Below, piece by piece: positions 1 through 64,000 of a stretch of 64,000 bases of DNA. The notes below the pieces were generated by a model. It searched no databases. It was given only the letters and a program-made list of their open reading frames with translations, and was not told the origin of the DNA. The stretch lies in assembly GCF_900120005.1 (NCBI RefSeq), contig NZ_LT635449.1:248001-312000 (forward strand), in the 5' to 3' direction. The DNA is from Holdemania sp. Marseille-P2844 (GTDB lineage: Bacteria; Bacillota_I; Bacilli_A; Erysipelotrichales; Erysipelotrichaceae). The number at the start of each line of letters is the position of its first letter. Position 1 is the first letter of the stretch. A program made the position numbers and the translations under genes.

Positions 1-120
1 CGTTTCCAATCATGGTCAGTTTGTTCTATCTGGTCCAGCAATTCACTGATCGTCATCGTACCCCCATGATCCCAGATCAATCTCATGATTTCCTTTTCAG
101 AATCAGACATCAGTTCCATG
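1..120 (-). CDS. BlaI/MecI-family transcriptional repressor (5' part only)
   Basis: The first 40 codons of a minus-strand gene that runs off the left edge. The start ATG is at 120, preceded by a strong purine-rich ribosome site (GGGAGGGAG). The N-terminus (ELMSDSEKEIMRLIWDHGG, then TISELLDQI) has the spacing of the winged-helix domain of the BlaI/MecI/CopY repressor family, which dimerises on TACA/TGTA-type operators and is usually released by proteolysis through a BlaR1/MecR1-like sensor. The partner gene, if any, lies outside the window. Two dyads upstream fit autoregulation. The family call rests on 40 residues. Confidence 0.7.
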
Positions 121-143
121 TTCTCTTCTCCCTCCCTTTTTAT

Positions 144-181
144 TACATCTTGTAGTCAATTATCATACTACACTTCGTAGT
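144..181 (-). promoter_or_regulatory. Putative BlaI-type operators in the promoter of the repressor gene
   Basis: Two inverted repeats lie 24 to 61 bases upstream of the repressor start. One is TACA-TCT-TGTA (144-154). The other is ACTAC-ACTTC-GTAGT (167-181). On the minus strand a -10-like TATGAT/GATAAT sits between them (159-167). TACA...TGTA dyads are the known target type of BlaI/MecI repressors, so autorepression is a reasonable inference. Confidence 0.5.
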
Positions 182-298
182 CATTAATTGCAAGCTCTTT
201 TGTTCAATTTCCAACTTATTTTCTCATTCTTCGAAAAATTTCTAACTTTTCTTGTTTTCACCCTTTATTTGGTCTTTTGCTTCAGTTCAAGGCAGCAA

Positions 299-346
299 CA
301 AAAAAAACGAATTCTGACAGAGCGTGATCGTCCTGTCAAAATTCGT
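299..346 (-). terminator. Rho-independent terminator of the small lipoprotein gene
   Basis: Arms 307-320 and 333-346 form a long, nearly perfect stem (ACGAATT...CTGTC-type arms with one bulged base). On the minus strand it is followed by a run of eight T. Confidence 0.85.
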
Positions 347-358
347 GGGCATGGCAGT

Positions 359-907
359 TTAGTTCGATTGCCAGCGTTCCTCAAACCATTCCGGTTTTTT
401 TAACCGTTGGAAGTCGCCGGATTCAAAAAGCGCATGGAAATGGCATGTCTGCGAAGAAGTTAACGTTTTCAAGCTGATCGTTCTGGTTTTCCAATTTAGA
501 GATTCAGTTAACCCAAAATGATCCAGAATAGCGATCACGTCTTCCTTTTTCGGATCAAAGTCGGAAGCCTCAAAGTTAAAGTTATAGAAAACCACTCCGC
601 CTTTTCCCGGATCCGTATAATGGACTAGAAAAAACGTTTCGGGATGTTCTCCGATTTCAAAGTAATCGCCGACGTCCAGCCCTTCCAGCCATGCCTTCTC
701 CTTGTTGAGCTTCACAGCTTCCGACGGACTTACATTGGTAATAATAAGCATCCGTTGGACTTTTCCAGCTTTGACGCTGAGTTTTATGGAAGATTCCGAC
801 TGCGTATACCAGTAATAATGGATCGAAGCGCAGCTGACGAGGGACAGAGCGCAAAGAAACATCAAAGTTATCGCGGTTCCCTTTCTCTGCCATTTTCTTT
901 TTATCAT
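359..907 (-). CDS. Small secreted lipoprotein, function unknown
   Basis: 182 residues. The N-terminus has basic residues, a hydrophobic stretch (about residues 11-25) and a lipobox LVSC at about 23-26, so it should be lipidated and held on the outer face of the membrane. The mature part has no motif I recognise; it is mixed alpha/beta in character, with a Lys/Glu-rich middle. The start has a good ribosome site (AAGGGGG) and the gene ends just before a strong terminator, so it is a real single-gene or last-in-operon unit. It lies 76 bases downstream of the acetyltransferase gene on the same strand. Confidence 0.75.
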   Translation of the reverse strand: MIKRKWQRKGTAITLMFLCALSLVSCASIHYYWYTQSESSIKLSVKAGKVQRMLIITNVSPSEAVKLNKEKAWLEGLDVGDYFEIGEHPETFFLVHYTDPGKGGVVFYNFNFEASDFDPKKEDVIAILDHFGLTESLNWKTRTISLKTLTSSQTCHFHALFESGDFQRLKKPEWFEERWQSN

Positions 908-983
908 CGTTCAGTCCCCCTTTCTTCTATGACATCCCGGATTTTGACCTCTATATTCGTCATTCCTGTTTGTTGATTTTTAT

Positions 984-1661
984 TTACTTCTTTGATTCTC
1001 TTCCTGATGATCCCGCTTTCTGCTTCGCCTGCAGCGTTTCCCGCCTGACTATCCAAATATCATCACCGGTAAAACCGCATTTTCGATAAAACAGCTCTGG
1101 GGAGCAGGGGCCATCCGCCCTGCCGCTGACTGTGGCGAAGCGTGCCCTGTCCTTCATGTTGGACAACAGCTGCATGACTAAACTTCTGCCGATCCCGCGG
1201 CCGCGCTTCCCGGGCAAAACCTGAATCCATTCCAGACTGATTTCCTGCATCTGCCGATCCAACGCCGCAATTCCGCAGGCCAGCGGTTTGCCGCTCTGGC
1301 GATCAAGAGCTACAACCCAACCCTCAGGGCTGAAACAGGCCTGCGCCTGTAATTGAAGCAGCTGCGCTTCGCTGACCCGCAGATCCGGATATGACGCATT
1401 GATGATTTCCGCGAATACGTTTACTTCTTTCCAAGCCGTCTGCAGCACAATTTCTGAATGAGAGTCTATGGACAAAGTATCGAGATGATGAAAAAGCCGG
1501 AAATAGCATTCAACCGCAGTGCTGACGTCTCCGATCCTTTTTCCAGCTTCTTTTTCGTGAATGACCTCAACACCTTCCGGCAGATTTCCAGCACAAAGTT
1601 TCCAATAGGGAAGCGCCGAAGCCCGGCATGGATTTTGAAGATATTCCTGCCTTGTCAACAT
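984..1661 (-). CDS. GNAT-family N-acetyltransferase
   Basis: 225 residues. The C-terminal half carries GNAT motif A (EWIQVLPGKRGRGIGRSLV), with the acetyl-CoA pyrophosphate-binding R-G-R-G-I-G loop, followed by an FYRKCGF motif B region typical of the fold. The N-terminal 100 residues are less conserved and probably form a substrate-binding extension. Substrate is not deducible: GNAT enzymes acetylate antibiotics, polyamines, amino acids or proteins. It lies in the cytoplasm. It follows the diguanylate cyclase gene by 46 bases on the same strand, so co-transcription is possible. Confidence 0.8.
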   Translation of the reverse strand: MLTRQEYLQNPCRASALPYWKLCAGNLPEGVEVIHEKEAGKRIGDVSTAVECYFRLFHHLDTLSIDSHSEIVLQTAWKEVNVFAEIINASYPDLRVSEAQLLQLQAQACFSPEGWVVALDRQSGKPLACGIAALDRQMQEISLEWIQVLPGKRGRGIGRSLVMQLLSNMKDRARFATVSGRADGPCSPELFYRKCGFTGDDIWIVRRETLQAKQKAGSSGRESKK

Positions 1662-1707
1662 CCTGCGTCCCTCCTTCTCGCTCTATGTTTTTATTGTAAA
1701 GGAGAGT

Positions 1708-2607
1708 CTAAGAATGGGCAAGTTTATTATTCTGATCCGCGCTCTGCTTGTTTTGATACATTGCCTGATCAGCCAATGTAAACCAGGTTTCCCAATCCTG
1801 AATTTCCGGTTTGTATTCTACGATGCCTACGCTGATCGACATGTGATAGTCTCGCGCCGCTTCGCTGAATTGAAGCTGCGCCATTTCCTGACGGAATGCC
1901 TGAATTACCTGCGCTGCCTGTTCTTGATTTAAACCGTTAAACGTAATCAGGAATTCGTCGCCGCCAACTCGGCAGGCCCAGCCGCCATGGCTCTCCGCAC
2001 AGGTTTTCAATGCCTGCGACAGAGCTAAAATAACCCGGTCGCCCATCAAATGTCCGTACGTATCGTTGACCGCCTTGAACTGGTCAATATCTAGCAAGGC
2101 GATCGTCAGCGGCTTCTCTTCTTTCCACTCTGAAATATCCCGGTTCAGCTCATGTTCCATAAAACGCTTATTGTACAGTCCCGTATAGGAATCATGCGTC
2201 GAGAGTTCGTTCATTTTGTAAATAATGTCTGTCAACATGACGTTGTTTTTATGATCAGGATCGGTGAACAACAGATTATCTGTAACTTCACGGATCAATT
2301 CCAGCGCGTAATGATCACCCAGTTCAGTCAGCGGCACTGATTCAATCAGAAAAATCCGGTTATCCTGCGTCGTCTCCATTTTGATTATCGGCCGGTTTTC
2401 ATCTACAGCCAAACGGGATACACAGTTGCGGCAGGCACAATTACGACTCCACACCTGAAAACAATGTTCGCCGTTCGCGACCAACTGTGACTTTCTCCAT
2501 TCATGAACCTCATACGTATTCACGTCGACAATCCGGTAAAATTCAAATAACGGATGTGTCTGAATTTGTTTTTGTATAAACTGATCTGCTTTTTCCAAAT
2601 CAAACAT
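1708..2607 (-). CDS. Diguanylate cyclase (GGDEF) with N-terminal cysteine-rich sensory domain
   Basis: 299 residues from the ATG at 2607, chosen because AGGAAG lies at ribosome-site distance; an upstream in-frame ATG at 2658 has none. A GGDEF domain fills the C-terminal half, with the active-site GGDEF at residues 215-219 and the LLDIDQFKAVNDTYGH metal/substrate region at about 171-186. It should make cyclic di-GMP from two GTP. The RxxD inhibitory site that usually precedes GGDEF is absent, so product inhibition may be lacking. The N-terminal region holds Cys49, Cys57, Cys59 and Cys62 (NCACRNC), resembling the CxxC sensory domains found before GGDEF in many Firmicutes. No membrane segment is visible, so it is cytoplasmic. 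Confidence 0.85.
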   Translation of the reverse strand: MFDLEKADQFIQKQIQTHPLFEFYRIVDVNTYEVHEWRKSQLVANGEHCFQVWSRNCACRNCVSRLAVDENRPIIKMETTQDNRIFLIESVPLTELGDHYALELIREVTDNLLFTDPDHKNNVMLTDIIYKMNELSTHDSYTGLYNKRFMEHELNRDISEWKEEKPLTIALLDIDQFKAVNDTYGHLMGDRVILALSQALKTCAESHGGWACRVGGDEFLITFNGLNQEQAAQVIQAFRQEMAQLQFSEAARDYHMSISVGIVEYKPEIQDWETWFTLADQAMYQNKQSADQNNKLAHS

Positions 2608-2844
2608 CGTATTTACTTCCTTTCCTTGAAACTTCCTGTGTTTCAGCATTCCACCCACAGTAAATCAATTTATTCATTTCAATCTCATCGTTTATGCGAA
2701 TAACCTTTTCTGATCTTAAAATTCAGCTTTTAATCCTCAGTTATCAACAAGGTCAAAATATAATACCTCTTGGTTCTCATTATATCATTAAATTAATCGT
2801 GAAAGTTAAAAATTATCGCTTAATTTTCCTTTGCTTCGGAATAA

Positions 2845-2878
2845 GAAAAAGGATGAGCGTTTTGTCGCGCATCATCCT
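2845..2878 (-). terminator. Terminator of the PASTA-repeat gene
   Basis: Stem AGGATGA...TCATCCT with extra GCG/CGC pairing, followed by TTTTTC on the minus strand, 13 bases after the stop codon. The rest of the 2608-2890 interval is AT-rich and should hold the diguanylate cyclase promoter. Confidence 0.8.
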
Positions 2879-2890
2879 GATTTTCTATGT

Positions 2891-4876
2891 TTAGTTAGGT
2901 GAATAAATCTTGAATACTATTTCAGTTGATATATCTACCTCAGAACCAAATGCTACAGAAACATCTTCAAGAACACCATTTATTTTATCTGGATTATCAA
3001 TTTCGCCCGAAATTTTAATAAAGGTCAAATTATAAAAACCAGCATTATTGAACGAAAATTTAATATTTTGTACTGTTTCATCATAACTGGCACCATTATA
3101 AATTGTTTTTGGCCCATCCGGAACCTTCGCCGTTGTAACCGGCTTCGGTCCTTTCGACAAAGTCAATGTAATTTCCGTTCCCGAAGAAACAACAGTACCG
3201 GCGCCAACCGACTGATCGACAACCTGTCCTGCAGGAACATCGCTGTAATCCGACTGATAAACCTGCTTAATCGTTACGCCGTCGACAGAACAGCTGTTTG
3301 TGGAACATGGCGCGGAACCGCCAACATAATTCTTAACCGTAATCCCTTTTCCTTTAGAAACCTTACAGGTTACCGTTTTACCCGAAATGGAACAGCCGAA
3401 GGTATTGCCGGAAGCAACGCTGTCGTTAAACTCGCTGGCACCTTCTGAGAAACTCCAGCCGGCCCCGGAATTATTGGCATTTTCAATAATCTTCCGGGCT
3501 TCCGCAACCGATTTATTTTCAAAGTCGCCGGCCACCGGACTGAACTGACCTAACGATACCTTGTACCAAACCGTAGATCCTGCGGCTTTCTTGCCGGTTT
3601 CATTTTCAAGAATCGTCCCGGCCGCCTTATCGGAATACGCCGTGGAACGGGTACCCAGACTTAAACCCAAGCCGCTGATATATTTCTTGAATTCATCTTC
3701 ACTGACACCGGCTTTGTTTTCAACGGTGATTGATTTTCCCTTGGAAATCTGGAAGTTAACCGTTGTTCCCGGAGCCAGATAAGTTCCCCCGTCATATCCC
3801 TGGGAAACGATTGTTCCAACAGGCTCTGTGCTTTCTACTTCGCTGTACGTAAAGGTAAGATTGCCTTCCAGGTTATTGATCTTCTTTTTATAGCTTTCGG
3901 CATCTTCTTTCTTCTTGCCGACAAACGATTCCAGCTTGATCTTACCCAGCGAAATCTTGACTTTCACCGTGCTTCCCTGTTTCACGTCGCCCTTTTCCGG
4001 CGCGTTGGAAATGACATAGCCATATTCAATGGAGCCGCTGTACGCTTCGCTGAACTCACCGACAAGACCATTGTCATTCAGCCACTTCTTCGCTTCATCC
4101 TTGCTCATTTTCGCTAACGACTTCATCGTTACCGTTTTCCCTAACGACATCGTTACCGTGATCTTATCGCCGGTCTTGATCGTTTCCCCAGCCTTTGGAT
4201 CCTGGGAAATCACTTTGTCTTTCGCAATCTTATCACTGGCTTCTTCCTTCCAGTTGATCGTCACTTTATTCGCTTTCGCCCAGTTTGTGATCTTCGCTTT
4301 GGTATAATCGCTGAAATCCGGGACGATGATCTGTTCACCCGTTCCGTCTTTTCCCTGGGAAATCGTAAACACCAGCATCGTACTGCGCTTGATTACGGTA
4401 TCGGTCACATTGACCTTGATGAATTTTCCCTTCTCGATCTTTTCATCGACAGCGTATTCATACGTGACATCCAACAGTTTATTCGTTTCCACGAATTTCT
4501 CAATTTCTTCTTCGGTCATATCTTTGAAATCCGGCAGCGTTACTTCGACATCCGGATTCGGACCTTTCGAGAAGACAACCGTCAGAACGCTGTCTTTGTT
4601 CAGCTTCTGTTCTGAGGCAATACTCTGCGAAATCAGCTTGTCCTTATCAATGGTATCGCTGTATTCGTACTCGACTACCAACTGACTGTCACCCAGCTTA
4701 TTCTCAGTCGCCCATTTTTTGATTTCTTCGACGGTCTTCCCTGAGAAATCTTCTACCTGAATCGCTTTGCCAGGCAGCGTCAACAAAACGACTACGGCTG
4801 CGATTGTCGCGATAGCTAATACACCGACGGCACTGAGCAGCGCAATCGTCTTTTTATTCGAAAAATCTATATTCAT
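2891..4876 (-). CDS. Membrane-anchored multi-PASTA protein without a kinase domain
   Basis: 661 residues. A short cytoplasmic tail is followed by one membrane segment (about residues 10-33), then by about eight consecutive PASTA-like repeats of 60-70 residues. Repeats start near 40, 112, 184, 249, 315, 384, 448 and 513, and each ends in an SxGK/SKGP-type strand. The last ~80 residues do not fit the repeat. PASTA domains bind peptidoglycan or muropeptides and normally form the outer part of PknB-type kinases or high-molecular-weight PBPs; here no catalytic domain is attached. Four cysteines in repeats 7-8 could form disulfides. It diverges from tex and ends at its own terminator. A role in wall sensing or scaffolding is inferred. 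Confidence 0.85.
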   Translation of the reverse strand: MNIDFSNKKTIALLSAVGVLAIATIAAVVVLLTLPGKAIQVEDFSGKTVEEIKKWATENKLGDSQLVVEYEYSDTIDKDKLISQSIASEQKLNKDSVLTVVFSKGPNPDVEVTLPDFKDMTEEEIEKFVETNKLLDVTYEYAVDEKIEKGKFIKVNVTDTVIKRSTMLVFTISQGKDGTGEQIIVPDFSDYTKAKITNWAKANKVTINWKEEASDKIAKDKVISQDPKAGETIKTGDKITVTMSLGKTVTMKSLAKMSKDEAKKWLNDNGLVGEFSEAYSGSIEYGYVISNAPEKGDVKQGSTVKVKISLGKIKLESFVGKKKEDAESYKKKINNLEGNLTFTYSEVESTEPVGTIVSQGYDGGTYLAPGTTVNFQISKGKSITVENKAGVSEDEFKKYISGLGLSLGTRSTAYSDKAAGTILENETGKKAAGSTVWYKVSLGQFSPVAGDFENKSVAEARKIIENANNSGAGWSFSEGASEFNDSVASGNTFGCSISGKTVTCKVSKGKGITVKNYVGGSAPCSTNSCSVDGVTIKQVYQSDYSDVPAGQVVDQSVGAGTVVSSGTEITLTLSKGPKPVTTAKVPDGPKTIYNGASYDETVQNIKFSFNNAGFYNLTFIKISGEIDNPDKINGVLEDVSVAFGSEVDISTEIVFKIYSPN

Positions 4877-5000
4877 ATTGCCCTCCTGTACTTTAACAAG
4901 TATATCATATTTCCAATCCCTAAAAAACGGCGTTTGTAGACTTTCTTTGGAAGTTACTGGTCTGAATTCTTACAAATTTTTGAAGCTATGAAAAGATTTT

Positions 5001-5024
5001 CGTGTTATGATAAAAATCATCACG
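5001..5024 (+). promoter_or_regulatory. Hairpin directly upstream of the tex ribosome site
   Basis: CGTG-tt-ATGAT, loop AAAA, ATCAT-CACG: a nine-pair stem with a two-base bulge ending one base before the GAGGAGG ribosome site. A -10-like TATGAT is inside it, so it may be promoter sequence rather than an RNA element. Confidence 0.35.
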
Positions 5025-5037
5025 AGGAGGAATGAAT

Positions 5038-5739
5038 ATGGAAACTGAACAGCTGATTCAGCCGGTGGCGGCTTCGCTCAACATTGAGCCAGCCCAGGTG
5101 CGAAATACATTAAAGCTTTTGGAAGAAGGCAACACAGTTCCTTTCATCGCGCGTTACCGCAAAGAAATGACAAAAGGATTGGATGAAGAACAAATTTTGT
5201 TCATTCAGCAGCAGGTCCAGTATTTAAGCAATCTGGAAAAGCGCAAAGAAGACGTACTGCGGATTATTGAAACTCAAGGCAAGCTGACCGAAGAACTGCG
5301 TCAGCAGGTTTTAGCCTGCACCAAGCTTTCGCAGGTTGACGATATTTACCGGCCATATCAACAAAAGCGCAAGACTCGCGCGACGGATGCTGCGGGCAAA
5401 GGGCTGACGCCGCTGGCAGATTGGATTGCTTCCTGCCCGCGTTCGGGCGATCCAACTCTTCAGGCGGAAAAATATCTGAACGATCAGGTCCCGACAGTGG
5501 AAGAAGCGCTACAGGGAGCGAAGGATATCCTGGCTGAGCGCATCAGCGACCAGGCAAAGCTGCGCTGGAAGATCAAGGAACAAATTGAAAAATACGGCTT
5601 TATTCTCTGTAAGGAAAAGAAAAAGCACGAAGATGAAAACAAAGTTTATAAGATGTATTACGATTACAAAGAAAAGATCAGCACGCTGGCAAATCATCGG
5701 GTTATGGCAATCGACCGGGCTGAAAAAGAAATTAGATAA
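5038..5739 (+). pseudogene. tex: tex, 5' fragment (interrupted by IS110-family element)
   Basis: N-terminal ~230 codons of Tex, the S1-domain RNA-binding transcription accessory protein. The ATG at 5038 is seven bases from AGGAGG; the ATG at 5032 is too close. The fragment has the helical Tex N-domain (from about residue 10; NTVPFIARYRKEMTKGLDEEQI, then LSQVDDIYRPYQQKRKTRA). It runs through to a codon pair for Glu-Lys at 5722-5727 and then enters the IS, where three foreign codons precede a stop. Joining 5721 to 7447 restores one 714-codon frame, the normal Tex length, so the gene was intact until the insertion. The fragment alone lacks the YqgF, HhH and S1 domains. Confidence 0.93.
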
Positions 5740-5853
5740 TAAAAAACAAGAGTTTTTTGCGTGAATTTGAAAAATCTCAAAATCTCAAAAAACATCAATA
5801 CAAAAAGATTGAATCTCTTCAACTTTTTGTAATTTGAGATATAATATAGGTGG

Positions 5854-7056
5854 TTAGCTGGTGAACACAGTACCCGTCTTGCACATCCCATGGATTGTGC
5901 GAATTAGCTTGGTGATACAAGCTACCTTGGCAGCTTTCGACTTTAGTGGGGTTGATTGTTGCCTTTTCTTTTGATAGAAAGCGTTAATGGGATTCTCTTT
6001 CCTTGATCGTATACTACAGGTTACCGCTAAATATAAAATGCATCTTAATCGTTTATTCCCTTTTTTGGAAATCGATAAATGATAGCCTTCTATGTCCCCT
6101 GATTCTGCTCTGTTGGGATCATTCCCCACATAGGCCACCATTGCACCTCTGGTTTTGAATTTGCTTATATCGCCAAACTCTGCGATGATTCTTGATGCCA
6201 GATTGGGACCGATACCATCAATACTTAAAATAATAGAGTAGTAGGGCGTTGCTTTCGCAAGCTCTATAATTTTATCGAGCTTCGCCTCTGCCTCTTCCAT
6301 CGTATCCTGGAGATGATGAATGTCATCGACCAACACCGCAACCCAAGCATCCTCTTTATCACAGCCCGGATACGTTTTGTTCGCAAACTCAATCACCTTC
6401 TCTGCCGTTTTCAAACAAACTTCAAAACTATGATCAGTGTGCTTATTCAGTTTTTTTGCCACTTTCTCTGGCTGCTTGTTCTTCAACCTATCGGGATGGG
6501 GATACATTTCCAGTAACTGCAGCGAGATTTGACTGTATCCGTCTTGAAAGAGCTTCATATAGCCTGGAAACACGATACTCAGGTGACTTTGAAAGGTGAC
6601 TTTATACTTTCTTAAATGAACAAGACAGTCTTCATATACACGATTGGCAGTACGCAATTCATGATAGAGATCCGCTTCTTTTTCATTCTCTCGGAGCTCT
6701 TTAATATAATAGACTTCCGCGATGGATTCTGGGTCTTTTTTATCTGTTTTCTTATTATGTATTTCTGTTTTCCTTTGTTTCGCTGACTGTAACGGCGAGA
6801 TGGAGTATTGTTTGATTTCGTTCTTTTCTAAAAATCTTTCTAATGGCTTCGTATACACGCCGGTTGCTTCATAGACCGCAACCACTTCTTCGTTTGTTTT
6901 CTTCTCCAGTTCTTCTATTTTTGATTTTAAGAAGTTAAAGCCTTCTACGGTGTGAGAAATCCGATGCACCTTTCCCATTTTAGTGCCTCTTTGTGTAAAA
7001 CATTGGAAGTGACTGTTTCCGTTGGATACATCAATACTAACGATAGGCCCTTTCAT
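5854..7056 (-). CDS. IS110-family DEDD transposase/recombinase
   Basis: 400 residues from the ATG at 7056, eight bases after AGGAGG; an upstream TTG is less likely. The N-terminal RuvC-like DEDD domain shows Asp9 (SIDVSNGN), Glu63 (YEATGVY), and Asp105 and Asp108 (KKTDKKDP). A coiled-coil-like middle region (about 115-265) follows. The C-terminal Tnp domain has an HhH-like GIGPNLASRIIAEFGD stretch, Ser319 in AESGD as the likely catalytic serine, and the conserved ISKKGNKRLR. All catalytic residues expected for the family are present and the frame is intact, so the enzyme is probably active. It catalyses cut-out and insertion guided by an RNA in characterised relatives (IS621). Confidence 0.93.
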   Translation of the reverse strand: MKGPIVSIDVSNGNSHFQCFTQRGTKMGKVHRISHTVEGFNFLKSKIEELEKKTNEEVVAVYEATGVYTKPLERFLEKNEIKQYSISPLQSAKQRKTEIHNKKTDKKDPESIAEVYYIKELRENEKEADLYHELRTANRVYEDCLVHLRKYKVTFQSHLSIVFPGYMKLFQDGYSQISLQLLEMYPHPDRLKNKQPEKVAKKLNKHTDHSFEVCLKTAEKVIEFANKTYPGCDKEDAWVAVLVDDIHHLQDTMEEAEAKLDKIIELAKATPYYSIILSIDGIGPNLASRIIAEFGDISKFKTRGAMVAYVGNDPNRAESGDIEGYHLSISKKGNKRLRCILYLAVTCSIRSRKENPINAFYQKKRQQSTPLKSKAAKVACITKLIRTIHGMCKTGTVFTS

Positions 7057-7446
7057 TGACAAAACCTCCTTTCACAAATAAGAGAGAGAATACTTCCATA
7101 TTCAATTCAACTTTGTTTCGTAAGAAATCCAGACGATTCCACTCTTGTGGCGGATGCCTTTTTAGATTTAAACAAGCTTATGAATTTGAATAGGAAGAAT
7201 GGCATTTTCTTTTACGAACTAGATTGTTCCAAAAAGTGCCAAGCCATTTCTTCTCTATGAGCTTCTCAACTTAGGTTGGCCCACAAAAGAAAAGAAGCTA
7301 AGAATATTATATCCTAACTTCTGATACCCTTGATGAGATACTAAGATTAACTGAACATCACCTGTATGATTTCTTCTCAATTTCAATATTTTATACTCAT
7401 CTAATTCTATTTCGAGTAGGATACTTTATTCCTACTTTTATAATAC
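7057..7446 (-). ncRNA. Candidate bridge RNA region of the IS110 element
   Basis: 390 non-coding bases between the IS end and the transposase start, in the position where IS110-group elements encode their bridge RNA. Read on the minus strand it folds into at least two stem-loops. One has a seven-pair stem (7260-7266 with 7293-7299) and a 26-base loop. The other has a TGGCA/TGCCA base (7200-7204 with 7237-7241), CTTTT/AAAAG pairing and an inner GAAC/GTTC hairpin separated by internal loops. Stem-with-internal-loop architecture is what target- and donor-binding loops look like. The assignment is by position and foldability only; I could not align guide segments to the tex target with confidence. 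Confidence 0.45.
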
Positions 7447-8907
7447 GAAAAAGTCATCACGGTAACCCTGGACTACAACCAGACGTTTCTGATCAATTAC
7501 GCGATCCGCGGTGTGACGCATGACCGCCCAACCATCTGTCAGAGTCTGATTGAGGAAGCGGCGCAGGATGGGTTAAAGCGGCTGGCATTTCCTAGCGTTG
7601 AGCGTGAAGTCCGCGGGGAACTGAGCGAAAAAGCGCAGGCGCAGTCGATTGAGATTTTCTCAATGAACGTTGAACGTCTGCTTCTGCAGCCGCCGCTGGA
7701 AGGCAAAATGATCCTCGGCGTCGATCCGGCGTTTAGGACCGGCTGCAAGCTGGCTGTCATTGATTCCACGGGTAAGATGCTGAAAATCGACGTTTTCTAT
7801 CCGCATCCGCCGGTAAACAAAAAAACCGAAGCCAAAGCCAAACTTCTGTCGATTTTGAAAGAATATCCAATCGAAGTCATCGCGATCGGCAACGGTACAG
7901 CCAGCCGTGAAACTGAAAGCTTCATTGCCGAGATCATTCAAAAAGAAAACCTGAACGTCGATTACACACTGGTTTCCGAGGCTGGCGCTTCGGTATATTC
8001 CGCCAGCGAATTAGCGCGGAAGGAATTTCCGGATCTGCACGTCGAGCAGCGCTCCGCCGTTTCGATCGCAAGACGAATTCTGGACCCGTTGTCTGAACTG
8101 ATTAAAATTGATCCGAAAAGTATCGGTGTAGGTCAGTATCAGCACGATCTGCCCGCAAAGGCTTTAAATGAGCGGCTTGATTTTGCGATTTTAAAAAGCG
8201 TCAACCGCGTCGGCGTCGACGTCAATACGGCTTCCAGCGAGCTTTTATGTCATGTTTCAGGTCTGACAAAAGCCTCCGCCAACGCGATCGTCGCCTACCG
8301 CAACGAACACGGCCGCTTTGAAAACCGGCGGCAGTTATTGGAAGTGCCGAAGCTGGGCGCGAAGTCTTTCCAGCAGGCGGCGGGCTTTCTGCGGATTCAC
8401 GATGGAGAGGAACCGCTGGATCAAACGCCGATCCATCCGGAAAGCTACCAGGCCGCTCACCGCTTATGCCAACTGTTAGGCATCAGCCAGTTCGGCAGCG
8501 ATGAATGCCGCGAAAAACTGAGCCAGTTAAATCTGGAAAAAACCGCCGAACAGCTGGACACGGACGTGTATACGCTTCAAGACATGATTGAAGCGATCTC
8601 CCAGCCGCTGCGCGATTACCGTGAACAATTCGACGGACCGATGCTGCGGCATGACGTCCTCACGCTGGAAGATCTGCATCCGGGCGATGAGTTGGAAGGC
8701 GTCGTCCGCAACGTCGTTGATTTCGGCGCTTTCGTTGATATCGGTCTGCATGAGGATGGTCTGGTCCATGTTTCCAAGATGGTACAGGGCCGGATCTCCC
8801 ACCCCAGCGAAGTCGTATCCATTGGCGACATCCTCAAGGTCTGGGTTTACGGGATCGACGCAGAACGTCACCGGGTTCAGCTGACCATGATTGATCCGCA
8901 TCATTAA
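7447..8907 (+). pseudogene. tex: tex, 3' fragment
   Basis: The remaining 486 codons of Tex in one open frame, starting at the restored Glu-Lys-Val junction. It contains the YqgF/RuvC-like domain (ILGVDPAFRTGCKLAVIDSTG, then AIGNGTASRETE), the tandem HhH region (GVDVNTASSELLCHVSGLTKA) and a C-terminal S1 RNA-binding domain (GDELEGVVRNVVDFGAFVDIG) near the end. An internal ATG at 7513 could allow translation of a 464-residue piece lacking the N-domain. There is no decay beyond the insertion, which suggests it is recent. The gene ends at a clear terminator. Confidence 0.93.
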
Positions 8908-8912
8908 TCAAT

Positions 8913-8966
8913 AGAACTGTCTTGACGGGTTCCCAATTCAGAAACAAGTCCAGGACAGTTCTTTTA
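8913..8966 (+). terminator. Terminator of tex
   Basis: Perfect nine-pair stem AGAACTGTC (8913-8921) with GACAGTTCT (8954-8962), followed by TTTT. Confidence 0.8.
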
Positions 8967-9023
8967 TGTTTAAAAAGATGAAATTAAATTAAAGCTACAA
9001 TTTTCATTCCCGACGACTTTAAC

Positions 9024-9073
9024 TTGACGCGGTTAACAATCCCAGATAAGATATATACAGACCAACCGTCGGT
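9024..9073 (+). promoter_or_regulatory. tetR promoter with downstream operator
   Basis: TTGACG (9024-9029), 17 bases, TAAGAT (9047-9052). ACCAACCGTCGGT (9061-9073) follows, about where transcription starts. It differs at two positions from the palindromic ACCGACGGTCGGT found before the next gene, so it is the likely autoregulatory site. Confidence 0.6.
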
Positions 9074-9088
9074 TTATAAGGAGAAGCT

Positions 9089-9721
9089 ATGGCAAGAAAT
9101 AAACATCCGGAACAAACGTTAGAAAAAATCATCGTTACCGCGGCCAGACTTTTTGTTGAAAAGGGCTATGAACAAACCAGCGTTCAAGACATTCTTGACG
9201 CGACCGGATTATCCAAGGGCGGACTTTATCATCATTTCAAATCCAAAGAACAGATCCTGAACGCGGTGATGCAGCGGCGAATTCAATACGTGAACAAGCG
9301 GTTTCAGGAACTGATCCGTGATACGCCGGGTAAAAACGCCAAAGAAAAACTGAAGAAGATCCTGGGACAACTGGCGGCGGATGCCGAAACACATGCGCTG
9401 GATCAGGCTTTAGCATCCCAGCTCGATCCGCATTTTGTCGTCAATGGAATTCAGACCTGCGTTCAACAAGATGCGCCGATCGTTGCCGGACTCATCCGGG
9501 AAGGCAACGATGATGGTTCGCTGCACGTCCAGCAGCCTGAGCTTTGTGCAGAAGTCTTCTTAATGCTGCTGAACTACTGGGCCAATCCCGTTTTATTTCA
9601 TCGAAACAGCGAAGAAACTGAAATCCGGCTGCGCTATCTGCAATCGGTGATGATTCAGCTAGGCTTAGATTTAATTGATGATTCGCTTATCGCTGATTTG
9701 ATCCAAGCCTATGTCCAGTAA
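9089..9721 (+). CDS. TetR/AcrR-family transcriptional regulator
   Basis: 210 residues. The N-terminal helix-turn-helix is typical (TAARLFVEKGYEQTSVQDIL, then LSKGGLYHHFKSKEQI, residues about 14-58). The C-terminal ligand/dimer domain is generic, with no recognisable effector motif. The ribosome site AAGGAGA lies seven bases before ATG. It is followed by a terminator and then by a small membrane-protein gene whose promoter carries a closely related operator, so the regulator probably represses both itself and that gene. Confidence 0.88.
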   Translation: MARNKHPEQTLEKIIVTAARLFVEKGYEQTSVQDILDATGLSKGGLYHHFKSKEQILNAVMQRRIQYVNKRFQELIRDTPGKNAKEKLKKILGQLAADAETHALDQALASQLDPHFVVNGIQTCVQQDAPIVAGLIREGNDDGSLHVQQPELCAEVFLMLLNYWANPVLFHRNSEETEIRLRYLQSVMIQLGLDLIDDSLIADLIQAYVQ

Positions 9722-9758
9722 TCTGACTTCCCTGTGAAATTCGATCCAAGTAGCTTAT

Positions 9759-9788
9759 AAACAGGCTGTAAAATGGCAGCCTGTTTCT
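9759..9788 (+). terminator. Terminator of the tetR gene
   Basis: Ten-pair perfect stem AAACAGGCTG/CAGCCTGTTT with an eight-base loop; the T tail is weak (TTTCTT). Confidence 0.65.
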
Positions 9789-9802
9789 TAGCAAGAATAA
9801 AG

Positions 9803-9823
9803 ACCGACGGTCGGTTTTATACT
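9803..9823 (+). promoter_or_regulatory. TetR operator and -10 box upstream of the small membrane-protein gene
   Basis: Perfect dyad ACCGA-CGG-TCGGT (9803-9815), followed three bases later by TATACT (9818-9823). Placed in the promoter spacer, binding here would block RNA polymerase. The -35 is poor. Confidence 0.6.
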
Positions 9824-9896
9824 TTGAAATCACTCTTCTCCGCTTCCATCTAAACCACGATCGTCCATTTAAAAAACAAAAAATCAGGAGGTATTT

Positions 9897-10235
9897 ATGA
9901 ATCAAGAAAAATCACCGAACACAGTCAGAAATTCCATCCCCTCGCCGACCGATCTGACTCAGACCGCCATGGAGCGAACACAAAAAGCGACGGCTAAAAC
10001 ATCCGTAATAACCCAATCCTTGATCGAGAAATCAAAGGCGCTGCGCACCCCTTCTCCGGCAGCGGATAAAATCGGAACGATGATCGGCGGTATTGCCAGC
10101 GTAGTTTTTCTTTTCGGCGGTGCAAGCCAGCTGATTCTGGGTTATACCTTAACGGGTATCGGCACAGCAGCCTTTGGCGCTGTCGCCTTGTTGTCCAACC
10201 GTTACCATTACCAGAAAATCAAAAAACGGGAATAA
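9897..10235 (+). CDS. Small two-helix membrane protein, TetR-controlled, function unknown
   Basis: 112 residues. A polar, Thr/Ser-rich N-terminal half (about 1-55) is followed by two closely spaced membrane helices (about 58-78 and 80-99) and a basic C-terminal end (YHYQKIKKRE). There is no signal peptide, so the N-terminus is probably cytoplasmic. It has a good ribosome site (AGGAGG). It matches no family I recognise. The upstream operator, shared with tetR, suggests it is induced by the regulator's ligand, perhaps as a membrane-stress protein; that is inference. Confidence 0.75.
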   Translation: MNQEKSPNTVRNSIPSPTDLTQTAMERTQKATAKTSVITQSLIEKSKALRTPSPAADKIGTMIGGIASVVFLFGGASQLILGYTLTGIGTAAFGAVALLSNRYHYQKIKKRE

Positions 10236-10317
10236 ACAGACGGTCATTTTTTCTCTAAGACAATAATCAACCTGGAAAGACGTGCGATATCGCTATCATC
10301 CGACTTCATAAAATGAA

Positions 10318-10358
10318 AATGCAGAATCAGATTTTACTCTGTTTCTGCATTTTTTTAT
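10318..10358. terminator. Bidirectional terminator between convergent genes
   Basis: Stem AATGCAGAA (10318-10326) with TTCTGCATT (10343-10351). It has T7 on the plus side and TTTTCATTTT on the minus side, serving the small membrane-protein gene and the convergent glucosaminidase gene. Confidence 0.85.
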
Positions 10359-13300
10359 TTATTCAGCAGGTGTTTCGTCTTCGTTGTTTTCCCCGTCCGG
10401 TGTAGCGCTCGGGGTTGGAACAACCAGCGAACTTGGCCTCGGAGCTTCAACCGGCTGATCTTCAACCGGCAGCTCTGACGCCTGTACGGCATTCGCTGGC
10501 GGTGTATCGCCTTTATCGTCACCGCCGTCAGTGTTCGGTCCATTCTGTGTGATGCTCAGCACCATCCGATAGCGAACCCGAGAAATAAACAGAGCATAAC
10601 TGCGATCGTCCACAGTAACCGTTTCAATCGCTCGTGAGTAAATGTCCGTCATTTCATAAATATCCCGATATCCTTCCGCACTGATATCCAAATACAGCCG
10701 GTAATTTCCTTCCGGCAGCTGACTTAAATCCGCAGCGCTGGTAAAGCAGGCATTCTTCATACTGAATTTCGATCCCAGCATCTCCGCATAGTCAACCGAG
10801 CAAGCCTGATTTTGCGCTTCCAACGGATAAGACACGCCATTTTCATCGACGGCGATCAAGGCATGAGAAGCTTGTGATTCTGCTTTGAACTGTGCGTTGT
10901 AAATCCAGGCCATACCGTTGAGATTCAGACGGCCGCCTTCCAGCGAAAGCTTCGTGTAATCAAACGCCGAATTGCGCTTTGTCGGTTTGTTAATCAGCGA
11001 ATAATCCAGATCTGATTTTTCAATGTTGATCTCATACCGGTAGTTATACAGCTGATTTTGGACAATCTGCACGTGGTAATCCCCCAACGTCTTCATTTCC
11101 GGCAGAAAATTGGAATCAAAACTGGTCAGATTCGCGTACATCTTCACTTCGCCGTTGCGGATCTGAATTTTAACCGAATAGCTGCCCGGCGTCAGCGCCG
11201 CCAGATCGACGGAAGCGCTGAAATTAATCTTGCTGTAAGTAAATCCGTCGTACAAGTTGATCGGATTTGGCGCCAGCAACGTGACCGCTTCAATCGTTGT
11301 AACTTCACCGGTTTCCAGATTCGTCAGAAGTAATTGATGCGAAACCTCGGAATCCTCCTTGAAATCATAACCATTGATAAACGCTGTCCCTTCGATAAGC
11401 AGTGTATGCTCATCCGCATATTCAAATTTGGACAGTGCCTGGCGTACAGTGCTCTTGAGATGATCGCCGGACTCGCCGCCCTCTTCACTGCCGCTCAACA
11501 TGACTGACATGAACAGGACATTGTCCTTTACGCTGAAGCTGAAAGTCTTATTGCCCACTTTCTTTGTCTCCGGCAACGTCTCCAACGCGCCGATATAGAA
11601 GCTGTTGTTGTAATCGCTCAGCTCGCTGTATTCCGTTTGGATTTCAAAGAAGTAACTGCCTTCCGCCAGGGTCGTGAAGTCCAGTGCCTCCGTTTTAAAG
11701 CTGACCTGTTCCTTCTCAGCGACGGTACTTGTCAATTCAAATTCTTTCGTATCATAATACTGGTTATAAACAACCAGCTTCTGCGTCACTTTATTGGAAT
11801 CTGTAACATAAATTCCCGGACGGTAGGCCTGTCCGTTCAAGGCAATCAGATTGTCCTTCCACGCCATCGCAGCTACTTTTTGCACCACATCCCCGGTCGG
11901 CACTTTACCGATCTGACTGTTGTCAAAGATTCCGGCGGACAGCTTGGAAATCTTTGAACTTTGCAGATAACCGACGCTGTTCTGCCAGTTATAAGCTTCG
12001 TAACCATTGCCCTTATGCGGCACTAACGCTCCATCCGAGCGGACGCCGTTGGTTGTCGGAAAACCCGTCCAGCCATTGCTTTCCGACTGCAGAATCACGG
12101 TGAAGTCATTCTGATAGGTTGCGCCATAGCGCGTTGTATACAGCGTCTGTGAATTTGCGTCGGCATAACGCTTAACCGCGGCGTCATATTGGTTGATAAC
12201 GCCTAACGAATAGGTGCCGTAATCCGTCAGCGAACCATCGTTGCCGGAAACATATTTATCGACCTGATAAGCCAGTGCCGAAATTTTTAATCCCCAATAT
12301 GGGTCAGACGCGTATTTGACGTTAAACCCGCTGCCCTTGTTGCCCAGATGAGAACCGAAGAATCGGGCGTCGTTAATATCCAGATACCCGCGCAGATTCA
12401 CCGCCATGTGCTGCGTGACCGCAGATTCGATATTGTCATATTTATCAGCGCTGCCGCTTGGATTGGAATCCACAGCATTCCAGCCGAACAGATTGTTTTT
12501 ATTGATCGCAATGGAAGAACGGCCCCAGCCGGATTCCAAAAGCCCCATACAGAAGGCCAAAAGCGCGTTGACACCGTAGGTTTCCTGCGCGTTGACAAAG
12601 AACCAGCCGGAATTCACCATCTTGGATTGATTGCTCTGAAGATGGTCATAATCATAAGCCACTTCGTTATAACCGCGGCTGTTCAGGAAGCCGTTGAGCT
12701 GATCGCCGTTGAATTTCGTACGGCTGCGCAGCGGCAGAAATTCGTAGTAGTTATAATACTTCGCCGGACTGCCTTCAACCATCACCGGATTCTGGAAATA
12801 CCGATCCGTATACAAAGCATGCATATCATTCGTGTAATAAACTGCGCCGACGTTCATCCAGCTTTCAGCCGGTCCGATTGTCTGTGAATAATCCTGCGGC
12901 GTATCCGACTTGGCCCAATACGACCAGCAGTGATAGATCAGTTCTTTATAATTCCCGTTTTGTACGACCTCATAATAGCTTTGCCGCGGCCGCACCCAGA
13001 ACGGCGATTCCCACGGACTGCCGTCGTTGTTGCCGCCTAACAAAATCCGCATGTTGTTAGTCAGGAATTTCGTCGGAATCAGATCGACCTGATCCAGATT
13101 GGTATACCCGTCAAAGCCAGTCAGATTCACGGCGATCCGGCCGGAACCATTGCCCGTATTGTAAGAATAAGTTCCTTTATAGATCATTTCACGGTGGCTG
13201 GTAACGTATGTCGTCTTTTCATTCGTTGTCGTCGACAGATACTGCGTAATATCCATCGTGGCGTAGGCCCGCCGCGAACTGCCGTCGGCATACCCGCGCC

Positions 13301-13610
13301 GGTAAGAATAGCTGGCCGCTACGCCTGAGGTCATCGCAATAATCTTTGTCGGTGATTTGCTGGAATTATGACGAACGACGGCGTCGTTGCCGTGCGCGTA
13401 CATTTCATTTTTAGCCTGCGTAAAGTCATTATAGCAGCCAATCGTGCTGAAACCGCCGTTATCCGTAACATAAGCGACCTCGAAATTACCGCAGCCCATC
13501 GGATAAGTTTCATCTGCTTTCACATCCATTTTTCCATTAGCCGAGGGATAACCCTGAACCAACGTGACGGCCATTGCCAAAGCCAAAGCCATTTTCCAGA
13601 TTTGTTTCAT
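10359..13610 (-). CDS. Large secreted glucosaminidase-domain protein (peptidoglycan hydrolase)
   Basis: 1,083 residues. A signal peptide is followed by cleavage near residues 26-32. The ~300 following residues are of unknown fold. A GH73-type N-acetylglucosaminidase domain lies at about 340-480, with probable catalytic Glu359 in LLESGWGRS and the NLFGWNA motif. C-terminal to it are several beta-rich repeats of about 130 residues (around 610, 730 and 890), each with an F/L-NGxA(W/F)-type strand. The tail is rich in Pro, Glu and Thr, with no LPxTG sorting signal, so it is secreted or wall-bound by its repeats. The gene starts 15 bases after the membrane-anchored gene upstream, so the two form an operon. 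Likely role: glycan-strand cleavage in wall turnover. Confidence 0.85.
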   Translation of the reverse strand: MKQIWKMALALAMAVTLVQGYPSANGKMDVKADETYPMGCGNFEVAYVTDNGGFSTIGCYNDFTQAKNEMYAHGNDAVVRHNSSKSPTKIIAMTSGVAASYSYRRGYADGSSRRAYATMDITQYLSTTTNEKTTYVTSHREMIYKGTYSYNTGNGSGRIAVNLTGFDGYTNLDQVDLIPTKFLTNNMRILLGGNNDGSPWESPFWVRPRQSYYEVVQNGNYKELIYHCWSYWAKSDTPQDYSQTIGPAESWMNVGAVYYTNDMHALYTDRYFQNPVMVEGSPAKYYNYYEFLPLRSRTKFNGDQLNGFLNSRGYNEVAYDYDHLQSNQSKMVNSGWFFVNAQETYGVNALLAFCMGLLESGWGRSSIAINKNNLFGWNAVDSNPSGSADKYDNIESAVTQHMAVNLRGYLDINDARFFGSHLGNKGSGFNVKYASDPYWGLKISALAYQVDKYVSGNDGSLTDYGTYSLGVINQYDAAVKRYADANSQTLYTTRYGATYQNDFTVILQSESNGWTGFPTTNGVRSDGALVPHKGNGYEAYNWQNSVGYLQSSKISKLSAGIFDNSQIGKVPTGDVVQKVAAMAWKDNLIALNGQAYRPGIYVTDSNKVTQKLVVYNQYYDTKEFELTSTVAEKEQVSFKTEALDFTTLAEGSYFFEIQTEYSELSDYNNSFYIGALETLPETKKVGNKTFSFSVKDNVLFMSVMLSGSEEGGESGDHLKSTVRQALSKFEYADEHTLLIEGTAFINGYDFKEDSEVSHQLLLTNLETGEVTTIEAVTLLAPNPINLYDGFTYSKINFSASVDLAALTPGSYSVKIQIRNGEVKMYANLTSFDSNFLPEMKTLGDYHVQIVQNQLYNYRYEINIEKSDLDYSLINKPTKRNSAFDYTKLSLEGGRLNLNGMAWIYNAQFKAESQASHALIAVDENGVSYPLEAQNQACSVDYAEMLGSKFSMKNACFTSAADLSQLPEGNYRLYLDISAEGYRDIYEMTDIYSRAIETVTVDDRSYALFISRVRYRMVLSITQNGPNTDGGDDKGDTPPANAVQASELPVEDQPVEAPRPSSLVVPTPSATPDGENNEDETPAE

Positions 13611-13625
13611 CGTCTTCCCCCTTTG

Positions 13626-14630
13626 TTATAAACTGACGGTAATTTCAATCCAGTTTTCCTGTCCCCTGATCTTCAGCTTCAGCTTGCCTTGATAAGTGAT
13701 CGGTTCCTTCTCCGGATTATACGTAATGAAGAATAAAACGCCGCTGTCTTTTTCCTTGATCGTTTTACCCAGGATGTTATCATATTTTTCTGAATGGAAA
13801 TTCGAGGAAAGCGCCTGGAATGTATTCCCGCTGCCCTCGACCTGATAAACCGCATCTTCAACGACCAGTTCGTCGCCCCAAAGGCTGACCGCGTCCAGGC
13901 GGAACACATAGACTTCAGCCGTTGACGGCAGACCCGCGGTCTCCACACTGCCATCGTCGAAGGTCCGATACATTTCCTCGCTGGCGATCTGGAAAGCGAC
14001 GCCGACCAGCATCTGATATGTCTTGCCATCGGTGATCACGTCCTCCGCGACGTACCCCAGCATCTCGCGGGTGCCCGTCGCTTCCTTCAGATTTAGCTGG
14101 ATCGGCGCGTTATCGCCGAAATCCACGTTAATCGCCGCCGACTGCGCCGTTTTATCCTTAATCGGCACAAAGATATTGGCAACGTAGCTGTTTTCCCTGG
14201 ACACCAATTCAAACCAGACATTCTGCTTGCCGATATATAAACCATTCTTATCCAGCTGATCGAGATAGCTGTCGATTTCATTCAGCTTGACGCCTTCGGA
14301 CGTTGCGAAATGCTCAAGCGAAATATTAATCGGTTCTTCCGCCTTCACCCGGATCTTCGCGATCGCAAACTGGAAGTCCAGTTCATCGAAGCGATAGACC
14401 GTCGCGTTGACCAGATCGACCTCGACGGCGTCCAGTCCCTGCGTTTCCTGCGGTTTTTCCTGACCGCCTTGCTCGACCATCACCGGCTTTTCCGTTTCTT
14501 CAGGCAGCTGCGATCCGGAACGATCTTTCACAATCATTCCGAAGTAAATTGCCGCTGCGGCAAAGAGAATCAAGACGACAGCCAGGCCGCCGGCCAGCAG
14601 CATCGTCGTTTTATTCTTTGTTTTTCTCAT
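13626..14630 (-). CDS. Membrane-anchored extracellular protein, operon partner of the glucosaminidase
   Basis: 334 residues from the ATG at 14630, chosen because GGGG lies at ribosome-site distance; the ATG at 14639 is too close. It has a basic start (RKTKNK), one membrane helix (about 10-32), and an acidic, Gln/Pro-rich linker (about 38-62). A beta-rich extracellular domain of about 270 residues follows. No known motif is recognised. Its tight spacing to the downstream glucosaminidase suggests a regulator or adaptor of wall hydrolysis, but no sequence motif proves this. Confidence 0.75.
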   Translation of the reverse strand: MRKTKNKTTMLLAGGLAVVLILFAAAAIYFGMIVKDRSGSQLPEETEKPVMVEQGGQEKPQETQGLDAVEVDLVNATVYRFDELDFQFAIAKIRVKAEEPINISLEHFATSEGVKLNEIDSYLDQLDKNGLYIGKQNVWFELVSRENSYVANIFVPIKDKTAQSAAINVDFGDNAPIQLNLKEATGTREMLGYVAEDVITDGKTYQMLVGVAFQIASEEMYRTFDDGSVETAGLPSTAEVYVFRLDAVSLWGDELVVEDAVYQVEGSGNTFQALSSNFHSEKYDNILGKTIKEKDSGVLFFITYNPEKEPITYQGKLKLKIRGQENWIEITVSL

Positions 14631-14705
14631 AAGTAACATTACCCCAGTCTAAAGGTATTCTACCATAAACCGGGGCGCGTTAAAACCTGTTTTTCCTTAC
14701 CAATA

Positions 14706-16064
14706 TTAACCTTTCATCAAATCGACAAATAAATGCCGGCATAAGAAGATCACCATCAGGATCGTCAGATAATCGGCGCAGGGCTGAGCCATGAAAATAC
14801 CCAGTTTGCCCAACAGCGTTGGCAGAATCCAAATGATCGGAATATAAAACAAACCCTGGCGGGCGATCGACAGAAAGAACGCAGAACGCTTCTCTCCCAG
14901 CGCCTGCAGCAGCACCGCCGCGATATTATAAGCTCCGACCACCGGCATCGAAACCGCATAGCCATAAAGCATCATCCGGCCCATTTCGATGACCGCCGCC
15001 TCGCGGGAGAAGATCTGCACGATCTGCGGCGCCAGCGTGATATAGAAGACCGCCGCAAAACAGCCGTATACCGTTACCCACGTCAAGGCGCTTTTCAGCG
15101 CCTGCTTCAGCCGCGGCCGGTTGCCGGCGCCGTAATTATACGCCGCAAACGGCTGGAACCCCTGCGCAAAGCCGATGATCGCGAACATGACTAAATTCAG
15201 ACATTTCTTGGCGATGCCGATCCCTGCCAGAAAATCGGTTCCATACACGCTGGCCTGCATTGCCAGACAGCTGTAAGTGACGCTCGGCAGCGCCTGCCGG
15301 GCAAACACTGCCACCCCCAGGCTCAGAATCTCCTGCACCGCCGTCTTATCCAGCATCCATACCCGCGGATTCCAGCGCACAGCCTCCGCTTTAAACAACA
15401 ACCTCCCCATCAACATGACCAACGACAGACACTGGGCCGCAGCCGTCGCCCACGCCGCGCCGGCGATCCCTAAATTTAAGCCCCAGTCGAACATGAAAAT
15501 CGGATCAAGGATCAGATTCGCCACCACCCCGGCAAAGATCGCGGCCATGGGAAAATTCACGTCGCCCTCCGCTCTTAACAGCTGGACAATCGTCAGCTTG
15601 ATGATCTGCGAAAACGCAAAGACCAGTAAAATCGTCACATACTGAGCCGCATACATCGTGACATCACCTTCCGCCCCGAACATGCCCAACAACGGACCTA
15701 GGAAAGTAATAAACAAAATGGGCAGCACGATGGAGATCAAAACGACCAGCGTCATCGTCGTCTGAACAATCCGGCTGACCTGATCCCGATGGCCCGCCCC
15801 CAGCTGCCGCGAAATATAGCTGCCGGCGCTGACGCCGATCGACTCGCCGAACGCGTGCGTCAGCATCATGATCGGCATCGCGACCGTTGTCGCCGCAATC
15901 ATCGCCGTGTTGTGCAGCTGACCGATGAAAAACGTATCCGCGATATTATAGATTGTTGTGACCATCGAGGCCAGGATGGAAGGAACCGCCAGGCGGATTA
16001 AAGCCTGCTTTACCGGCATGGAATCGAGAATCAGCGACCTGTCGGCATTTTTATTCATCGTCAT
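14706..16064 (-). CDS. MATE-family multidrug/Na+ antiporter
   Basis: 452 residues, about 12 membrane helices in two homologous halves. The first half starts at VKQALIRLAVPSILASMVTTIYNIADTFFIG-like sequence (residues about 18-48), the conserved MATE entry. The second half starts near residue 240. It belongs to the MepA/NorM-like group that exports cationic drugs using ion gradients. It diverges from the Tat-dependent flavoprotein gene, with an AT-rich 185-base space between. The substrate cannot be told from sequence. Confidence 0.9.
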   Translation of the reverse strand: MTMNKNADRSLILDSMPVKQALIRLAVPSILASMVTTIYNIADTFFIGQLHNTAMIAATTVAMPIMMLTHAFGESIGVSAGSYISRQLGAGHRDQVSRIVQTTMTLVVLISIVLPILFITFLGPLLGMFGAEGDVTMYAAQYVTILLVFAFSQIIKLTIVQLLRAEGDVNFPMAAIFAGVVANLILDPIFMFDWGLNLGIAGAAWATAAAQCLSLVMLMGRLLFKAEAVRWNPRVWMLDKTAVQEILSLGVAVFARQALPSVTYSCLAMQASVYGTDFLAGIGIAKKCLNLVMFAIIGFAQGFQPFAAYNYGAGNRPRLKQALKSALTWVTVYGCFAAVFYITLAPQIVQIFSREAAVIEMGRMMLYGYAVSMPVVGAYNIAAVLLQALGEKRSAFFLSIARQGLFYIPIIWILPTLLGKLGIFMAQPCADYLTILMVIFLCRHLFVDLMKG

Positions 16065-16196
16065 AATATCATCACCGAATCAATTATCATGCAATCACTT
16101 CAGAAAGTCAAACTTTGTCGAAACTTCCAGGACAAACTTTTGAATACTAATTTACTCCAATAAACTATTGTGATAAGATATTCACAGATAAATTAT

Positions 16197-16211
16197 TTTA
16201 CTATGGTAAAT
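16197..16211 (+). promoter_or_regulatory. TTTACTATGGTAAAT operator-like dyad upstream of the flavoprotein gene
   Basis: A dyad with arms TTTAC/GTAAA, 39 bases before the start codon. The identical 15-mer occurs at 19622-19636 upstream of the S41-like gene. A degenerate relative (TTTACTCCAATAAA) lies at 16151-16164. The regulator is unknown; the site could also affect the divergent MATE gene. Confidence 0.55.
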
Positions 16212-16249
16212 ATTTTATCTGATTAAATTATTATGAGGAAGGAGAACTT

Positions 16250-18127
16250 ATGAGTTACAAAAAAGGAATTTCCCGTCGTGATTTCATTAAAGGCGCCGCT
16301 GCCAGTGCGTTTGGCGTCGCCGCCGCAGGTCTGTTAGCCGGCTGCAGCACGGAACCCACGACCCCTACCGCATCCCCGGACGCCTCGGCCACACCGTCCA
16401 CGCCAACCGGTCGGATCACCGGTTATTCAGGCCCGGGCGACTGGCTCGGCGAAGCTCCGGTCATCAGCGATTATGCTAAGGAAGTCAATGTCGACGTCGT
16501 CGTTGTCGGCGGCGGTCACGCCGGCGTACAGGCGGCCTTAGCTGCTGCGGAAGCGGGATTGAAAGTCGCAGTCTTAGAGCGGATGGAGGAAGACCTGTTT
16601 ACCTGGTATGGCGAAGATATCGGCGCGTTCAACTCCAAGCTCCAGCAGGAGATCGGCTTCGGCACCTATGATCTGGGCGAAGTCGTCAACGAATTCGTCA
16701 CCCGTTCCGGCGGCCGCTGCTTCCCGGCGATCGTCAAGTCTTACGTCCACAATTCCGGCCCAACCCTCGATCACATGCTGGAAGTCGCCAAGGAAATGGG
16801 CGTTGATCCCAAGGCCTACACGTATGACAATACGCCAGAGGGCTGGCTGATCATGCAGGCGAACATGGATTATGAGAAAATTCAGGCCGGCAACGACATG
16901 TACGACTGCCTGCGCTACGATTACCCGATGACCCCGGGCACCAAAACCTGGGCGGCCACAGCGCAGTTTATGGGGCAGTACAACGACCAGCCGATCCAGG
17001 GCGTCGCGGCAAACTCGGTGCTGCCGCTGATCAACCAGGCCTGCATCGACAAGGCAAAGCAGCTGGGGGCTGAGTGGTACTACGGTACGGAAGCCATCGT
17101 CCTGCTTCAAAACGAGGCGAAAGACATCATCGGCGTCGCGGGCAAAGCGAGCGACGGCAGCTATATTAAATTCAATACGACCAAAGGCGCGATCCTGTGC
17201 GGCGGCGATTATGCCGGCAACGCGGATATGTGCTGGGCCTTATTGAACGAATACATGGAACGCTTTGAGCGGGCCGGCGGCGAACAGCCGGACTTCTTCT
17301 CCTTCATGGGCGGACGCAAGGGTGAAGCGGTCAAGATGGGCTGCTGGGCCGGCGGCATGATCGAACCGGCGCCGCGCGGAAGCATGCTTTTAGGCGGCGG
17401 TCCGAGCGGTCCTTGGGGCTGCAACGCGATGCTGTGGCTCAACAGCGAGGGCGAGCGCTTTACCAATGAAGGCAACCTCTCCGCGGCGCAAACCGCCTGC
17501 GCCCGTCAGCCGGAGGGCACCTTGTGCTTAGTTACCGATAAGAAATGGCTGAAATCGGTCTGTGCTTCGGGGCTGGAGCACGGCGGACCGAACGCCGGCC
17601 GGCCGCAGTATTACATTGATCTGATCAACGATATGGATGCGTTGGTCAGCGGACCGGAAGGCGGCACCATCCGCGGCTGCACCGTCGCTGAACGTATGGA
17701 ATCAACCGTCATCAAGGCGGACACGCTGGAGGAGCTGGCGGACTACTTGGGCTATGCCGGGGCGGCGAAAGAAACCTTCCTGGCCTCGATCGAAGCCTAT
17801 AACCAGCTTTGTTACGCGGGCAAGGACACCGATTACGGCAAAGACGCCTCCTGCATGATTCCAGTCGACGAAGCCCCGTTCTACGCGGTCAAGAGCGAGA
17901 AGAACGACAAGCCGACGCCGATGATGGTCACGATGTCCGGTCTGGTCACCGACAAACGCCAGAACGTGCTGGACATGAGCGGCAAGAAGATCAAAGGGCT
18001 GTATGCCGCGGGCAACTGCCTGGGCGGACGCTACGGCTTAGGCTACTCCACGCCATGCGCAGGCAACTCGATTGGCATGGCGGTGACGCATGGCCGGCTG
18101 GCAGGTCAGTTCATCAGCGAGGAATAA
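16250..18127 (+). CDS. Tat-exported FAD-dependent flavoprotein lipoprotein (fumarate-reductase/FAD_binding_2 family)
   Basis: 625 residues. The N-terminus is a Tat signal (SRRDFIKGAAASAFG) that ends in a lipobox (LLAGC, Cys at about 32). The protein should therefore fold and bind flavin inside, then be exported and lipidated. A Thr/Pro/Ser-rich linker follows, then the FAD-binding Rossmann fold (VDVVVVGGGHAGVQAALAA, about 80-98). The C-terminal FAD motif is GLYAAGNCLGGRYGLGYSTP, ending CAGNSIGMAVTHGRLAG. It belongs to the fumarate reductase/urocanate reductase/ketosteroid dehydrogenase superfamily but lacks heme or FMN domains, so electrons must come from a partner. Substrate unknown; an extracellular reductive respiration role is inferred. 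Ribosome site GAAGGAG. Confidence 0.88.
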   Translation: MSYKKGISRRDFIKGAAASAFGVAAAGLLAGCSTEPTTPTASPDASATPSTPTGRITGYSGPGDWLGEAPVISDYAKEVNVDVVVVGGGHAGVQAALAAAEAGLKVAVLERMEEDLFTWYGEDIGAFNSKLQQEIGFGTYDLGEVVNEFVTRSGGRCFPAIVKSYVHNSGPTLDHMLEVAKEMGVDPKAYTYDNTPEGWLIMQANMDYEKIQAGNDMYDCLRYDYPMTPGTKTWAATAQFMGQYNDQPIQGVAANSVLPLINQACIDKAKQLGAEWYYGTEAIVLLQNEAKDIIGVAGKASDGSYIKFNTTKGAILCGGDYAGNADMCWALLNEYMERFERAGGEQPDFFSFMGGRKGEAVKMGCWAGGMIEPAPRGSMLLGGGPSGPWGCNAMLWLNSEGERFTNEGNLSAAQTACARQPEGTLCLVTDKKWLKSVCASGLEHGGPNAGRPQYYIDLINDMDALVSGPEGGTIRGCTVAERMESTVIKADTLEELADYLGYAGAAKETFLASIEAYNQLCYAGKDTDYGKDASCMIPVDEAPFYAVKSEKNDKPTPMMVTMSGLVTDKRQNVLDMSGKKIKGLYAAGNCLGGRYGLGYSTPCAGNSIGMAVTHGRLAGQFISEE

Positions 18128-18133
18128 AATCTG

Positions 18134-18171
18134 GACGACGGAACAACGTGAACGGTTCCGGCGTCTTTTTA
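18134..18171 (+). terminator. Terminator of the Tat flavoprotein gene
   Basis: Stem from GACG-A-CGGAAC (18134-18144) and GGTTCCG-G-CGTC (18154-18165), then TTTTT. Confidence 0.8.
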
Positions 18172-18176
18172 TACAG

Positions 18177-18227
18177 AAAAAAGCCGGAAGCTGTGAAACG
18201 GGAATCCCGCCGCAGCCGCTGGCTTTT
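18177..18227 (-). terminator. Terminator downstream of the S41-like gene
   Basis: On the minus strand, AAAAGCC...GGCTTTTTTC with an inner CGGG/CCCG hairpin, lying beyond the 15-base tandem repeats that follow the S41-like stop codon. Confidence 0.6.
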
Positions 18228-18230
18228 GTA

Positions 18231-18290
18231 TTTTCTCCTGATTTATCTTCTCCTGTTCAATTTTCTCCTGTTGAATTTTCTCCTGTTTTA
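18231..18290. repeat. Four-copy 15-base tandem repeat
   Basis: TTTTCTCCTG plus five variable bases, starting at 18231, 18246, 18261 and 18276, with an exact 15-base period. On the minus strand each copy reads CAGGAGAA, a ribosome-site-like sequence, but it lies after the stop codon of the S41-like gene and no start codons follow in register. Confidence 0.8.
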
Positions 18291-18298
18291 AAATTTTT

Positions 18299-19564
18299 TT
18301 AATTGTCCGTATCCTTGGCAGCCGCTTTGGCTTTGATCATCAGAAGATCTTCATCACATTCCCGCGGCGTCCATTCGATTTCAATATCGCAAGGCACGCC
18401 CGCCGGCTGATCTCTTGTCCACGCTTGGCGGCGGCTGATCGGATAATCCAGCTGAAACAAATCGTCAAATACGACGGAGATCAGATTGCAGGTTTGATAA
18501 CGGCCGCTGCTTTGTCTTCCGACGAGAGTGCAGCGTGATGAACGGGAGGCCAGATCGGCCAGCTCTTCCGCGACCCCGGCGGTAAACAGATCGGTGATCA
18601 GCACCGTTCTGCGCTCCGGCTTAACCGGCTGAATCAGCGCGTCTTCCTCTGCGCCCCAATCAGCTTCTGTTTCCAGAACCCAGCCCAGATCCGCTTTCGC
18701 TTCCAGTTCTTCGATCATTTCGGATGCGATGGGAGCCAGATCCGGGTCCGTCATCATCGTCTTCAGCTGATCAATCCGGCGATGGCAATTTTTCCCGGTA
18801 TAATGGGTCAGAAGTCCCTGCCCTTCCATGACCTCGCACACCGGTACCGGTTGATCCAAAATATACGGCAGCAGGCAGAACATCGACGATTCCCACCCTT
18901 CCTCACAGCGCCTGAGATCCAGAATGATCGAATCCGCCTTCGTCAGCAGCTCTCTGTTTTCTTCCACCAGTCGTTCCAGGGTTTCGTCGATCCGCTCGAT
19001 TTTAAGCACCGCACTCCCCTCTTCAACGACTATCGTATTTGTTTTCAGCACTTCTGTCCTGGCAAAACGACGCAGCGGCATAACCCAGGTCTGTCCGTTC
19101 CGGCGCACCGTAATCTGATCGGCCATTTTCAAAAACCCCGTCCAGATCTGACGGTCATTCTGATCAGAATAGAACACCCGCTTTTTCAATGTTTCCGTAT
19201 AAAAACACAGCGGCTGGCCGTTGATCGCGATAATCTCGTCCTTTGGCTGCAGCTGATCTTCCTGATGCACCTCGCTGACCATTAGTACCTCGCCTTTGCG
19301 TCGGGTGAAAAAGCCGTTGGTAAAGGGTTGGTAATCCGGGCCGGGATGCCGCAAAAAACGCAGGTTGCGGTCGCCGGTTTCCGCAAGATATTGATTGACC
19401 TGACGGAAAAACAAATCCGCATCCAATTCTTTTTTCATAAACGCCGTCCCGATGGTATGGACGTAAGGACGTGGATCGTGGTGATCCCGGCACATCGCAA
19501 AGCCGGCGTAATCTTCTTTGATCGTGTGGACAATTTCCTGAAACAACTGATCGTATCGGGGCAT
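18299..19564 (-). CDS. S41-family (C-terminal processing protease-like) protein, probably catalytically inactive
   Basis: 421 residues with no signal peptide or membrane helix. A helical N-terminal part is followed by a PDZ-like segment (about 90-150; QLQPKDEIIAINGQPLCF). A tail-specific-protease core follows (SIILDLRRCEEG at about 213, then TVLITDLFTAGVAEELADLA and TLVGRQSSGRYQT near 335-375). In active S41 enzymes these two strands carry the catalytic Ser (xASASE) and Lys (GxTxGK). Here the equivalent residues appear to be Ala and Arg, so it may be a pseudoenzyme or use different chemistry. AAAGGAGGAG precedes the start. The promoter carries two copies of the motif shared with the Tat flavoprotein gene, pointing to a common regulon. 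Confidence 0.7.
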   Translation of the reverse strand: MPRYDQLFQEIVHTIKEDYAGFAMCRDHHDPRPYVHTIGTAFMKKELDADLFFRQVNQYLAETGDRNLRFLRHPGPDYQPFTNGFFTRRKGEVLMVSEVHQEDQLQPKDEIIAINGQPLCFYTETLKKRVFYSDQNDRQIWTGFLKMADQITVRRNGQTWVMPLRRFARTEVLKTNTIVVEEGSAVLKIERIDETLERLVEENRELLTKADSIILDLRRCEEGWESSMFCLLPYILDQPVPVCEVMEGQGLLTHYTGKNCHRRIDQLKTMMTDPDLAPIASEMIEELEAKADLGWVLETEADWGAEEDALIQPVKPERRTVLITDLFTAGVAEELADLASRSSRCTLVGRQSSGRYQTCNLISVVFDDLFQLDYPISRRQAWTRDQPAGVPCDIEIEWTPRECDEDLLMIKAKAAAKDTDN

Positions 19565-19590
19565 AAAACTCCTCCTTTGCCACTGGTATC

Positions 19591-19636
19591 ATTGTACCAT
19601 AGTCCTCATTTGGCAACAAGGTTTACTATGGTAAAT
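19591..19636 (-). promoter_or_regulatory. Promoter and twin operator-like sites of the S41-like gene
   Basis: Minus-strand -35 TTGTTG (19614-19619), 17 bases, -10 TACAAT (19591-19596). TTTACTATGGTAAAT (19622-19636) abuts the -35 from upstream. A partial copy in the opposite orientation (TACCATAGT, 19595-19603) overlaps the -10. Paired sites on both sides of the promoter core suit a repressor. Confidence 0.55.
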
Positions 19637-19653
19637 TATTCATCTCGACACCG

Positions 19654-19699
19654 CCTTGTTTTTCTCTCCCCTTGTTTTTCTCTCCCCTTGTTTCTTTCC
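19654..19699. repeat. 16-base pyrimidine tandem repeat, nearly three copies
   Basis: CCTTGTTTTTCTCTCC at 19654-19669 and 19670-19685, then a shortened third copy to 19699. It is fully asymmetric (C/T on the plus strand, apart from one G per unit). Confidence 0.8.
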
Positions 19700-19736
19700 T
19701 CTTTGGATTTAAAAAAGCTTGCAAATCTGTTTCTTC

Positions 19737-19764
19737 ATAAAATGAAAACGGTCAAAAAGACCGC
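19737..19764 (-). terminator. Probable terminator of the LysR gene
   Basis: CGGTC-AAAAA-GACCG (19749-19763). On the minus strand it is followed by TTTTCATTTT, about 170 bases beyond the LysR stop codon. Confidence 0.5.
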
Positions 19765-19933
19765 CTTCTATGGAAAAAATGCCGATAACCTCCGTTTTTC
19801 AGTTCAAAATGTTCTGAGAAATTCTGAACTCGTCAACCTTTACCGCAAGCTTGATCTGACCATTTTTTCCGCTTATCCCTATTGCGCCGGGCCAGCTCAT
19901 TTCAATTCCCTGCCCTTTTCCAGAATGATGGTA

Positions 19934-20836
19934 TCAACACTTAACGTCGGTATTGATGAAAAAGCATTGCAGCAGCTCTTGCTTCAGCTGTTGAATCGCC
20001 TTATTTTTGCGCTGCCTGGGATGAATTAAAAGATTGATCTGACAGGTCGTCTTCTGATCCAGCACGGGAATCACCTTGTATTCTCCAATGGACTCCGTCG
20101 GATAACACAGATTGTTGGAAATCCCGATCGCCTTCCTGTCCTGATAACCGAACAGCGTCGCGGTTAAATTTACGGTATTCAACACAATTCTCGGCTTAAA
20201 GCCGCAGCTTTGACAGGCCTGCATCAAAATATCATAATTTCGGAAGTAACGGTTTACGGTGATGATCTTTTGATCCGCTAAATCCTGAATCCGCAGGCTT
20301 TTTCTATTTGAGAGAACGTTTTCCGGATGCACCAGGGCCGCCAGTGTTCCCTGATGCAGCACCGTGCAGTCGAAACGCACGTCATCCACCGGCCCGAACG
20401 TGATTGCGATATCCAGTTCTCCGCTTTCAATCTTTTCCTCACAATAGGAATCCCAGGCGTCGATCATGACGACGTTGCCATGCTTTCTCAGAAACTGATC
20501 GAGCTGGCTGCGAAAATTGACGAACGGCGTGTCGACGCCCATCGCCACACCGATGTGATAAAACTGATGGCGGCGGCGCTGGATCTGGTTTAAGGAAAGC
20601 TGGAGCGTCTCCCATTCGCTGACGATCCGCTTTGCGGCAGGATACAGTTCGTCGCCATATTCCGTCAGTTTGTAACCACTCCCCAGCTTTTCAAACAAGG
20701 GACAATCCAGCTCCGTTTCCAGGTTCTTGATCGACTTCGACAGACCTTGATAGGAGATATACAATTCATTGGCCGCTCTGGATAAGCTTCCTTGATCCGC
20801 GACCTTAATAAAATATTTCAGCTCATTAATATTCAT
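19934..20836 (-). CDS. LysR-family transcriptional regulator
   Basis: 300 residues from the ATG at 20836; the frame is open further upstream, but only through a terminator and the neighbouring gene. The N-terminal winged helix is classic (MNINELKYFIKVADQGSLS, then AANELYISYQGLSKSIKNLE). A periplasmic-binding-like co-inducer domain fills about 90-290. No ribosome site is visible: the start lies only six bases after a good TACAAT -10 box, so the mRNA may be leaderless. It lies between the S41-like gene and the FMN-flavoprotein gene, both on the same strand, and probably controls members of this redox cluster. LysR proteins usually act on divergent genes, which is not the layout here. Confidence 0.88.
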   Translation of the reverse strand: MNINELKYFIKVADQGSLSRAANELYISYQGLSKSIKNLETELDCPLFEKLGSGYKLTEYGDELYPAAKRIVSEWETLQLSLNQIQRRRHQFYHIGVAMGVDTPFVNFRSQLDQFLRKHGNVVMIDAWDSYCEEKIESGELDIAITFGPVDDVRFDCTVLHQGTLAALVHPENVLSNRKSLRIQDLADQKIITVNRYFRNYDILMQACQSCGFKPRIVLNTVNLTATLFGYQDRKAIGISNNLCYPTESIGEYKVIPVLDQKTTCQINLLIHPRQRKNKAIQQLKQELLQCFFINTDVKC

Positions 20837-20842
20837 GATTTC

Positions 20843-20871
20843 ATTGTAACAAGAAAACGGCGCGAAAGCAA
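20843..20871 (-). promoter_or_regulatory. LysR-gene promoter inside the preceding terminator
   Basis: -35 TTGCTT (20866-20871), 17 bases, -10 TACAAT (20843-20848), with ATG six bases later. Promoter core and terminator stem (20850-20882) occupy the same DNA. Confidence 0.45.
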
Positions 20872-20882
20872 AGCGCCGTTTT
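20850..20882 (-). terminator. Terminator of the FMN/FAD flavoprotein gene
   Basis: Perfect ten-pair stem AAAACGGCGC/GCGCCGTTTT with a nine-base loop, starting four bases after the stop codon. Confidence 0.85.
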
Positions 20883-20885
20883 CTG

Positions 20886-22913
20886 TTATTCTCCGCAGGC
20901 GGCCGCTGCCGCGTTGCGGGCCATGTGAATTGAATTGCCGATCGCCAAACCGCAGCTTGGATACACGTTGGCAAACACGCCGGTCAGCGCGACTTCTCCT
21001 GCCGCGTACAGACCGGAGATCGCCTGATTCTCCTGATTCAGGACATGCCCGGTTTCGTCAATAACCAACCCTCCGAAGGTCGCCGCCGCAACCGGATAGC
21101 GGGCAAAGGCATAGTAGGTATCACCTTCGACTGGAATCAGATAGTCGGAAGGCTTGCCAAAATCATCATCCGTTCCTTTTTCGCATAACTCGTTATAGCG
21201 CGCGACAGTGGCTTTCAGCGTTTCCGGATCGGCTTTGATCAAGGCTGCCAGCTCATCGAGGCTGGATGCTTTGACCGCGTTTTCCAGCGTGACGCCATAC
21301 TGGACAGTAGGATAGCTTTCCGCGCAGACGCCGTCCCGCGTCGCTGTGATATAGTAATTCACCGCATTGTTTTCACGCTTAAAGGCTTCTGCGGAAACAG
21401 ATTGATAACTGTGTTCGTTCGCCAGCCGGTTTCCCTTCATATCGACCACCAGTCCGGAGGCGGTACTGCCGGTTTCACCAGTATTGAAGTCGACATACTG
21501 CAGCTGCATGCCGTCGGACTCAAAGATCTGTGCGCCGACCTTGCCGGCCATCGTCAGACCATCGCCGGTGCTGCTGGCGGCAGAGTTGAAAATTGGATTA
21601 AACGCCGCGAACCGCGCTGTCATCTCTGGGTTTGAGCCATAGCCGCCAGTTGTCAGAATCACCGCTTTGGCTTTCACCGTTACGGTTTCGCCCGCCTGAT
21701 TCACCGCCTGAACGCCGATGACTTCTCCCTGTTCATTCGTCAGAAGTGTTTCTGCGCGAGTCTCCAGCAGTAAAGTTCCGCCCTTTTCCAGCATTGACTT
21801 TGTCAGCGGCACGGTAATCCCGCCGCCAATCCCGGAAGCAATTTCATTCTTCGGGCTTGTCAAATGCAGGCGGTTCGGCGTCAGCGTCGGCTGGGCGGTG
21901 GTCACATAGGTAACGGCAACGCCGTTATCGGCCAGATAATCCAAGTCCTTGCCGATACCATAGGCATAGTCATGAATCATCTTTTCATTCAACAGATGGT
22001 CCTCATCATAGCTCATTAAAAACTGATAAAGCTCCTCAGCGCTGTCTTCCACGCCGTTTGCCTTCTGCGCCGCTGTCTCGGCAGCGAAAATATTGCCGCC
22101 GCTTTGCACGGTGGATCCTCCAGTGATTCCCGTTTTTTCAACCAGGAGCACCGATTTTCCTTCATCCAGCGCCGTATTGGCTGCCGTAAGTCCCGCAGCT
22201 CCCCCGCCGACGACCGCGATATCTACGGTATATTCGCTTTCCGTCGGATTCGCAATCGGTGCCGGTTCGCTGAACGCCGTTTCCTCAGCCCCGGCCTGAG
22301 TGAGACAGTCCCGGACGCCGGCCTTAATTGCGGAAGACGTCACGGTCGCCGCCGAGACGTTATCAACGCTGACTGTCTGATGTTTTACGATCCGCTCCGA
22401 CAAGACTTCAACCGGCGTCATCACGGATCCATAGCCAATGCCAAACGTTTCTGTGTGCTCGATCACCCTGACTTCCTTGATCGACGTTTCATCAACGGTC
22501 GTTTCAATTGTCATTTCACCATTGTGACCTGTGACAACTGCGGAATAGGTGCCGGCATTCAAATGAACCGCCGTTTCCGTTTGTCCGTTTTTCTTGTTTA
22601 CCGCCTGGCGCACGGCAGACTGGATCGCTTTGGATGTCATCGTCGCGCCGGCGACAACGTCCACGTCCGCGCTGTTGGCCGCAACAATTTTCTCCGGCAG
22701 TTCTTCGGCTGCCCGGGATCCGACGCCTTCGGTTTCATCCGGCGCCTTGACTTCAACCGCGATAATCTTGTCGGCTTTGAACGTAACCTTGGCAGTCACG
22801 GTTCCGCCGTATCCCTGCGCTGAGCCTTCAAAGGTTTCTTCCTTGGCTGACGAACACGCTGTGAGCGACACGGCCATCAATAAAGACAGAATACTAATGA
22901 TCAATTTTTTCAT
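20886..22913 (-). CDS. Extracellular flavinylated reductase lipoprotein: two FMN-binding domains plus FAD_binding_2
   Basis: 675 residues from the ATG at 22913, preceded by GGAGG; an upstream ATG at 22934 would place the ribosome site inside the gene. It has a lipoprotein signal (LTACSS). Two FMN-binding domains follow, each ending in an ApbE-type flavinylation motif: DVVAGATMTS (about residue 90) and DNVSAATVTS (about 185). The threonines should carry covalent FMN. The C-terminal ~450 residues are a fumarate-reductase-like flavoprotein (DIAVVGGGAAGLTAANTA; C-terminal GLYAAGEVALTG). The architecture matches secreted flavin reductases used in extracellular electron transfer and fumarate- or urocanate-type respiration in Firmicutes. 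Acceptor unknown. No ApbE gene is in the window. Confidence 0.9.
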   Translation of the reverse strand: MKKLIISILSLLMAVSLTACSSAKEETFEGSAQGYGGTVTAKVTFKADKIIAVEVKAPDETEGVGSRAAEELPEKIVAANSADVDVVAGATMTSKAIQSAVRQAVNKKNGQTETAVHLNAGTYSAVVTGHNGEMTIETTVDETSIKEVRVIEHTETFGIGYGSVMTPVEVLSERIVKHQTVSVDNVSAATVTSSAIKAGVRDCLTQAGAEETAFSEPAPIANPTESEYTVDIAVVGGGAAGLTAANTALDEGKSVLLVEKTGITGGSTVQSGGNIFAAETAAQKANGVEDSAEELYQFLMSYDEDHLLNEKMIHDYAYGIGKDLDYLADNGVAVTYVTTAQPTLTPNRLHLTSPKNEIASGIGGGITVPLTKSMLEKGGTLLLETRAETLLTNEQGEVIGVQAVNQAGETVTVKAKAVILTTGGYGSNPEMTARFAAFNPIFNSAASSTGDGLTMAGKVGAQIFESDGMQLQYVDFNTGETGSTASGLVVDMKGNRLANEHSYQSVSAEAFKRENNAVNYYITATRDGVCAESYPTVQYGVTLENAVKASSLDELAALIKADPETLKATVARYNELCEKGTDDDFGKPSDYLIPVEGDTYYAFARYPVAAATFGGLVIDETGHVLNQENQAISGLYAAGEVALTGVFANVYPSCGLAIGNSIHMARNAAAAACGE

Positions 22914-22934
22914 TTTCCTTCCCTCCGTCTTCAT

Positions 22935-22959
22935 GATAACATTTTCACATGATGTTATC
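22935..22959 (-). promoter_or_regulatory. Perfect inverted repeat just upstream of the flavoprotein ribosome site
   Basis: GATAACAT (22935-22942), nine bases, ATGTTATC (22952-22959), 22 bases before the start codon. It may be an operator or an mRNA hairpin near the ribosome site. The 22960-23090 remainder holds no evident gene. Confidence 0.5.
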
Positions 22960-23090
22960 CATCAACGAAAAGTTCAATTTCTTAAACTTTCTGATGAACC
23001 GGCAATCCTCAGGCGCTGCTCCCCCTTATTCCTCCCGAATTTTTTCTGACCTCCCTTCAGACCTACCGATCGTCTTCACCGCCAATTATC

Positions 23091-23117
23091 AAAAAAAAGC
23101 GGTCGTTTTGACCGCTT
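23091..23117 (-). terminator. Terminator of galE
   Basis: AAGCGGTC-AAAAC-GACCGCTT followed by a T run on the minus strand. Confidence 0.9.
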
Positions 23118-23133
23118 CCTCGCTCCTGTCTTG

Positions 23134-24147
23134 TTATTCGGTGATACCGTCCGGATTCTGCTGCTGGAAATACCAGGAATCCTGACACATTTCATCAATG
23201 CCATACTGGGCGCTCCAGCCCAGCAGTTTCTTCGCCTTGGTCGTATCGGCGTAACAGGTTGCGATATCCCCCGGCCGGCGCGGCATGATCTTGAACGGAA
23301 TTTCTTTGCCGCTCGCTTTGACGAAGGCGTCCTTGACCTGCAGCACGGAATAGCCGTGGCCGGTTCCCAGGTTGACCGCTTCCACGCCCTTGTTTTTCAG
23401 CACGTATTCCACGGCTTTGATGTGGCCCAGCGCCAGATCGACGACATGGATGTAATCGCGCACGCCGGTTCCGTCGACCGTATTGTAATCATTGCCCCAG
23501 ACCCGCAGGAATTCACGCTTGCCAGTCGCGACCTGGGCGATGTACGGCACTAAATTGTTCGGAATGCCGTTTGGCGTTTCTCCCAGCAGCCCGCTCTTAT
23601 GCGCGCCGATCGGATTGAAGTAGCGCAGCAGCATGATGCTCCATTCCGTATCGGAAACGAACACGTCGCTTAAGATCCGTTCGATCATCAGCTTCGTCGA
23701 CCCGTACGGATTGGTCGTCGACAGCGGGAAGTCCTCTGTGATCGGCACCTTATGCGGATCGCCGTAGACCGTAGCGCTGGACGAGAATACGATCTTCTTG
23801 CAGTTATGCGCCTTCATGACCTCGCACAGAATCAGCGTACCGGTCAGATTGTTATGATAATACGTCAGCGGAATCGTCACCGATTCGCCCACCGCTTTTA
23901 ATCCGGCGAAATGAATGACCGCTTCGATTTCATTTTCTTCAAATACCTTTTCGACCGCGGCTTTGTCCAACAGATCGTTTTCATAAAAGCGCGGACGCTT
24001 GCCTGTGATCTTCTCAATCCGATCGATCACGCCTTTGCAGGAATTGACCAGGTTGTCGATGATGACAACGTCGTAGCCGGCGTTGATCAGTTCCACCGTT
24101 GTGTGGCTGCCGATGAAGCCGGTGCCGCCTGTGACTAAAATACTCAT
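23134..24147 (-). CDS. galE: UDP-glucose 4-epimerase
   Basis: 337 residues, the usual length. It is an extended short-chain dehydrogenase: NAD-binding GGTGFIG at residues 7-13, catalytic Ser124 (SSSATVYG), Tyr148 and Lys152 (NPYGSTK). It interconverts UDP-glucose and UDP-galactose in the cytoplasm, for galactose use and for glycan precursors. It sits 55 bases after rseP at the end of the lipid/translation operon, a place not usual for galE in Firmicutes, and ends at a strong terminator. Confidence 0.95.
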   Translation of the reverse strand: MSILVTGGTGFIGSHTTVELINAGYDVVIIDNLVNSCKGVIDRIEKITGKRPRFYENDLLDKAAVEKVFEENEIEAVIHFAGLKAVGESVTIPLTYYHNNLTGTLILCEVMKAHNCKKIVFSSSATVYGDPHKVPITEDFPLSTTNPYGSTKLMIERILSDVFVSDTEWSIMLLRYFNPIGAHKSGLLGETPNGIPNNLVPYIAQVATGKREFLRVWGNDYNTVDGTGVRDYIHVVDLALGHIKAVEYVLKNKGVEAVNLGTGHGYSVLQVKDAFVKASGKEIPFKIMPRRPGDIATCYADTTKAKKLLGWSAQYGIDEMCQDSWYFQQQNPDGITE

Positions 24148-24202
24148 GTTCGTTCCTCCTGTTTATTTCTATGCCTTCCTCGCCTTTGAGGAAATGAAGC
24201 TA

Positions 24203-25249
24203 TCAGATAAACAACCGCATCAGATCCTGCCATGTGACGTAGACCATCAAAAGCAGCACCAGCGCGACGCCGACCGCCGTGATTCCGGCTTCCAGCTTTT
24301 GATTCAGCGGCTTGCCGATAATCATCTCAACGATCACCAGCAGAATCCGTCCGCCGTCTAAGATCGGCAGCGGCAGCAAATTGAAGACGCCGACGTTCAG
24401 CGACAACAGCGCGATCAGCAGAATGTAGTTCTGTAATCCCAGACTGGCCTGCTGCTCAGTCACCTGATAAATTCCGACCGGCCCGGACAGGTCTTCAAAG
24501 CCGATCCCCTTGACTAAGCGGGTCAGAGCGGTGACCAGTTCTTTCACGGTCTGCCCCATATACTGAGCGCCGTAATAACCGCTGTTGAGCAGCGTGGTCT
24601 TGACCTGCGTCGCCGGCGGAATTTTGATTCCGACCAGCCACGATTGTTCTTGTTCGTTATACACCGGCGTCACCGTTTTTTCAAGCGTTTCATCGCCGCG
24701 CTTCAGCGTGTAGGTCACCGGCTCGGTATTGTCCATCGAATACGTCAGGATCTCATAAAAGTTGGACGGCTTGACGACGGTTCCGTCAGCGAACACGACC
24801 TTGGTGATCACATCGCCCTCGACAAAGCCCGCGGCTTCCGCCGGCGATCCTTCGACCACGCCGCCGACCACCGCTTTGGGCGCGATGTTGTAGCTGCCGT
24901 TGATCAGGATGATCGAAGCGAAGATCAGCCAGGCCAGCACGAAGTTCATGATCACACCCGCAAGCATGATGACAATCTGCTTCCAATGCGACACGCCCTT
25001 GATCGTCCGCTCGTGCGGCACGCCTTCAAACTCGCTGCCTTCCTCGCCTGCCATCGCGACGTAACCGCCGATTGGCAGCGCGCGCAGCGTGAAAGTCGTT
25101 TCCTTGCCCTTCCAGGCCCACAGCTTCGGTCCCATACCGATTGAAAACTCTCCGCAATAAACATGGAAACACTTCGCAGCGATCAGATGACCGCATTCAT
25201 GCACGATGATAATGACGGAAAGCAGGATGATAAAATACAAAATTGCCAT
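24203..25249 (-). CDS. rseP: RIP metalloprotease RseP/RasP (M50 site-2 protease)
   Basis: 348 residues. The zinc site HECGH is at residues 17-21 in the first membrane helix. A PDZ domain lies in the middle (AAGFVEGDVITKV region), and the second active-site motif LPLPILDGG is near the C-terminus, with about four membrane helices. It cleaves membrane-embedded anti-sigma factors and leftover signal peptides. It follows dxr by three bases, the conserved Firmicutes order dxr-rseP. Confidence 0.95.
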   Translation of the reverse strand: MAILYFIILLSVIIIVHECGHLIAAKCFHVYCGEFSIGMGPKLWAWKGKETTFTLRALPIGGYVAMAGEEGSEFEGVPHERTIKGVSHWKQIVIMLAGVIMNFVLAWLIFASIILINGSYNIAPKAVVGGVVEGSPAEAAGFVEGDVITKVVFADGTVVKPSNFYEILTYSMDNTEPVTYTLKRGDETLEKTVTPVYNEQEQSWLVGIKIPPATQVKTTLLNSGYYGAQYMGQTVKELVTALTRLVKGIGFEDLSGPVGIYQVTEQQASLGLQNYILLIALLSLNVGVFNLLPLPILDGGRILLVIVEMIIGKPLNQKLEAGITAVGVALVLLLMVYVTWQDLMRLFI

Positions 25250-25252
25250 TGC

Positions 25253-26407
25253 TTAGGCTCCTTTCAGATGTGATTTCACAAATTCACGGGCCTGGCGGTC
25301 CGCCTCAAAAATCGCATCCAGGGATGGTGTTTCCGTGAAAGCGAGTGTGCGGCAGGCGTCGATCACCAGCTCCTCAATGTCTAAAAATGAAATTTTCCCC
25401 TCACGGAATGCAGCGTTGGCTTCCTCATTGGCGGCATTCATTACCGCCGGCATCGTTCCTTGTTTTCTTCCTGCTTCATATGCTAACCCCAAAAGCGGAT
25501 AGCGGGCAAAATCGGCAGGGGCAAAATGCAGGGTTCCGACCGCGGCCAGATCCAGCGGCTGACTGTTGAACAGCTCCAGCCGTTCAGGGTAGCTCAGGGC
25601 ATACTGAATCGGCAGCCGCATGTCAGCCGTGCCCAGCTGGGCGATCACAGCGTGATCCTGGTATTCGACCAGCGAATGGATCACGCTTTCTTTATGAATC
25701 AGCACGTCGATATGATCAAAATCGACGTCGAACAGCCAGTGCGCTTCAATGACCTCAAACCCCTTATTCATCATCGTCGCGCTGTCGATCGTAATTTTAG
25801 CGCCCATCGACCAGTTCGGATGCGCCAGCGCCTGAGCGACCGTCACCCCCCGCAGTTCTTCGCGCGTCTTATCGCGGAAGCTGCCGCCGGAGGCCGTGAT
25901 GATCAGCCGGCTCAGCTGTTCCCTGCGGCTGCCCTGCAGACATTGGAAAATCGCGGAATGCTCGCTGTCGATCGGCAGCAGCGTCACGTGATGCTTACGG
26001 CAGGCAGCGTTGACAAAGGCTCCGGCCACGACCAGCGTTTCCTTATTCGCCAACGCGATATCGTGCCCGGCTTCAATCGCCTGCAGCGTCGGCTTCAGGC
26101 CGACAAAACCGACCAGCGCGTTGACCAGCACGTCGTAATCGTCGCGTTCGCTTAAGCGCAGCAGCCCGGTTTCTCCCCAGACCCATTCCAGATCAGGATA
26201 TTCCTGAGCCAGGCGCTGACAATCCGCTTCCTCCTGCACGCAGACCGCCTTTAACTGCGGCAGCTGCGCGATCAGTTTTTTCAGCTGCGGGATGTTGCGG
26301 CCCGCGCTGATCGACGTGATTTGAAAGGCTTCAGGATGCGCTGTGCAGACGTCAACCGTCTGCACACCGATCGAGCCGGTCACGCCCAATACACAACAAC
26401 GTTTCAT
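25253..26407 (-). CDS. dxr: 1-deoxy-D-xylulose 5-phosphate reductoisomerase
   Basis: 384 residues. NADPH-binding GVTGSIGVQT at the N-terminus, ALANKETLV, then metal and substrate residues (DSEHSAIFQCL; SGGSFRDK; MGAKITIDSATMMNKGFEVIEA). It makes 2-C-methyl-erythritol 4-phosphate, the committed step of the MEP isoprenoid pathway that supplies undecaprenyl phosphate precursors. It lies one base after cdsA and three bases before rseP in one operon. Confidence 0.96.
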   Translation of the reverse strand: MKRCCVLGVTGSIGVQTVDVCTAHPEAFQITSISAGRNIPQLKKLIAQLPQLKAVCVQEEADCQRLAQEYPDLEWVWGETGLLRLSERDDYDVLVNALVGFVGLKPTLQAIEAGHDIALANKETLVVAGAFVNAACRKHHVTLLPIDSEHSAIFQCLQGSRREQLSRLIITASGGSFRDKTREELRGVTVAQALAHPNWSMGAKITIDSATMMNKGFEVIEAHWLFDVDFDHIDVLIHKESVIHSLVEYQDHAVIAQLGTADMRLPIQYALSYPERLELFNSQPLDLAAVGTLHFAPADFARYPLLGLAYEAGRKQGTMPAVMNAANEEANAAFREGKISFLDIEELVIDACRTLAFTETPSLDAIFEADRQAREFVKSHLKGA

Positions 26408-26408
26408 A

Positions 26409-27173
26409 TTACACCACCATCGCTAAAATCAGCGTAAAATACAATAAGTTAAACAGTAAGCTGTCGATCCGGTCCAAAATCCCCCCGTGTCCGGGAAGGA
26501 ACGAACCGAAGTCCTTGATTCCGACATGCCGCTTGATCAGGCTGAACGCCAGATCGCCCAGCTGTCCGACAACCGCCATCGTCGCCGCTCCAAACAGGGC
26601 CAAGCCCAACGGCAGCTCCGGCAGCATCGCCCAGGCGAAGATAAACGCTCCTGCCGTCCCGCACAGCCAGCCGCCGATCGCGCCTTCAACCGTCTTCTTT
26701 GGGGAAATCCGTTCGATCAGCTTATGCTTGCCGAAGAAATAACCGCAGAAGTAAGCGCCGGTATCGGTCAGATAGGTTGCCAGAATCACATACATCATCA
26801 GCCACGAGTTCCGGTCATAAATCGAAATGATCGAGCGCACAGCCATGACGAACACCGTCAGCATCGCGAAAACCAGCGTGATATCGTTCAGATTCAGCTG
26901 CGGATCCGCAATGGACGCCGCAAACAGCAGCACCAGCGTCAGCGCCAGACCGGCACCCAGCCACTCCGGGCCGACTAACGCCAAACCGATCATGACCGCG
27001 ATCATTGCGATCATCAATCCATTTTTCCGCGGTGTCTTCAGACAATGCGTGATTTCATACGCCCCCGTGACCAGACAGAACAACATCAACAGGTCGATCA
27101 GCGCCCCGCCCAGAATTAACGGCGGCAAAACGACCGCGATGATCAGCGCCGCCGTCAGGATGCGCTGTTTCAC
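26409..27173 (-). CDS. cdsA: Phosphatidate cytidylyltransferase
   Basis: 254 residues with about seven membrane helices. The C-terminal signature is present (KHKLIERISPKKTVEGAIGG and GDLAFSLIKRHVGIKDFG, then PGHGGILDRIDS). It makes CDP-diacylglycerol from phosphatidate and CTP for phospholipid synthesis. The start overlaps the end of uppS by four bases, indicating translational coupling. Confidence 0.95.
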   Translation of the reverse strand: MKQRILTAALIIAVVLPPLILGGALIDLLMLFCLVTGAYEITHCLKTPRKNGLMIAMIAVMIGLALVGPEWLGAGLALTLVLLFAASIADPQLNLNDITLVFAMLTVFVMAVRSIISIYDRNSWLMMYVILATYLTDTGAYFCGYFFGKHKLIERISPKKTVEGAIGGWLCGTAGAFIFAWAMLPELPLGLALFGAATMAVVGQLGDLAFSLIKRHVGIKDFGSFLPGHGGILDRIDSLLFNLLYFTLILAMVV

Positions 27174-27871
27174 TTGACGCCTCCAAACCGCCGGTCACGC
27201 TGCCTGAACTGATCCAGACATTGCTTGAGCAGCTCCGGCGTGAATTCCGGCCAGGCTTCATCGACAAAGATCATTTCGGCATACGCAATTTCCCAAAGCA
27301 GGAAATTAGAAATCCGGTATTCCCCACTGGTGCGGATCAACAGATCCAGCGGCGGAAACTGCGCGCCCATTAAATACTGGCCGAACTGCTCATCGCTGAT
27401 CGTATCGCTGGCCTTGCCGTCGCGCACGTCGCGGGCATACGCCTGGGCGGCTAACACAATTTCCCGCCGGCCGCCGTAATTCATCGCGAAGTTCAGGATC
27501 ATGCCGGTATTGGCCTTCGTATCGTCGATCGCCGCCTGGAGCACCCTGGCGGTCTCCTTCGGGATCTGATCCATTTCACCGATCATCGTGATCCGGATGT
27601 TCTTTTCCATCAGTTCCTTAAGGAACCGTTTAAAGAAGACCGACGGCAGCTTCATCAGATAGCTGACTTCTTCCTCCGGGCGCTTCCAGTTCTCCGTCGA
27701 AAAGGCGAACACCGTCAGCACTTCCACTCCCAGATCGTTGGCAGCGATCGCGATGTTGCGCACATTTTCCACGCCCTGGTAATGACCGGCCGTGCGGACC
27801 TTGCCCTGCTTTTTCGCCCAGCGTCCGTTGCCGTCCATAATAATCGCTACATGTCTAATTTTTTCTTCCAT
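27170..27871 (-). CDS. uppS: Undecaprenyl diphosphate synthase
   Basis: 233 residues from the ATG at 27871, which has AAGGAG at the right distance; an in-frame TTG at 27889 would place that site inside the gene. MDGNGRWAKKQGK carries the catalytic Asp of cis-prenyltransferases. FSTENWKRP and the C-terminal RTSGEYRISNFLLWEIAYAE motif bind isopentenyl diphosphate. It makes the C55 lipid carrier for wall glycans, in line with the dxr and cdsA neighbours. Confidence 0.95.
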   Translation of the reverse strand: MEEKIRHVAIIMDGNGRWAKKQGKVRTAGHYQGVENVRNIAIAANDLGVEVLTVFAFSTENWKRPEEEVSYLMKLPSVFFKRFLKELMEKNIRITMIGEMDQIPKETARVLQAAIDDTKANTGMILNFAMNYGGRREIVLAAQAYARDVRDGKASDTISDEQFGQYLMGAQFPPLDLLIRTSGEYRISNFLLWEIAYAEMIFVDEAWPEFTPELLKQCLDQFRQRDRRFGGVK

Positions 27872-27918
27872 ACCGTTGCTCCTTATCAAAGAAGCTCACT
27901 ACAAGGTGAGCTTTGCCG

Positions 27919-28467
27919 TTACACTGTCATGATTTCTTTTTCTTTTTCAGCCGCGATGGAATCAACTTTCTTAATCATTTCATCCGTCAGCTTCTGAATC
28001 TTTTCAAGACATTCTTTTTCTGCGTCTTCCGTCAGCGTGTCGTCTTTCTTCGCGATTTCATTCGCATCCCGGCGCAGGTTGCGGACCGCGATCTTCGCTT
28101 CTTCCGACAGCTTGGAAACCTTCTTGCATAATTCCTTGCGGGTTTCTTCCGTCAGAGCTGGAACGTTAATGCGGATGACAGAACCATCGTTCTGCGGATT
28201 TAATCCCAGATCCGACTTGTTGATCGCATGTTCGATCGCTTTTAACGAGCTCGAGTCGTACGGCTTGACGACCAGCTGGCGGCCTTCAACCACGGTGATC
28301 GAGCTGATCTGATTGATCGGCGTCGGACAGCCGTAGTAATCGGCTTCCACCCCCGCAAGCATGCCGGCGTTGGCGCGGCCGGTGCGGATGGTTTCCAGAT
28401 GTTCGCTGAACGTGTCGATCGCTTTCTGCATTTTAGAACGGCTGTTATCCAGTATTTCTTTCATCAT
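27919..28467 (-). CDS. frr: Ribosome recycling factor
   Basis: 182 residues, normal length. It has RRF landmarks: the N-terminal helix (RSKMQKAIDTFSEHLETIRTGRA), the beta domain (DYYGCPTPINQISSI) and C-terminal helices. With EF-G it splits post-termination ribosomes. It lies 18 bases after pyrH, the standard order. Confidence 0.96.
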   Translation of the reverse strand: MMKEILDNSRSKMQKAIDTFSEHLETIRTGRANAGMLAGVEADYYGCPTPINQISSITVVEGRQLVVKPYDSSSLKAIEHAINKSDLGLNPQNDGSVIRINVPALTEETRKELCKKVSKLSEEAKIAVRNLRRDANEIAKKDDTLTEDAEKECLEKIQKLTDEMIKKVDSIAAEKEKEIMTV

Positions 28468-28485
28468 CGTATGATTCCTCCCTGT

Positions 28486-29187
28486 TTATTCTACGATTGT
28501 GCCGATGCTTTCGCCCATGACGGCGCGCTTGATGTTGCCTTCCTGATTCATATTGAAGACGATCAGGTCGATGTGGTTGTCCATGCACATGGAGGTCGCA
28601 GTCGTGTCCATGACCGCCAGTCCCTTCTGAATCAGATCCATATACGTCAGGCGATCATATTTAACCGCATTGGGATCCAGCTTCGGATCCGCGGAATACA
28701 CGCCGTCAACGCCGTTTTTCGCCATCAGAATAACGTCCGCTTTAATCTCGGAAGCCCGCAGCGCCGCAGTCGTATCGGTCGAGAAGAACGGACTGCCAGT
28801 GCCGGCGCCGAAAATCACGACGCGGCCCTTTTCCAGATGCCGGATCGCCCGGCGGGCAATAAACGGTTCGGCGACCTTGTTCATCTCAATCGCGGTCTGC
28901 ACACGCGTCGGCACTTCGATCTGTTCCAGCGAACTCTGAATCGCCAGCGCGTTGATCACTGTTGCCAACATGCCCATGTAGTCGGCCTGAACACGCTCAA
29001 TCCCCATTTTTTCCGCCATTTTGCCGCGGATGAAGTTGCCCCCGCCGACGACGATCGCAATTTCAACACCCAGATCCTGAATTTCCTTGATCTGGCTGGC
29101 CAGCGATTTCAGAATTTCGGGATCGAAATTGGTTCCCTGTCCGGACAGAGCTTCTCCGCTGAGTTTGAGCAGGATGCGCTTGTACAT
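28486..29187 (-). CDS. pyrH: UMP kinase
   Basis: 233 residues. Amino-acid-kinase fold with KLSGEALSG at the ATP site, [10 protein letters not shown] and the acidic Asp-rich C-terminal half ([19 protein letters not shown]). It phosphorylates UMP to UDP. It is the first gene of the pyrH-frr-uppS-cdsA-dxr-rseP run. In most Firmicutes tsf lies directly upstream; here a lipoprotein gene and about 360 non-coding bases intervene. Confidence 0.96.
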
Positions 29188-29549
29188 AGTTATCTCTCCT
29201 TTTTCATCAGAAATTGATTCTGTGATTGCTTCTTTTTCAGTCGTTATTTTATCATATTCGCCTGTGTTTTCCTAGAGTCTGACGCCAAGTTCATCAAATT
29301 TAAGGAATCGCGCTCCCGCATAGAAAGTGTATGTCGCAAAACGGCGCTTTACATCCTTTTTCAAACCCCTGCGCAAATTTTTATTTTTCCTGCTTATCTT
29401 TATTGTAGGCGATTTCCTGCAGTTTGAAAAGCAGAACGCAGAATTTGTTGACAATCTTTCAGATTTGTTGTGTCTTTCGTTTCTTTCGCAAAACAACCGG
29501 CGCTTTTTCAAATAGAACGATCGAAAAGGCGGCATGCGCCGCCTCCGGC
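29188..29549. other. 362-base intergenic region upstream of pyrH
   Basis: Probably holds the pyrH operon promoter. On the minus strand TATGAT lies near 29250 and TACAAT at 29402-29407, both without a good -35. The left-hand hairpin of the lipoprotein gene lies at 29523-29544. I see no convincing gene here. Confidence 0.45.
29523..29544 (-). terminator. Terminator of the carbohydrate-binding lipoprotein gene
   Basis: AGGCGGC-ATGC-GCCGCCT, followed by TTTTCG on the minus strand, five bases after the stop codon. Confidence 0.75.
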
Positions 29550-31160
29550 TTATTCTTCCTTCAAAGCCTGAATTTGGGAAAATATCGCGATCGTGGAGGA
29601 AACCGTGAACGTGGCGTTCAGCTCGCCGGACGAATCGTCGGCATGGTTCTGTGGCCCCCGGCCGTCTTCCGGTTTGCCGCCCATCGGACCTTCCTGATCC
29701 GCCGGCGGTCCGGCTTCCCGATCCGCTTCGTCAGCCGGGGATTCTCCTTGCGGGAATTCTCCTTGCGGCATCTCGCCCTGCGGGCCTTCGCCTTCCTGAC
29801 GCTGACCAGGTTTTCGGCCTTCGTCTTCCGGAAATTCACCTCCCTGCGGGCGCATCCCCATGCCCCTGCTTAGCGCAGTTTTGGTATAGCTCAGCTCCGT
29901 CAGCCCCACCGCTGAGGTAACGGGAGTGATCAGACCGCCAAGGTCTTCGCCTTCGACGGTTTCCGCCTGAGCCAGCGTATAGTCCTGTTCGCTGAGCTGC
30001 GGACTGGAATAGACCAGCACTGTGTAGTCATTGGCGGCAGCCAAGCCGGCGACCGGCTGTCCCGCGTTGTCAGAAAGCACAAGCTTCCCGCCGGCATTCT
30101 GCGTCTGAGCGAAGCTGAATACCATCACATTCTGCGTGGACGCGGAATCCACGTCATCAAACATATTCCCGCTGGCCAGTACCGTGCCGCCATGAATCAA
30201 AATCCCGTTGTCAGAGTCCAAGCCGCTGTCCATGCTTACCGGGTTCGCCGCGGCGATGACCGTGCCGCCGTTGATGACAATCCAGCCGTTGGAATCAATG
30301 CCGTCGCCTTCCTGACCAGCGCCGGCATCACACCGCACAGTTCCGCCGTTGATCGTGATCACGGAAATACCGTCTTCATTGGCATTCAAACTGTCGTCAG
30401 CGGAATGAATGATCCAGCTGCCGCTGTTGATCGTCATGTGCATGGAAGTCTCAATGCCTTCGTTGCTTGCTTCGACCCGCAGGATACCGGTGCCCGCGGT
30501 TTCCCCGCTGAGGTTCAGCGAAACCTTGGATTCGATCGCGGCGTCGTACTTATGCAGCTTTTTCGTCGTGCCTTCCTTATAGATTCTGGCAACGTAAGCA
30601 CCTGATACATAGTTCTCTGTTCCATCCGCGACAATCAGGTTAAAGCCGGCCGTTCGGGTATCCACCGTGCTGAGCGCTTCTTCCCCAGCACATTCATAGG
30701 CGTTATACACAATGATCGCCGGGGCGACGGTACAGGTAATCTCAGCCTGATCAAGAATCAGATTGACCACGGCGTTGGGATCGTCTTTGGCGTCCTCGCC
30801 TAAATCAATCGCGATCTGGCCGGCGCTGAGTTTTCCGCTGACGCGGTAGGTTCCCGGTTCGCGGATCGTGATTACGGTATGCGCCTGCGCTTCCTCCGCG
30901 CTGTGTTCATCTTCCGCACCCCCTTCGCCATAATCAGCGCCCTGACCGGCTTGATAATAGACAATGTCGTGCGAAAGCTGCACCGCACCGGTTTGATCAG
31001 CCGGCTGAGCGTTGATGAGAATCTGATCGTCGCTCAGCTGAATAAGCGTCGCTTCTGTTTGGGATACCGGAGTCTCTGTTGAAGAAGCGGAGGGAAAGGC
31101 GCTGCATCCGCTTAGGATCAAACTGAAGCCCAGCAGCGCCGCAAAATAATTTCGTTTCAT
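29550..31160 (-). CDS. Lipoprotein with carbohydrate-binding beta-helix domain (DUF4353/Cthe_2159-like)
   Basis: 536 residues. Lipobox LSGC at about 17-20. A long beta-rich domain follows (about 95-400), with repeated NGGT/xINGGTV and SNxGI/D-D-GI turns: GISVITINGGTVRCDAGAG, GWIVINGGTVIAAANP, NGILIHGGTVLASGN. This is the pattern of the calcium-binding parallel beta-helix polysaccharide-binding proteins related to Cthe_2159. The C-terminal part (about 430-510) is a Gly/Glu/Pro/Gln-rich low-complexity stretch with QGE(M/F/S)PQGE repeats, then a short hydrophobic beta strand region. It is exposed outside the cell. It sits between tsf and pyrH with its own terminator, an insertion into a normally conserved operon. 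Confidence 0.75.
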   Translation of the reverse strand: MKRNYFAALLGFSLILSGCSAFPSASSTETPVSQTEATLIQLSDDQILINAQPADQTGAVQLSHDIVYYQAGQGADYGEGGAEDEHSAEEAQAHTVITIREPGTYRVSGKLSAGQIAIDLGEDAKDDPNAVVNLILDQAEITCTVAPAIIVYNAYECAGEEALSTVDTRTAGFNLIVADGTENYVSGAYVARIYKEGTTKKLHKYDAAIESKVSLNLSGETAGTGILRVEASNEGIETSMHMTINSGSWIIHSADDSLNANEDGISVITINGGTVRCDAGAGQEGDGIDSNGWIVINGGTVIAAANPVSMDSGLDSDNGILIHGGTVLASGNMFDDVDSASTQNVMVFSFAQTQNAGGKLVLSDNAGQPVAGLAAANDYTVLVYSSPQLSEQDYTLAQAETVEGEDLGGLITPVTSAVGLTELSYTKTALSRGMGMRPQGGEFPEDEGRKPGQRQEGEGPQGEMPQGEFPQGESPADEADREAGPPADQEGPMGGKPEDGRGPQNHADDSSGELNATFTVSSTIAIFSQIQALKEE

Positions 31161-31291
31161 GGGTTCACCTCATTTTCAGACGAAAATAGTATATTCCTTG
31201 AACACGAACGCTGCGTGAACAACAGGAGGTGTTTCTCTGAATTTTATCATTCCGCTTTGATTGGATCCGGGGAACGAAGAGTTTCTTTTTC

Positions 31292-31323
31292 AAAAAAAAG
31301 CGACTGATTGCTCAATCGCTTTT
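31292..31323 (-). terminator. Terminator of tsf
   Basis: AAGCGA(T/C)TGA...TCA(A/G)TCGCTT stem followed by a T run of eight on the minus strand, ten bases after the tsf stop codon. Confidence 0.9.
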
Positions 31324-31332
31324 TAGACTCAC

Positions 31333-32223
31333 TTATTTGCCGATCTGCTTGGCAACTTCTTCTGCGAAGTTTTCTTCGCGCTTTTCCAGACCTTCGCCGA
31401 CAGCGTAACGAACGAAGCTTTCGACTTCCGTGTTCGCAGCCTTCAGGATCTGAGAAACCTTCTGGTTCGGATCCTTGAAGAACGGCTGGTCAACCAGGCA
31501 CATTTCCTGCAAGGACTTGCTCAGACGGCCTTCAACGATACCCTGCAGCACTTTTTCCGGCTTGTTGGCCAGGGATTCATCGTTCTTCATGATTTCCATC
31601 TGAACGGTTCTTTCCTTTTCAACAACGTCTGCCGGCATGTGGTTGCGGGAAACATAGCTCGGGCTCATCGAAGCGACCTGCATCGCCATATCTTTGGCGA
31701 CTTCCGCATTATCGCTGTTCTTCATGACCACGCAGGCGCTGATCTTGCCGCCCATGTGCATATACGTTCCAAAAATGTCGTTGTCTGCTTTTTCAACGAT
31801 TTCAAAGCGGCGCAGCGTGATCTTTTCGCCGATCGTCGCGGTGGCGTCGATGAACTTGCTTTCCAGCGTCGCCCCATTGACATCCAGCGCTAAGGCTTCT
31901 TCCAACGTCTTCGGAGCCGCTTTCAGAATCACGTCGGCAGCGGTATTGATCAGATCCAGGAACTGTTCGTTCTTGGCGACGAAGTCCGTTTCCGAGTTCA
32001 CTTCGATCAGGCACGCGCGGTTGCCGTCGGTGACGACGCGGGTCAGACCTTCAGCCGCGATCCGGCCAGCCTTCTTCGCCGCTTTGGCGATTCCCTTTTC
32101 GCGCAGCCATGTGATCGCCGCTTCCATGTCGCCGTCGCATTCGGTCAGGGCTTTTTTGCAGTCCATCATGCCTGCGCTGGTTCTTTCGCGCAGTTCTTTA
32201 ACTAATGCAGCGGTAATTGCCAT
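31333..32223 (-). CDS. tsf: Translation elongation factor Ts
   Basis: 296 residues. The N-terminal UBA-like domain and TSAGMMDCKKALTE signature are followed by the core with the TDFVAKNE loop that enters EF-Tu. It exchanges GDP for GTP on EF-Tu. It follows rpsB by two bases, the universal rpsB-tsf pair. Confidence 0.97.
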   Translation of the reverse strand: MAITAALVKELRERTSAGMMDCKKALTECDGDMEAAITWLREKGIAKAAKKAGRIAAEGLTRVVTDGNRACLIEVNSETDFVAKNEQFLDLINTAADVILKAAPKTLEEALALDVNGATLESKFIDATATIGEKITLRRFEIVEKADNDIFGTYMHMGGKISACVVMKNSDNAEVAKDMAMQVASMSPSYVSRNHMPADVVEKERTVQMEIMKNDESLANKPEKVLQGIVEGRLSKSLQEMCLVDQPFFKDPNQKVSQILKAANTEVESFVRYAVGEGLEKREENFAEEVAKQIGK

Positions 32224-32225
32224 GA

Positions 32226-33167
32226 TTATTCAGCCTCCTTCGCAGCCTCTGCCGGTTTCGCTTCGGCAGCCGGAGCCGCTTCCGCAGCCTTGGCGGCTTC
32301 TGCGTTTTCGCGTCTTGGTGTGAAACGCTTGTTATCGCCGTAGCGGTTGTTGCGCGGACGGCGTTCTTCGTTTCTCTGACGACGGCGGCGTTCGTTTTCT
32401 TCCGCCTGCTGTTCAACGTTGATGATGACTTCCTTCATCGTGATGTCTTCGGCTTCCTGATCTTCCTGGTAAGCATAGCTTAACAGACCGCCCTTGGTTT
32501 CAACGATCGCATCCGCCAGTACGCCGATGATCAGCTTTACCGAACGAATCGCGTCGTCGTTGGAAGGAATCGGGAAATCGACTTCTTCCGGATTGCAGTT
32601 GGTGTCAACCATCGCAAAGACCGGAATGTTCAGCTTCTTCGCTTCCGCAACCGCGTTGTGTTCTTCCTTCGGGTCAACAACGAAGATCGCATCCGGCAGC
32701 TTCTTCATTTCTTTGATGCCGCCTAAGAAGTTTTCCAGACGAGCCGCTTCCTTGCGGATCTGAGCGACTTCCTTCTTCGGATAGACGTTGATCGAACCGG
32801 AAGCTTCCATTTCTTCAATTTCCAGCAGACGCTTGATGCGCTTCTGAATCGTGCGGTAGTTCGTCAGGATGCCGCCCAGCCAACGCTGGTTGACATAGAA
32901 GGAACCAGAACGCAGCGCTTCGTCCAGAACGACGCTCTGAGCCTGCTTCTTTGTGCCGACAAACAGAACCTTGCCGCCCTTTTCCGCAATCGCCTTCATC
33001 GCTTCATACGCTTCGTCCAGCTTCTGCTGCGTCTTCGCCAGGTCGATGATGTAGACGCCGTTTTTCGCCGTGTAGATATACGGTTTCATCTTCGGATCCC
33101 AACGACGGGTCTGGTGTCCGAAATGAACGCCGCTTTCGAGCATTTTACGCATAGATACAACTGACAT
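32226..33167 (-). CDS. rpsB: 30S ribosomal protein S2 with long charged C-terminal extension
   Basis: 313 residues from the ATG at 33167, nine bases after GAGG; a GTG five codons upstream would cover the ribosome site. The core ([40 protein letters not shown]) ends near residue 230. About 70 extra residues follow: an acidic helix, then an Arg/Asn-rich block ([14 protein letters not shown]), then an Ala/Glu/Pro/Lys-rich tail. Typical bacterial S2 stops at 230-260 residues. The tail is low complexity and probably disordered. Confidence 0.95.
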
Positions 33168-33286
33168 TTTTAATTTCCTCACTTTCCGTTATATCCTCCA
33201 TCACTTCCAACACTGCAACTTGATCGCTCAAGCACGGAGCAGTGAATCCATGATGTGTGTAGTGCACCCTTTATTCGCGGATGCCA
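33168..33286 (-). promoter_or_regulatory. Structured 5' leader of rpsB-tsf, candidate S2 autoregulatory RNA
   Basis: About 119 bases from the predicted start site to the ATG. The central hairpin has CACTGC/GCAGTG (33211-33216 with 33239-33244) closing a five-pair stem CTTGA/TCAAG (33219-33223 with 33228-33232). On the minus-strand RNA the loop is GCGA, a GNRA tetraloop. Ribosomal operons are commonly regulated by such leaders; S2 binding here is inferred from position. Confidence 0.45.
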
Positions 33287-33292
33287 TGTATT

Positions 33293-33321
33293 AATATATC
33301 ATAAGGCACTCCTGGATGCAA
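33293..33321 (-). promoter_or_regulatory. rpsB promoter overlapping the xerC terminator
   Basis: TTGCAT (33316-33321), 17 bases, TATATT (33293-33298) on the minus strand. The -35 lies in the loop region of the hairpin that ends the xerC transcript. Confidence 0.5.
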
Positions 33322-33334
33322 TCCAAAAGTGCCC
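33300..33334 (-). terminator. Terminator after xerC
   Basis: GGCACT/AGTGCC stem with inner TGGAT/ATCCA pairing. The T tail is weak (TTAT), so read-through into rpsB is possible. Confidence 0.55.
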
Positions 33335-33349
33335 TGTTTAAGCCTGATT

Positions 33350-34330
33350 TTAACTAATTTTGACAGTTTTCCGATTTTTTAGAATGGATTGTGAATGCGG
33401 ATGCGCTGCGTCAACCGATTGCTTAAGCCGATCGACGGTCACATGCGTGTAAATCTGCGTCGTTGACAGCGAGCTGTGCCCCAGCAGTTCCTGGACTGTG
33501 CGCAGGTCGACGCCGTTGTCCAGCAGATGCGTCGCGAACGAATGCCGCAGCATGTGCGGATGCAGCGGCTGGTTCAGTCCCGCATCCTGCCCAGCCTGGG
33601 CCAGAATCAGCTGCACCGCCCGCGGCGTGATCGGCGCCCCGCGCTGCGATACAAACACAAAGCCGTGCTCTTCCTTGAGATACAGCGCCCGGGAATCCCG
33701 CAGATACCGCATCAGCAGTGTTCTCAAACGTTTATAGAACGGCACGATCCGCTGCTTGTCGCCCTTGCCGGTCACCGTCAGGATCCGCTCATTGAGATCC
33801 AGCTCGGCCAGGGTCAGCGAACACACCTCGCTGACGCGCAGCCCGCAGGCATACATCGTTTCCAGAATCGCGCGGTTGCGCAGCGCCGCGGGATCGTTCA
33901 GATCGAACGAATCGAACAGCGTCATCATCTGATCAAACGTCAGAAACTCCGGAATCGTGCGGTTAAGCTTAGGCGCACGCAGCCCCCGCGTCGGGTTGAC
34001 CTTGACGCCTTTGTACCGGATTAAATAGTGATAAAAGGACCGCAGCGTCGACAACATCCGCGAAAACGAGCTGTCGCTGATCTTGCCGCGGGTAATTTTG
34101 CCGCTGCGCAGAAGCGTGACATAATCAAACATCACCGCTTTGTCGACCTGACCGAAATCCGTAATCTTTTTTTCAGCCAGATAGGCTGCGAAGCGTTCCA
34201 GATCACGGCCGTAGCTGTCGGCGGTGGCTGGGGAACCGCTGCGGCGGGCCACGATGAATTCAACGAATTCCTCAGCCACGCTCATCAGCTGTTTTTTCGC
34301 GGCTTCTTCCGGCGTTACTTCGTGTTCCAT
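33350..34330 (-). CDS. xerC: Tyrosine recombinase XerC/CodV
   Basis: 326 residues if started at the ATG at 34330, which overlaps the end of trmFO by 16 bases; the ATG at 34285 would give a 311-residue protein closer to family size. Neither has a clear ribosome site. The N-terminal SAM-like DNA-binding domain (about 20-105) is followed by the catalytic domain: Arg in CGLRVSEV, Lys in [39 protein letters not shown] with the nucleophile Tyr. It resolves chromosome dimers at dif. Order topA-trmFO-xerC is as in Bacillus, but hslV, hslU and codY do not follow. Confidence 0.93.
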
Positions 34331-35625
34331 GACAGCGACTGCTGAAACTGCGCCAGCTCGTTTAACGCCTGGATGCCATACGCTTCCTTGCGTTCGCTCT
34401 TTTTCACTTTCTGCACTAACGGCAGAATGCCGAAGTTTGCGTTCATCGGCTGGAAATGCTTCGGGTCGGCATGCGTGATGTAATGCGCCATCGCGCCGAT
34501 CATGCATGTCTGCGGAAACGGCTCCGGCGTTAACCCCAGCACAAGCCGGGCGCATTGGAGGCCGGCATTTAAGCCGCTGGCCGCCGATTCGATATACCCT
34601 TCCACCCCGGTCATCTGCCCCGCGAAAAACAGATCTTCGCGCTTGACGGTCTGGTAAGTCGGCCGCAGGCAAAGCGGCGAATTGATATAGCTGTTGCGGT
34701 GCATGACGCCATAGCGCAGGATCTCGCAGTTTTCCAGGCCCGGAATCATCCGCAGGATGCGGCGCTGTTCCGGCCATTTTAAATGTGTCTGGAAGCCGAC
34801 GACGTTATACATGCTTGCGGCGGCGTTGTCCTGACGCAGCTGCACGACGGCGTAAGGCCGGCTGCCGTCGGGACGTTCCAGACCGACCGGCTTCATCGGG
34901 CCGAACAACAAGGTCTTTTCCCCGCGCCGCGCCATTTCCTCAAACGGCATGCAGCCTTCAAAATAAATCTCTTTTTCATGTTCGTGGACAGGCGCGCTTT
35001 CCGCGTGGATTAAGGCGTCGTAAAACGCCTCGAACTGAGCTTTGTCCATCGGACAGTTAATGTAATCCGCCTCGCCCTTATCGTAGCGGGATTTGTAATA
35101 GGCTTGGGTAAAGTCGATGCTGTCCTTGTCGATGATCGGCGCGGCCGCATCGTAAAAGTAAAAGGATTCCTGATTGAAAAACGCCTGAATCTGCCGGCTC
35201 AGCGCGTCGCTGGTCAGCGGGCCGCTGGCGATAATACACGGGCCTTCCGGAATTTCCGTCACCTCGCGATGAACGACTTCAATTAACGGATGGCCGCTGA
35301 CTTTTTCCGTCACCGCTTCTGAAAACGCTTCACGGTCGACCGCCAGCGCGCTGCCGGCCGGCACTTTGTATTGATCTGCGACGCTCATGATGACGGAATC
35401 CAGCCGCCGCATTTCCGCTTTCAGCACCCCGACGGCGTTGGTCAGAGCGTCGGAGCGCAGCGAGTTGGAACAGACCAGCTCGGCAAACTTGCCTGTCTTG
35501 TGCGCCGGCGTCATTTTTTCCGGCCGCATTTCGACTAACGTCACCGCGATGCCCCGCTGTGCCAGCTGCCAGGCCGCCTCGCAGCCCGCCAGCCCCGCGC
35601 CGACGACCGTTACCCTACTCGTCAT
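34315..35625 (-). CDS. trmFO: Methylenetetrahydrofolate-tRNA-(uracil-5-)-methyltransferase TrmFO
   Basis: 436 residues from the ATG at 35625, inside the last codons of topA (11-base overlap); longer upstream frames only run through topA. FAD-binding [21 protein letters not shown] starts at residue 4-5, and [18 protein letters not shown] holds the family cysteine. It methylates U54 of tRNA, using methylene-THF and FADH2. The family is largely Gram-positive. It is coupled to topA upstream and xerC downstream. Confidence 0.95.
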
Positions 35626-37642
35626 CCTTTTTCTTCCCTTTCCGGCGGAAGGTTGGTTTCTTCTCGCCTTCGATATTTTCAATATGCCGGCACTTCGGGA
35701 AATTGGAACAGCCCAGGAAATAGTTGCCATAGCGGCTTTTGCGCTTGAGCAGCTCACCGCCGCATTCCGGACAGATCTTGCCGGTCGGCTCCGGTTTTTC
35801 TTTTTCCGGCGCTTCGATTTTGCGCGTGTATTTGCATTGCGGATAGTTCAGGCAGCTGATGAACTTGCCGAAGCGGCCCTGGCGGATGACTAACTCGCCG
35901 CCGCAATCCGGACAGAGCTCGCCGATTTTTTCCGGCTCCATCTTTTCCATATTTTGATAGGCATTGTCGACCAACGGTTCAAATTTGTCGTAGAACTCCT
36001 TCAGCGACTGCACGTGATCACGCCCGCCCTCGGCGATTTCATCCAGCTCGGTTTCCATGTTCGCCGTATAGCGGACGTTGATGATCTCGTTGAAGAATTC
36101 TTCCAGCTTCTGCGAGGTCAGCTCACCCTGTTCAGTCGGGAAAAAGACTTTCGTCTTGCTTGATTCGCTGGCTTTCTTCAATTCGACGTAACCGCGCTGC
36201 TGGATCGTGTCGATGATCATCGAATAGGTCGACGGACGACCGATGCCCTCCTCTTCCATCTCCTTGATCAGCCGGGCTTCGGAATACCGCAGCGGCGGTT
36301 CCGTAAAGTGCTGATTGCCCAGCAGCGAAACCGGCGTGCATTGCTGGCCCTCGCTGAGATCCGGAAGCAGCACGTCCTTGCTGGACTCATAGTCGGAAAC
36401 CATTTTTAAATAACCGTCGAACGCCAACTGCGTGCCGCTGGCGTTGAAGTCGTAGCCGTTAATCGACAGGACAACGCTGACGGTGTTGGATTTGCTCGGC
36501 GCCATTAACGAAGCCACGGCGCGGGCATAAATCAGCTTGTAGAGCTTGTACTGATCCGGCGTTAAGTATTTCTTCACCTTGTCCGGCTCATTTTCCAGAT
36601 TTGTCGGACGGATCGCTTCATGCGCGTCCTGTGAATTTTCATCATTTTTAATCTTGTACTTGCCCCAGTATTCCTTACCAAAGCGACCGACAATAAAATC
36701 GTGCGCGGCTTCAATAAAGACGTTGCTTAACCGCGTGGAATCGGTACGCATATAGGTGATCAGACCTTCGCTGTGATCTTCCAGTTCGACGCCTTCGTAC
36801 AGCTTCTGCGCGACCTGCATCGTCTTCTTGGCGGAAAAACTCAGCTTGGTGGACGCTTCCTGCTGCAGCGTCGAGGTGATTAACGGCGGCTTGGCTTCCT
36901 TTTTGCGGACCTGCTTCTTTAACGCGGTCACGGTCATCGGTCCCTGGCAGGCAGCCAGCGCCTCGTCGGCCTGTTCCTTATTTTTAATCTCCGCCTTCTT
37001 ACCCTGAATCTTGGCTAACGCCGCGCTGAATTCCTTATCGTCCTCTTTGAACTTGGCGTCCAGCGTCCAGTATTCTTCCGGCACGAACGCTTTGATTTCT
37101 TTTTCCCGCTCGACGATCAGCTTTAAAGCGACCGACTGCACGCGGCCGGCCGACTTGCTGCGAATCTTGGATTTGAGCAGCTTGGACAGCTTAAAGCCGA
37201 TGATCCGGTCGAGAATCCGACGGGTTTCCTGGGAATGGACGAGGTCCATATCAATTTTACGCGGATGATCAAACGCCTGCAGCACCGCATCCTTGGTGAT
37301 TTCGTTGAACACGACGCGGTTGTCCTGGTCGACGTCCAGCTTCAATTCGCTGGCTAAATGCCAGGAAATCGCTTCCCCTTCGCGGTCGGGGTCGGTTGCC
37401 AGATAGACTTGATCGGCTTTCTTCGCCTTGGCTTTCAATTCTTTGACGGTTTCTTTTTTATCATCGCTGATGCTGTAAGTTGCTTTGAAATTGTCGTTGA
37501 CGTCGACGCCCAGGCCATCCTTTCCTTTAATGGCCAGATCGCGGATATGTCCCTTGGAGGAAACTACTTCGTAATCCTTACCCAAGTATTTTTCGATTGT
37601 TTTTGATTTTGACGGCGACTCGACAATGACTAAATTTTTCAT
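35615..37642 (-). CDS. topA: DNA topoisomerase I
   Basis: 675 residues from the ATG at 37642, six bases after AAGGAGG. Toprim domain ([27 protein letters not shown]), the active-site tyrosine in [10 protein letters not shown], and two C-terminal four-cysteine zinc ribbons (CPDCGG...CLNYPQC and CPECGG...CSNFPKC), ending in a Lys/Arg-rich tail. It relaxes negative supercoils by single-strand passage. It is preceded by dprA on the same strand (81 bases), as in Bacillus. Confidence 0.96.
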
Positions 37643-37723
37643 CGTCATCCTCCTTACTACTGAGTCCTTCTCAGTTCCAATAACCTATATTGCCATAACT
37701 TCAAGGAAATTACAAATGTCTTT

Positions 37724-38506
37724 TTAAAATTTCATGGTTTTAACACGGTTTTTACAGGCTTGACGCCGTTCCTGCGGCGTTCGCGTCAGCTGGGAGGGCT
37801 CCATTAGAATTTCCGCGCCCTGACTGATCAGCAGGTTGCAGCCCTCGCCTTCCTTATTCATTGCGGGATAGGGCAAACACCAGACCTCCCGGTTCAGCTC
37901 GATCGCTTCGTTGACCGTCAGCATCGTGCCGCTGTGAAATCCCGCCTGCATGACGACGATCCGGTCGCTCAGCGCGGCGATCAGCCGGTTGCGCCAAGGA
38001 AAGTGATGCTTCAGCGGCGGCGTCTGAGGCGGATATTCGCTCAGCAGCAGATTGGCTTTCGGCAGTTCCGTATATAAATCACGGTTATACGCCGGATAGG
38101 GCCGGTCCAGTCCGCAGCCGGCGATTCCGATCGTGCCCCGGCATAACCGCAAGGCTGCCCGGTGGGCTGCCCCGTCGATCCCCAGCGCCAGCCCGCTGAC
38201 GATCACCTCGTCCTTTAACGCCCCGCAGCAGCGTTCCGTCATCGTTAAGCCATAGCGGCAGGCTCGCCGTGAACCGACGATCCCCGTCGCCGGCAGATCG
38301 GCTAGCGCCAGATTCCCCTGGTAAAACAGAATCCAGGGCGGAAAGCGCAGCTGCCGCAGCAGCGCCGGATACTCCGCATCCGCCCAGGTCACATACGGAA
38401 CGGCAATCGCTGGGCAGGGTGGTTTCTCTCCCCGTTTCAGTCCTTCCGTGATCTTTTCCCATTCCCCCTGATAACGCAGGGCCAGCCCTAAAATTTGTTT
38501 CCGCAT
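37724..38506 (-). CDS. dprA: DNA-processing protein DprA/Smf
   Basis: 260 residues, Rossmann-like DprA core: VGSRRACRYG (phosphate-binding), VSGLALGIDGAAHRAAL, FPWRNRLIAALSD and SGTMLTVNEAIELNR. It loads RecA onto incoming single-stranded DNA in transformation. It is short, with neither a long SAM-like N-terminal domain nor the C-terminal winged helix of larger relatives. First gene of dprA-topA-trmFO-xerC. Confidence 0.92.
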   Translation of the reverse strand: MRKQILGLALRYQGEWEKITEGLKRGEKPPCPAIAVPYVTWADAEYPALLRQLRFPPWILFYQGNLALADLPATGIVGSRRACRYGLTMTERCCGALKDEVIVSGLALGIDGAAHRAALRLCRGTIGIAGCGLDRPYPAYNRDLYTELPKANLLLSEYPPQTPPLKHHFPWRNRLIAALSDRIVVMQAGFHSGTMLTVNEAIELNREVWCLPYPAMNKEGEGCNLLISQGAEILMEPSQLTRTPQERRQACKNRVKTMKF

Positions 38507-38540
38507 ATCTTCACCGAATCCCTTCTATAAAAGATATACG

Positions 38541-38568
38541 CAGGATTTTCCAAAAATCCTGTTTTTTT
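38541..38568 (+). terminator. Plus-strand terminator with no plus-strand gene upstream
   Basis: CAGGATTTT-CC-AAAAATCCTG followed by eight T on the plus strand, between dprA and rnhB, which are both on the minus strand. GTTTTTTTTACC is repeated 22 bases further on. Confidence 0.6.
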
Positions 38569-38688
38569 TACCAACAGCCCGTTTTTTTTACCGTTAAGCC
38601 TAAATCACGTTAAAAATCGGCCAATGGCTGTTCCAAGGATTCCGCAGTTCCGGTCCGCCCTCCTCGAATCCCCGCGATCCTCAAAAGC

Positions 38689-38720
38689 AAAAAAATGATC
38701 CGTAAGAGGCAGACCATTTT
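38689..38720 (-). terminator. Probable terminator of rnhB
   Basis: AATG-TC/GA-CATT imperfect stem followed by T7 on the minus strand, about 50 bases beyond the rnhB stop codon. Confidence 0.5.
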
Positions 38721-38769
38721 CTTTCCTTGTTCAATCTCACTTATCTCAACGGTCGGGAAATGATCACGA

Positions 38770-39393
38770 TCAATCCAAATCCAGCGTCATCTGATTCATC
38801 CGGGCAACCGGACCGTAGCTTTTGCGGTAGAATGGCAGCACGCCGTATTTCTCCATCGCTTCCAGATGCGCTTTGGTCGGATATCCCTTGTGCCTGGCAA
38901 AGCCGTAGTCCGGATATAAGCGGTCGTAGCCCAGCATGATATGATCCCGTACAACCTTCGCCAGAATACTGCCGGCCGCGATTGACAGGCTCTTCTGATC
39001 GCCTTTGATGATCGACAGCGTCGGCTTGGCGCAGTGAAGCAGGGGCATCGCATCGGTCAATACGGCTTCCGCGTTAATTTCACAGGCGATTTCTTCCATC
39101 GCTTTCTGCGTTGCGCGGTAGATATTGAGCGTGTCGATTTCTTCCGGGGTGACGATTTTAATCTTGTAGCAGCGGGCTTCCCGCAGGATCAGCGAAAACA
39201 GCTTCTCCCGTTTTTTCTCGCTCAGCGCTTTGGAATCGTAGATTTCAGAATTCGCGTAGCCGATGTCGAACACGGCTCCCGCCACGACCAACGGCCCGGC
39301 AATCGGTCCCCGACCCGCTTCGTCGATGCCGACGACATGCTTGCCCTGATCCCAGAAGCTGCGCTCATATTCCAATCCAGCCTGATGATTCAT
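38770..39393 (-). CDS. rnhB: Ribonuclease HII
   Basis: 207 residues. VVGIDEAGRGPIAGPLVVAGA holds catalytic Asp24 and Glu25; the downstream acidic residue lies in EAVLTDAM, and SLSIAAGSILAKVVRD is typical. It removes RNA from RNA-DNA hybrids and misincorporated ribonucleotides. Its start overlaps the end of rbgA by four bases. Confidence 0.96.
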   Translation of the reverse strand: MNHQAGLEYERSFWDQGKHVVGIDEAGRGPIAGPLVVAGAVFDIGYANSEIYDSKALSEKKREKLFSLILREARCYKIKIVTPEEIDTLNIYRATQKAMEEIACEINAEAVLTDAMPLLHCAKPTLSIIKGDQKSLSIAAGSILAKVVRDHIMLGYDRLYPDYGFARHKGYPTKAHLEAMEKYGVLPFYRKSYGPVARMNQMTLDLD

Positions 39394-40235
39394 GCCGGAC
39401 GCTCCCAGCTGATCGGTCCCAGCTTATCGTTGCGGATTTCGTTGATCACCATGTCGATCGTGCGCGTGAGGTCTGCCTCGCCCTGCTTATTCAAATGCTT
39501 GCGGGCAACGGCGATCTGCGTCAAAAGCGCATAGGGATCCGCGGCGAGGTTCTCCAGCGCGTAGCGTTCCTTTAACCGCTGAGGCTCGTTGACGCTGAGC
39601 CATTTCAGGGCATAGACCACGACCTCCTCCTTCGGTAAGATTTCATCGCGGATCGCGCCGGTCAGCGCAAGATGAAAACCGACGGTCGGATCTTCAAATT
39701 TCGGCCACAGCACACCCGGGGTATCAAGCAGCTCGACATCCTTGTTCAGCTTGACCCACTGCAGGGAACGGGTAACGCCCGGCCGGTCTGCGGTCTGGGC
39801 GATCTTCTTGCCTGCGAGCCGGTTGATCATCGTGGATTTGCCGACATTGGGCACGCCGACCACCATCGCGCGGATGGCGCGCGGCCGGATTCCCCGGCGG
39901 ATCATCCGTTCGATTTTTTCCTTCATGACTTCCTTGCAGGCCTGCGTCAGCTTCGGCACAAACGAGTCGTGAAGCAGATCGGCGGCGATGACCAGCGTCG
40001 TATCGTCCTTCAGCTTCTCGATCCACTGCTGGGTGATTTCCGCTTCGCCTTTATCTTTTTTTGACAGCACGATCAAACGGGGTTTCATCTGGATGATTTC
40101 ATCCAGCATCGGATTTTTGGAAGACAGCGGAATCCGGCAGTCGCGCAGCTCGATCACTAAATCGACCAGCTTTAAATTTTCCTGCATTTCCCGTCTGGCT
40201 TTTGTCATGTGCCCGGGAAACCACTGAATGGTCAT
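39390..40235 (-). CDS. rbgA: Ribosome biogenesis GTPase RbgA (YlqF)
   Basis: 281 residues, circularly permuted GTPase: G4 motif LSKKD first, then G1 GVPNVGKST, the G2 region and G3 DTPG. The C-terminal helical domain contacts rRNA. It acts late in 50S subunit assembly, in keeping with rplS and other translation genes next to it. One base separates it from lepB. Confidence 0.95.
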   Translation of the reverse strand: MTIQWFPGHMTKARREMQENLKLVDLVIELRDCRIPLSSKNPMLDEIIQMKPRLIVLSKKDKGEAEITQQWIEKLKDDTTLVIAADLLHDSFVPKLTQACKEVMKEKIERMIRRGIRPRAIRAMVVGVPNVGKSTMINRLAGKKIAQTADRPGVTRSLQWVKLNKDVELLDTPGVLWPKFEDPTVGFHLALTGAIRDEILPKEEVVVYALKWLSVNEPQRLKERYALENLAADPYALLTQIAVARKHLNKQGEADLTRTIDMVINEIRNDKLGPISWERPA

Positions 40236-40236
40236 A

Positions 40237-40797
40237 TCAATGCACTCCTATCTGTTGAAACGGGAACAGCACGACAACGTCCTTCGCCTTGATCTGTTCC
40301 TTCTTAAACGGGCCGTACCAGCGGGAATCGCTGGAATACGGACGATTGTCGCCGAGCATGAAGTATTCGTCATCCGCCAGCGTCACCGGTCCAAAATCCT
40401 GGGTGAAGCTGCCGTTGGCGCTCTGGCTGCGCTTGTAGTCCTGATCGAAGAAATCTTCTGCCACAGCTTCGCCGTTGACAAGCAGCTGATCCTGACGGTA
40501 TTCGATCGTTTCCCCCGGCAGTCCGATCACGCGCTTGACAAGATATTCCTTCTTCTCCGGCACATAGATGATCGCGATATCAAAACGCTTTAAGCCCTGC
40601 ATCCGGTAAGTCAGAATATTGGAAAACCCGATCGCGTTGTTGTGCAGCGTCGGATACATGGAATCGCCGTCGACCCGCACCGGCCGGATTAAAAACCGCG
40701 TGCACAGGAACACGACGACGATGCTGATCAGCAGCATCTTCAGGAAATCCAGAATCTCCCGTCCCCAGTTGATCGGCGCTTGTTTGTTTTCTTCCAT
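40237..40797 (-). CDS. lepB: Type I signal peptidase
   Basis: 186 residues from the ATG at 40797, chosen for GGGAGGAG upstream. One membrane helix (about 18-36), catalytic Ser46 in VDGDSMYPTL, and Lys88 in YLVKRVIGLPGE, the Ser/Lys dyad. ADDEYFMLGDNR is box E. It cleaves Sec and Tat signal peptides outside the membrane. It shares the operon with rbgA and rnhB. Confidence 0.96.
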   Translation of the reverse strand: MEENKQAPINWGREILDFLKMLLISIVVVFLCTRFLIRPVRVDGDSMYPTLHNNAIGFSNILTYRMQGLKRFDIAIIYVPEKKEYLVKRVIGLPGETIEYRQDQLLVNGEAVAEDFFDQDYKRSQSANGSFTQDFGPVTLADDEYFMLGDNRPYSSDSRWYGPFKKEQIKAKDVVVLFPFQQIGVH

Positions 40798-40831
40798 GGC
40801 AACTCCTCCCTGCGCCGCTTTGGGGCGCAAC

Positions 40832-40860
40832 AAAAGAAAAAGCCGGATAGCTCCGGCTTC
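40832..40860 (-). terminator. Terminator between rplS and lepB
   Basis: AGCCGG-AGCTAT-CCGGCT followed by TTTTCTTTT on the minus strand, two bases after the rplS stop codon. lepB must have its own promoter or rely on read-through. Confidence 0.8.
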
Positions 40861-40862
40861 GA

Positions 40863-41210
40863 CTAGCGAATTTCTTTGATACGAGCCGCTTTGCCGGACA
40901 GGCCGCGCAGATAGAACAGCTTGCTTCTTCTGACCTTGCCTCGACGGACGACGGTAATCTTGTCGATGATTGGCGAATGCAGCGGGAATGTTCTTTCAAC
41001 GCCGACGCCGCTGGACATTTTACGAACCGTGAAGGTTTCAGCGATGCCGCTGCCCTTCTTCGCGATGACCAGACCTTCGAACGCCTGGATACGGGACTTG
41101 TCGCCTTCTTTGATCTTGACGTCAACTCTGACTGTGCAGCCCGGACGGAATTCCGGAATGTCGGTACGGAGCTGATCTTTTGTGATTTCGTTGACTAAAT
41201 TCAGATTCAT
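40863..41210 (-). CDS. rplS: 50S ribosomal protein L19
   Basis: 115 residues from the ATG at 41210, which has AAAAGGAG at good distance; a frame-opening ATG at 41228 overlaps that site. It has the usual L19 stretches ([47 protein letters not shown]). It lies at the 30S-50S interface. It has its own promoter and leader after trmD. Confidence 0.97.
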
Positions 41211-41293
41211 ACTTTTTCTCCTTTTCAAATCTCGATTTTATCCGATGCTCATTCATTCAGCAGAATCAGCGGAACATGGACGCTATTAAGCTG
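41211..41293 (-). promoter_or_regulatory. Structured leader of rplS, candidate L19 leader
   Basis: About 80 bases. At the 5' end CAGC/GCTG (41258-41261 with 41290-41293) encloses AGCG/CGCT. An L19 leader class is known in Firmicutes; membership is inferred from position and pairing, not from alignment. Confidence 0.4.
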
Positions 41294-41297
41294 TATT

Positions 41298-41326
41298 ATT
41301 ATAACATACGCGAGGTCAAAAAGCAA
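41298..41326 (-). promoter_or_regulatory. rplS promoter
   Basis: TTGCTT (41321-41326), 17 bases, TATAAT (41298-41303), on the minus strand just after the trmD stop codon. Confidence 0.65.
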
Positions 41327-41332
41327 TCCTTT

Positions 41333-42112
41333 TTATTCCAGATTCTCCTGATTTTCCGGACTTTCTGATTGCAGAAATGCCTCCGCTTTCGCTTCTTCCT
41401 CTTCCAGCACTTCATCCAGAAGCTTCCGTTCTTCCTTGGTGAAGCTCCGGTTTTCCAACAAGTCCGGACGCACCTGGAGCGTCAGCCGCAGCGACTCCTT
41501 CAGCCGGAATTTGCGGATGTTTTCATGATGGCCGGAAAGCAGCACCTCCGGCACGGTGTGACCCTCATAATCCACCGGCCGGGTATACTGCGGATATTCC
41601 AGCAGGCCGTTCTCAAACGATTCATCGAGATGACTTTCTTCCGTGATCACGCCCGGCACCAGGCGCGTCACCGCATCGGTGATCACCATGGAAGCCAGTT
41701 CGCCGCCGGTCAGCACATAGTCGCCGATACTGATCTCCTCGTCGACATACGCGCGGATCCGCGCATCGAAGCCCTCGTAATGACCGCACAAAAGAATCAG
41801 GTGATCCTGTTTTACCAACTCGCGGGCCTTGGCCTGGTTAAATTGCTGGCCGGTCGGTCCCATCAGCAGCACCCGGCTTTGGGGCGTCCGGACGCTTTTC
41901 AGACAATCGAGCACCGGCTGGCATTTCATGATCATCCCCTGACCGCCCCCGAAAGGATATTCGTCGACGCGGTTGTGCTTATCGTCGGTAAATTCGCGGA
42001 TATCGACCGCTTCAATTTCCGCCAGCCCCTTCAGGCGGGCTTTCTTGATGATCGACGTCGTCAAAAAGCCCTCAAACATTTCGGGGAACAGCGTCAGGAT
42101 CGTGATTTTCAT
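41333..42112 (-). CDS. trmD: tRNA (guanine-N1)-methyltransferase
   Basis: 259 residues, SPOUT fold: the trefoil-knot SAM site (ILLCGHYEGFDARI, then EISIGDYVLTGGELA) is clear. It makes m1G37 in tRNAs that read CNN codons and prevents frameshifts. The last ~30 residues are Glu/Ala-rich and longer than usual. Its start overlaps rimM by four bases. Confidence 0.96.
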   Translation of the reverse strand: MKITILTLFPEMFEGFLTTSIIKKARLKGLAEIEAVDIREFTDDKHNRVDEYPFGGGQGMIMKCQPVLDCLKSVRTPQSRVLLMGPTGQQFNQAKARELVKQDHLILLCGHYEGFDARIRAYVDEEISIGDYVLTGGELASMVITDAVTRLVPGVITEESHLDESFENGLLEYPQYTRPVDYEGHTVPEVLLSGHHENIRKFRLKESLRLTLQVRPDLLENRSFTKEERKLLDEVLEEEEAKAEAFLQSESPENQENLE

Positions 42113-42615
42113 AACAGTCCCTCGATCAGATCGAGCGTGATCGTTTTGGCCTGCAGATCAACCTGCTTCACAAAAACGTCGATGTACGGAATTAACGCCT
42201 GCTTGCCGTCCGGTTTTTTCAATCGGATCAGATTCTGCGCCGCCGAGGCTTCCATCCGCACGACAGTCCCCAATTCGTTCCCCTGCGGATCAATCGCTTT
42301 TAAGCCCTTGAGCTGGAAGAAATAATATTCACCCTCCGCTAAGGGCGGCAGGGCGTCCTGATCAACTGCCAGTTCGCAGCCCTTGAAATGTTCTACCTGA
42401 TTGATGTTCGTCACGCCTTCCAGCAGCACAAGCAAAAGACCTTTATGTTCCTTAACCGACGCGATCGTGACCTCTGCCTCACCTTCCGGCAGGCAGACGA
42501 TCAACGTCTGTCCCGGCGCAAAGCGTTCTTCAATGAAATCCGTATCCGGAACCACCTTCAACTCTCCGCGGATACCAAAGGTGTTGACAATTTTGCCAAT
42601 GATCATTTTCTTCAT
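42109..42615 (-). CDS. rimM: 16S rRNA processing protein RimM
   Basis: 168 residues. N-terminal RimM barrel (IGKIVNTFGIRGELKVVPDTDF) and a C-terminal PRC-barrel (ALIPYIDVFVKQVDLQAKTI). It binds S19 and helps 30S head maturation. Overlap with trmD suggests coupling; an internal terminator lies before it. Confidence 0.95.
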   Translation of the reverse strand: MKKMIIGKIVNTFGIRGELKVVPDTDFIEERFAPGQTLIVCLPEGEAEVTIASVKEHKGLLLVLLEGVTNINQVEHFKGCELAVDQDALPPLAEGEYYFFQLKGLKAIDPQGNELGTVVRMEASAAQNLIRLKKPDGKQALIPYIDVFVKQVDLQAKTITLDLIEGLL

Positions 42616-42638
42616 CCGGCTTCCCCCTTCTCTGCTTT

Positions 42639-42663
42639 GAAAAAAGGATGCAGGGCATCCTTC
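42639..42663 (-). terminator. Internal terminator between khpA and rimM
   Basis: AAGGATGC-CCT-GCATCCTT followed by T on the minus strand, directly after the khpA stop codon. It may reduce transcription into rimM-trmD relative to rpsP-khpA. Confidence 0.7.
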
Positions 42664-42918
42664 TTAATACGACTCAAATTTTACCGAAATCCGGCGGTTT
42701 TCGATCCGGGCCGGCACGTTCATCAGCTGCCGCAGCGCGGAAGCCATGCTTCCCTGGCGGCCGATCAAACGGGCGATATCCTCGCTCTTGGCATACACCA
42801 CTAACAGGATCTCGTTTTCGTTAAGACTTGGCAGCGACTTCACTGAAACACTGTCCGGGTCTTCCACCATCGGCTTGACCAGGTTCAGTAAGACTTTCTC
42901 CAGATCGAGTTCTGCCAT
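42664..42918 (-). CDS. khpA: KH-domain RNA-binding protein KhpA (YlqC)
   Basis: 84 residues, single KH domain with VVYAKSEDIARLIGRQGSMASALRQLM, carrying the GxxG-type loop (here IGRQG). It works with KhpB/Jag in RNA binding linked to cell elongation. Three bases separate it from rpsP. Confidence 0.93.
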   Translation of the reverse strand: MAELDLEKVLLNLVKPMVEDPDSVSVKSLPSLNENEILLVVYAKSEDIARLIGRQGSMASALRQLMNVPARIENRRISVKFESY

Positions 42919-42921
42919 ACT

Positions 42922-43194
42922 TTACTTCGCGTTTTTTTCTTCGTGCAAACGCTTCATCAGACCTTCGCCGGACAACAGATTGCGAACTGTATCGGAAGGC
43001 TGCGCGCCGTTTCTCAGCCACTTCATTGCCAGATCCGCATCAATCTTAACGGTAGCCGGATTCGTTGTCGGATTGTAGTATCCGATCGTTTCGATGGAAC
43101 GTCCGTCTCTTGGGAAGCGGGAATCCGCAGCGACTATTCTGTAAAACGGAGCCTTCTTAGCACCCATTCTCTTTAAACGCAGTTTAACAGCCAT
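42922..43194 (-). CDS. rpsP: 30S ribosomal protein S16
   Basis: 90 residues. [20 protein letters not shown] followed by [12 protein letters not shown] are diagnostic. AGGAGG lies just upstream. First gene after a strong promoter. Confidence 0.97.
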
Positions 43195-43224
43195 TTTTCT
43201 ATACCTCCTGAAAATTACTTACTC

Positions 43225-43252
43225 ATCATATCATAAAAAGAAAGCCTGTCAA
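43225..43252 (-). promoter_or_regulatory. rpsP promoter embedded in the ffh terminator
   Basis: TTGACA (43247-43252), 16 bases, TATGAT (43225-43230) on the minus strand. The -35 overlaps the loop-proximal part of the 3' arm of the ffh terminator. Confidence 0.75.
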
Positions 43253-43274
43253 GTGTTTTTCCTTTACAGGCTTC
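43233..43274 (-). terminator. Terminator of ffh
   Basis: AAGCCTGT (43266-43273 on the minus strand) pairs with ACAGGCTT (43242-43249), followed by TCTTTTT. Confidence 0.75.
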
Positions 43275-43295
43275 ATTTTCTTGTATTTCTGCTTT

Positions 43296-44684
43296 TTACC
43301 ACTTGCGGCGGCGTGGGTTCAGCGGGATGTTCATGCCCTTCTTCTGCCCCATCAGAGCGTTCATATTCAGCTTGCCGCCCTTTTGCATCTGCGCCATCTG
43401 CTTCATCATCTGGCGGGTCTTCTCAAACTGATTGACCAGCGCGTTGACTTCCTGCACGGTCGTGCCGCTGCCGGCCGCAATTCTTTTCTTGCGGGAGGCG
43501 CGCAGAATACCCGGATCCTGACGTTCTTCCCTGGTCATGGACAGGATGATCGCTTTGGAACGATTCATCTGCTTCGTTGTCTTTTCATCGTCAAGCTGGG
43601 AAGCGAACTGATTGAGTCCCGGAATCAGCTTCATGATGCTGCCTAAAGAGCCCATCTTCTGAACCTGTTCGACCTGTTGAAGCATATCGTCCAGCGTAAA
43701 GGTGCCTTCCATCATCTTGCGGGCGCTCTTTTCGGATTGTTCCAGATCCATCTTTTCCTGGGCCTGTTCGACTAAGGTCATGATGTCGCCCATACCGAGA
43801 ATCCGGTCGGCCATGCGGTCTGGATAGAAGACGTCGAGATCTTCCATCTTTTCACCCAAACCGATAAATTTTACCGGCACCTGAGTGATCGAACGGACGG
43901 ACAAGACGCCGCCGCCGCGGGAATCGCCGTCGAGTTTGGTGACGACTAAGCCGGTGACGTCCAGCTTTTCATGGAACGCCTGCGCGACGTTGATGATATC
44001 CTGACCGGTCATCGCGTCGACGGTTAACAGAATATCGTCCGGTTTGGCAATTTCCTTGATCTTCGCCAGTTCTTCCATCAGCGCTTCGTCGATGTGCAGA
44101 CGGCCGGCCGTATCGATCAACACAATATCCGCGCCGATTTCCTTCGCATGCGCCAGGCCCTGACGGACCGTTTCCACAGCGTCGGTTTCCGTTCCCAGCG
44201 AGAACACTTCGGCCCCGACTTCCTTGCCTAACGTCTGCAGCTGCTCAATCGCCGCCGGACGAATGACGTCCGCCGCGATCAACATCGGATGCTTATTATA
44301 TTTTCGTTTTAACAGCGAAGTAATCTTGCCGACAGACGTGGTTTTACCGGTTCCCTGCAGACCGACCATCATGACGACGGTCATGCCGGATTCCTTAAAG
44401 TTCAGCGTCGCTTCCTTCTCACCTAAAAGTGCGACCAGTTCGTCGTGAACGATCTTAACGACCATCTGCGACGGATTCAGCGAGGTATAGACCTCCTGCC
44501 CTACCGCTTTATCCTTAACCTTTACTAAAAAATCTTTGACGATCTTGTAATTGACGTCCGCTTCCAGCAAAGCCAGCCGGACTTCCCGAAGCATGTCGTC
44601 CATGTTTTTTTCAGTCAGTTTGCCCTGGCCGCTGATATTCTTAAACGCTTTATTCAGCCGCTCTGTCAACGATTCAAATGCCAT
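43296..44684 (-). CDS. ffh: Signal recognition particle protein Ffh
   Basis: 462 residues. N domain, then G domain with GLQGTGKTTS, DTAGRLHIDE and TKLDGDSRGG, then a methionine-rich M domain that binds 4.5S RNA and signal peptides (MNRSKAIILSMT, GSGTTVQEVNAL). It targets membrane proteins to FtsY and SecYEG. The ylxM regulator that normally precedes ffh is missing; a sensor kinase gene lies there instead. Confidence 0.96.
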   Translation of the reverse strand: MAFESLTERLNKAFKNISGQGKLTEKNMDDMLREVRLALLEADVNYKIVKDFLVKVKDKAVGQEVYTSLNPSQMVVKIVHDELVALLGEKEATLNFKESGMTVVMMVGLQGTGKTTSVGKITSLLKRKYNKHPMLIAADVIRPAAIEQLQTLGKEVGAEVFSLGTETDAVETVRQGLAHAKEIGADIVLIDTAGRLHIDEALMEELAKIKEIAKPDDILLTVDAMTGQDIINVAQAFHEKLDVTGLVVTKLDGDSRGGGVLSVRSITQVPVKFIGLGEKMEDLDVFYPDRMADRILGMGDIMTLVEQAQEKMDLEQSEKSARKMMEGTFTLDDMLQQVEQVQKMGSLGSIMKLIPGLNQFASQLDDEKTTKQMNRSKAIILSMTREERQDPGILRASRKKRIAAGSGTTVQEVNALVNQFEKTRQMMKQMAQMQKGGKLNMNALMGQKKGMNIPLNPRRRKW

Positions 44685-44780
44685 ACTTGTTTCTTCCTTT
44701 CCTGCAAATTTCTTATCCGGGATTTATTATACCAAGAAATCCGGGGCAAAGCACCTGTTTCAGCGGTTTTTGCTCAAAAT

Positions 44781-44812
44781 CAAAAAAAGAAGGCGCAAAC
44801 ACAGCCTCCTTT
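44781..44812 (-). terminator. Terminator of the sensor-kinase gene
   Basis: AAGGAGGC...GCGCCTTC imperfect stem followed by T7 on the minus strand. Confidence 0.7.
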
Positions 44813-44820
44813 TCTCCTTT

Positions 44821-45945
44821 TCAAGCTTTATCCAGCGGTACTTTCCGGACTGTGTTTTTAGGCAGAGCGCGAAAGTGCAGATGGAATTCAATCCGCTTGC
44901 CCTGACCGACAGCGTTGATCGTGCCGCCGTGCATCTCCACGATATCCCGGGCGATCGCCAGTCCCAATCCCGCGCCGCCGGTAGCGGCGCTGCGCGAAGG
45001 ATCCGCGCGGTAGAACTTCTCAAATAACAGGCTGATCTGATCGTCGCTCAGCTGCGGTCCGATATTGGCGAACATCAGCTCCACCCCGCCGGCGTTTTCC
45101 TGCATGGTGATCTCGATATCGCTGTTCCTGTCGCAATACGCCAATGCATTCCGCAGCAGGTTATCAAATACCCGCGCCAGTTTGTCGGCGTCAGCCTCGA
45201 TCATCACGCCCTCTTTCAGCTGCAGCCTGCACTGAACCTGCCGCTCCTCAAACAACGGATAAAACTCGTCGGTCAGCTGCTGCAGCATGACGCTTAAATT
45301 CACGGGTTCTTTATTGAGCGTCTGTTTCTGCAGCGCAAACCGTGTAATATCAAAGAATTCATTGATCAGACTTTCCAGCCGATAGCTTTTCTCCAAAGCG
45401 ATCTGCGTGTATTTCCCGCGCAGTTCCTCGCTGATTTCTTTCTCATCGTTCAACAACGACAGATATCCGATAATCGAGGTCAGCGGCGTCTTTAAATCAT
45501 GCGCCAGATAAACGACCAGATCATCGCGCTTCTGTTGTTCCTGCTGCTGCGCCTGTTCGCTGCGCAGCGTTTCAAATTTAATCGAATTCAGCTGATTCTC
45601 AATTTCCTTAAAATCCGTCGGCAGCACGACCAAATTCTCATCTTTATTAAAAACCTGGTTGATCGAGGTGATGATTTGTTCCAGATAGTTCGAAGTCTTA
45701 CGGATCGTAAAATAGATGACGATCATAATCGTGCCGGAACCGATTAAAAACAACAGCGCCGCTTTGTTGCGTACGCAGAACCGATACAGGTCGCTGTCCA
45801 GTGAGAATAGAAAATTCGCAATAAAATCATTTAAAATTCCATCGACCAGCCGCAGTCCCAGTAAAAGCAGCAGAATCGCGCCGACAATCTGCAGGCTTAA
45901 CTCCAGAAACAGCCGGATCTTAAATCGTCGCAGGCTATTTTTCAA
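44821..45945 (-). CDS. Sensor histidine kinase (VanS/OmpR-partner type)
   Basis: 374 residues. Two membrane helices (about 12-33 and 62-81) enclose a very short outer loop of under 30 residues. A HAMP-like linker follows, then His149 in the H box (LAHDLKTPLTS), the N box (FDNLLRNALAYCD) and GAGLGLAIARDIVEMHGG. The small outer loop suggests sensing within the membrane or through a partner protein. It overlaps the response regulator by 11 bases. No van ligase genes are near, so glycopeptide resistance should not be assumed. Confidence 0.92.
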   Translation of the reverse strand: MKNSLRRFKIRLFLELSLQIVGAILLLLLGLRLVDGILNDFIANFLFSLDSDLYRFCVRNKAALLFLIGSGTIMIVIYFTIRKTSNYLEQIITSINQVFNKDENLVVLPTDFKEIENQLNSIKFETLRSEQAQQQEQQKRDDLVVYLAHDLKTPLTSIIGYLSLLNDEKEISEELRGKYTQIALEKSYRLESLINEFFDITRFALQKQTLNKEPVNLSVMLQQLTDEFYPLFEERQVQCRLQLKEGVMIEADADKLARVFDNLLRNALAYCDRNSDIEITMQENAGGVELMFANIGPQLSDDQISLLFEKFYRADPSRSAATGGAGLGLAIARDIVEMHGGTINAVGQGKRIEFHLHFRALPKNTVRKVPLDKA

Positions 45946-46627
45946 TTTTATACCCCATTCCCCACACCGTCTTTATGAATTTCGGATTGCGCGGCTGTTC
46001 GTGCATCTTTTCGCGGATGCGCCGGATATGGACCATCACCGTATTGTTGGACTCGAAGTATTTTTCCTTCCAGATGCTTTCAAACAAATCCTGCGAACTG
46101 ATGACCTTGCCCCGATTCTCACACAACATCTGAAGAATTGAAAACTCCGTCGGCGTCAGATTCAGCTTTTCTCCATACAGCGTGCATTCATGCGTGCTGC
46201 AATTTAAGATTAATCCCTGAAAATCAATGATATTATCGTCCCGCTTCTGGGAATTATAGCGCATATACCGGCGCAGCTGCGCTTTGACGCGGGCTGTCAT
46301 TTCAACCGGATTAAACGGCTTGGTGATGTAATCGTCAGCCCCGATTGTCAGCCCCGTAATCTTATCAATATCCTCGCCTTTGGCCGTCAGCATGATGACC
46401 GGATAATTATAATGGCTGCGGATTTCTTCACACAGATGAAATCCGCTGCAGTCAGGAAGCATGACGTCAAGAACCGCAAGGTCAAATTTGTGGTCCCGAA
46501 TTAACTTCAACGCTTCCGTTCCGCTGTACTCCACGGTTGTTTGAAAACCTTCGTTTTTCAGATAAACTGAAACCAGCTGAGCGATTTCCGCATCGTCGTC
46601 GACGATCAGGATTTTCTCATTCATCAT
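45935..46627 (-). CDS. OmpR/VanR-family response regulator
   Basis: 230 residues. Receiver domain with acidic cluster DDD at 10-12, phospho-acceptor Asp54 (AVLDVMLPDCSG) and Lys in LTAKGED. C-terminal winged helix (LTPTEFSILQMLCENRGKVISS; VMVHIRRIREKM). It is the DNA-binding output for the adjacent kinase. Targets are not visible in the window. Confidence 0.94.
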   Translation of the reverse strand: MMNEKILIVDDDAEIAQLVSVYLKNEGFQTTVEYSGTEALKLIRDHKFDLAVLDVMLPDCSGFHLCEEIRSHYNYPVIMLTAKGEDIDKITGLTIGADDYITKPFNPVEMTARVKAQLRRYMRYNSQKRDDNIIDFQGLILNCSTHECTLYGEKLNLTPTEFSILQMLCENRGKVISSQDLFESIWKEKYFESNNTVMVHIRRIREKMHEQPRNPKFIKTVWGMGYKIEK

Positions 46628-46704
46628 TATCCCTCATTTCGATTTCAAGTATAGCTTATAAACGGATTTCCAACAATCTGCAAATTCTTACAAAGAAATA
46701 AACG

Positions 46705-47061
46705 TCACACCGCCATTTCCGCTAACGGCGGATTGTTGAGCGGTTTCACTGAAATAAACGAAACCTTTTCCGCCACGATCTCCGCGTTGTAATACATCTG
46801 CCCCTCCTTCGGCTCGTAATTGTGCGCCTGCAGCCGGCCTTTCACCGCGACAACCGAACCGGGACGCAGTAAATCCGCGCAGGTTTCCGCAATCCCCCGC
46901 CACAGCACAACATTAAAAACATCCTGATCATACTCGCCATTGCTGTTGCGGAATCCGCGGTCGACCTCCAGCAACATCGTCGCGATTTTTGTGCCGGCCG
47001 CTGTCAGCCGGATTTCGGGAATTTCTTTGACCTTTCCTACTAATACCATGAAATTTAACAT
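46705..47061 (-). CDS. ssb: Short single-stranded DNA-binding protein
   Basis: 118 residues, a single OB fold (MVLVGKVKEIPEIRLTAAGT; FNVVLWRGIAETCADLLRPGSVVAVKGRLQ). It lacks the Gly/Gln-rich linker and the acidic DDDIPF tail that recruit repair proteins. In size it is like Bacillus SsbB, the competence-linked form, so a main replicative SSB probably exists elsewhere. It stands alone between the two-component system and the M16 pair. Confidence 0.88.
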   Translation of the reverse strand: MLNFMVLVGKVKEIPEIRLTAAGTKIATMLLEVDRGFRNSNGEYDQDVFNVVLWRGIAETCADLLRPGSVVAVKGRLQAHNYEPKEGQMYYNAEIVAEKVSFISVKPLNNPPLAEMAV

Positions 47062-47167
47062 AGCTTTCCTCCTTGCTGCTTCATTATGCCGCAGACCTTC
47101 CCCGCTGGCAAACCGGCGAATTCAACCTTTTTTTCATAGTTAGCTGGAATTATCACGCGGAAAATAT

Positions 47168-47200
47168 GCAAAAAAAACGGAGAAGTCAGAATTCTCCATT
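47168..47200 (-). terminator. Terminator of the M16 peptidase pair
   Basis: GGAGAA-TTCTGAC-TTCTCC followed by T8 on the minus strand, about 50 bases beyond the stop codon. Confidence 0.8.
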
Positions 47201-47246
47201 TTTTGATTTTTTTCTAAATTTTATTTCAGCACCGTCAAAAGGACTG

Positions 47247-48545
47247 TTAAGCCTCAGTCTGACCTCTGGCCGGACTGATTTCCACGACGCTGCGCTGATC
47301 AAATTTCAAGGCCTCGAACGCTTCCTGCACCTGCTTCTGATCGAGCTGACCGATGATTTCCAGGGTATCAAAGAAACTGACGCCATTGAACTGATTTCGA
47401 ATCATCGCCACCGCAATATCCTCCATATTGTTAAACGTCCGCATCGCTTCGCCGAAATACCGCCGTTTTAACAGCTGCAGCTGCTGATAGTCGACAGCCC
47501 GGTTCTTCAACCCATTCAGCTGTTCTTCGACAAATCGGGTAAACGCCGCGGCGTCTTCCGTTTCATTATAGAACATCATCATTGCGTAATCCTTGCCCAG
47601 ATCAATTTCATAACCAAAGTAATCGTTGATGATTTCATTGTCCAGCCATTTTTGATAATCCGGATTCAGCGCGCTGAAATGCGATTCCAGCAGACACCGA
47701 ATCGCCCACTCCTGGCGCACCCGCTCTTTGGCCGAGGTCTTCAGCGGCGCAAATTTATACGCCACACTGACCTTGCGGACGGCGACGTCCATCGGGATGA
47801 CCGTATGGCTGGACACCACCGTCTGGGGTTCCTCTTCCAGATACCTTCCGACATCCTTGACCGGCTCAAACGACTTCGGCTGCTGATTTTCCTCAATCCA
47901 TTCCAACAACGTTTCAGGGTCCTGCGGTCCTGCGACGATCAACGTCATGCGGGAAGGATGATAGTTCAGCTTGTAACAATCCTCCAACAGCTGCCGGGTT
48001 GTGGCGTTGACGCTTTTTTCATCCCCGCCGATATCACGGTTAAGCGGATGCTTGTGATACAGCGCCTTAAACGTTTCAAAAATCAACCGGCTGTCCGGCA
48101 TCTGCAAATACATCTTCAATTCCTGATTGATGATGCCTTTTTCCTTTTCCACCGATTCGTCGGTAATCCGCAGATCCTGCACAAAGTCAAGTAACAGATT
48201 CAGCGGTTCCTTCAGATCACCATGACTGGTCGTGAAGTAATAACACGTTTCGTTGTAGGAGGTAAACGCGTTGACATTCGCGCCCATCCGCGAAAAATCA
48301 TCCATGACGTCGCCTTCATCCGACTCAAATAACTTGTGTTCCAGAAAGTGCGCGATTCCGCTTGGAAAATCAAGATGATTGCCGTCCTTGTCGATCTGTC
48401 GGTAGTCCAGAGCGCCGTAGGGCGTCGCAAAGACCACGGCTGTGCTGACAAATTCCGGCTTATGCCAGAAGATCAGGTTTAATCCGTTATCCAGCGTATG
48501 CGTATACCACGTTTCGTCAAACTGCGCGTTAACAATTTTCTTCAT
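47247..48545 (-). CDS. M16-family zinc peptidase, YmfH-like (active subunit)
   Basis: 432 residues. Inverted zinc motif HFLEH (His66, Glu69, His70) and the downstream glutamate helix (EKEKGIINQELKMYL). Related to mitochondrial processing peptidase beta subunit and Bacillus YmfH (MlpA). Likely a cytoplasmic peptidase acting as a pair with the overlapping upstream gene (17-base overlap). Substrate unknown. Confidence 0.9.
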   Translation of the reverse strand: MKKIVNAQFDETWYTHTLDNGLNLIFWHKPEFVSTAVVFATPYGALDYRQIDKDGNHLDFPSGIAHFLEHKLFESDEGDVMDDFSRMGANVNAFTSYNETCYYFTTSHGDLKEPLNLLLDFVQDLRITDESVEKEKGIINQELKMYLQMPDSRLIFETFKALYHKHPLNRDIGGDEKSVNATTRQLLEDCYKLNYHPSRMTLIVAGPQDPETLLEWIEENQQPKSFEPVKDVGRYLEEEPQTVVSSHTVIPMDVAVRKVSVAYKFAPLKTSAKERVRQEWAIRCLLESHFSALNPDYQKWLDNEIINDYFGYEIDLGKDYAMMMFYNETEDAAAFTRFVEEQLNGLKNRAVDYQQLQLLKRRYFGEAMRTFNNMEDIAVAMIRNQFNGVSFFDTLEIIGQLDQKQVQEAFEALKFDQRSVVEISPARGQTEA

Positions 48546-49800
48546 GGACGTCCTCCTTCTGAATTAATGCGAACACCGCTTTGCATTCCATCGCGGCAAA
48601 CAGCTTCATGATGGCCTTGCGCGTAACGCTGCGGATCTGGTCGCTGATCTGCTCTAGCGTCTGCGTCTGTTCCAGCAGACAGTTCTGGAATTCCCGGTTG
48701 ATCATCGAGAGTGGATCATCCTCGGAAGCGAGGATCGAATTGATCAACATTTCCTTGGCAGTCTCCAGCATTTCCTCGTCGAAAGCACCCTCAGCCATGC
48801 GCTGGCGCTGCTGCTCGATCAATTCCTTCACTTCGTCCAGATGCGCTTTGTCAATTCCTGTGCTGACGCTCATTACGCCGTCGTAGGAAAGAATGCTTGA
48901 ATAGATTGAATAGCACAGACTGCGCTTTTCCCGCACCTCCTGAAACAATAACGACGTCGGCAGCTGGCCGAAGATGCAGCTGCCGGTGCGCAGCGCCCAG
49001 TAATCCGGGCCACTCAGCGCAACGTGCGTCGGATACATCATGACAAGCGTCGTCTGATCGATTGAACGGGTTTCAGATTTTTCTTCAGCCGCTTCCTTTT
49101 CCGCCAGATATTCGCTTTTGATTTCCAGCTCACGGTCTTCGAATGGGAACGCGTGTTTTAACAGCGAGATCACGGTCGCCGGATCCACCTGTCCCTCCAC
49201 AAAAATATCAATTCGGTCCTCGCGGATCATTTTTTCATAGGCTTCGCTGACTTGCGCCAGTGTAATTGTTTCCGCTTCTTCCATCGTCGGCAGCACGCTG
49301 ATGCCTAACGCCTGACCTTCACCCAGCAGTTTCGCGCATTGAGAAGCTGCATAGGAGGCCGGATTGTCGCTGCGGCGTTGGATCATCGCTTTTAAATTGA
49401 TCATGGCTTCCTTAAATAATGCGTTCGACAGCTGATCCCCGTCTTTCAGCGGATGCAGAAGAAACTGCGAAGCCAGCGCGATCTGCCGCTGCAACAGATC
49501 CCCGCCGACATATTTTTCATTCAAAGCTTTGACGCGGAATTCCAGAATCTGTCCCTGACCATAGGTCGTCGTCCGCGCCGACGCGCTGGCGCCATACAAT
49601 CCATCCAGGCAGCAGGATACCTCCCGCTTCGTCGGATATTTCTCACACCGGTCTGCCAACATCAGCGCCAACACGGTCCTGACCCAGCTGTCCGGAGTTT
49701 TCAGTTCATTAAAAAAACGGAATGACAGGATGACATCCTTGAATTTTCCGGTTTCCAGAATATGCATTTCAACATTTTTACAAAGGGTTTCTTTTCTCAT
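48529..49800 (-). CDS. M16-family peptidase-like protein, YmfF-like (non-catalytic subunit)
   Basis: 423 residues from the ATG at 49800, eight bases after GGAGG; an adjacent TTG is less likely. It has the same M16 fold as the downstream gene, but the HxxEH zinc motif is replaced in the corresponding helix (ALMLADRCEKYPTKREV). The C-terminal region with YSIYSSILSYDGVMSVSTGI is well kept. In M16 pairs one subunit is usually inactive and shapes the chamber. First gene of the pair. Confidence 0.9.
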   Translation of the reverse strand: MRKETLCKNVEMHILETGKFKDVILSFRFFNELKTPDSWVRTVLALMLADRCEKYPTKREVSCCLDGLYGASASARTTTYGQGQILEFRVKALNEKYVGGDLLQRQIALASQFLLHPLKDGDQLSNALFKEAMINLKAMIQRRSDNPASYAASQCAKLLGEGQALGISVLPTMEEAETITLAQVSEAYEKMIREDRIDIFVEGQVDPATVISLLKHAFPFEDRELEIKSEYLAEKEAAEEKSETRSIDQTTLVMMYPTHVALSGPDYWALRTGSCIFGQLPTSLLFQEVREKRSLCYSIYSSILSYDGVMSVSTGIDKAHLDEVKELIEQQRQRMAEGAFDEEMLETAKEMLINSILASEDDPLSMINREFQNCLLEQTQTLEQISDQIRSVTRKAIMKLFAAMECKAVFALIQKEDVHEENC

Positions 49801-50084
49801 CAAACGTTCCTCCTTCGCTACCTAGTATATCCCACTTTCCAGGCAAAAAACAGAAAATCTTTCCTTTTCCCCCGCGATCAGACTGCGAAAGCAGACGCCC
49901 GCAAAGGGAGTGCAGCGAACTGACGCGCTGATGATCAGACCCGAAATTCAGCAAAATTCCCGTTTAGAAAAAACCCGTTTTCCTCTTCTATTGAAAAAAC
50001 AGGACAAATTCGGATGATTTCATTTTCATCGTTTAAAAATTTTGTTATGATAATCAATAAGCAAGAAGAAAAGAGGCCAAAGAG

Positions 50085-50684
50085 ATGAAAACAGAACTTT
50101 TTCTGAAAGAAAAAGACGACCGTTCCTTATTGGTCGTCGTCGACATGATCAACGGCTTTATCCATACCGGAGCCTTGGCGGACCCGAAAATTGATCAGAT
50201 CACCCCAGCCGTGCTGGATACTGTGAAAGCTTATTTAAAGCGCGATTTCCCGATTCTCGCCTTCCGCGACTGCCACAATGAAAGCGCGAAAGAATTTTCC
50301 AGCTTTCCGCCGCATTGTTTAAAAGACAGCGAGGAGAGCGAACTGATCAAGGAGTTGAAGCCCTATGCCGATCAATTTATCATCCTGGAAAAGAATTCGA
50401 CCAACGGTTTTGTTCAGCCTGAGTTTTTAGAAGTGTTCCAGCAGATGACCAATTTGCGTTCCGTGATGATCGTCGGCTGCTGCACCGATATTTGCGTATT
50501 GCAGTTTGCTTTATCTTTAAAAGGGTATATTAATCAAAACGATCTGGGTATTGAAGTCATCGTGCCGAAGGATCAGGTCGCAACCTTCGACGCGCCGGGA
50601 CACAGTGCCAAGGACTATGGGCACTGGGCGCTGAAATTGATGGCCAACGCCGGTATTCATGTCGTGAACAACGAGGAGGAATAA
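50085..50684 (+). CDS. Nicotinamidase-like cysteine hydrolase (isochorismatase family)
   Basis: 199 residues. Triad Asp20 (VVVDMINGFI), Lys103 (ILEKNSTNGF) and Cys137 (GCCTDICV), as in PncA. It hydrolyses nicotinamide to nicotinate, or a related amide. Three bases before a nicotinate phosphoribosyltransferase gene, which strongly supports NAD salvage. The 281-base space before it, shared with the divergent M16 gene, has a TATGAT -10 near 50047 and no evident gene. Confidence 0.88.
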   Translation: MKTELFLKEKDDRSLLVVVDMINGFIHTGALADPKIDQITPAVLDTVKAYLKRDFPILAFRDCHNESAKEFSSFPPHCLKDSEESELIKELKPYADQFIILEKNSTNGFVQPEFLEVFQQMTNLRSVMIVGCCTDICVLQFALSLKGYINQNDLGIEVIVPKDQVATFDAPGHSAKDYGHWALKLMANAGIHVVNNEEE

Positions 50685-50687
50685 CAA

Positions 50688-52130
50688 ATGCAACCCGAAG
50701 ATTTAATGCTGCTGACCGATTTTTACGAATATACGATGGCGTATGCGTATTTTAAAGAGAATAAACATGAGGAAATTGCCTACTTCGATATGTTCGTGCG
50801 GACGATTCCAGACGGCGGCGGCTTCTTGATTTTAAACGGCCTGCACCGGTTTATTGATTTCGTTCAAAACTTTCATTACACGGACGCGCAGATTGATTAT
50901 CTGCGGCAGACGGGTTACTTTGACGAGGATTTTTTGCATTATTTAAAAACGATGACGATGGACGTGGACGTCTGGGCGATTCCGGAGGGAACGCCGGTGT
51001 TCGCCAACGAGCCGCTGGTCACCATCCGCGGCACCTTGATTCAGGCGCAGATTCTGGAAACCATTCTGCTTTTGTGCATCAACTATCCAACATTGACTAC
51101 AACCAAAGCCTACCGCATCGTCCGTGCCAGCAAGGGCCGGGCCGTCCTGGAATTTGGTTCGCGCCGGGCGCATGGCTTCGACGCCGCCACCGAAGGGGCC
51201 CGCGGCGCTTACATCGCAGGCTGCGCCGGTTCCGCCTGCACGATTGCCGGTCAGAAATATGCCGTCCCGGTCAGCGGTACGATCGCCCACAGCTATGTTC
51301 AGCTGCATGACAGCGAGCTGGAAGCCTTCCGCAGCTACGCGCGGGTTTCCCCGGACAACTGCATCCTGTTGGTCGATACTTATGACACGCTGCATTCCGG
51401 CATTCCCAACGCGATCAAAGTGGCCCAGGAGGAATTGATTCCGAACGGCCACCGTTTAAAAGGAATCCGGATCGACAGCGGCGATTTGGCTTATCTGTCA
51501 AAGAAAGCACGGAAAATGCTCGACGCGGCCGGTCTGACCGACTGCAAGATCGTCGTTTCCAATTCGCTGGACGAATTCTTAATCGACGATCTGATCATGC
51601 AGGATGCGAAGATCGACACCTTCGGCGTGGGTGAAAACATGATCACCGCCAAATCCACACCGGTCTTGGGCGGCGTCTACAAAGTGGTAGCGCATGAAAA
51701 AGATGGTCAGATTATCCCGAAGATCAAGATCAGCGGCAACGTGGAAAAGCTGACCAATCCGGGCTTTAAGAAAATCATCCGGTTCTATGACAAAGAGAAT
51801 CATCAGGCGATCGCCGATTTATTAGCGCTGCGCGACGAAGTAATTCCGACGGATGAGTATCTGTTATTTGATCCGCAGGCGCCGTGGAAGCAGAAACGGA
51901 TCAAGGATTATGAAATGCGCGAGCTGCAGGAACAGATTTTCGATCATGGCAAGTTAGTTTATACTGTTCCTACAACGGAAGAAGTTAAAAACTACTGCAT
52001 GCAGCAGATGGATACGCTGTGGGAGGAAGTCAAACGGCTGCGTTATCCGCATCGGTATTATGTCGATTATTCCCGCCAGCTTTATGATTTGAAACAGGAA
52101 TTGATTGAAAAGAACACCATTAAAATCTAA
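50688..52130 (+). CDS. pncB: Nicotinate phosphoribosyltransferase
   Basis: 480 residues. Start LMLLTDFYEYTMAYAYF and EFGSRRAHGFDAATEGARGAYIAG-type phosphoribosyl-binding region; GIRIDSGDLAYLSKKAR is diagnostic. It joins nicotinate to PRPP, giving NaMN for NAD synthesis. Operon with the hydrolase upstream; terminator 13 bases downstream. Confidence 0.95.
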   Translation: MQPEDLMLLTDFYEYTMAYAYFKENKHEEIAYFDMFVRTIPDGGGFLILNGLHRFIDFVQNFHYTDAQIDYLRQTGYFDEDFLHYLKTMTMDVDVWAIPEGTPVFANEPLVTIRGTLIQAQILETILLLCINYPTLTTTKAYRIVRASKGRAVLEFGSRRAHGFDAATEGARGAYIAGCAGSACTIAGQKYAVPVSGTIAHSYVQLHDSELEAFRSYARVSPDNCILLVDTYDTLHSGIPNAIKVAQEELIPNGHRLKGIRIDSGDLAYLSKKARKMLDAAGLTDCKIVVSNSLDEFLIDDLIMQDAKIDTFGVGENMITAKSTPVLGGVYKVVAHEKDGQIIPKIKISGNVEKLTNPGFKKIIRFYDKENHQAIADLLALRDEVIPTDEYLLFDPQAPWKQKRIKDYEMRELQEQIFDHGKLVYTVPTTEEVKNYCMQQMDTLWEEVKRLRYPHRYYVDYSRQLYDLKQELIEKNTIKI

Positions 52131-52143
52131 TTCTTATCTTCTT

Positions 52144-52171
52144 GAGAACGCGCTCAGCGTTCTCTTTTTTT
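52144..52171 (+). terminator. Terminator of pncB
   Basis: GAGAACGC-GCTCA-GCGTTCTC followed by T7. Confidence 0.9.
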
Positions 52172-52351
52172 CATTCTTTCTCCTTTTTTATATTCTTGAA
52201 GGCCGCTATCCATTTTTGCGCAAACCGGCGCTGTTTTTTGTTTTACGCAAACGTCCGTCTTACCAGTTGATATTCCGTCTTTTCATCGCTATACAAATCC
52301 ACAGCTTTTTTGACTTTCGTTATTAAAGACAGGCAGCAGATGAAAATCCGG

Positions 52352-52462
52352 GGTCTTTATGCCGCTGTATTTTAAAAGGCCTGTTGCCGTCAGTTTATTG
52401 ATGAATTAAGCGGCGAAGGTCTTTGTGCCGCAATGATTTAATAGACCCGTTGACCTTGACTT
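52352..52462. repeat. Two imperfect ~45-base direct repeats
   Basis: Copies at 52352-52396 and 52418-52462 both begin GGTCTTTxTGCCGC, share ATTTxA and GTTGxC further in, and end near CTTT/GTTT. Roughly two thirds of positions agree by eye. Origin unknown. Confidence 0.5.
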
Positions 52463-52506
52463 TGGACACGATCAGAAAGACCGGCAGTCAAAAAGTTTTA
52501 TCAGTC

Positions 52507-52546
52507 AAAAAAAAGCGCTGCATCCCTTTTCACAAAGAGTCAGCGC
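52507..52546 (-). terminator. Probable terminator of the heparinase-like gene
   Basis: GCGCTG/CAGCGC stem (52541-52546 with 52515-52520) with a long loop, followed by T8 on the minus strand. Confidence 0.6.
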
Positions 52547-52587
52547 ACTTTAGTTTGCCCTCACGCGAATAAACGTCAGGGATGACA

Positions 52588-52607
52588 GGCGCTGCCTTTG
52601 CAGCGCC
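52588..52607. repeat. Perfect eight-pair GC-rich hairpin
   Basis: GGCGCTGC-CTTT-GCAGCGCC without a T run on either side. Confidence 0.6.
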
Positions 52608-52708
52608 GCCTTCCCCTTTTGCCAATTCATTCCAAGCAGGCATTTCAATTTATTATTTTCAGTTTTTTCATGCTTCCCTGCAGCTTTAAACACCCAGTTC
52701 CGCCCGCT

Positions 52709-54673
52709 TTATTTCAGCCGGATCAGCTTTTTCAAGCCCGCTTTCCTGATAATCAAACAGGCCTGGTTGTGCAGCGGCAGCCCTTCGCAATACAAAATCT
52801 TCTTTCCCCGGTAAAGCTGCTGATGGAAAATGACGCACGTATAGCTTTCTTCACCCCGGACAAACCGCCAGGCGCTGACTTCCTCTTGCCTCAGCTTTCC
52901 GCGGCCCGGCTGCACAACCTCAGCCGGTTCCAGCCGGAAGTCCTCGCCATAAAACAGCTCGTCCTGAAACAACGATCCGCGCATCGTTCCCCGGCTGGCA
53001 AGGATTTTATGGTCCTGCAATTCGTTGTAGCGCAGCGAACACGGTCCCTGTTCCACGCTGACCGGCAAGCCTTCATGATGATAATTCAGCTTGACTGTTC
53101 CCTGTTTCAACTGCCAATCCGATTGATTGCTGCTGACCTCTGCCTGCGGATCAAGCTGGATCCGGCTGACAACGGTATGCCCGCCCTCACAGAAAATCTC
53201 ATCACAGACAACCCAGCAGCCCTGCGGAAGCATGATCAGCTTCCGGATGTGCGTCATCTGCGGCTGTTCGGTCAATACGCCCCCTTCCCAATACAAGCCC
53301 TCCGGCGTATCGCGGATGAGCGTTGCCAACGGACGCAGAAACCGTTGATAGGTCCAGCTGGAATCCGGCACGCTGCCGGGCTGATCGTCCAGAACCACCG
53401 TGTTGTGCGCGCTCATCCCTTTCAGTTCGACGCGGACTGGATGATCCTCACGATAGGTGAAGCGGCCGGGGTCGATCACAAACGGCAGACCCTGGTGGAT
53501 AATCGAATAATGCAGATTATCCGAATGACCATGACCGCTGCCCAGCTCGCCGTTAAGCACCATCATCCATTCTGCGCTCCGGCCGAAATCACTCCGGCGT
53601 ACGACGATGCCGCAATCCTGCCCGGCATAGAGCAACGTCTGCGGCGTCTGCTTCGGCAGGGTCTGCAGCTTGCGCCAGGCCGGCATCCCGCCGTTTAAAA
53701 GCAGATCGCTGTCGCCCTGATCGCTGCCCATCGCGCGCAGCTGCGGATCGTCAAATAAAATAGCGCCTTTGTTCATGACATCCTCGGCATTGACCCGGTC
53801 GGAGTCGCCGAAGGTTTCGATCTGATGATCCGGCATCATCATATGCATCAGCGCCCGAGTCATCGCATGTGCTTTTTCGCGGATTTCATCCGTCAGCGGA
53901 ATCGGATAATACTGCGCGTAATCCAATACCCGCAGCACATTGTTGAGCACCTCGACATGATACATCGTCGATTGTTCCCAAAGCATGCCATCGGATCCGA
54001 TCTGAAGCTGCATCTGGGTTTCCAGTTCCTCCAGTGCCCAGCGGTAGACTTCATCCTGCCGCGGATCCTTTCCCATCATTGCCGAGCACACGATAATCCC
54101 GCAGGTTTGAATGCTGCCCCAGTTGCTCAAGGTGTATTTCTCAATATAATTCGCTTTCAAATACGCCAGCTGATTCTCTACGCTTGTAAGAATCCATGTC
54201 AGCTCCTCTTCGCTCAGCTTTTCCGCTGCTTCCAAAAGCGCTGCGCATTCCAGCATGTTGACCACACGGATGCCGGTATCCAGCGTACGCGTCGACAGAC
54301 TGGCTTCAATCTGGGGATGCTGCGTGATCCAGTCAAGCAAAAAGTCTTTCGCCTGATCAAGATAGCGCGTATCCTGACTGATCAGCGCCGCTTTGGCCAG
54401 CGCCGACCAGTAATCCATGCGGTTGAGCATGAATGTCCATTCCTCGTCGTCATTGAACACCTGATTCCAATTCATCGTTTCCATGGTATGCGGCGTCAGA
54501 CACCGTTCCATGTCCCACGGATGATCGAACACAAATGTATGCGCGCACAGCTCCCGTCCCCGCTGCATGATTTTTTCCCGCTCCGGACTTTGCCGCAGCA
54601 ATTCCGCTACCTGCTTGAACTCTTTCTGCGCGACAAGCTGCCGCCATGATTTTCTGATTTCTTCAATCTTCAT
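52709..54673 (-). CDS. Heparinase II/III-family polysaccharide lyase-like protein
   Basis: 654 residues from the ATG at 54673 (AGAGGA upstream). An N-terminal alpha-helical toroid (about 60-330; LSTRTLDTGIRVVNMLECA, YTLSNWGSIQTCG) is followed by the heparinase II/III beta-sandwich with GSGHGHSDNLHYSI and LPFVIDPGRFTY, regions holding the His/Tyr catalytic residues, then further beta sheets. No signal peptide, so it acts on oligosaccharides taken up into the cytoplasm. The uronate substrate (host glycosaminoglycan, alginate-like) cannot be fixed. No companion uronate genes are adjacent. Confidence 0.87.
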   Translation of the reverse strand: MKIEEIRKSWRQLVAQKEFKQVAELLRQSPEREKIMQRGRELCAHTFVFDHPWDMERCLTPHTMETMNWNQVFNDDEEWTFMLNRMDYWSALAKAALISQDTRYLDQAKDFLLDWITQHPQIEASLSTRTLDTGIRVVNMLECAALLEAAEKLSEEELTWILTSVENQLAYLKANYIEKYTLSNWGSIQTCGIIVCSAMMGKDPRQDEVYRWALEELETQMQLQIGSDGMLWEQSTMYHVEVLNNVLRVLDYAQYYPIPLTDEIREKAHAMTRALMHMMMPDHQIETFGDSDRVNAEDVMNKGAILFDDPQLRAMGSDQGDSDLLLNGGMPAWRKLQTLPKQTPQTLLYAGQDCGIVVRRSDFGRSAEWMMVLNGELGSGHGHSDNLHYSIIHQGLPFVIDPGRFTYREDHPVRVELKGMSAHNTVVLDDQPGSVPDSSWTYQRFLRPLATLIRDTPEGLYWEGGVLTEQPQMTHIRKLIMLPQGCWVVCDEIFCEGGHTVVSRIQLDPQAEVSSNQSDWQLKQGTVKLNYHHEGLPVSVEQGPCSLRYNELQDHKILASRGTMRGSLFQDELFYGEDFRLEPAEVVQPGRGKLRQEEVSAWRFVRGEESYTCVIFHQQLYRGKKILYCEGLPLHNQACLIIRKAGLKKLIRLK

Positions 54674-54746
54674 CAATATCCTCTTTCCTTATCAGCGATG
54701 AAATCTGATTTCTTTCTTTATTACTGATTATACCAGAATTAACAGG

Positions 54747-54791
54747 GAAAAAGAAAAACCGGCTGAATGGAATTGCACAATTTCAGCCGGC
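54747..54791 (-). terminator. Terminator of the nucleoside ABC operon
   Basis: CCGGCTGAA/TTCAGCCGG nine-pair stem followed by TTTTTCTTTTT on the minus strand. Confidence 0.9.
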
Positions 54792-54797
54792 TCAGTC

Positions 54798-55754
54798 TTA
54801 ACGTTTGCCTGTATCGTATATTTCGCCCGCCGCCTTCGGACCGACCGACTTGCCGGCGAAGATGACCAGCGCGATGATCGTCAGAACATACGGGAACATG
54901 CTGAAGAATTCCGTCGGCAGCGTCGCCAGAAACGGGATGTCCTTCGCGTAGAAGCCCAGCGTCTGGGAGAAGCCGAAGAACATGCCGGCGCCTAAGACGC
55001 CGAATGGATTCCACTTACCGAAGATCAGCGCCGCGATCGCGATAAACCCGAAACCGTGAATGGTCACGACGGTAAACTGAACGTCCTGGGTCAAGACCAT
55101 GACGCCCCCGGCCAGGCCTGCCAGCGCGCCGGAAACCAGCACGCCGAAATAGCGCATCCGGCGGACGTTGATGCCCATCGACGCAGAAGCCTGCGGGAAT
55201 TCACCGCAGGAGCGCATGCGCAGACCGAACGGTGTTTTAAAGACGACAAACCAGGTTACAAAGACGAGGATGATCGTCAGATAGAAGGTCGGATGCACCT
55301 GCTTGAAGAACATCTCGCCCAATACCGGGATGTCCTTTAAGACCGGCACATCAATGCGCGTGATACCGCGGATAAACGCCGGGGTACGCTGCTGGTTGAA
55401 GAAAATCTGGCACAGATAGACCGTGATGCCGGCCGCCAGCAAGTTCAGCGCCGTCCCGGAAACCGTCTGGTCCGCGTTCAGGTCGATGCTCGCATAGGCA
55501 TGCAGCAGGGAGAAGACCACGCCGGCCGCCATGCCCGCGATCAAGCCGATCAGAATCGCCGTCTTACTGTTGGCTCCGGTCGGATCCAGCACCACAACCA
55601 CCGCTGCGGTAACAAACGCTCCGACCAGCATGATGCCATCCAGCGCAATGTTGACGACGCCGCTGCGTTCGCTGAACAAGCCGCCCAGCGCCGCGATGAT
55701 AATCGGAGCCGAGATCATCAGAGTGATCGTAAACATGTTATAGAACAAACTCAT
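54798..55754 (-). CDS. nupQ: ABC transporter permease, nucleoside-type (NupQ/YufQ-like)
   Basis: 318 residues with about eight to ten membrane helices. N-terminal LGGLFSERSGVVNIALDGIMLVGAF is the signature of BPD_transp_2 permeases of the BMP nucleoside family; MGINVRRMRYFGVLVSGALAGLAGG is the coupling-helix area. Forms the channel with the next permease. Four-base overlap with it. Confidence 0.92.
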   Translation of the reverse strand: MSLFYNMFTITLMISAPIIIAALGGLFSERSGVVNIALDGIMLVGAFVTAAVVVVLDPTGANSKTAILIGLIAGMAAGVVFSLLHAYASIDLNADQTVSGTALNLLAAGITVYLCQIFFNQQRTPAFIRGITRIDVPVLKDIPVLGEMFFKQVHPTFYLTIILVFVTWFVVFKTPFGLRMRSCGEFPQASASMGINVRRMRYFGVLVSGALAGLAGGVMVLTQDVQFTVVTIHGFGFIAIAALIFGKWNPFGVLGAGMFFGFSQTLGFYAKDIPFLATLPTEFFSMFPYVLTIIALVIFAGKSVGPKAAGEIYDTGKR

Positions 55755-56842
55755 GCTTCTTCACTTCCTTTCTCCGCCGTTTCTTTCTTTTTTGACAACC
55801 AGTTCATAATGAAGATGATGCCGTTCTGCATCGCGACTAACATGATGATGGTCGAGGAGATGATCGTTGCGATATCCTTCGGAATCTGCATCGACTGCAT
55901 CAGCGGCTGCGCCACCTTCAGCAGACCGAACAACAAGCCGGCAAAGAAGATGCCGATCGCGTTGCACCCGCCGACCAGCGCGACGGCGATGCCGTCAAAG
56001 CCGTAGTTTTCCGCCGTATTCAGCACGCGTCCGTAGCCGAAGGTGCCCAAGACCATGATCGCTCCTGCCAGCCCGGCCATAACGCCGGAAATCATCATCG
56101 CATAGACGACGTTGCGTTCAACCTTCATGCCCGCATAACGTGCGCCCTCGGCATTGAAGCCGGTTGCCCGCAGACTGTAGCCGAACGTCGTCTTCTCAAT
56201 GACGATGTGATAAACAATCACCGCCAGAATGACGACCAGAATGCCCCAATGCAGGCGGGAATTATTCGTGATCTGCTTGAGAAAATCCGATTTGATCAGC
56301 GCCGAGGCCGGCAGATCCACTGTACGGGTCTGGGTTGAACCCGGCAGCGCCTTTAAGATGTAGTTGCAGAAGTACAGCGCGGCATAGTTCATCATGATCG
56401 CCGTGACGACTTCCGAGATATTCCGTTTGACTTTCAAAAAGCCAGGTAAAAAGGCCCATAATGCCCCGGCAGCGCCGCCGGCGATCAAACAGACGATCGC
56501 GTGCAGCACCGGCGGCAGCGGTACGAGAATGCCGACGACGGTCGCCGCCAGCGCCCCGACCATGACCTGACCTTCGCCGCCGATGTTGAACAAACCGGTG
56601 CGGTAAGCGAACCCGACCGCCAGACCGGTCAAAATCAGCGGCATCGAGAAGACGATAAACTCGCCGAAGTAGCGCGGGTTGATCGGTCCCGGCGCCAGGA
56701 TGTCAAAGCCGCAGAAGCTTTTGACAATCGCCGAGATCAGCAGCACCGGCGATTTCCCGCTGGCGATGACGATGATCATGCCGACTAACAGACCCAGCAG
56801 AACCGCGATTAACGGAGCTGCCAGTTTTTCTCTTTTTTTCAT
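55751..56842 (-). CDS. nupP: ABC transporter permease, nucleoside-type (NupP/YufP-like)
   Basis: 363 residues with about ten membrane helices. TGLFNIGGEGQVMVGALAATVVG and GARYAGMKVERNVVYAMMISGVMAGLAGA match the family. Second half of the channel; four-base overlap with the ATPase gene upstream. Confidence 0.92.
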   Translation of the reverse strand: MKKREKLAAPLIAVLLGLLVGMIIVIASGKSPVLLISAIVKSFCGFDILAPGPINPRYFGEFIVFSMPLILTGLAVGFAYRTGLFNIGGEGQVMVGALAATVVGILVPLPPVLHAIVCLIAGGAAGALWAFLPGFLKVKRNISEVVTAIMMNYAALYFCNYILKALPGSTQTRTVDLPASALIKSDFLKQITNNSRLHWGILVVILAVIVYHIVIEKTTFGYSLRATGFNAEGARYAGMKVERNVVYAMMISGVMAGLAGAIMVLGTFGYGRVLNTAENYGFDGIAVALVGGCNAIGIFFAGLLFGLLKVAQPLMQSMQIPKDIATIISSTIIMLVAMQNGIIFIMNWLSKKKETAEKGSEEA

Positions 56843-58371
56843 GCTTCGCCAACCCCCTTCCGGATCGAACCGGACATCATCAGACCCAGCTCGTTTTCAT
56901 CCGTCTCTTCCGCTTTGACCCAGCCGGTCAGCTCGCCGTTGAACATCACGGCAATTTGATCAGACAGCGCCAGCACTTCGTCCAACTCCAGCGAAACAAG
57001 CAGAATTGCCTTGCCGTTGTCGCGTTCCTGCACGATCCGTTTATGGATGTACTCGATCGCGCCGACATCCAGTCCCCGCGTCGGCTGAACGACGATCAGC
57101 AGCTTTGGACTGCGGTCGATCTCCCGGGCGATGATCGCTTTCTGCTGATTGCCGCCGGACATGCTGCGGGTAATCGTTTCCCGGCCCTGACCGCTGCGGA
57201 CGTCGAACATTTCGATCAGTTCGTCGGTTTTCCTGTCGATCGCCGCCATCTGAAGCAGGCCGTTCTTCGCATACGGCGCTTCGTTATAGCTGTGAATAAC
57301 CATGTTCTCTTTCAGTTTGAAATCCAGAATCAAACCATGCTTATGCCGATCTTCCGGAATATGGCCCATCCCGGCTTCGATCCGGTGCTTGATTGAGCTG
57401 TGCGTGATATCCTTGCCGTTAAGCAGCACCTTGCCGCCTTCCGCCTTCGCCAGTCCGGTCAGCGCATACACCAGCTCCGTCTGTCCGTTGCCGTCGATGC
57501 CTGCCACGCCGACAATTTCACCGGCGCGCACCTGCAGACTGAAATCCTTCACGCCTAAAAGCCCCTTGGAGTTTTTGACTTTCAAATGCTCGATCTCCAG
57601 CACGACCTTGCCGGGCTGCTGAGCTTGCTTCTCAACGCCGAAATCGACTTCCCGGCCGACCATCAGCTTTGCCATTTCCTCTTCCGAAGTTTCCGCGACC
57701 TGAATCGTCCCCATGCACCGGCCGCGCCGCAATACGGTGCACACATCGGCGACTTCCTTAATTTCCTTCAATTTATGCGTGATTAAAATAATCGTCTTGC
57801 CTTCCTTGGTCAGATTGCGCATGATTTCCATCAGCTCATGGATTTCCTGCGGCGTCAGCACCGCCGTCGGTTCGTCAAAGATCAAAATGTCCGCATTGCG
57901 GTAAAGCATCTTCAAAATTTCGACGCGCTGCTGCATGCCGACCGAGATATTCTGAATCTTGGCATACGGGTCGACGTTCAGCCCGTACATTTCGCTCAGC
58001 TGCTGAATCCGCTGCGCCGCCGATTTGATATCCGTGGTATAGAATTTTGTTTTCGGTTCCAGTCCGAGAATAATATTTTCAGTGACCGTAAAGCATTCTA
58101 CCAATTTAAAATGCTGATGCACCATCCCGATCCCCAGGCTGTTGGCGACATTCGGGTCTGTTATTTTTACTTCCTGTCCCCGCACTTTAATCGTGCCGCG
58201 GGTCGGCTGATACAGACCGAATAAAATCGACATCAGCGTGGATTTTCCGGCCCCGTTTTCTCCCAAGAGAGCATGAATGCTTTTTTCCTCTACTTGAAGA
58301 GTCACATCGTCGTTGGCGCGGATGCCTGGAAAGTCCTTGGTGATGTTGAGCATCTCTATCGCATAACTCAT
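56839..58371 (-). CDS. nupO: ABC transporter ATP-binding protein with two ATPase domains, nucleoside-type (NupO/YufO-like)
   Basis: 510 residues, two tandem ATPase domains. The first has Walker A GENGAGKST and signature ISVGMQQRVEIL. The second has a degenerate Walker A (GIDGNGQTE) and MSGGNQQKAI, the asymmetry usual in sugar/nucleoside importers. Powers uptake of nucleosides bound by the BMP lipoprotein, whose gene lies 2.9 kb upstream beyond another transporter. An extended -10 promoter precedes it. Confidence 0.92.
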   Translation of the reverse strand: MSYAIEMLNITKDFPGIRANDDVTLQVEEKSIHALLGENGAGKSTLMSILFGLYQPTRGTIKVRGQEVKITDPNVANSLGIGMVHQHFKLVECFTVTENIILGLEPKTKFYTTDIKSAAQRIQQLSEMYGLNVDPYAKIQNISVGMQQRVEILKMLYRNADILIFDEPTAVLTPQEIHELMEIMRNLTKEGKTIILITHKLKEIKEVADVCTVLRRGRCMGTIQVAETSEEEMAKLMVGREVDFGVEKQAQQPGKVVLEIEHLKVKNSKGLLGVKDFSLQVRAGEIVGVAGIDGNGQTELVYALTGLAKAEGGKVLLNGKDITHSSIKHRIEAGMGHIPEDRHKHGLILDFKLKENMVIHSYNEAPYAKNGLLQMAAIDRKTDELIEMFDVRSGQGRETITRSMSGGNQQKAIIAREIDRSPKLLIVVQPTRGLDVGAIEYIHKRIVQERDNGKAILLVSLELDEVLALSDQIAVMFNGELTGWVKAEETDENELGLMMSGSIRKGVGEA

Positions 58372-58397
58372 TATTTTCCCTCCATTAACTATCCAAA

Positions 58398-58403
58398 ATT
58401 ATA
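58398..58403 (-). promoter_or_regulatory. Extended -10 promoter of the nucleoside ABC operon
   Basis: TGTTATAAT on the minus strand (TG one base before TATAAT at 58398-58403), 27 bases before the ATG; no good -35. Confidence 0.55.
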
Positions 58404-58574
58404 ACATACTTCCCTCCTCTCCCGGTGGCTTTTTTTGCGTTTTCCGCTAATAAATGTGACATTTGACACCTGAGCAGTGCTTGTGAACAGAAAAAAGAAA
58501 TCTGAGCGCTGGAAGACTTCGGCTTCTTTCCCCGCTTCAGGCAATTCAGTAAAGCAACGTTGGACTTCTGATTT

Positions 58575-59912
58575 TCAGCCTGTCCGGGGCGCCAGCAGTC
58601 TTCGCAGAAAACGGCGATTAAACGCGGCAGCCGCAAAAAAATAAATACAATACAAAATCCCAAAGCATAAAACAAACACGCCGCCGATCTGAAACAGAAC
58701 ATCGGGCATCGCCGGAAGCAGCATCGCATTCAATTTGAAATTGACAAAGGGCGCGGCAAGCCCCAGCGAAACAATCCCCATGCCCATGGGCAGACTCAAA
58801 CCTTCGATAACCTGATAATCAAGCCAGCGGTTCAGCGCTTTCTCACTTTTGCCCAAAGCGTGCAGAATCATAAGCGCGCGCCTCTGCCGCCGCAGTTGAA
58901 GTAGCTGCGTTAAGGAAAGCATTGAAAAATAAAGAACCAGAAAGATCAGTCCGATATTGATCTGCAAGAACCCCATCCAGCGCTGCGTCTGCGGATCACC
59001 AACAACCAGCCCCTCCGCAAACAACAGCGTGCCGAAACAAAACGCTGTAAACGCGAAGATCAGACAGACACAGAACACCGTGTTAAGAAGTGCTCCGCTT
59101 TTCGCCCCGCCGCTGAATTCCGCGATCTTCAGCAAACGGTCATTTTCAAGCAGCGCAGAGGGGCAGGTGCGGCGCAGACCTGAACCTGCGGCATAGACAA
59201 ACTTGTAAAAAGCGGCAACGCTGAGCAGCAGGGGGATCGCGATGAACGCGATGGAGAACATCATGATTTCCTCGTTTCCGCGAACCAGCAGGATCAGCAG
59301 GAACACATAGACCGCCAGACTGACCAGAAAGATTGTCTGCCACCGCTTTCGCTGATCCGGATTCAAAGGCGAATTCCGCCGCTGCTCGGCGAACAGCTGA
59401 CAAATCTGCAGGCGCGATAATTTCCGGTAAACCGGATAAGCGGATAAAAGTTGGGCCAGCAGAAACCAGACGGCCGTCTGCAGCGCGCTCTGGCCAAACA
59501 GCGGCAGCATGTTGGCGAAGATCGCCCCCTCCGGCAGCGAAAAGAGCAGGATCCAACCGGCGCCACAGCCCAGCCAGATTCCCAACAGGCAGCAGAACGC
59601 TCCGATCCATCCCAATTCCAAAAGAAGCAGCTGGATCAACCGGCGTTTTTCCATTCCCATTAAAAGGTAAACGGCCAGCTCCTGAGCCCGCTGCGCCACG
59701 ATGAACTGATTGAGAACCCCGACCAGCAGCACCAGAATTGAAACGATGAGAAGCGGCAGCGCCGCCGTCTGAAATCCGGCCTGCCTCTGTCCTAACGCTG
59801 CAACACAATGGGAAAAACACAACAGTGCGGCCAGAATGATCACCGTCATCACATAGACAAAATAATCGCCGGCACTGCGGCAGGCGTTACGCCACGCTAA
59901 TTTAAAAACCAT
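58575..59912 (-). CDS. FtsX-like ABC exporter permease
   Basis: 445 residues, about ten membrane helices. It starts KLAWRNACRSAGDYFVYV, like BceB-type permeases; the FtsX-type core appears as paired helices with AQRAQELAVYLLMGMEKRRLIQLL and a second copy near LRRQRRALMILHALGKSEKALNRW. No large extracellular domain, unlike BceB. Its start overlaps the end of the XRE-ABC ATPase gene by 11 bases, so the two proteins work together. Substrate unknown; peptide export or antimicrobial-peptide defence is typical for the group. Confidence 0.82.
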   Translation of the reverse strand: MVFKLAWRNACRSAGDYFVYVMTVIILAALLCFSHCVAALGQRQAGFQTAALPLLIVSILVLLVGVLNQFIVAQRAQELAVYLLMGMEKRRLIQLLLLELGWIGAFCCLLGIWLGCGAGWILLFSLPEGAIFANMLPLFGQSALQTAVWFLLAQLLSAYPVYRKLSRLQICQLFAEQRRNSPLNPDQRKRWQTIFLVSLAVYVFLLILLVRGNEEIMMFSIAFIAIPLLLSVAAFYKFVYAAGSGLRRTCPSALLENDRLLKIAEFSGGAKSGALLNTVFCVCLIFAFTAFCFGTLLFAEGLVVGDPQTQRWMGFLQINIGLIFLVLYFSMLSLTQLLQLRRQRRALMILHALGKSEKALNRWLDYQVIEGLSLPMGMGIVSLGLAAPFVNFKLNAMLLPAMPDVLFQIGGVFVLCFGILYCIYFFAAAAFNRRFLRRLLAPRTG

Positions 59913-60978
59913 TCTCCGCCGCCTTTCTTACCGATCCCATCGCGTCCAGAATGCGGGTAAAAAACGCCTGTGGGCTTAAACTTCCCCGCTCGATCACCTT
60001 TCGCAGCTGACCATCGTGCATCAACAGGATGCGGTCGCAATAGCTGGCGGATAAAACGTCGTGAGTCGCCATCAGAATCGTCGCCCCCTCCCCGCGCAGC
60101 ATCGTCAACGTTTTCAACAGCGCTTTCGCCGCCTGACTGTCTAACGCCCCGGTCGGCTCATCGGCCAGAATCAGCGTGGGCTGCGTCGCGATCGCGCGGG
60201 CGCAGGCACAGCGCTGCCGCTGTCCCCCAGAAACCTCGCTGGGAAAATGCTGCAGAATCTCAGAGATCCCCAGCCTGGCAGCCCAGTGTTCCACAATCCC
60301 TTTAATTTCAGTTTTCGGCGTTTGCTTGATCGTGAGCGCCAGCATCATATTTTCCCGGATTGTCAGCGTTTCCAGCAAATTGTATTCCTGAAAAATGAAT
60401 CCGAGATGATCCCGGCGAAAAGCCGCCAGATCTGCTTCCGATAATTCCGCCAGATCCTGCCCATCCAGCTCAATCGTTCCGCCGCTGGGCTTATCCATCG
60501 TCGCGATCAGATTCAATAACGTCGACTTTCCGCAGCCGGAAGCCCCCATGATTCCGACAAAGCTGCCTTTGTCCACCGTGAAGCTGACGTCCCGCACCGC
60601 CTGCGTCAGTACGCCGTCATTCTCATAAACCTTGGCGACATGCTCCAGCCGCAAGACCGGACAAGATAAGCTGGACTTGTCAGCCGGCACCTGCTCATCC
60701 CGGCCCAGCCATCCGGCGATCACCTCCAGCAGCACCTGATCTGTTTTTTCCATTAAATCTTCTGCACGGATCAATTCGCCCGAAAATAATTCGCTCAGCG
60801 TGATTCCCAACGCCTCGCTTAACGGCGTCAGCAATGCGTAATCCGGCAGCGATTTCCCCGTTTCCCATTTCGACACCGCTTTATCGGTAATCCCCAAGAC
60901 CTCGGCCAGCTGACTTTGCGTCCAGCCTTTTTCCTTTCTGCGGATAGCGATGAAGCCGCCGATTTTTATCTGATCCAT
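59902..60978 (-). CDS. XRE DNA-binding domain fused to an ABC exporter ATPase
   Basis: 358 residues. Residues 5-65 form an XRE/Cro-type helix-turn-helix (IGGFIAIRRKEKGWTQSQLA, then ITDKAVSKWETGKSLPD). A linker (about 70-105) leads to a complete MacB/LolD-type ATPase: Walker A GASGCGKST (145-153), Q-loop Gln197, signature VSGGQRQR (249-256), Walker B LILADEP (269-275), His switch in MATHD. Both halves look intact in one frame with a proper ribosome site (GAGGAT) before the XRE part, so the fusion is real and not a reading error. It could couple transport state to transcription of its own operon; a palindrome lies in its promoter. Confidence 0.9.
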   Translation of the reverse strand: MDQIKIGGFIAIRRKEKGWTQSQLAEVLGITDKAVSKWETGKSLPDYALLTPLSEALGITLSELFSGELIRAEDLMEKTDQVLLEVIAGWLGRDEQVPADKSSLSCPVLRLEHVAKVYENDGVLTQAVRDVSFTVDKGSFVGIMGASGCGKSTLLNLIATMDKPSGGTIELDGQDLAELSEADLAAFRRDHLGFIFQEYNLLETLTIRENMMLALTIKQTPKTEIKGIVEHWAARLGISEILQHFPSEVSGGQRQRCACARAIATQPTLILADEPTGALDSQAAKALLKTLTMLRGEGATILMATHDVLSASYCDRILLMHDGQLRKVIERGSLSPQAFFTRILDAMGSVRKAAENGF

Positions 60979-61025
60979 ACTTTATCCTCGCTTTCATCGT
61001 TTTCATTGTAGCGCAGCACGCCAAA

Positions 61026-61053
61026 AGGAACACCTACCAACGGTAGAGTTCCT
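61026..61053 (-). promoter_or_regulatory. Palindromic operator candidate for the XRE-ABC gene
   Basis: AGGAAC, two bases, CTACC, three bases, GGTAG, one base, GTTCCT: a 28-base near-perfect dyad, 48 bases upstream of the start, at or just upstream of the -35 for a TACAAT -10 near 61008. Confidence 0.55.
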
Positions 61054-61174
61054 CGTTTTCCACCTGTTTTCTCTCTTCTGCCGCGTCGGTTTGGGATAAA
61101 AACCGATTGGATTTCTGACAAAAGTCCTCTTCCGATCAGAGACCTGTAACCTTCATGAAAGAGTTCAACTTTTG

Positions 61175-61204
61175 TCAAAAAGAAAGGAGAGCCTGCGCTC
61201 TCCT
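61175..61204 (-). terminator. Terminator of the BMP lipoprotein gene
   Basis: GGAGAGC-GCAG-GCTCTCC followed by TTTCTTTTT on the minus strand. It separates the BMP gene from the XRE-ABC operon. Confidence 0.85.
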
Positions 61205-61224
61205 CTCACAAATTGAAAATCAGC

Positions 61225-62292
61225 TTATTTCTGAACTGCTTCGTCAACGACGATCTCGCCGGACTTGATCTTCGCTAACGCGTCTTCCATCGCCTTGACG
61301 ATTTCATCAGACAGGTTCGGGTTTTCCTTCGGGAAGCCGATGCCGTCATTGCTTGCGTCAAAGACCATTGTTCCACCCTGGAATGTGCCGTTCTTGACCT
61401 GTTCTGCGAAATAGTAAGCCGCTGTATCCACACGCTTCAGCGCAGAAGTCAGAACTGCGGATTTGCCGTCAGACATCAGACCTGCGTCATACTGGTCGGA
61501 GTCAACGCCGATCGCCCAGACGTCTTCGCCAGCTTCACGGCGGTCCTTCGCTTCTTTAATCAGACCGTTGCCCGTTGCGCCCGCTGCATGGAAAATAACA
61601 TACGCGCCGTCATTGTACTGCTTCTGAGCCAAGGTCGAGCCTTTGCCCGGATCGTCAAATGCGTTGGCATAATCCGTCAGCACTTCGATCGCCGGATCGA
61701 CGCTGGCAACACCCTGCTTGTAGCCCGCTTCAAAACGTTCGATGATCGGGTTTTCAACGCCGCCGATAAATCCGACTTTCGTCTTGCCCGCTTCTTTCGC
61801 CTTCATGGCTGCGGCAACACCGACCAGATAAGAAGGCTGCTGCTCTTTAAAGACTGCGGAAGCAACGTTTGGTTTGTCAACTTCCGTATCAATGATAACG
61901 AACTTCTGATCCGGATACAGATCGGCAACTTCTTTCATCGCATCTTCAAACAGGAAGCCCGGAGCTTCGATCAGATCTTTCTTTTGATCCGCGAAGGTGC
62001 TCAGATTCGGGATGTAATCCGCGTCCGCCGAGGACTGCAGGTAGCCGTAGCAATCTTCGCTCATCTTGTTGTCTTCCGCGAATTTAACTACGCCTTCCCA
62101 AGTACCCTGGTTGAAGGACTTGTCGTCGATACCGCCCAAGTCGGTAACTAATCCGATGGTAATCGTGCAGCCGGTGTTTTCACCGTCTGTGTTTGCGTCA
62201 GCGCTTGGTGTCGGTGTAGCCGTTCCTCCGCCATTGTTGGAACAGCCGGCAACCATCAGCAGCGCTAAAGCAAAGGTCAGCAATTTTTTCAT
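61225..62292 (-). CDS. nupN: BMP-family nucleoside-binding lipoprotein (NupN/TmpC-like)
   Basis: 355 residues from the ATG at 62292, which has GGAGGG upstream; an earlier in-frame ATG lies before that site. Lipobox VAGC at about 17-20. Type I periplasmic-binding fold of the BMP/PnrA family: LVTDLGGIDDKSFNQGTWEGV and GVDSDQYD are typical. Captures nucleosides for the NupOPQ-type importer encoded downstream. Its own promoter and terminator make it a single-gene unit, which allows higher expression than the membrane parts. Confidence 0.92.
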   Translation of the reverse strand: MKKLLTFALALLMVAGCSNNGGGTATPTPSADANTDGENTGCTITIGLVTDLGGIDDKSFNQGTWEGVVKFAEDNKMSEDCYGYLQSSADADYIPNLSTFADQKKDLIEAPGFLFEDAMKEVADLYPDQKFVIIDTEVDKPNVASAVFKEQQPSYLVGVAAAMKAKEAGKTKVGFIGGVENPIIERFEAGYKQGVASVDPAIEVLTDYANAFDDPGKGSTLAQKQYNDGAYVIFHAAGATGNGLIKEAKDRREAGEDVWAIGVDSDQYDAGLMSDGKSAVLTSALKRVDTAAYYFAEQVKNGTFQGGTMVFDASNDGIGFPKENPNLSDEIVKAMEDALAKIKSGEIVVDEAVQK

Positions 62293-62336
62293 TTTCTTTC
62301 CCTCCATTGCTTTGTGCAAGCTATGCTTACAGTATA

Positions 62337-62366
62337 ATATTAGACTTTTAAAATGCCATTTGTCAA
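62337..62366 (-). promoter_or_regulatory. Promoter of the BMP lipoprotein gene
   Basis: TTGACA (62361-62366), 18 bases, TAATAT (62337-62342) on the minus strand. Confidence 0.7.
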
Positions 62367-62405
62367 CTTAAGGCGTGGTTTTCTTCAGACAATTCCGGCA
62401 AGTCA

Positions 62406-62449
62406 GGAAAAAAACCGGTTTTGATTCAGAAAATAATCAATTCCGGTTT
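62406..62449 (-). terminator. Terminator of the FtsK/SpoIIIE gene
   Basis: AAACCGG/CCGGTTT stem with inner TGAT/ATCA pairing, followed by T7 on the minus strand, about 12 bases after the stop codon. Confidence 0.85.
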
Positions 62450-62461
62450 CAATGTGATTTT

Positions 62462-64000
62462 TCAATCTTCTTCCTCAGCGTCCGCTTCAGCGTTCTTTTT
62501 AATGTAAACATCTCTTGGCTTCGAGCCCTGAACCGGACCGATGATGCCGCGTTCTTCCAGCACGTCGATCAGCCGGGCCGCGCGGTTATATCCGATTCCG
62601 AACCTTCGCTGCAAGAGCGACGTCGACGCCTTCTGCGTTTCGATGACGTAGTCCTTCACTTCCTCGTACAGCGGATCGTCCTGGGCTGAGACCACAGCCG
62701 TGCTCTCGTTGTTATCGACCCCTTCCAGCCGGATAAACGCGTCCTCGTAGCGCGGCTTCATCTGAGCGGAAACAAAGTCGGTGATCCGCTTGACCTCCTC
62801 GTCGGTAACATAGACACCCTGCAAGCGCACCGGACTCGGTTCGCCGATCGGGAAATAAAGCATATCGCCGTTGCCCAGCAGCCGTTCCGCTCCGACATGA
62901 TCGAGGATCGTCCGGGAATCAATGCCACTGGAAACGGAGAAGGCGATCCGGCTTGGAATGTTGGCCTTGATGATGCCGGTGATGACATCGGTCGAGGGCC
63001 GCTGCGTCGCGACGATCAGATGAATGCCGGCGGCGCGCGCCAGCTGCGTGATCCGCTGGATGCTCATTTCCACTTCCTTGCCGGCCACCGCCATCAAGTC
63101 CGCCAATTCGTCGATGATCACGACGATAAACGGCATCGGCTGCAGGTTCGGCTGCGGTTCTTTGGCGATTTTCTCATTGTAGCCGGCGATGTTGCGCACC
63201 CCGACCTGCGCAAAGACTTCGTAGCGGTTTTCCATCATCATGACGATGACCTTTAACGCGCGGGCTGCCTCGGCGCCGTCGGAAATCACCGGACCGATCA
63301 GATGCGGGATCTCGCGGTAAGGCGTGAATTCCACCTTCTTCGGATCGACTAAAAGCAGCTTTACCTCATCCGGCGAAGTCCGCATCAACAGCGAGGTGAT
63401 GATCGTATTCATACAAACCGACTTGCCGCTGCCGGTCGCGCCGGCGATCAACAGATGCGGCATTTTGTCCAGTTGGCAGAAAATGCCTTTACCCATTAAA
63501 TCCTTGCCCAGCGCCAGAAGCAGCTTTTTGTCTTTTTTATCCTCCGGCAGCTGACGCATCAGCTCCAGCATCTTGACCGGCGTCGTTTCGACATTCGGAA
63601 TTTCGATGCCGACGGCGTTGCGGCCGGGAATCGGCGCTTCAATCCGGATATCGCGGGCTGCCAGCTCCATTTTCAGGTTATCGGAAATCGCGTTGATCTT
63701 CGATACCTTGACGTTGGAATCCGGACGGATTTCAAATTTAGTGACCGCCGGGCCGATATGCGTCGCGACCAGCTGCGCGTTGATACCGAAATTGCCCAGC
63801 ACCTCGATCAGCTTCTTGCCTTTGATCGACGCGGCGTTCTGGTTCAGCACCGAGCGTGACTTGGCCTGAATTTCATCAAGCATCGTCAAGGCCGGCAGCT
63901 TGTAGTCGACCGCTCCCGCGCCGCTGCCCACGGATACCACCTTCGGCAGCTCCTCCGCAGCCGGTTTCTCTTTTTCCTCTTTTTTCTTTTCTTTCTTCAC
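62462..64000 (-). CDS. ftsK: FtsK/SpoIIIE DNA translocase, C-terminal part
   Basis: At least 512 codons, open to the right edge, so the N-terminal membrane part is outside the window. A charged Lys/Glu linker lies at the cut. Then the alpha/beta motor: IAGATGSGKSVCMNTI (Walker A), LLLVDPKKVEFTPY, VVIIDELADLMAVAGKEVE (Walker B), LARAAGIHLIVATQRPSTDVITG. Last ~65 residues form the gamma winged helix that reads polar DNA motifs (STSLLQRRFGIGYNRAARLID). It pumps chromosomal DNA across the closing septum. Confidence 0.95.
   Translation of the reverse strand: MKKEKKKEEKEKPAAEELPKVVSVGSGAGAVDYKLPALTMLDEIQAKSRSVLNQNAASIKGKKLIEVLGNFGINAQLVATHIGPAVTKFEIRPDSNVKVSKINAISDNLKMELAARDIRIEAPIPGRNAVGIEIPNVETTPVKMLELMRQLPEDKKDKKLLLALGKDLMGKGIFCQLDKMPHLLIAGATGSGKSVCMNTIITSLLMRTSPDEVKLLLVDPKKVEFTPYREIPHLIGPVISDGAEAARALKVIVMMMENRYEVFAQVGVRNIAGYNEKIAKEPQPNLQPMPFIVVIIDELADLMAVAGKEVEMSIQRITQLARAAGIHLIVATQRPSTDVITGIIKANIPSRIAFSVSSGIDSRTILDHVGAERLLGNGDMLYFPIGEPSPVRLQGVYVTDEEVKRITDFVSAQMKPRYEDAFIRLEGVDNNESTAVVSAQDDPLYEEVKDYVIETQKASTSLLQRRFGIGYNRAARLIDVLEERGIIGPVQGSKPRDVYIKKNAEADAEEED

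Follow-up and report, generated by a model that had tools for sequence, protein, structure and literature searches.

An ABC transporter ATPase with its own helix-turn-helix domain as the probable core of a self-regulating two-gene cassette in Holdemania and Lachnospiraceae

Can the motor of an ABC transporter also act as the transcription factor of its own operon? The question is raised by a gene in a window of 64,000 nucleotides (the whole stretch of DNA analysed) from the 3.68 Mb genome of a gut bacterium of the Holdemania lineage. The gene (59902-60978, minus strand, as are all features of the protein, permease and promoter given below) encodes 358 aa in a single open frame with no internal stops. 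Pfam places a complete HTH_3 helix-turn-helix (HTH) at residues 11-64 (E 5.7e-15; 55.5 bits against a curated cut-off of 23) and an ABC_tran domain at residues 129-276 (E 6e-35). In the predicted structure, five HTH helices lead into a long helix, from which a flexible segment runs on to a BceA-like domain. The HTH_3 domain (60787-60948; for residues 1-70 the block-wise pLDDT of the model is about 78-96) contains the recognition helix, residues 32-39 (DKAVSKWE, 60862-60885), and is joined by a linker of helix 72-91 and flexible residues ~92-106 (60658-60783) to a BceA-type nucleotide-binding domain, residues 108-330 (59989-60657). A C-terminal BceA-like extension with a helix at residues 336-356 completes the chain (59905-59988), and the match to BceA 7tcg reaches about residue 349. 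None of the matches listed in the structure search was a solved chain spanning both HTH and ATPase, and a search of a defence library returned generic ATPase or HTH matches only.

The first-pass annotation of this DNA had reported an intact Cro-type HTH and an intact ATPase in one protein. The frame is indeed unbroken, and homologues 56-95% identical across their full length keep both domains; the fusion is therefore neither an assembly artefact nor a chance event, possibilities also ruled out by the number of aligned members, their low dN/dS and their descent as a single clade. In the alignment of 15 full-length sequences (one other copy is cut by a prophage), the residues of the Walker A, Q-loop, signature, Walker B and H-loop motifs are invariant, as are most of those of the recognition helix (D32-K33-A34-x-S36-K37-W38-E39). 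Average identity among members is 89% in the recognition region (residues 20-46), 78% in the HTH and 67% in the ATPase. With dN/dS of 0.04-0.09 for the HTH part (three close pairs), close to the 0.07-0.12 of the ATPase part, the HTH is, judging from these ratios, under purifying selection.

Sixteen further copies of the fused gene were found, in Holdemania, another Erysipelotrichaceae genome and Lachnospiraceae. Full-length fusions are present in Holdemania (L009 and L010, the latter the same as L050), in the other Erysipelotrichaceae genome (G335, L120), and in Herbinix, Anaerocolumna and other Lachnospiraceae/Clostridiaceae genomes and MAGs (L038-L042, L137-L143). The fusion occurs in 2/392 of a sample of the window's phylum (host genome counted), 9/397 of a Lachnospiraceae sample (its centre genome counted) and 1/391 of a Clostridia class sample, the one being the centre genome itself. 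Profile scores separate fusions (560-692 bits) from the best unfused ATPases (about 352-364), with none between in these searches, and when 46 ATPase domains are placed in a tree, those of the fusions fall into one clade, with one change needed (support 90/87). Within it, L120 of the Erysipelotrichaceae groups with L041 of the Lachnospiraceae (99/97), which indicates horizontal transfer. The fusion and permease genes stay paired across unrelated neighbourhoods, while the flanking genes vary by lineage. The top plasmid and phage matches by tblastn were ATPase-only (79 plasmid records and one phage record of more than 80% coverage lay outside the set that was read), and the viral HTH matches L150, L152, L153 and L155 were not ABC fusions. 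Searches of open-licence PMC papers turned up no account of a fusion between an HTH and an ABC ATPase; prior reports elsewhere are possible.

The sister of the fused clade, joined at 99/96, is L079, an unfused ATPase (59% identical) that is encoded with a short permease of 427 aa (2400-4451 of its locus); neither operator nor regulator was found nearby. The HTH is therefore dispensable for that transporter type, a point against the self-regulating cassette proposed below. L079 may be a pre-fusion intermediate or a case of HTH loss, and it hints that the permease shed its extracellular domain before the ATPase acquired the HTH.

What kind of transporter does the fused ATPase drive? The ATPase had been called MacB-type, an assignment that we revise. 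Its best solved match is BceA (7tcg_B, 304 bits over profile positions 102-349, against 196 bits to MacB), and the BceA-family structure match (8g4c_B; TMt 0.94) has 44% identity. The proposed coupling to an FtsX-like permease holds: the adjoining gene (58575-59912), whose start overlaps the end of the fusion gene by 11 bases, encodes a permease of 445 aa from the FtsX superfamily (PF02687) that is related to BceB. Its solved sequence matches consist of BceB alone (7tcg_A, E 2.3e-12), and BceAB structures were its sole fold-search matches with E below 0.001 (7tch_A, E 2.3e-8, TMq 0.74). The model, of moderate confidence (mean pLDDT 74), shows about ten long helices. Strong permease matches (>430 bits) are the partners of fused genes plus one degraded locus (G797), and the next relatives are BceB-like proteins that score at most about 140 bits and align at most over about positions 1-293. 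In the degraded copy (L162, 1498-3421) a stop codon interrupts the permease, and the ATPase start lies beyond the stretch read.

BceAB transporters have as their hallmark a large extracellular domain, 150-250 aa long, that is placed between helices 7 and 8 (PMC12484072), and these transporters interact with a two-component system that is usually encoded alongside (PMC10314905). We took a Bce module to comprise a BceA-family ATPase, a 10-helix BceB-like permease, this extracellular domain, a two-component system and protection against peptide antibiotics of the lipid II cycle. The cassette has the first two; it lacks an attached two-component system, and by model and family lengths the fusion partner permeases lack the large extracellular domain. 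Helices 7 and 8 (residues 270-297 and 307-342) are separated by about 10 residues in the model, and the family measures about 440 aa against 650-750 aa for most of its BceB-like next relatives. The transporter is therefore BceAB-derived and not BceAB-type, since it is missing the domain by which that class is defined (PMC12484072). Peptide antibiotics are a possible substrate by descent from BceAB; the BceAB domain that sets specificity is missing here.

The strongest evidence comes from upstream of the gene. The palindrome ACTCTACCgttGGTAGGTGT, or a close variant of it, precedes all 17 fused genes, so that a conserved palindrome at the gene's own promoter, the property sought in an XRE regulator, was found in every member. 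In the window the predicted operator ACTCTACCGTTGGTAGGTGT occupies 61030-61049, inside the stretch that had been proposed for a gel shift (61000-61080). Between Holdemania and the other lineages, identity is 89% in 22 operator bases and 28-32% in the flanks. Perfect matches number one per genome in seven genomes (the host and six other member genomes), always upstream of the fusion gene, and a scan of the host for a wider regulon, with up to two mismatches, found only this one site. Upstream of 133 unfused relatives (up to 450 bases) the best match had at least four mismatches. Near the solo HTH genes of the host (L189-L191; HTH about 39-44% identical), no similar palindrome was found. Because the palindrome is present in 17 of 17 members, occurs once per genome and is absent from the 133 unfused relatives, the HTH very probably is a working autoregulator of its own operon. 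The cassette has no DNA-binding domain other than this HTH, and that a dedicated site moves with it constitutes strong indirect evidence that the HTH binds there.

The promoter has a distinctive layout. A predicted, near-consensus -10 hexamer (TACAAT, 61005-61010) starts 39 bases from the operator start, a spacing of 39-40 bases that recurs in 15 of the 17 members, and the palindrome is centred at about -42/-43 relative to the predicted start, which lies near 60998. The -35-like hexamer (TGTTCC, 61027-61032) is a poor match and is overlapped by the operator; in all members this position gives 2-4 matches of 6 and is taken up by the nearly invariant operator bases TGT. A near-consensus -10, a poor -35 and a site at -42/-43 make up the textbook layout of a class-II activator, as for lambda CI at PRM. 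A terminator-like hairpin (61182-61207, minus strand) comes after the upstream bmpA, and therefore the fusion and permease pair is probably its own transcription unit.

From these elements we consider it rather probable that the locus is a self-regulating two-gene transporter cassette, in which DNA binding would be linked to the state of the ATPase and permease and would replace flux sensing by BceS/BceR. Two fused ATPases would dock on one BceB-like permease (the BceA2B stoichiometry of the known BceAB complex), and the two HTH domains of such a complex would correspond to the palindrome's two half-sites. The conserved site strongly indicates that the paired HTHs recognise the one operator that precedes the cassette. 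Binding may depend on whether the ATPase is docked to the permease or cycling on it; the activity of the transporter would then set its expression, in place of BceS/BceR. A point against this model is that an HTH tethered to the membrane must reach the chromosome, as those of CadC and ToxR do. A bolder version, in which the ATPase would be a conformationally gated transcription factor whose paired HTHs meet the operator only in a particular nucleotide or permease state, its activity being read as transcription, is one that we advance tentatively and at somewhat less than even weight. As to the direction of control, activation from -42/-43 is slightly favoured and has about an even chance of being correct, and repression by covering the -35 falls a little short of that. 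The earlier idea of a sensor-repressor-motor thus survives in part: regulator and motor do share one chain, but repression is only one of two readings of the site, the geometry fitting a class-II activator equally well or better.

A specific form of repression nevertheless deserves weight as a possible, if less favoured, account. The resting transporter or the free ATPase would bind the operator, cover the -35 and shut the operon until engagement with substrate releases it. Most small XRE proteins with a site in their own promoter act as repressors, the P22 C2 repressor is among the nearest solved relatives of the HTH by sequence, and the operator does overlap the -35-like hexamer. However, even an unoccupied promoter would be weak, given its poor -35 in every member, and the operator fills the -35 place with its centre at the position of a class-II activator.

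Simple autoregulation by the HTH, with no modulation by ATPase or permease and with the fusion ensuring only co-expression and dimerisation, is unlikely in our view. It would suit the end of the linker, where residues 96-107 are flexible, of low pLDDT and only 19% identical on average (59% for residues 66-95); as a counter-point to gating, flexibility over residues 92-106 could leave the HTH mechanically uncoupled. Against it, the linker helix 72-91 keeps its length and part of its sequence (E77, K78 and L83 are invariant in 15 sequences), and the cassette encodes no sensor besides the transporter. That the palindrome instead serves some other regulator of the host, or forms a hairpin or terminator in RNA, with the HTH a relic or a protein-protein domain, is very improbable: a terminator scan did pick up a weak hairpin there, but it lies upstream of the predicted -10 and therefore outside the operon's own transcript (a main role as terminator was rejected), the upstream genes vary and are divergent in several loci, the site is unique per genome and moves with the cassette between Lachnospiraceae and Erysipelotrichaceae, and the dN/dS of the HTH is low.

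The self-regulating cassette that we favour is also consistent with what surrounds it. It splits a cluster at 56839-62319, with bmpA (61225-62319) on one side and, on the other, the nucleoside-transporter genes presumed to be its partners (56839-58371 onward). The gene order of the window recurs in Holdemania massiliensis AP2 (L050); in a congener (G001), the ATPase gene of the nucleoside transporter comes straight after bmpA, with no cassette between. The pair has either been inserted in the Holdemania lineage or been lost in G001. The locus in the window has no two-component system, nor is one attached to any other fusion locus for which long flanks were read, in agreement with the earlier proposal that a separate regulator or two-component system had been replaced. 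Genes for a response regulator and kinase accompany unfused relatives such as L045 and L064. The host itself has a canonical four-gene system (L189: response regulator, kinase, BceA and a 701-aa permease), so the fused cassette is an alternative design in the same cell; a second BceA-like gene of the host is found at L003. At L042 (1322-3075), genes for a kinase with its response regulator and for another ABC system lie beside the fusion in divergent orientation, and are probably a separate system.

The cassette resembles several known systems in part. Like the BceAB-RS bacitracin module of B. subtilis, it pairs a BceA-family ATPase with a 10-helix BceB-like permease in adjacent genes and probably shares its auto-inducing logic, but it has no attached BceR/BceS, carries an N-terminal HTH on the ATPase, and its permease of about 440 aa lacks the 200-250 aa extracellular domain of BceB (PMC10314905, PMC12484072). 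With MacB, LolCDE and FtsEX it shares an ATPase and a permease of the FtsX-like superfamily; the similarity is below that to BceA and these systems have no HTH. MacB, moreover, joins its ATPase and a 4-helix permease with a periplasmic domain in one polypeptide, whereas the ~ten-helix permease here is a separate gene. XRE/HTH_3 repressors such as P22 C2 have the same HTH family and a palindromic operator at their own promoter, but are not fused to a complete ABC ATPase. CadC and ToxR are membrane-bound one-component regulators with a tethered DNA-binding domain and no phosphorelay. The cassette would work in the same manner, although its HTH sits on a transport ATPase and not a dedicated sensor, and is of XRE and not OmpR type. 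It is a new, horizontally mobile variant of the Bce-type module, in which a motor-borne HTH replaces kinase and response regulator. Bce flux sensing is thought to run from transporter to kinase to response regulator, and here both intermediates appear to be absent, with motor and DNA-binding domain in one chain and one predicted target site. If this is true, direct control of transcription by ABC cycling could be addressed with no more than the fusion protein, its permease and a site of 20 bases, and the cassette would be a compact candidate for synthetic sensors.

Two further features were seen among the other loci. In L137, L140, L141, L142 and L144, a second, imperfect palindrome (CTACC-N3-GGTAG) lies 39-40 bases, or about four helical turns, upstream of the main operator; these sites are weak against shuffles and suggestive of cooperative binding. 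The viral operator matches L145-L149 kept the fixed arms around unrelated centres and were taken as chance; L144 (IMG/VR 3300035424_000194), the one viral match that was read, contains the fused gene. Here (about 546-2840, reversed) a prophage-like element lies within the HTH-ABC gene and truncates it, inserted directly after the Walker B/D-loop codons (..LADEPTGA|). The element has a recombinase-type gene of 478 aa, serine-recombinase-like by eye, and the fused gene seems to have served as its attachment site.
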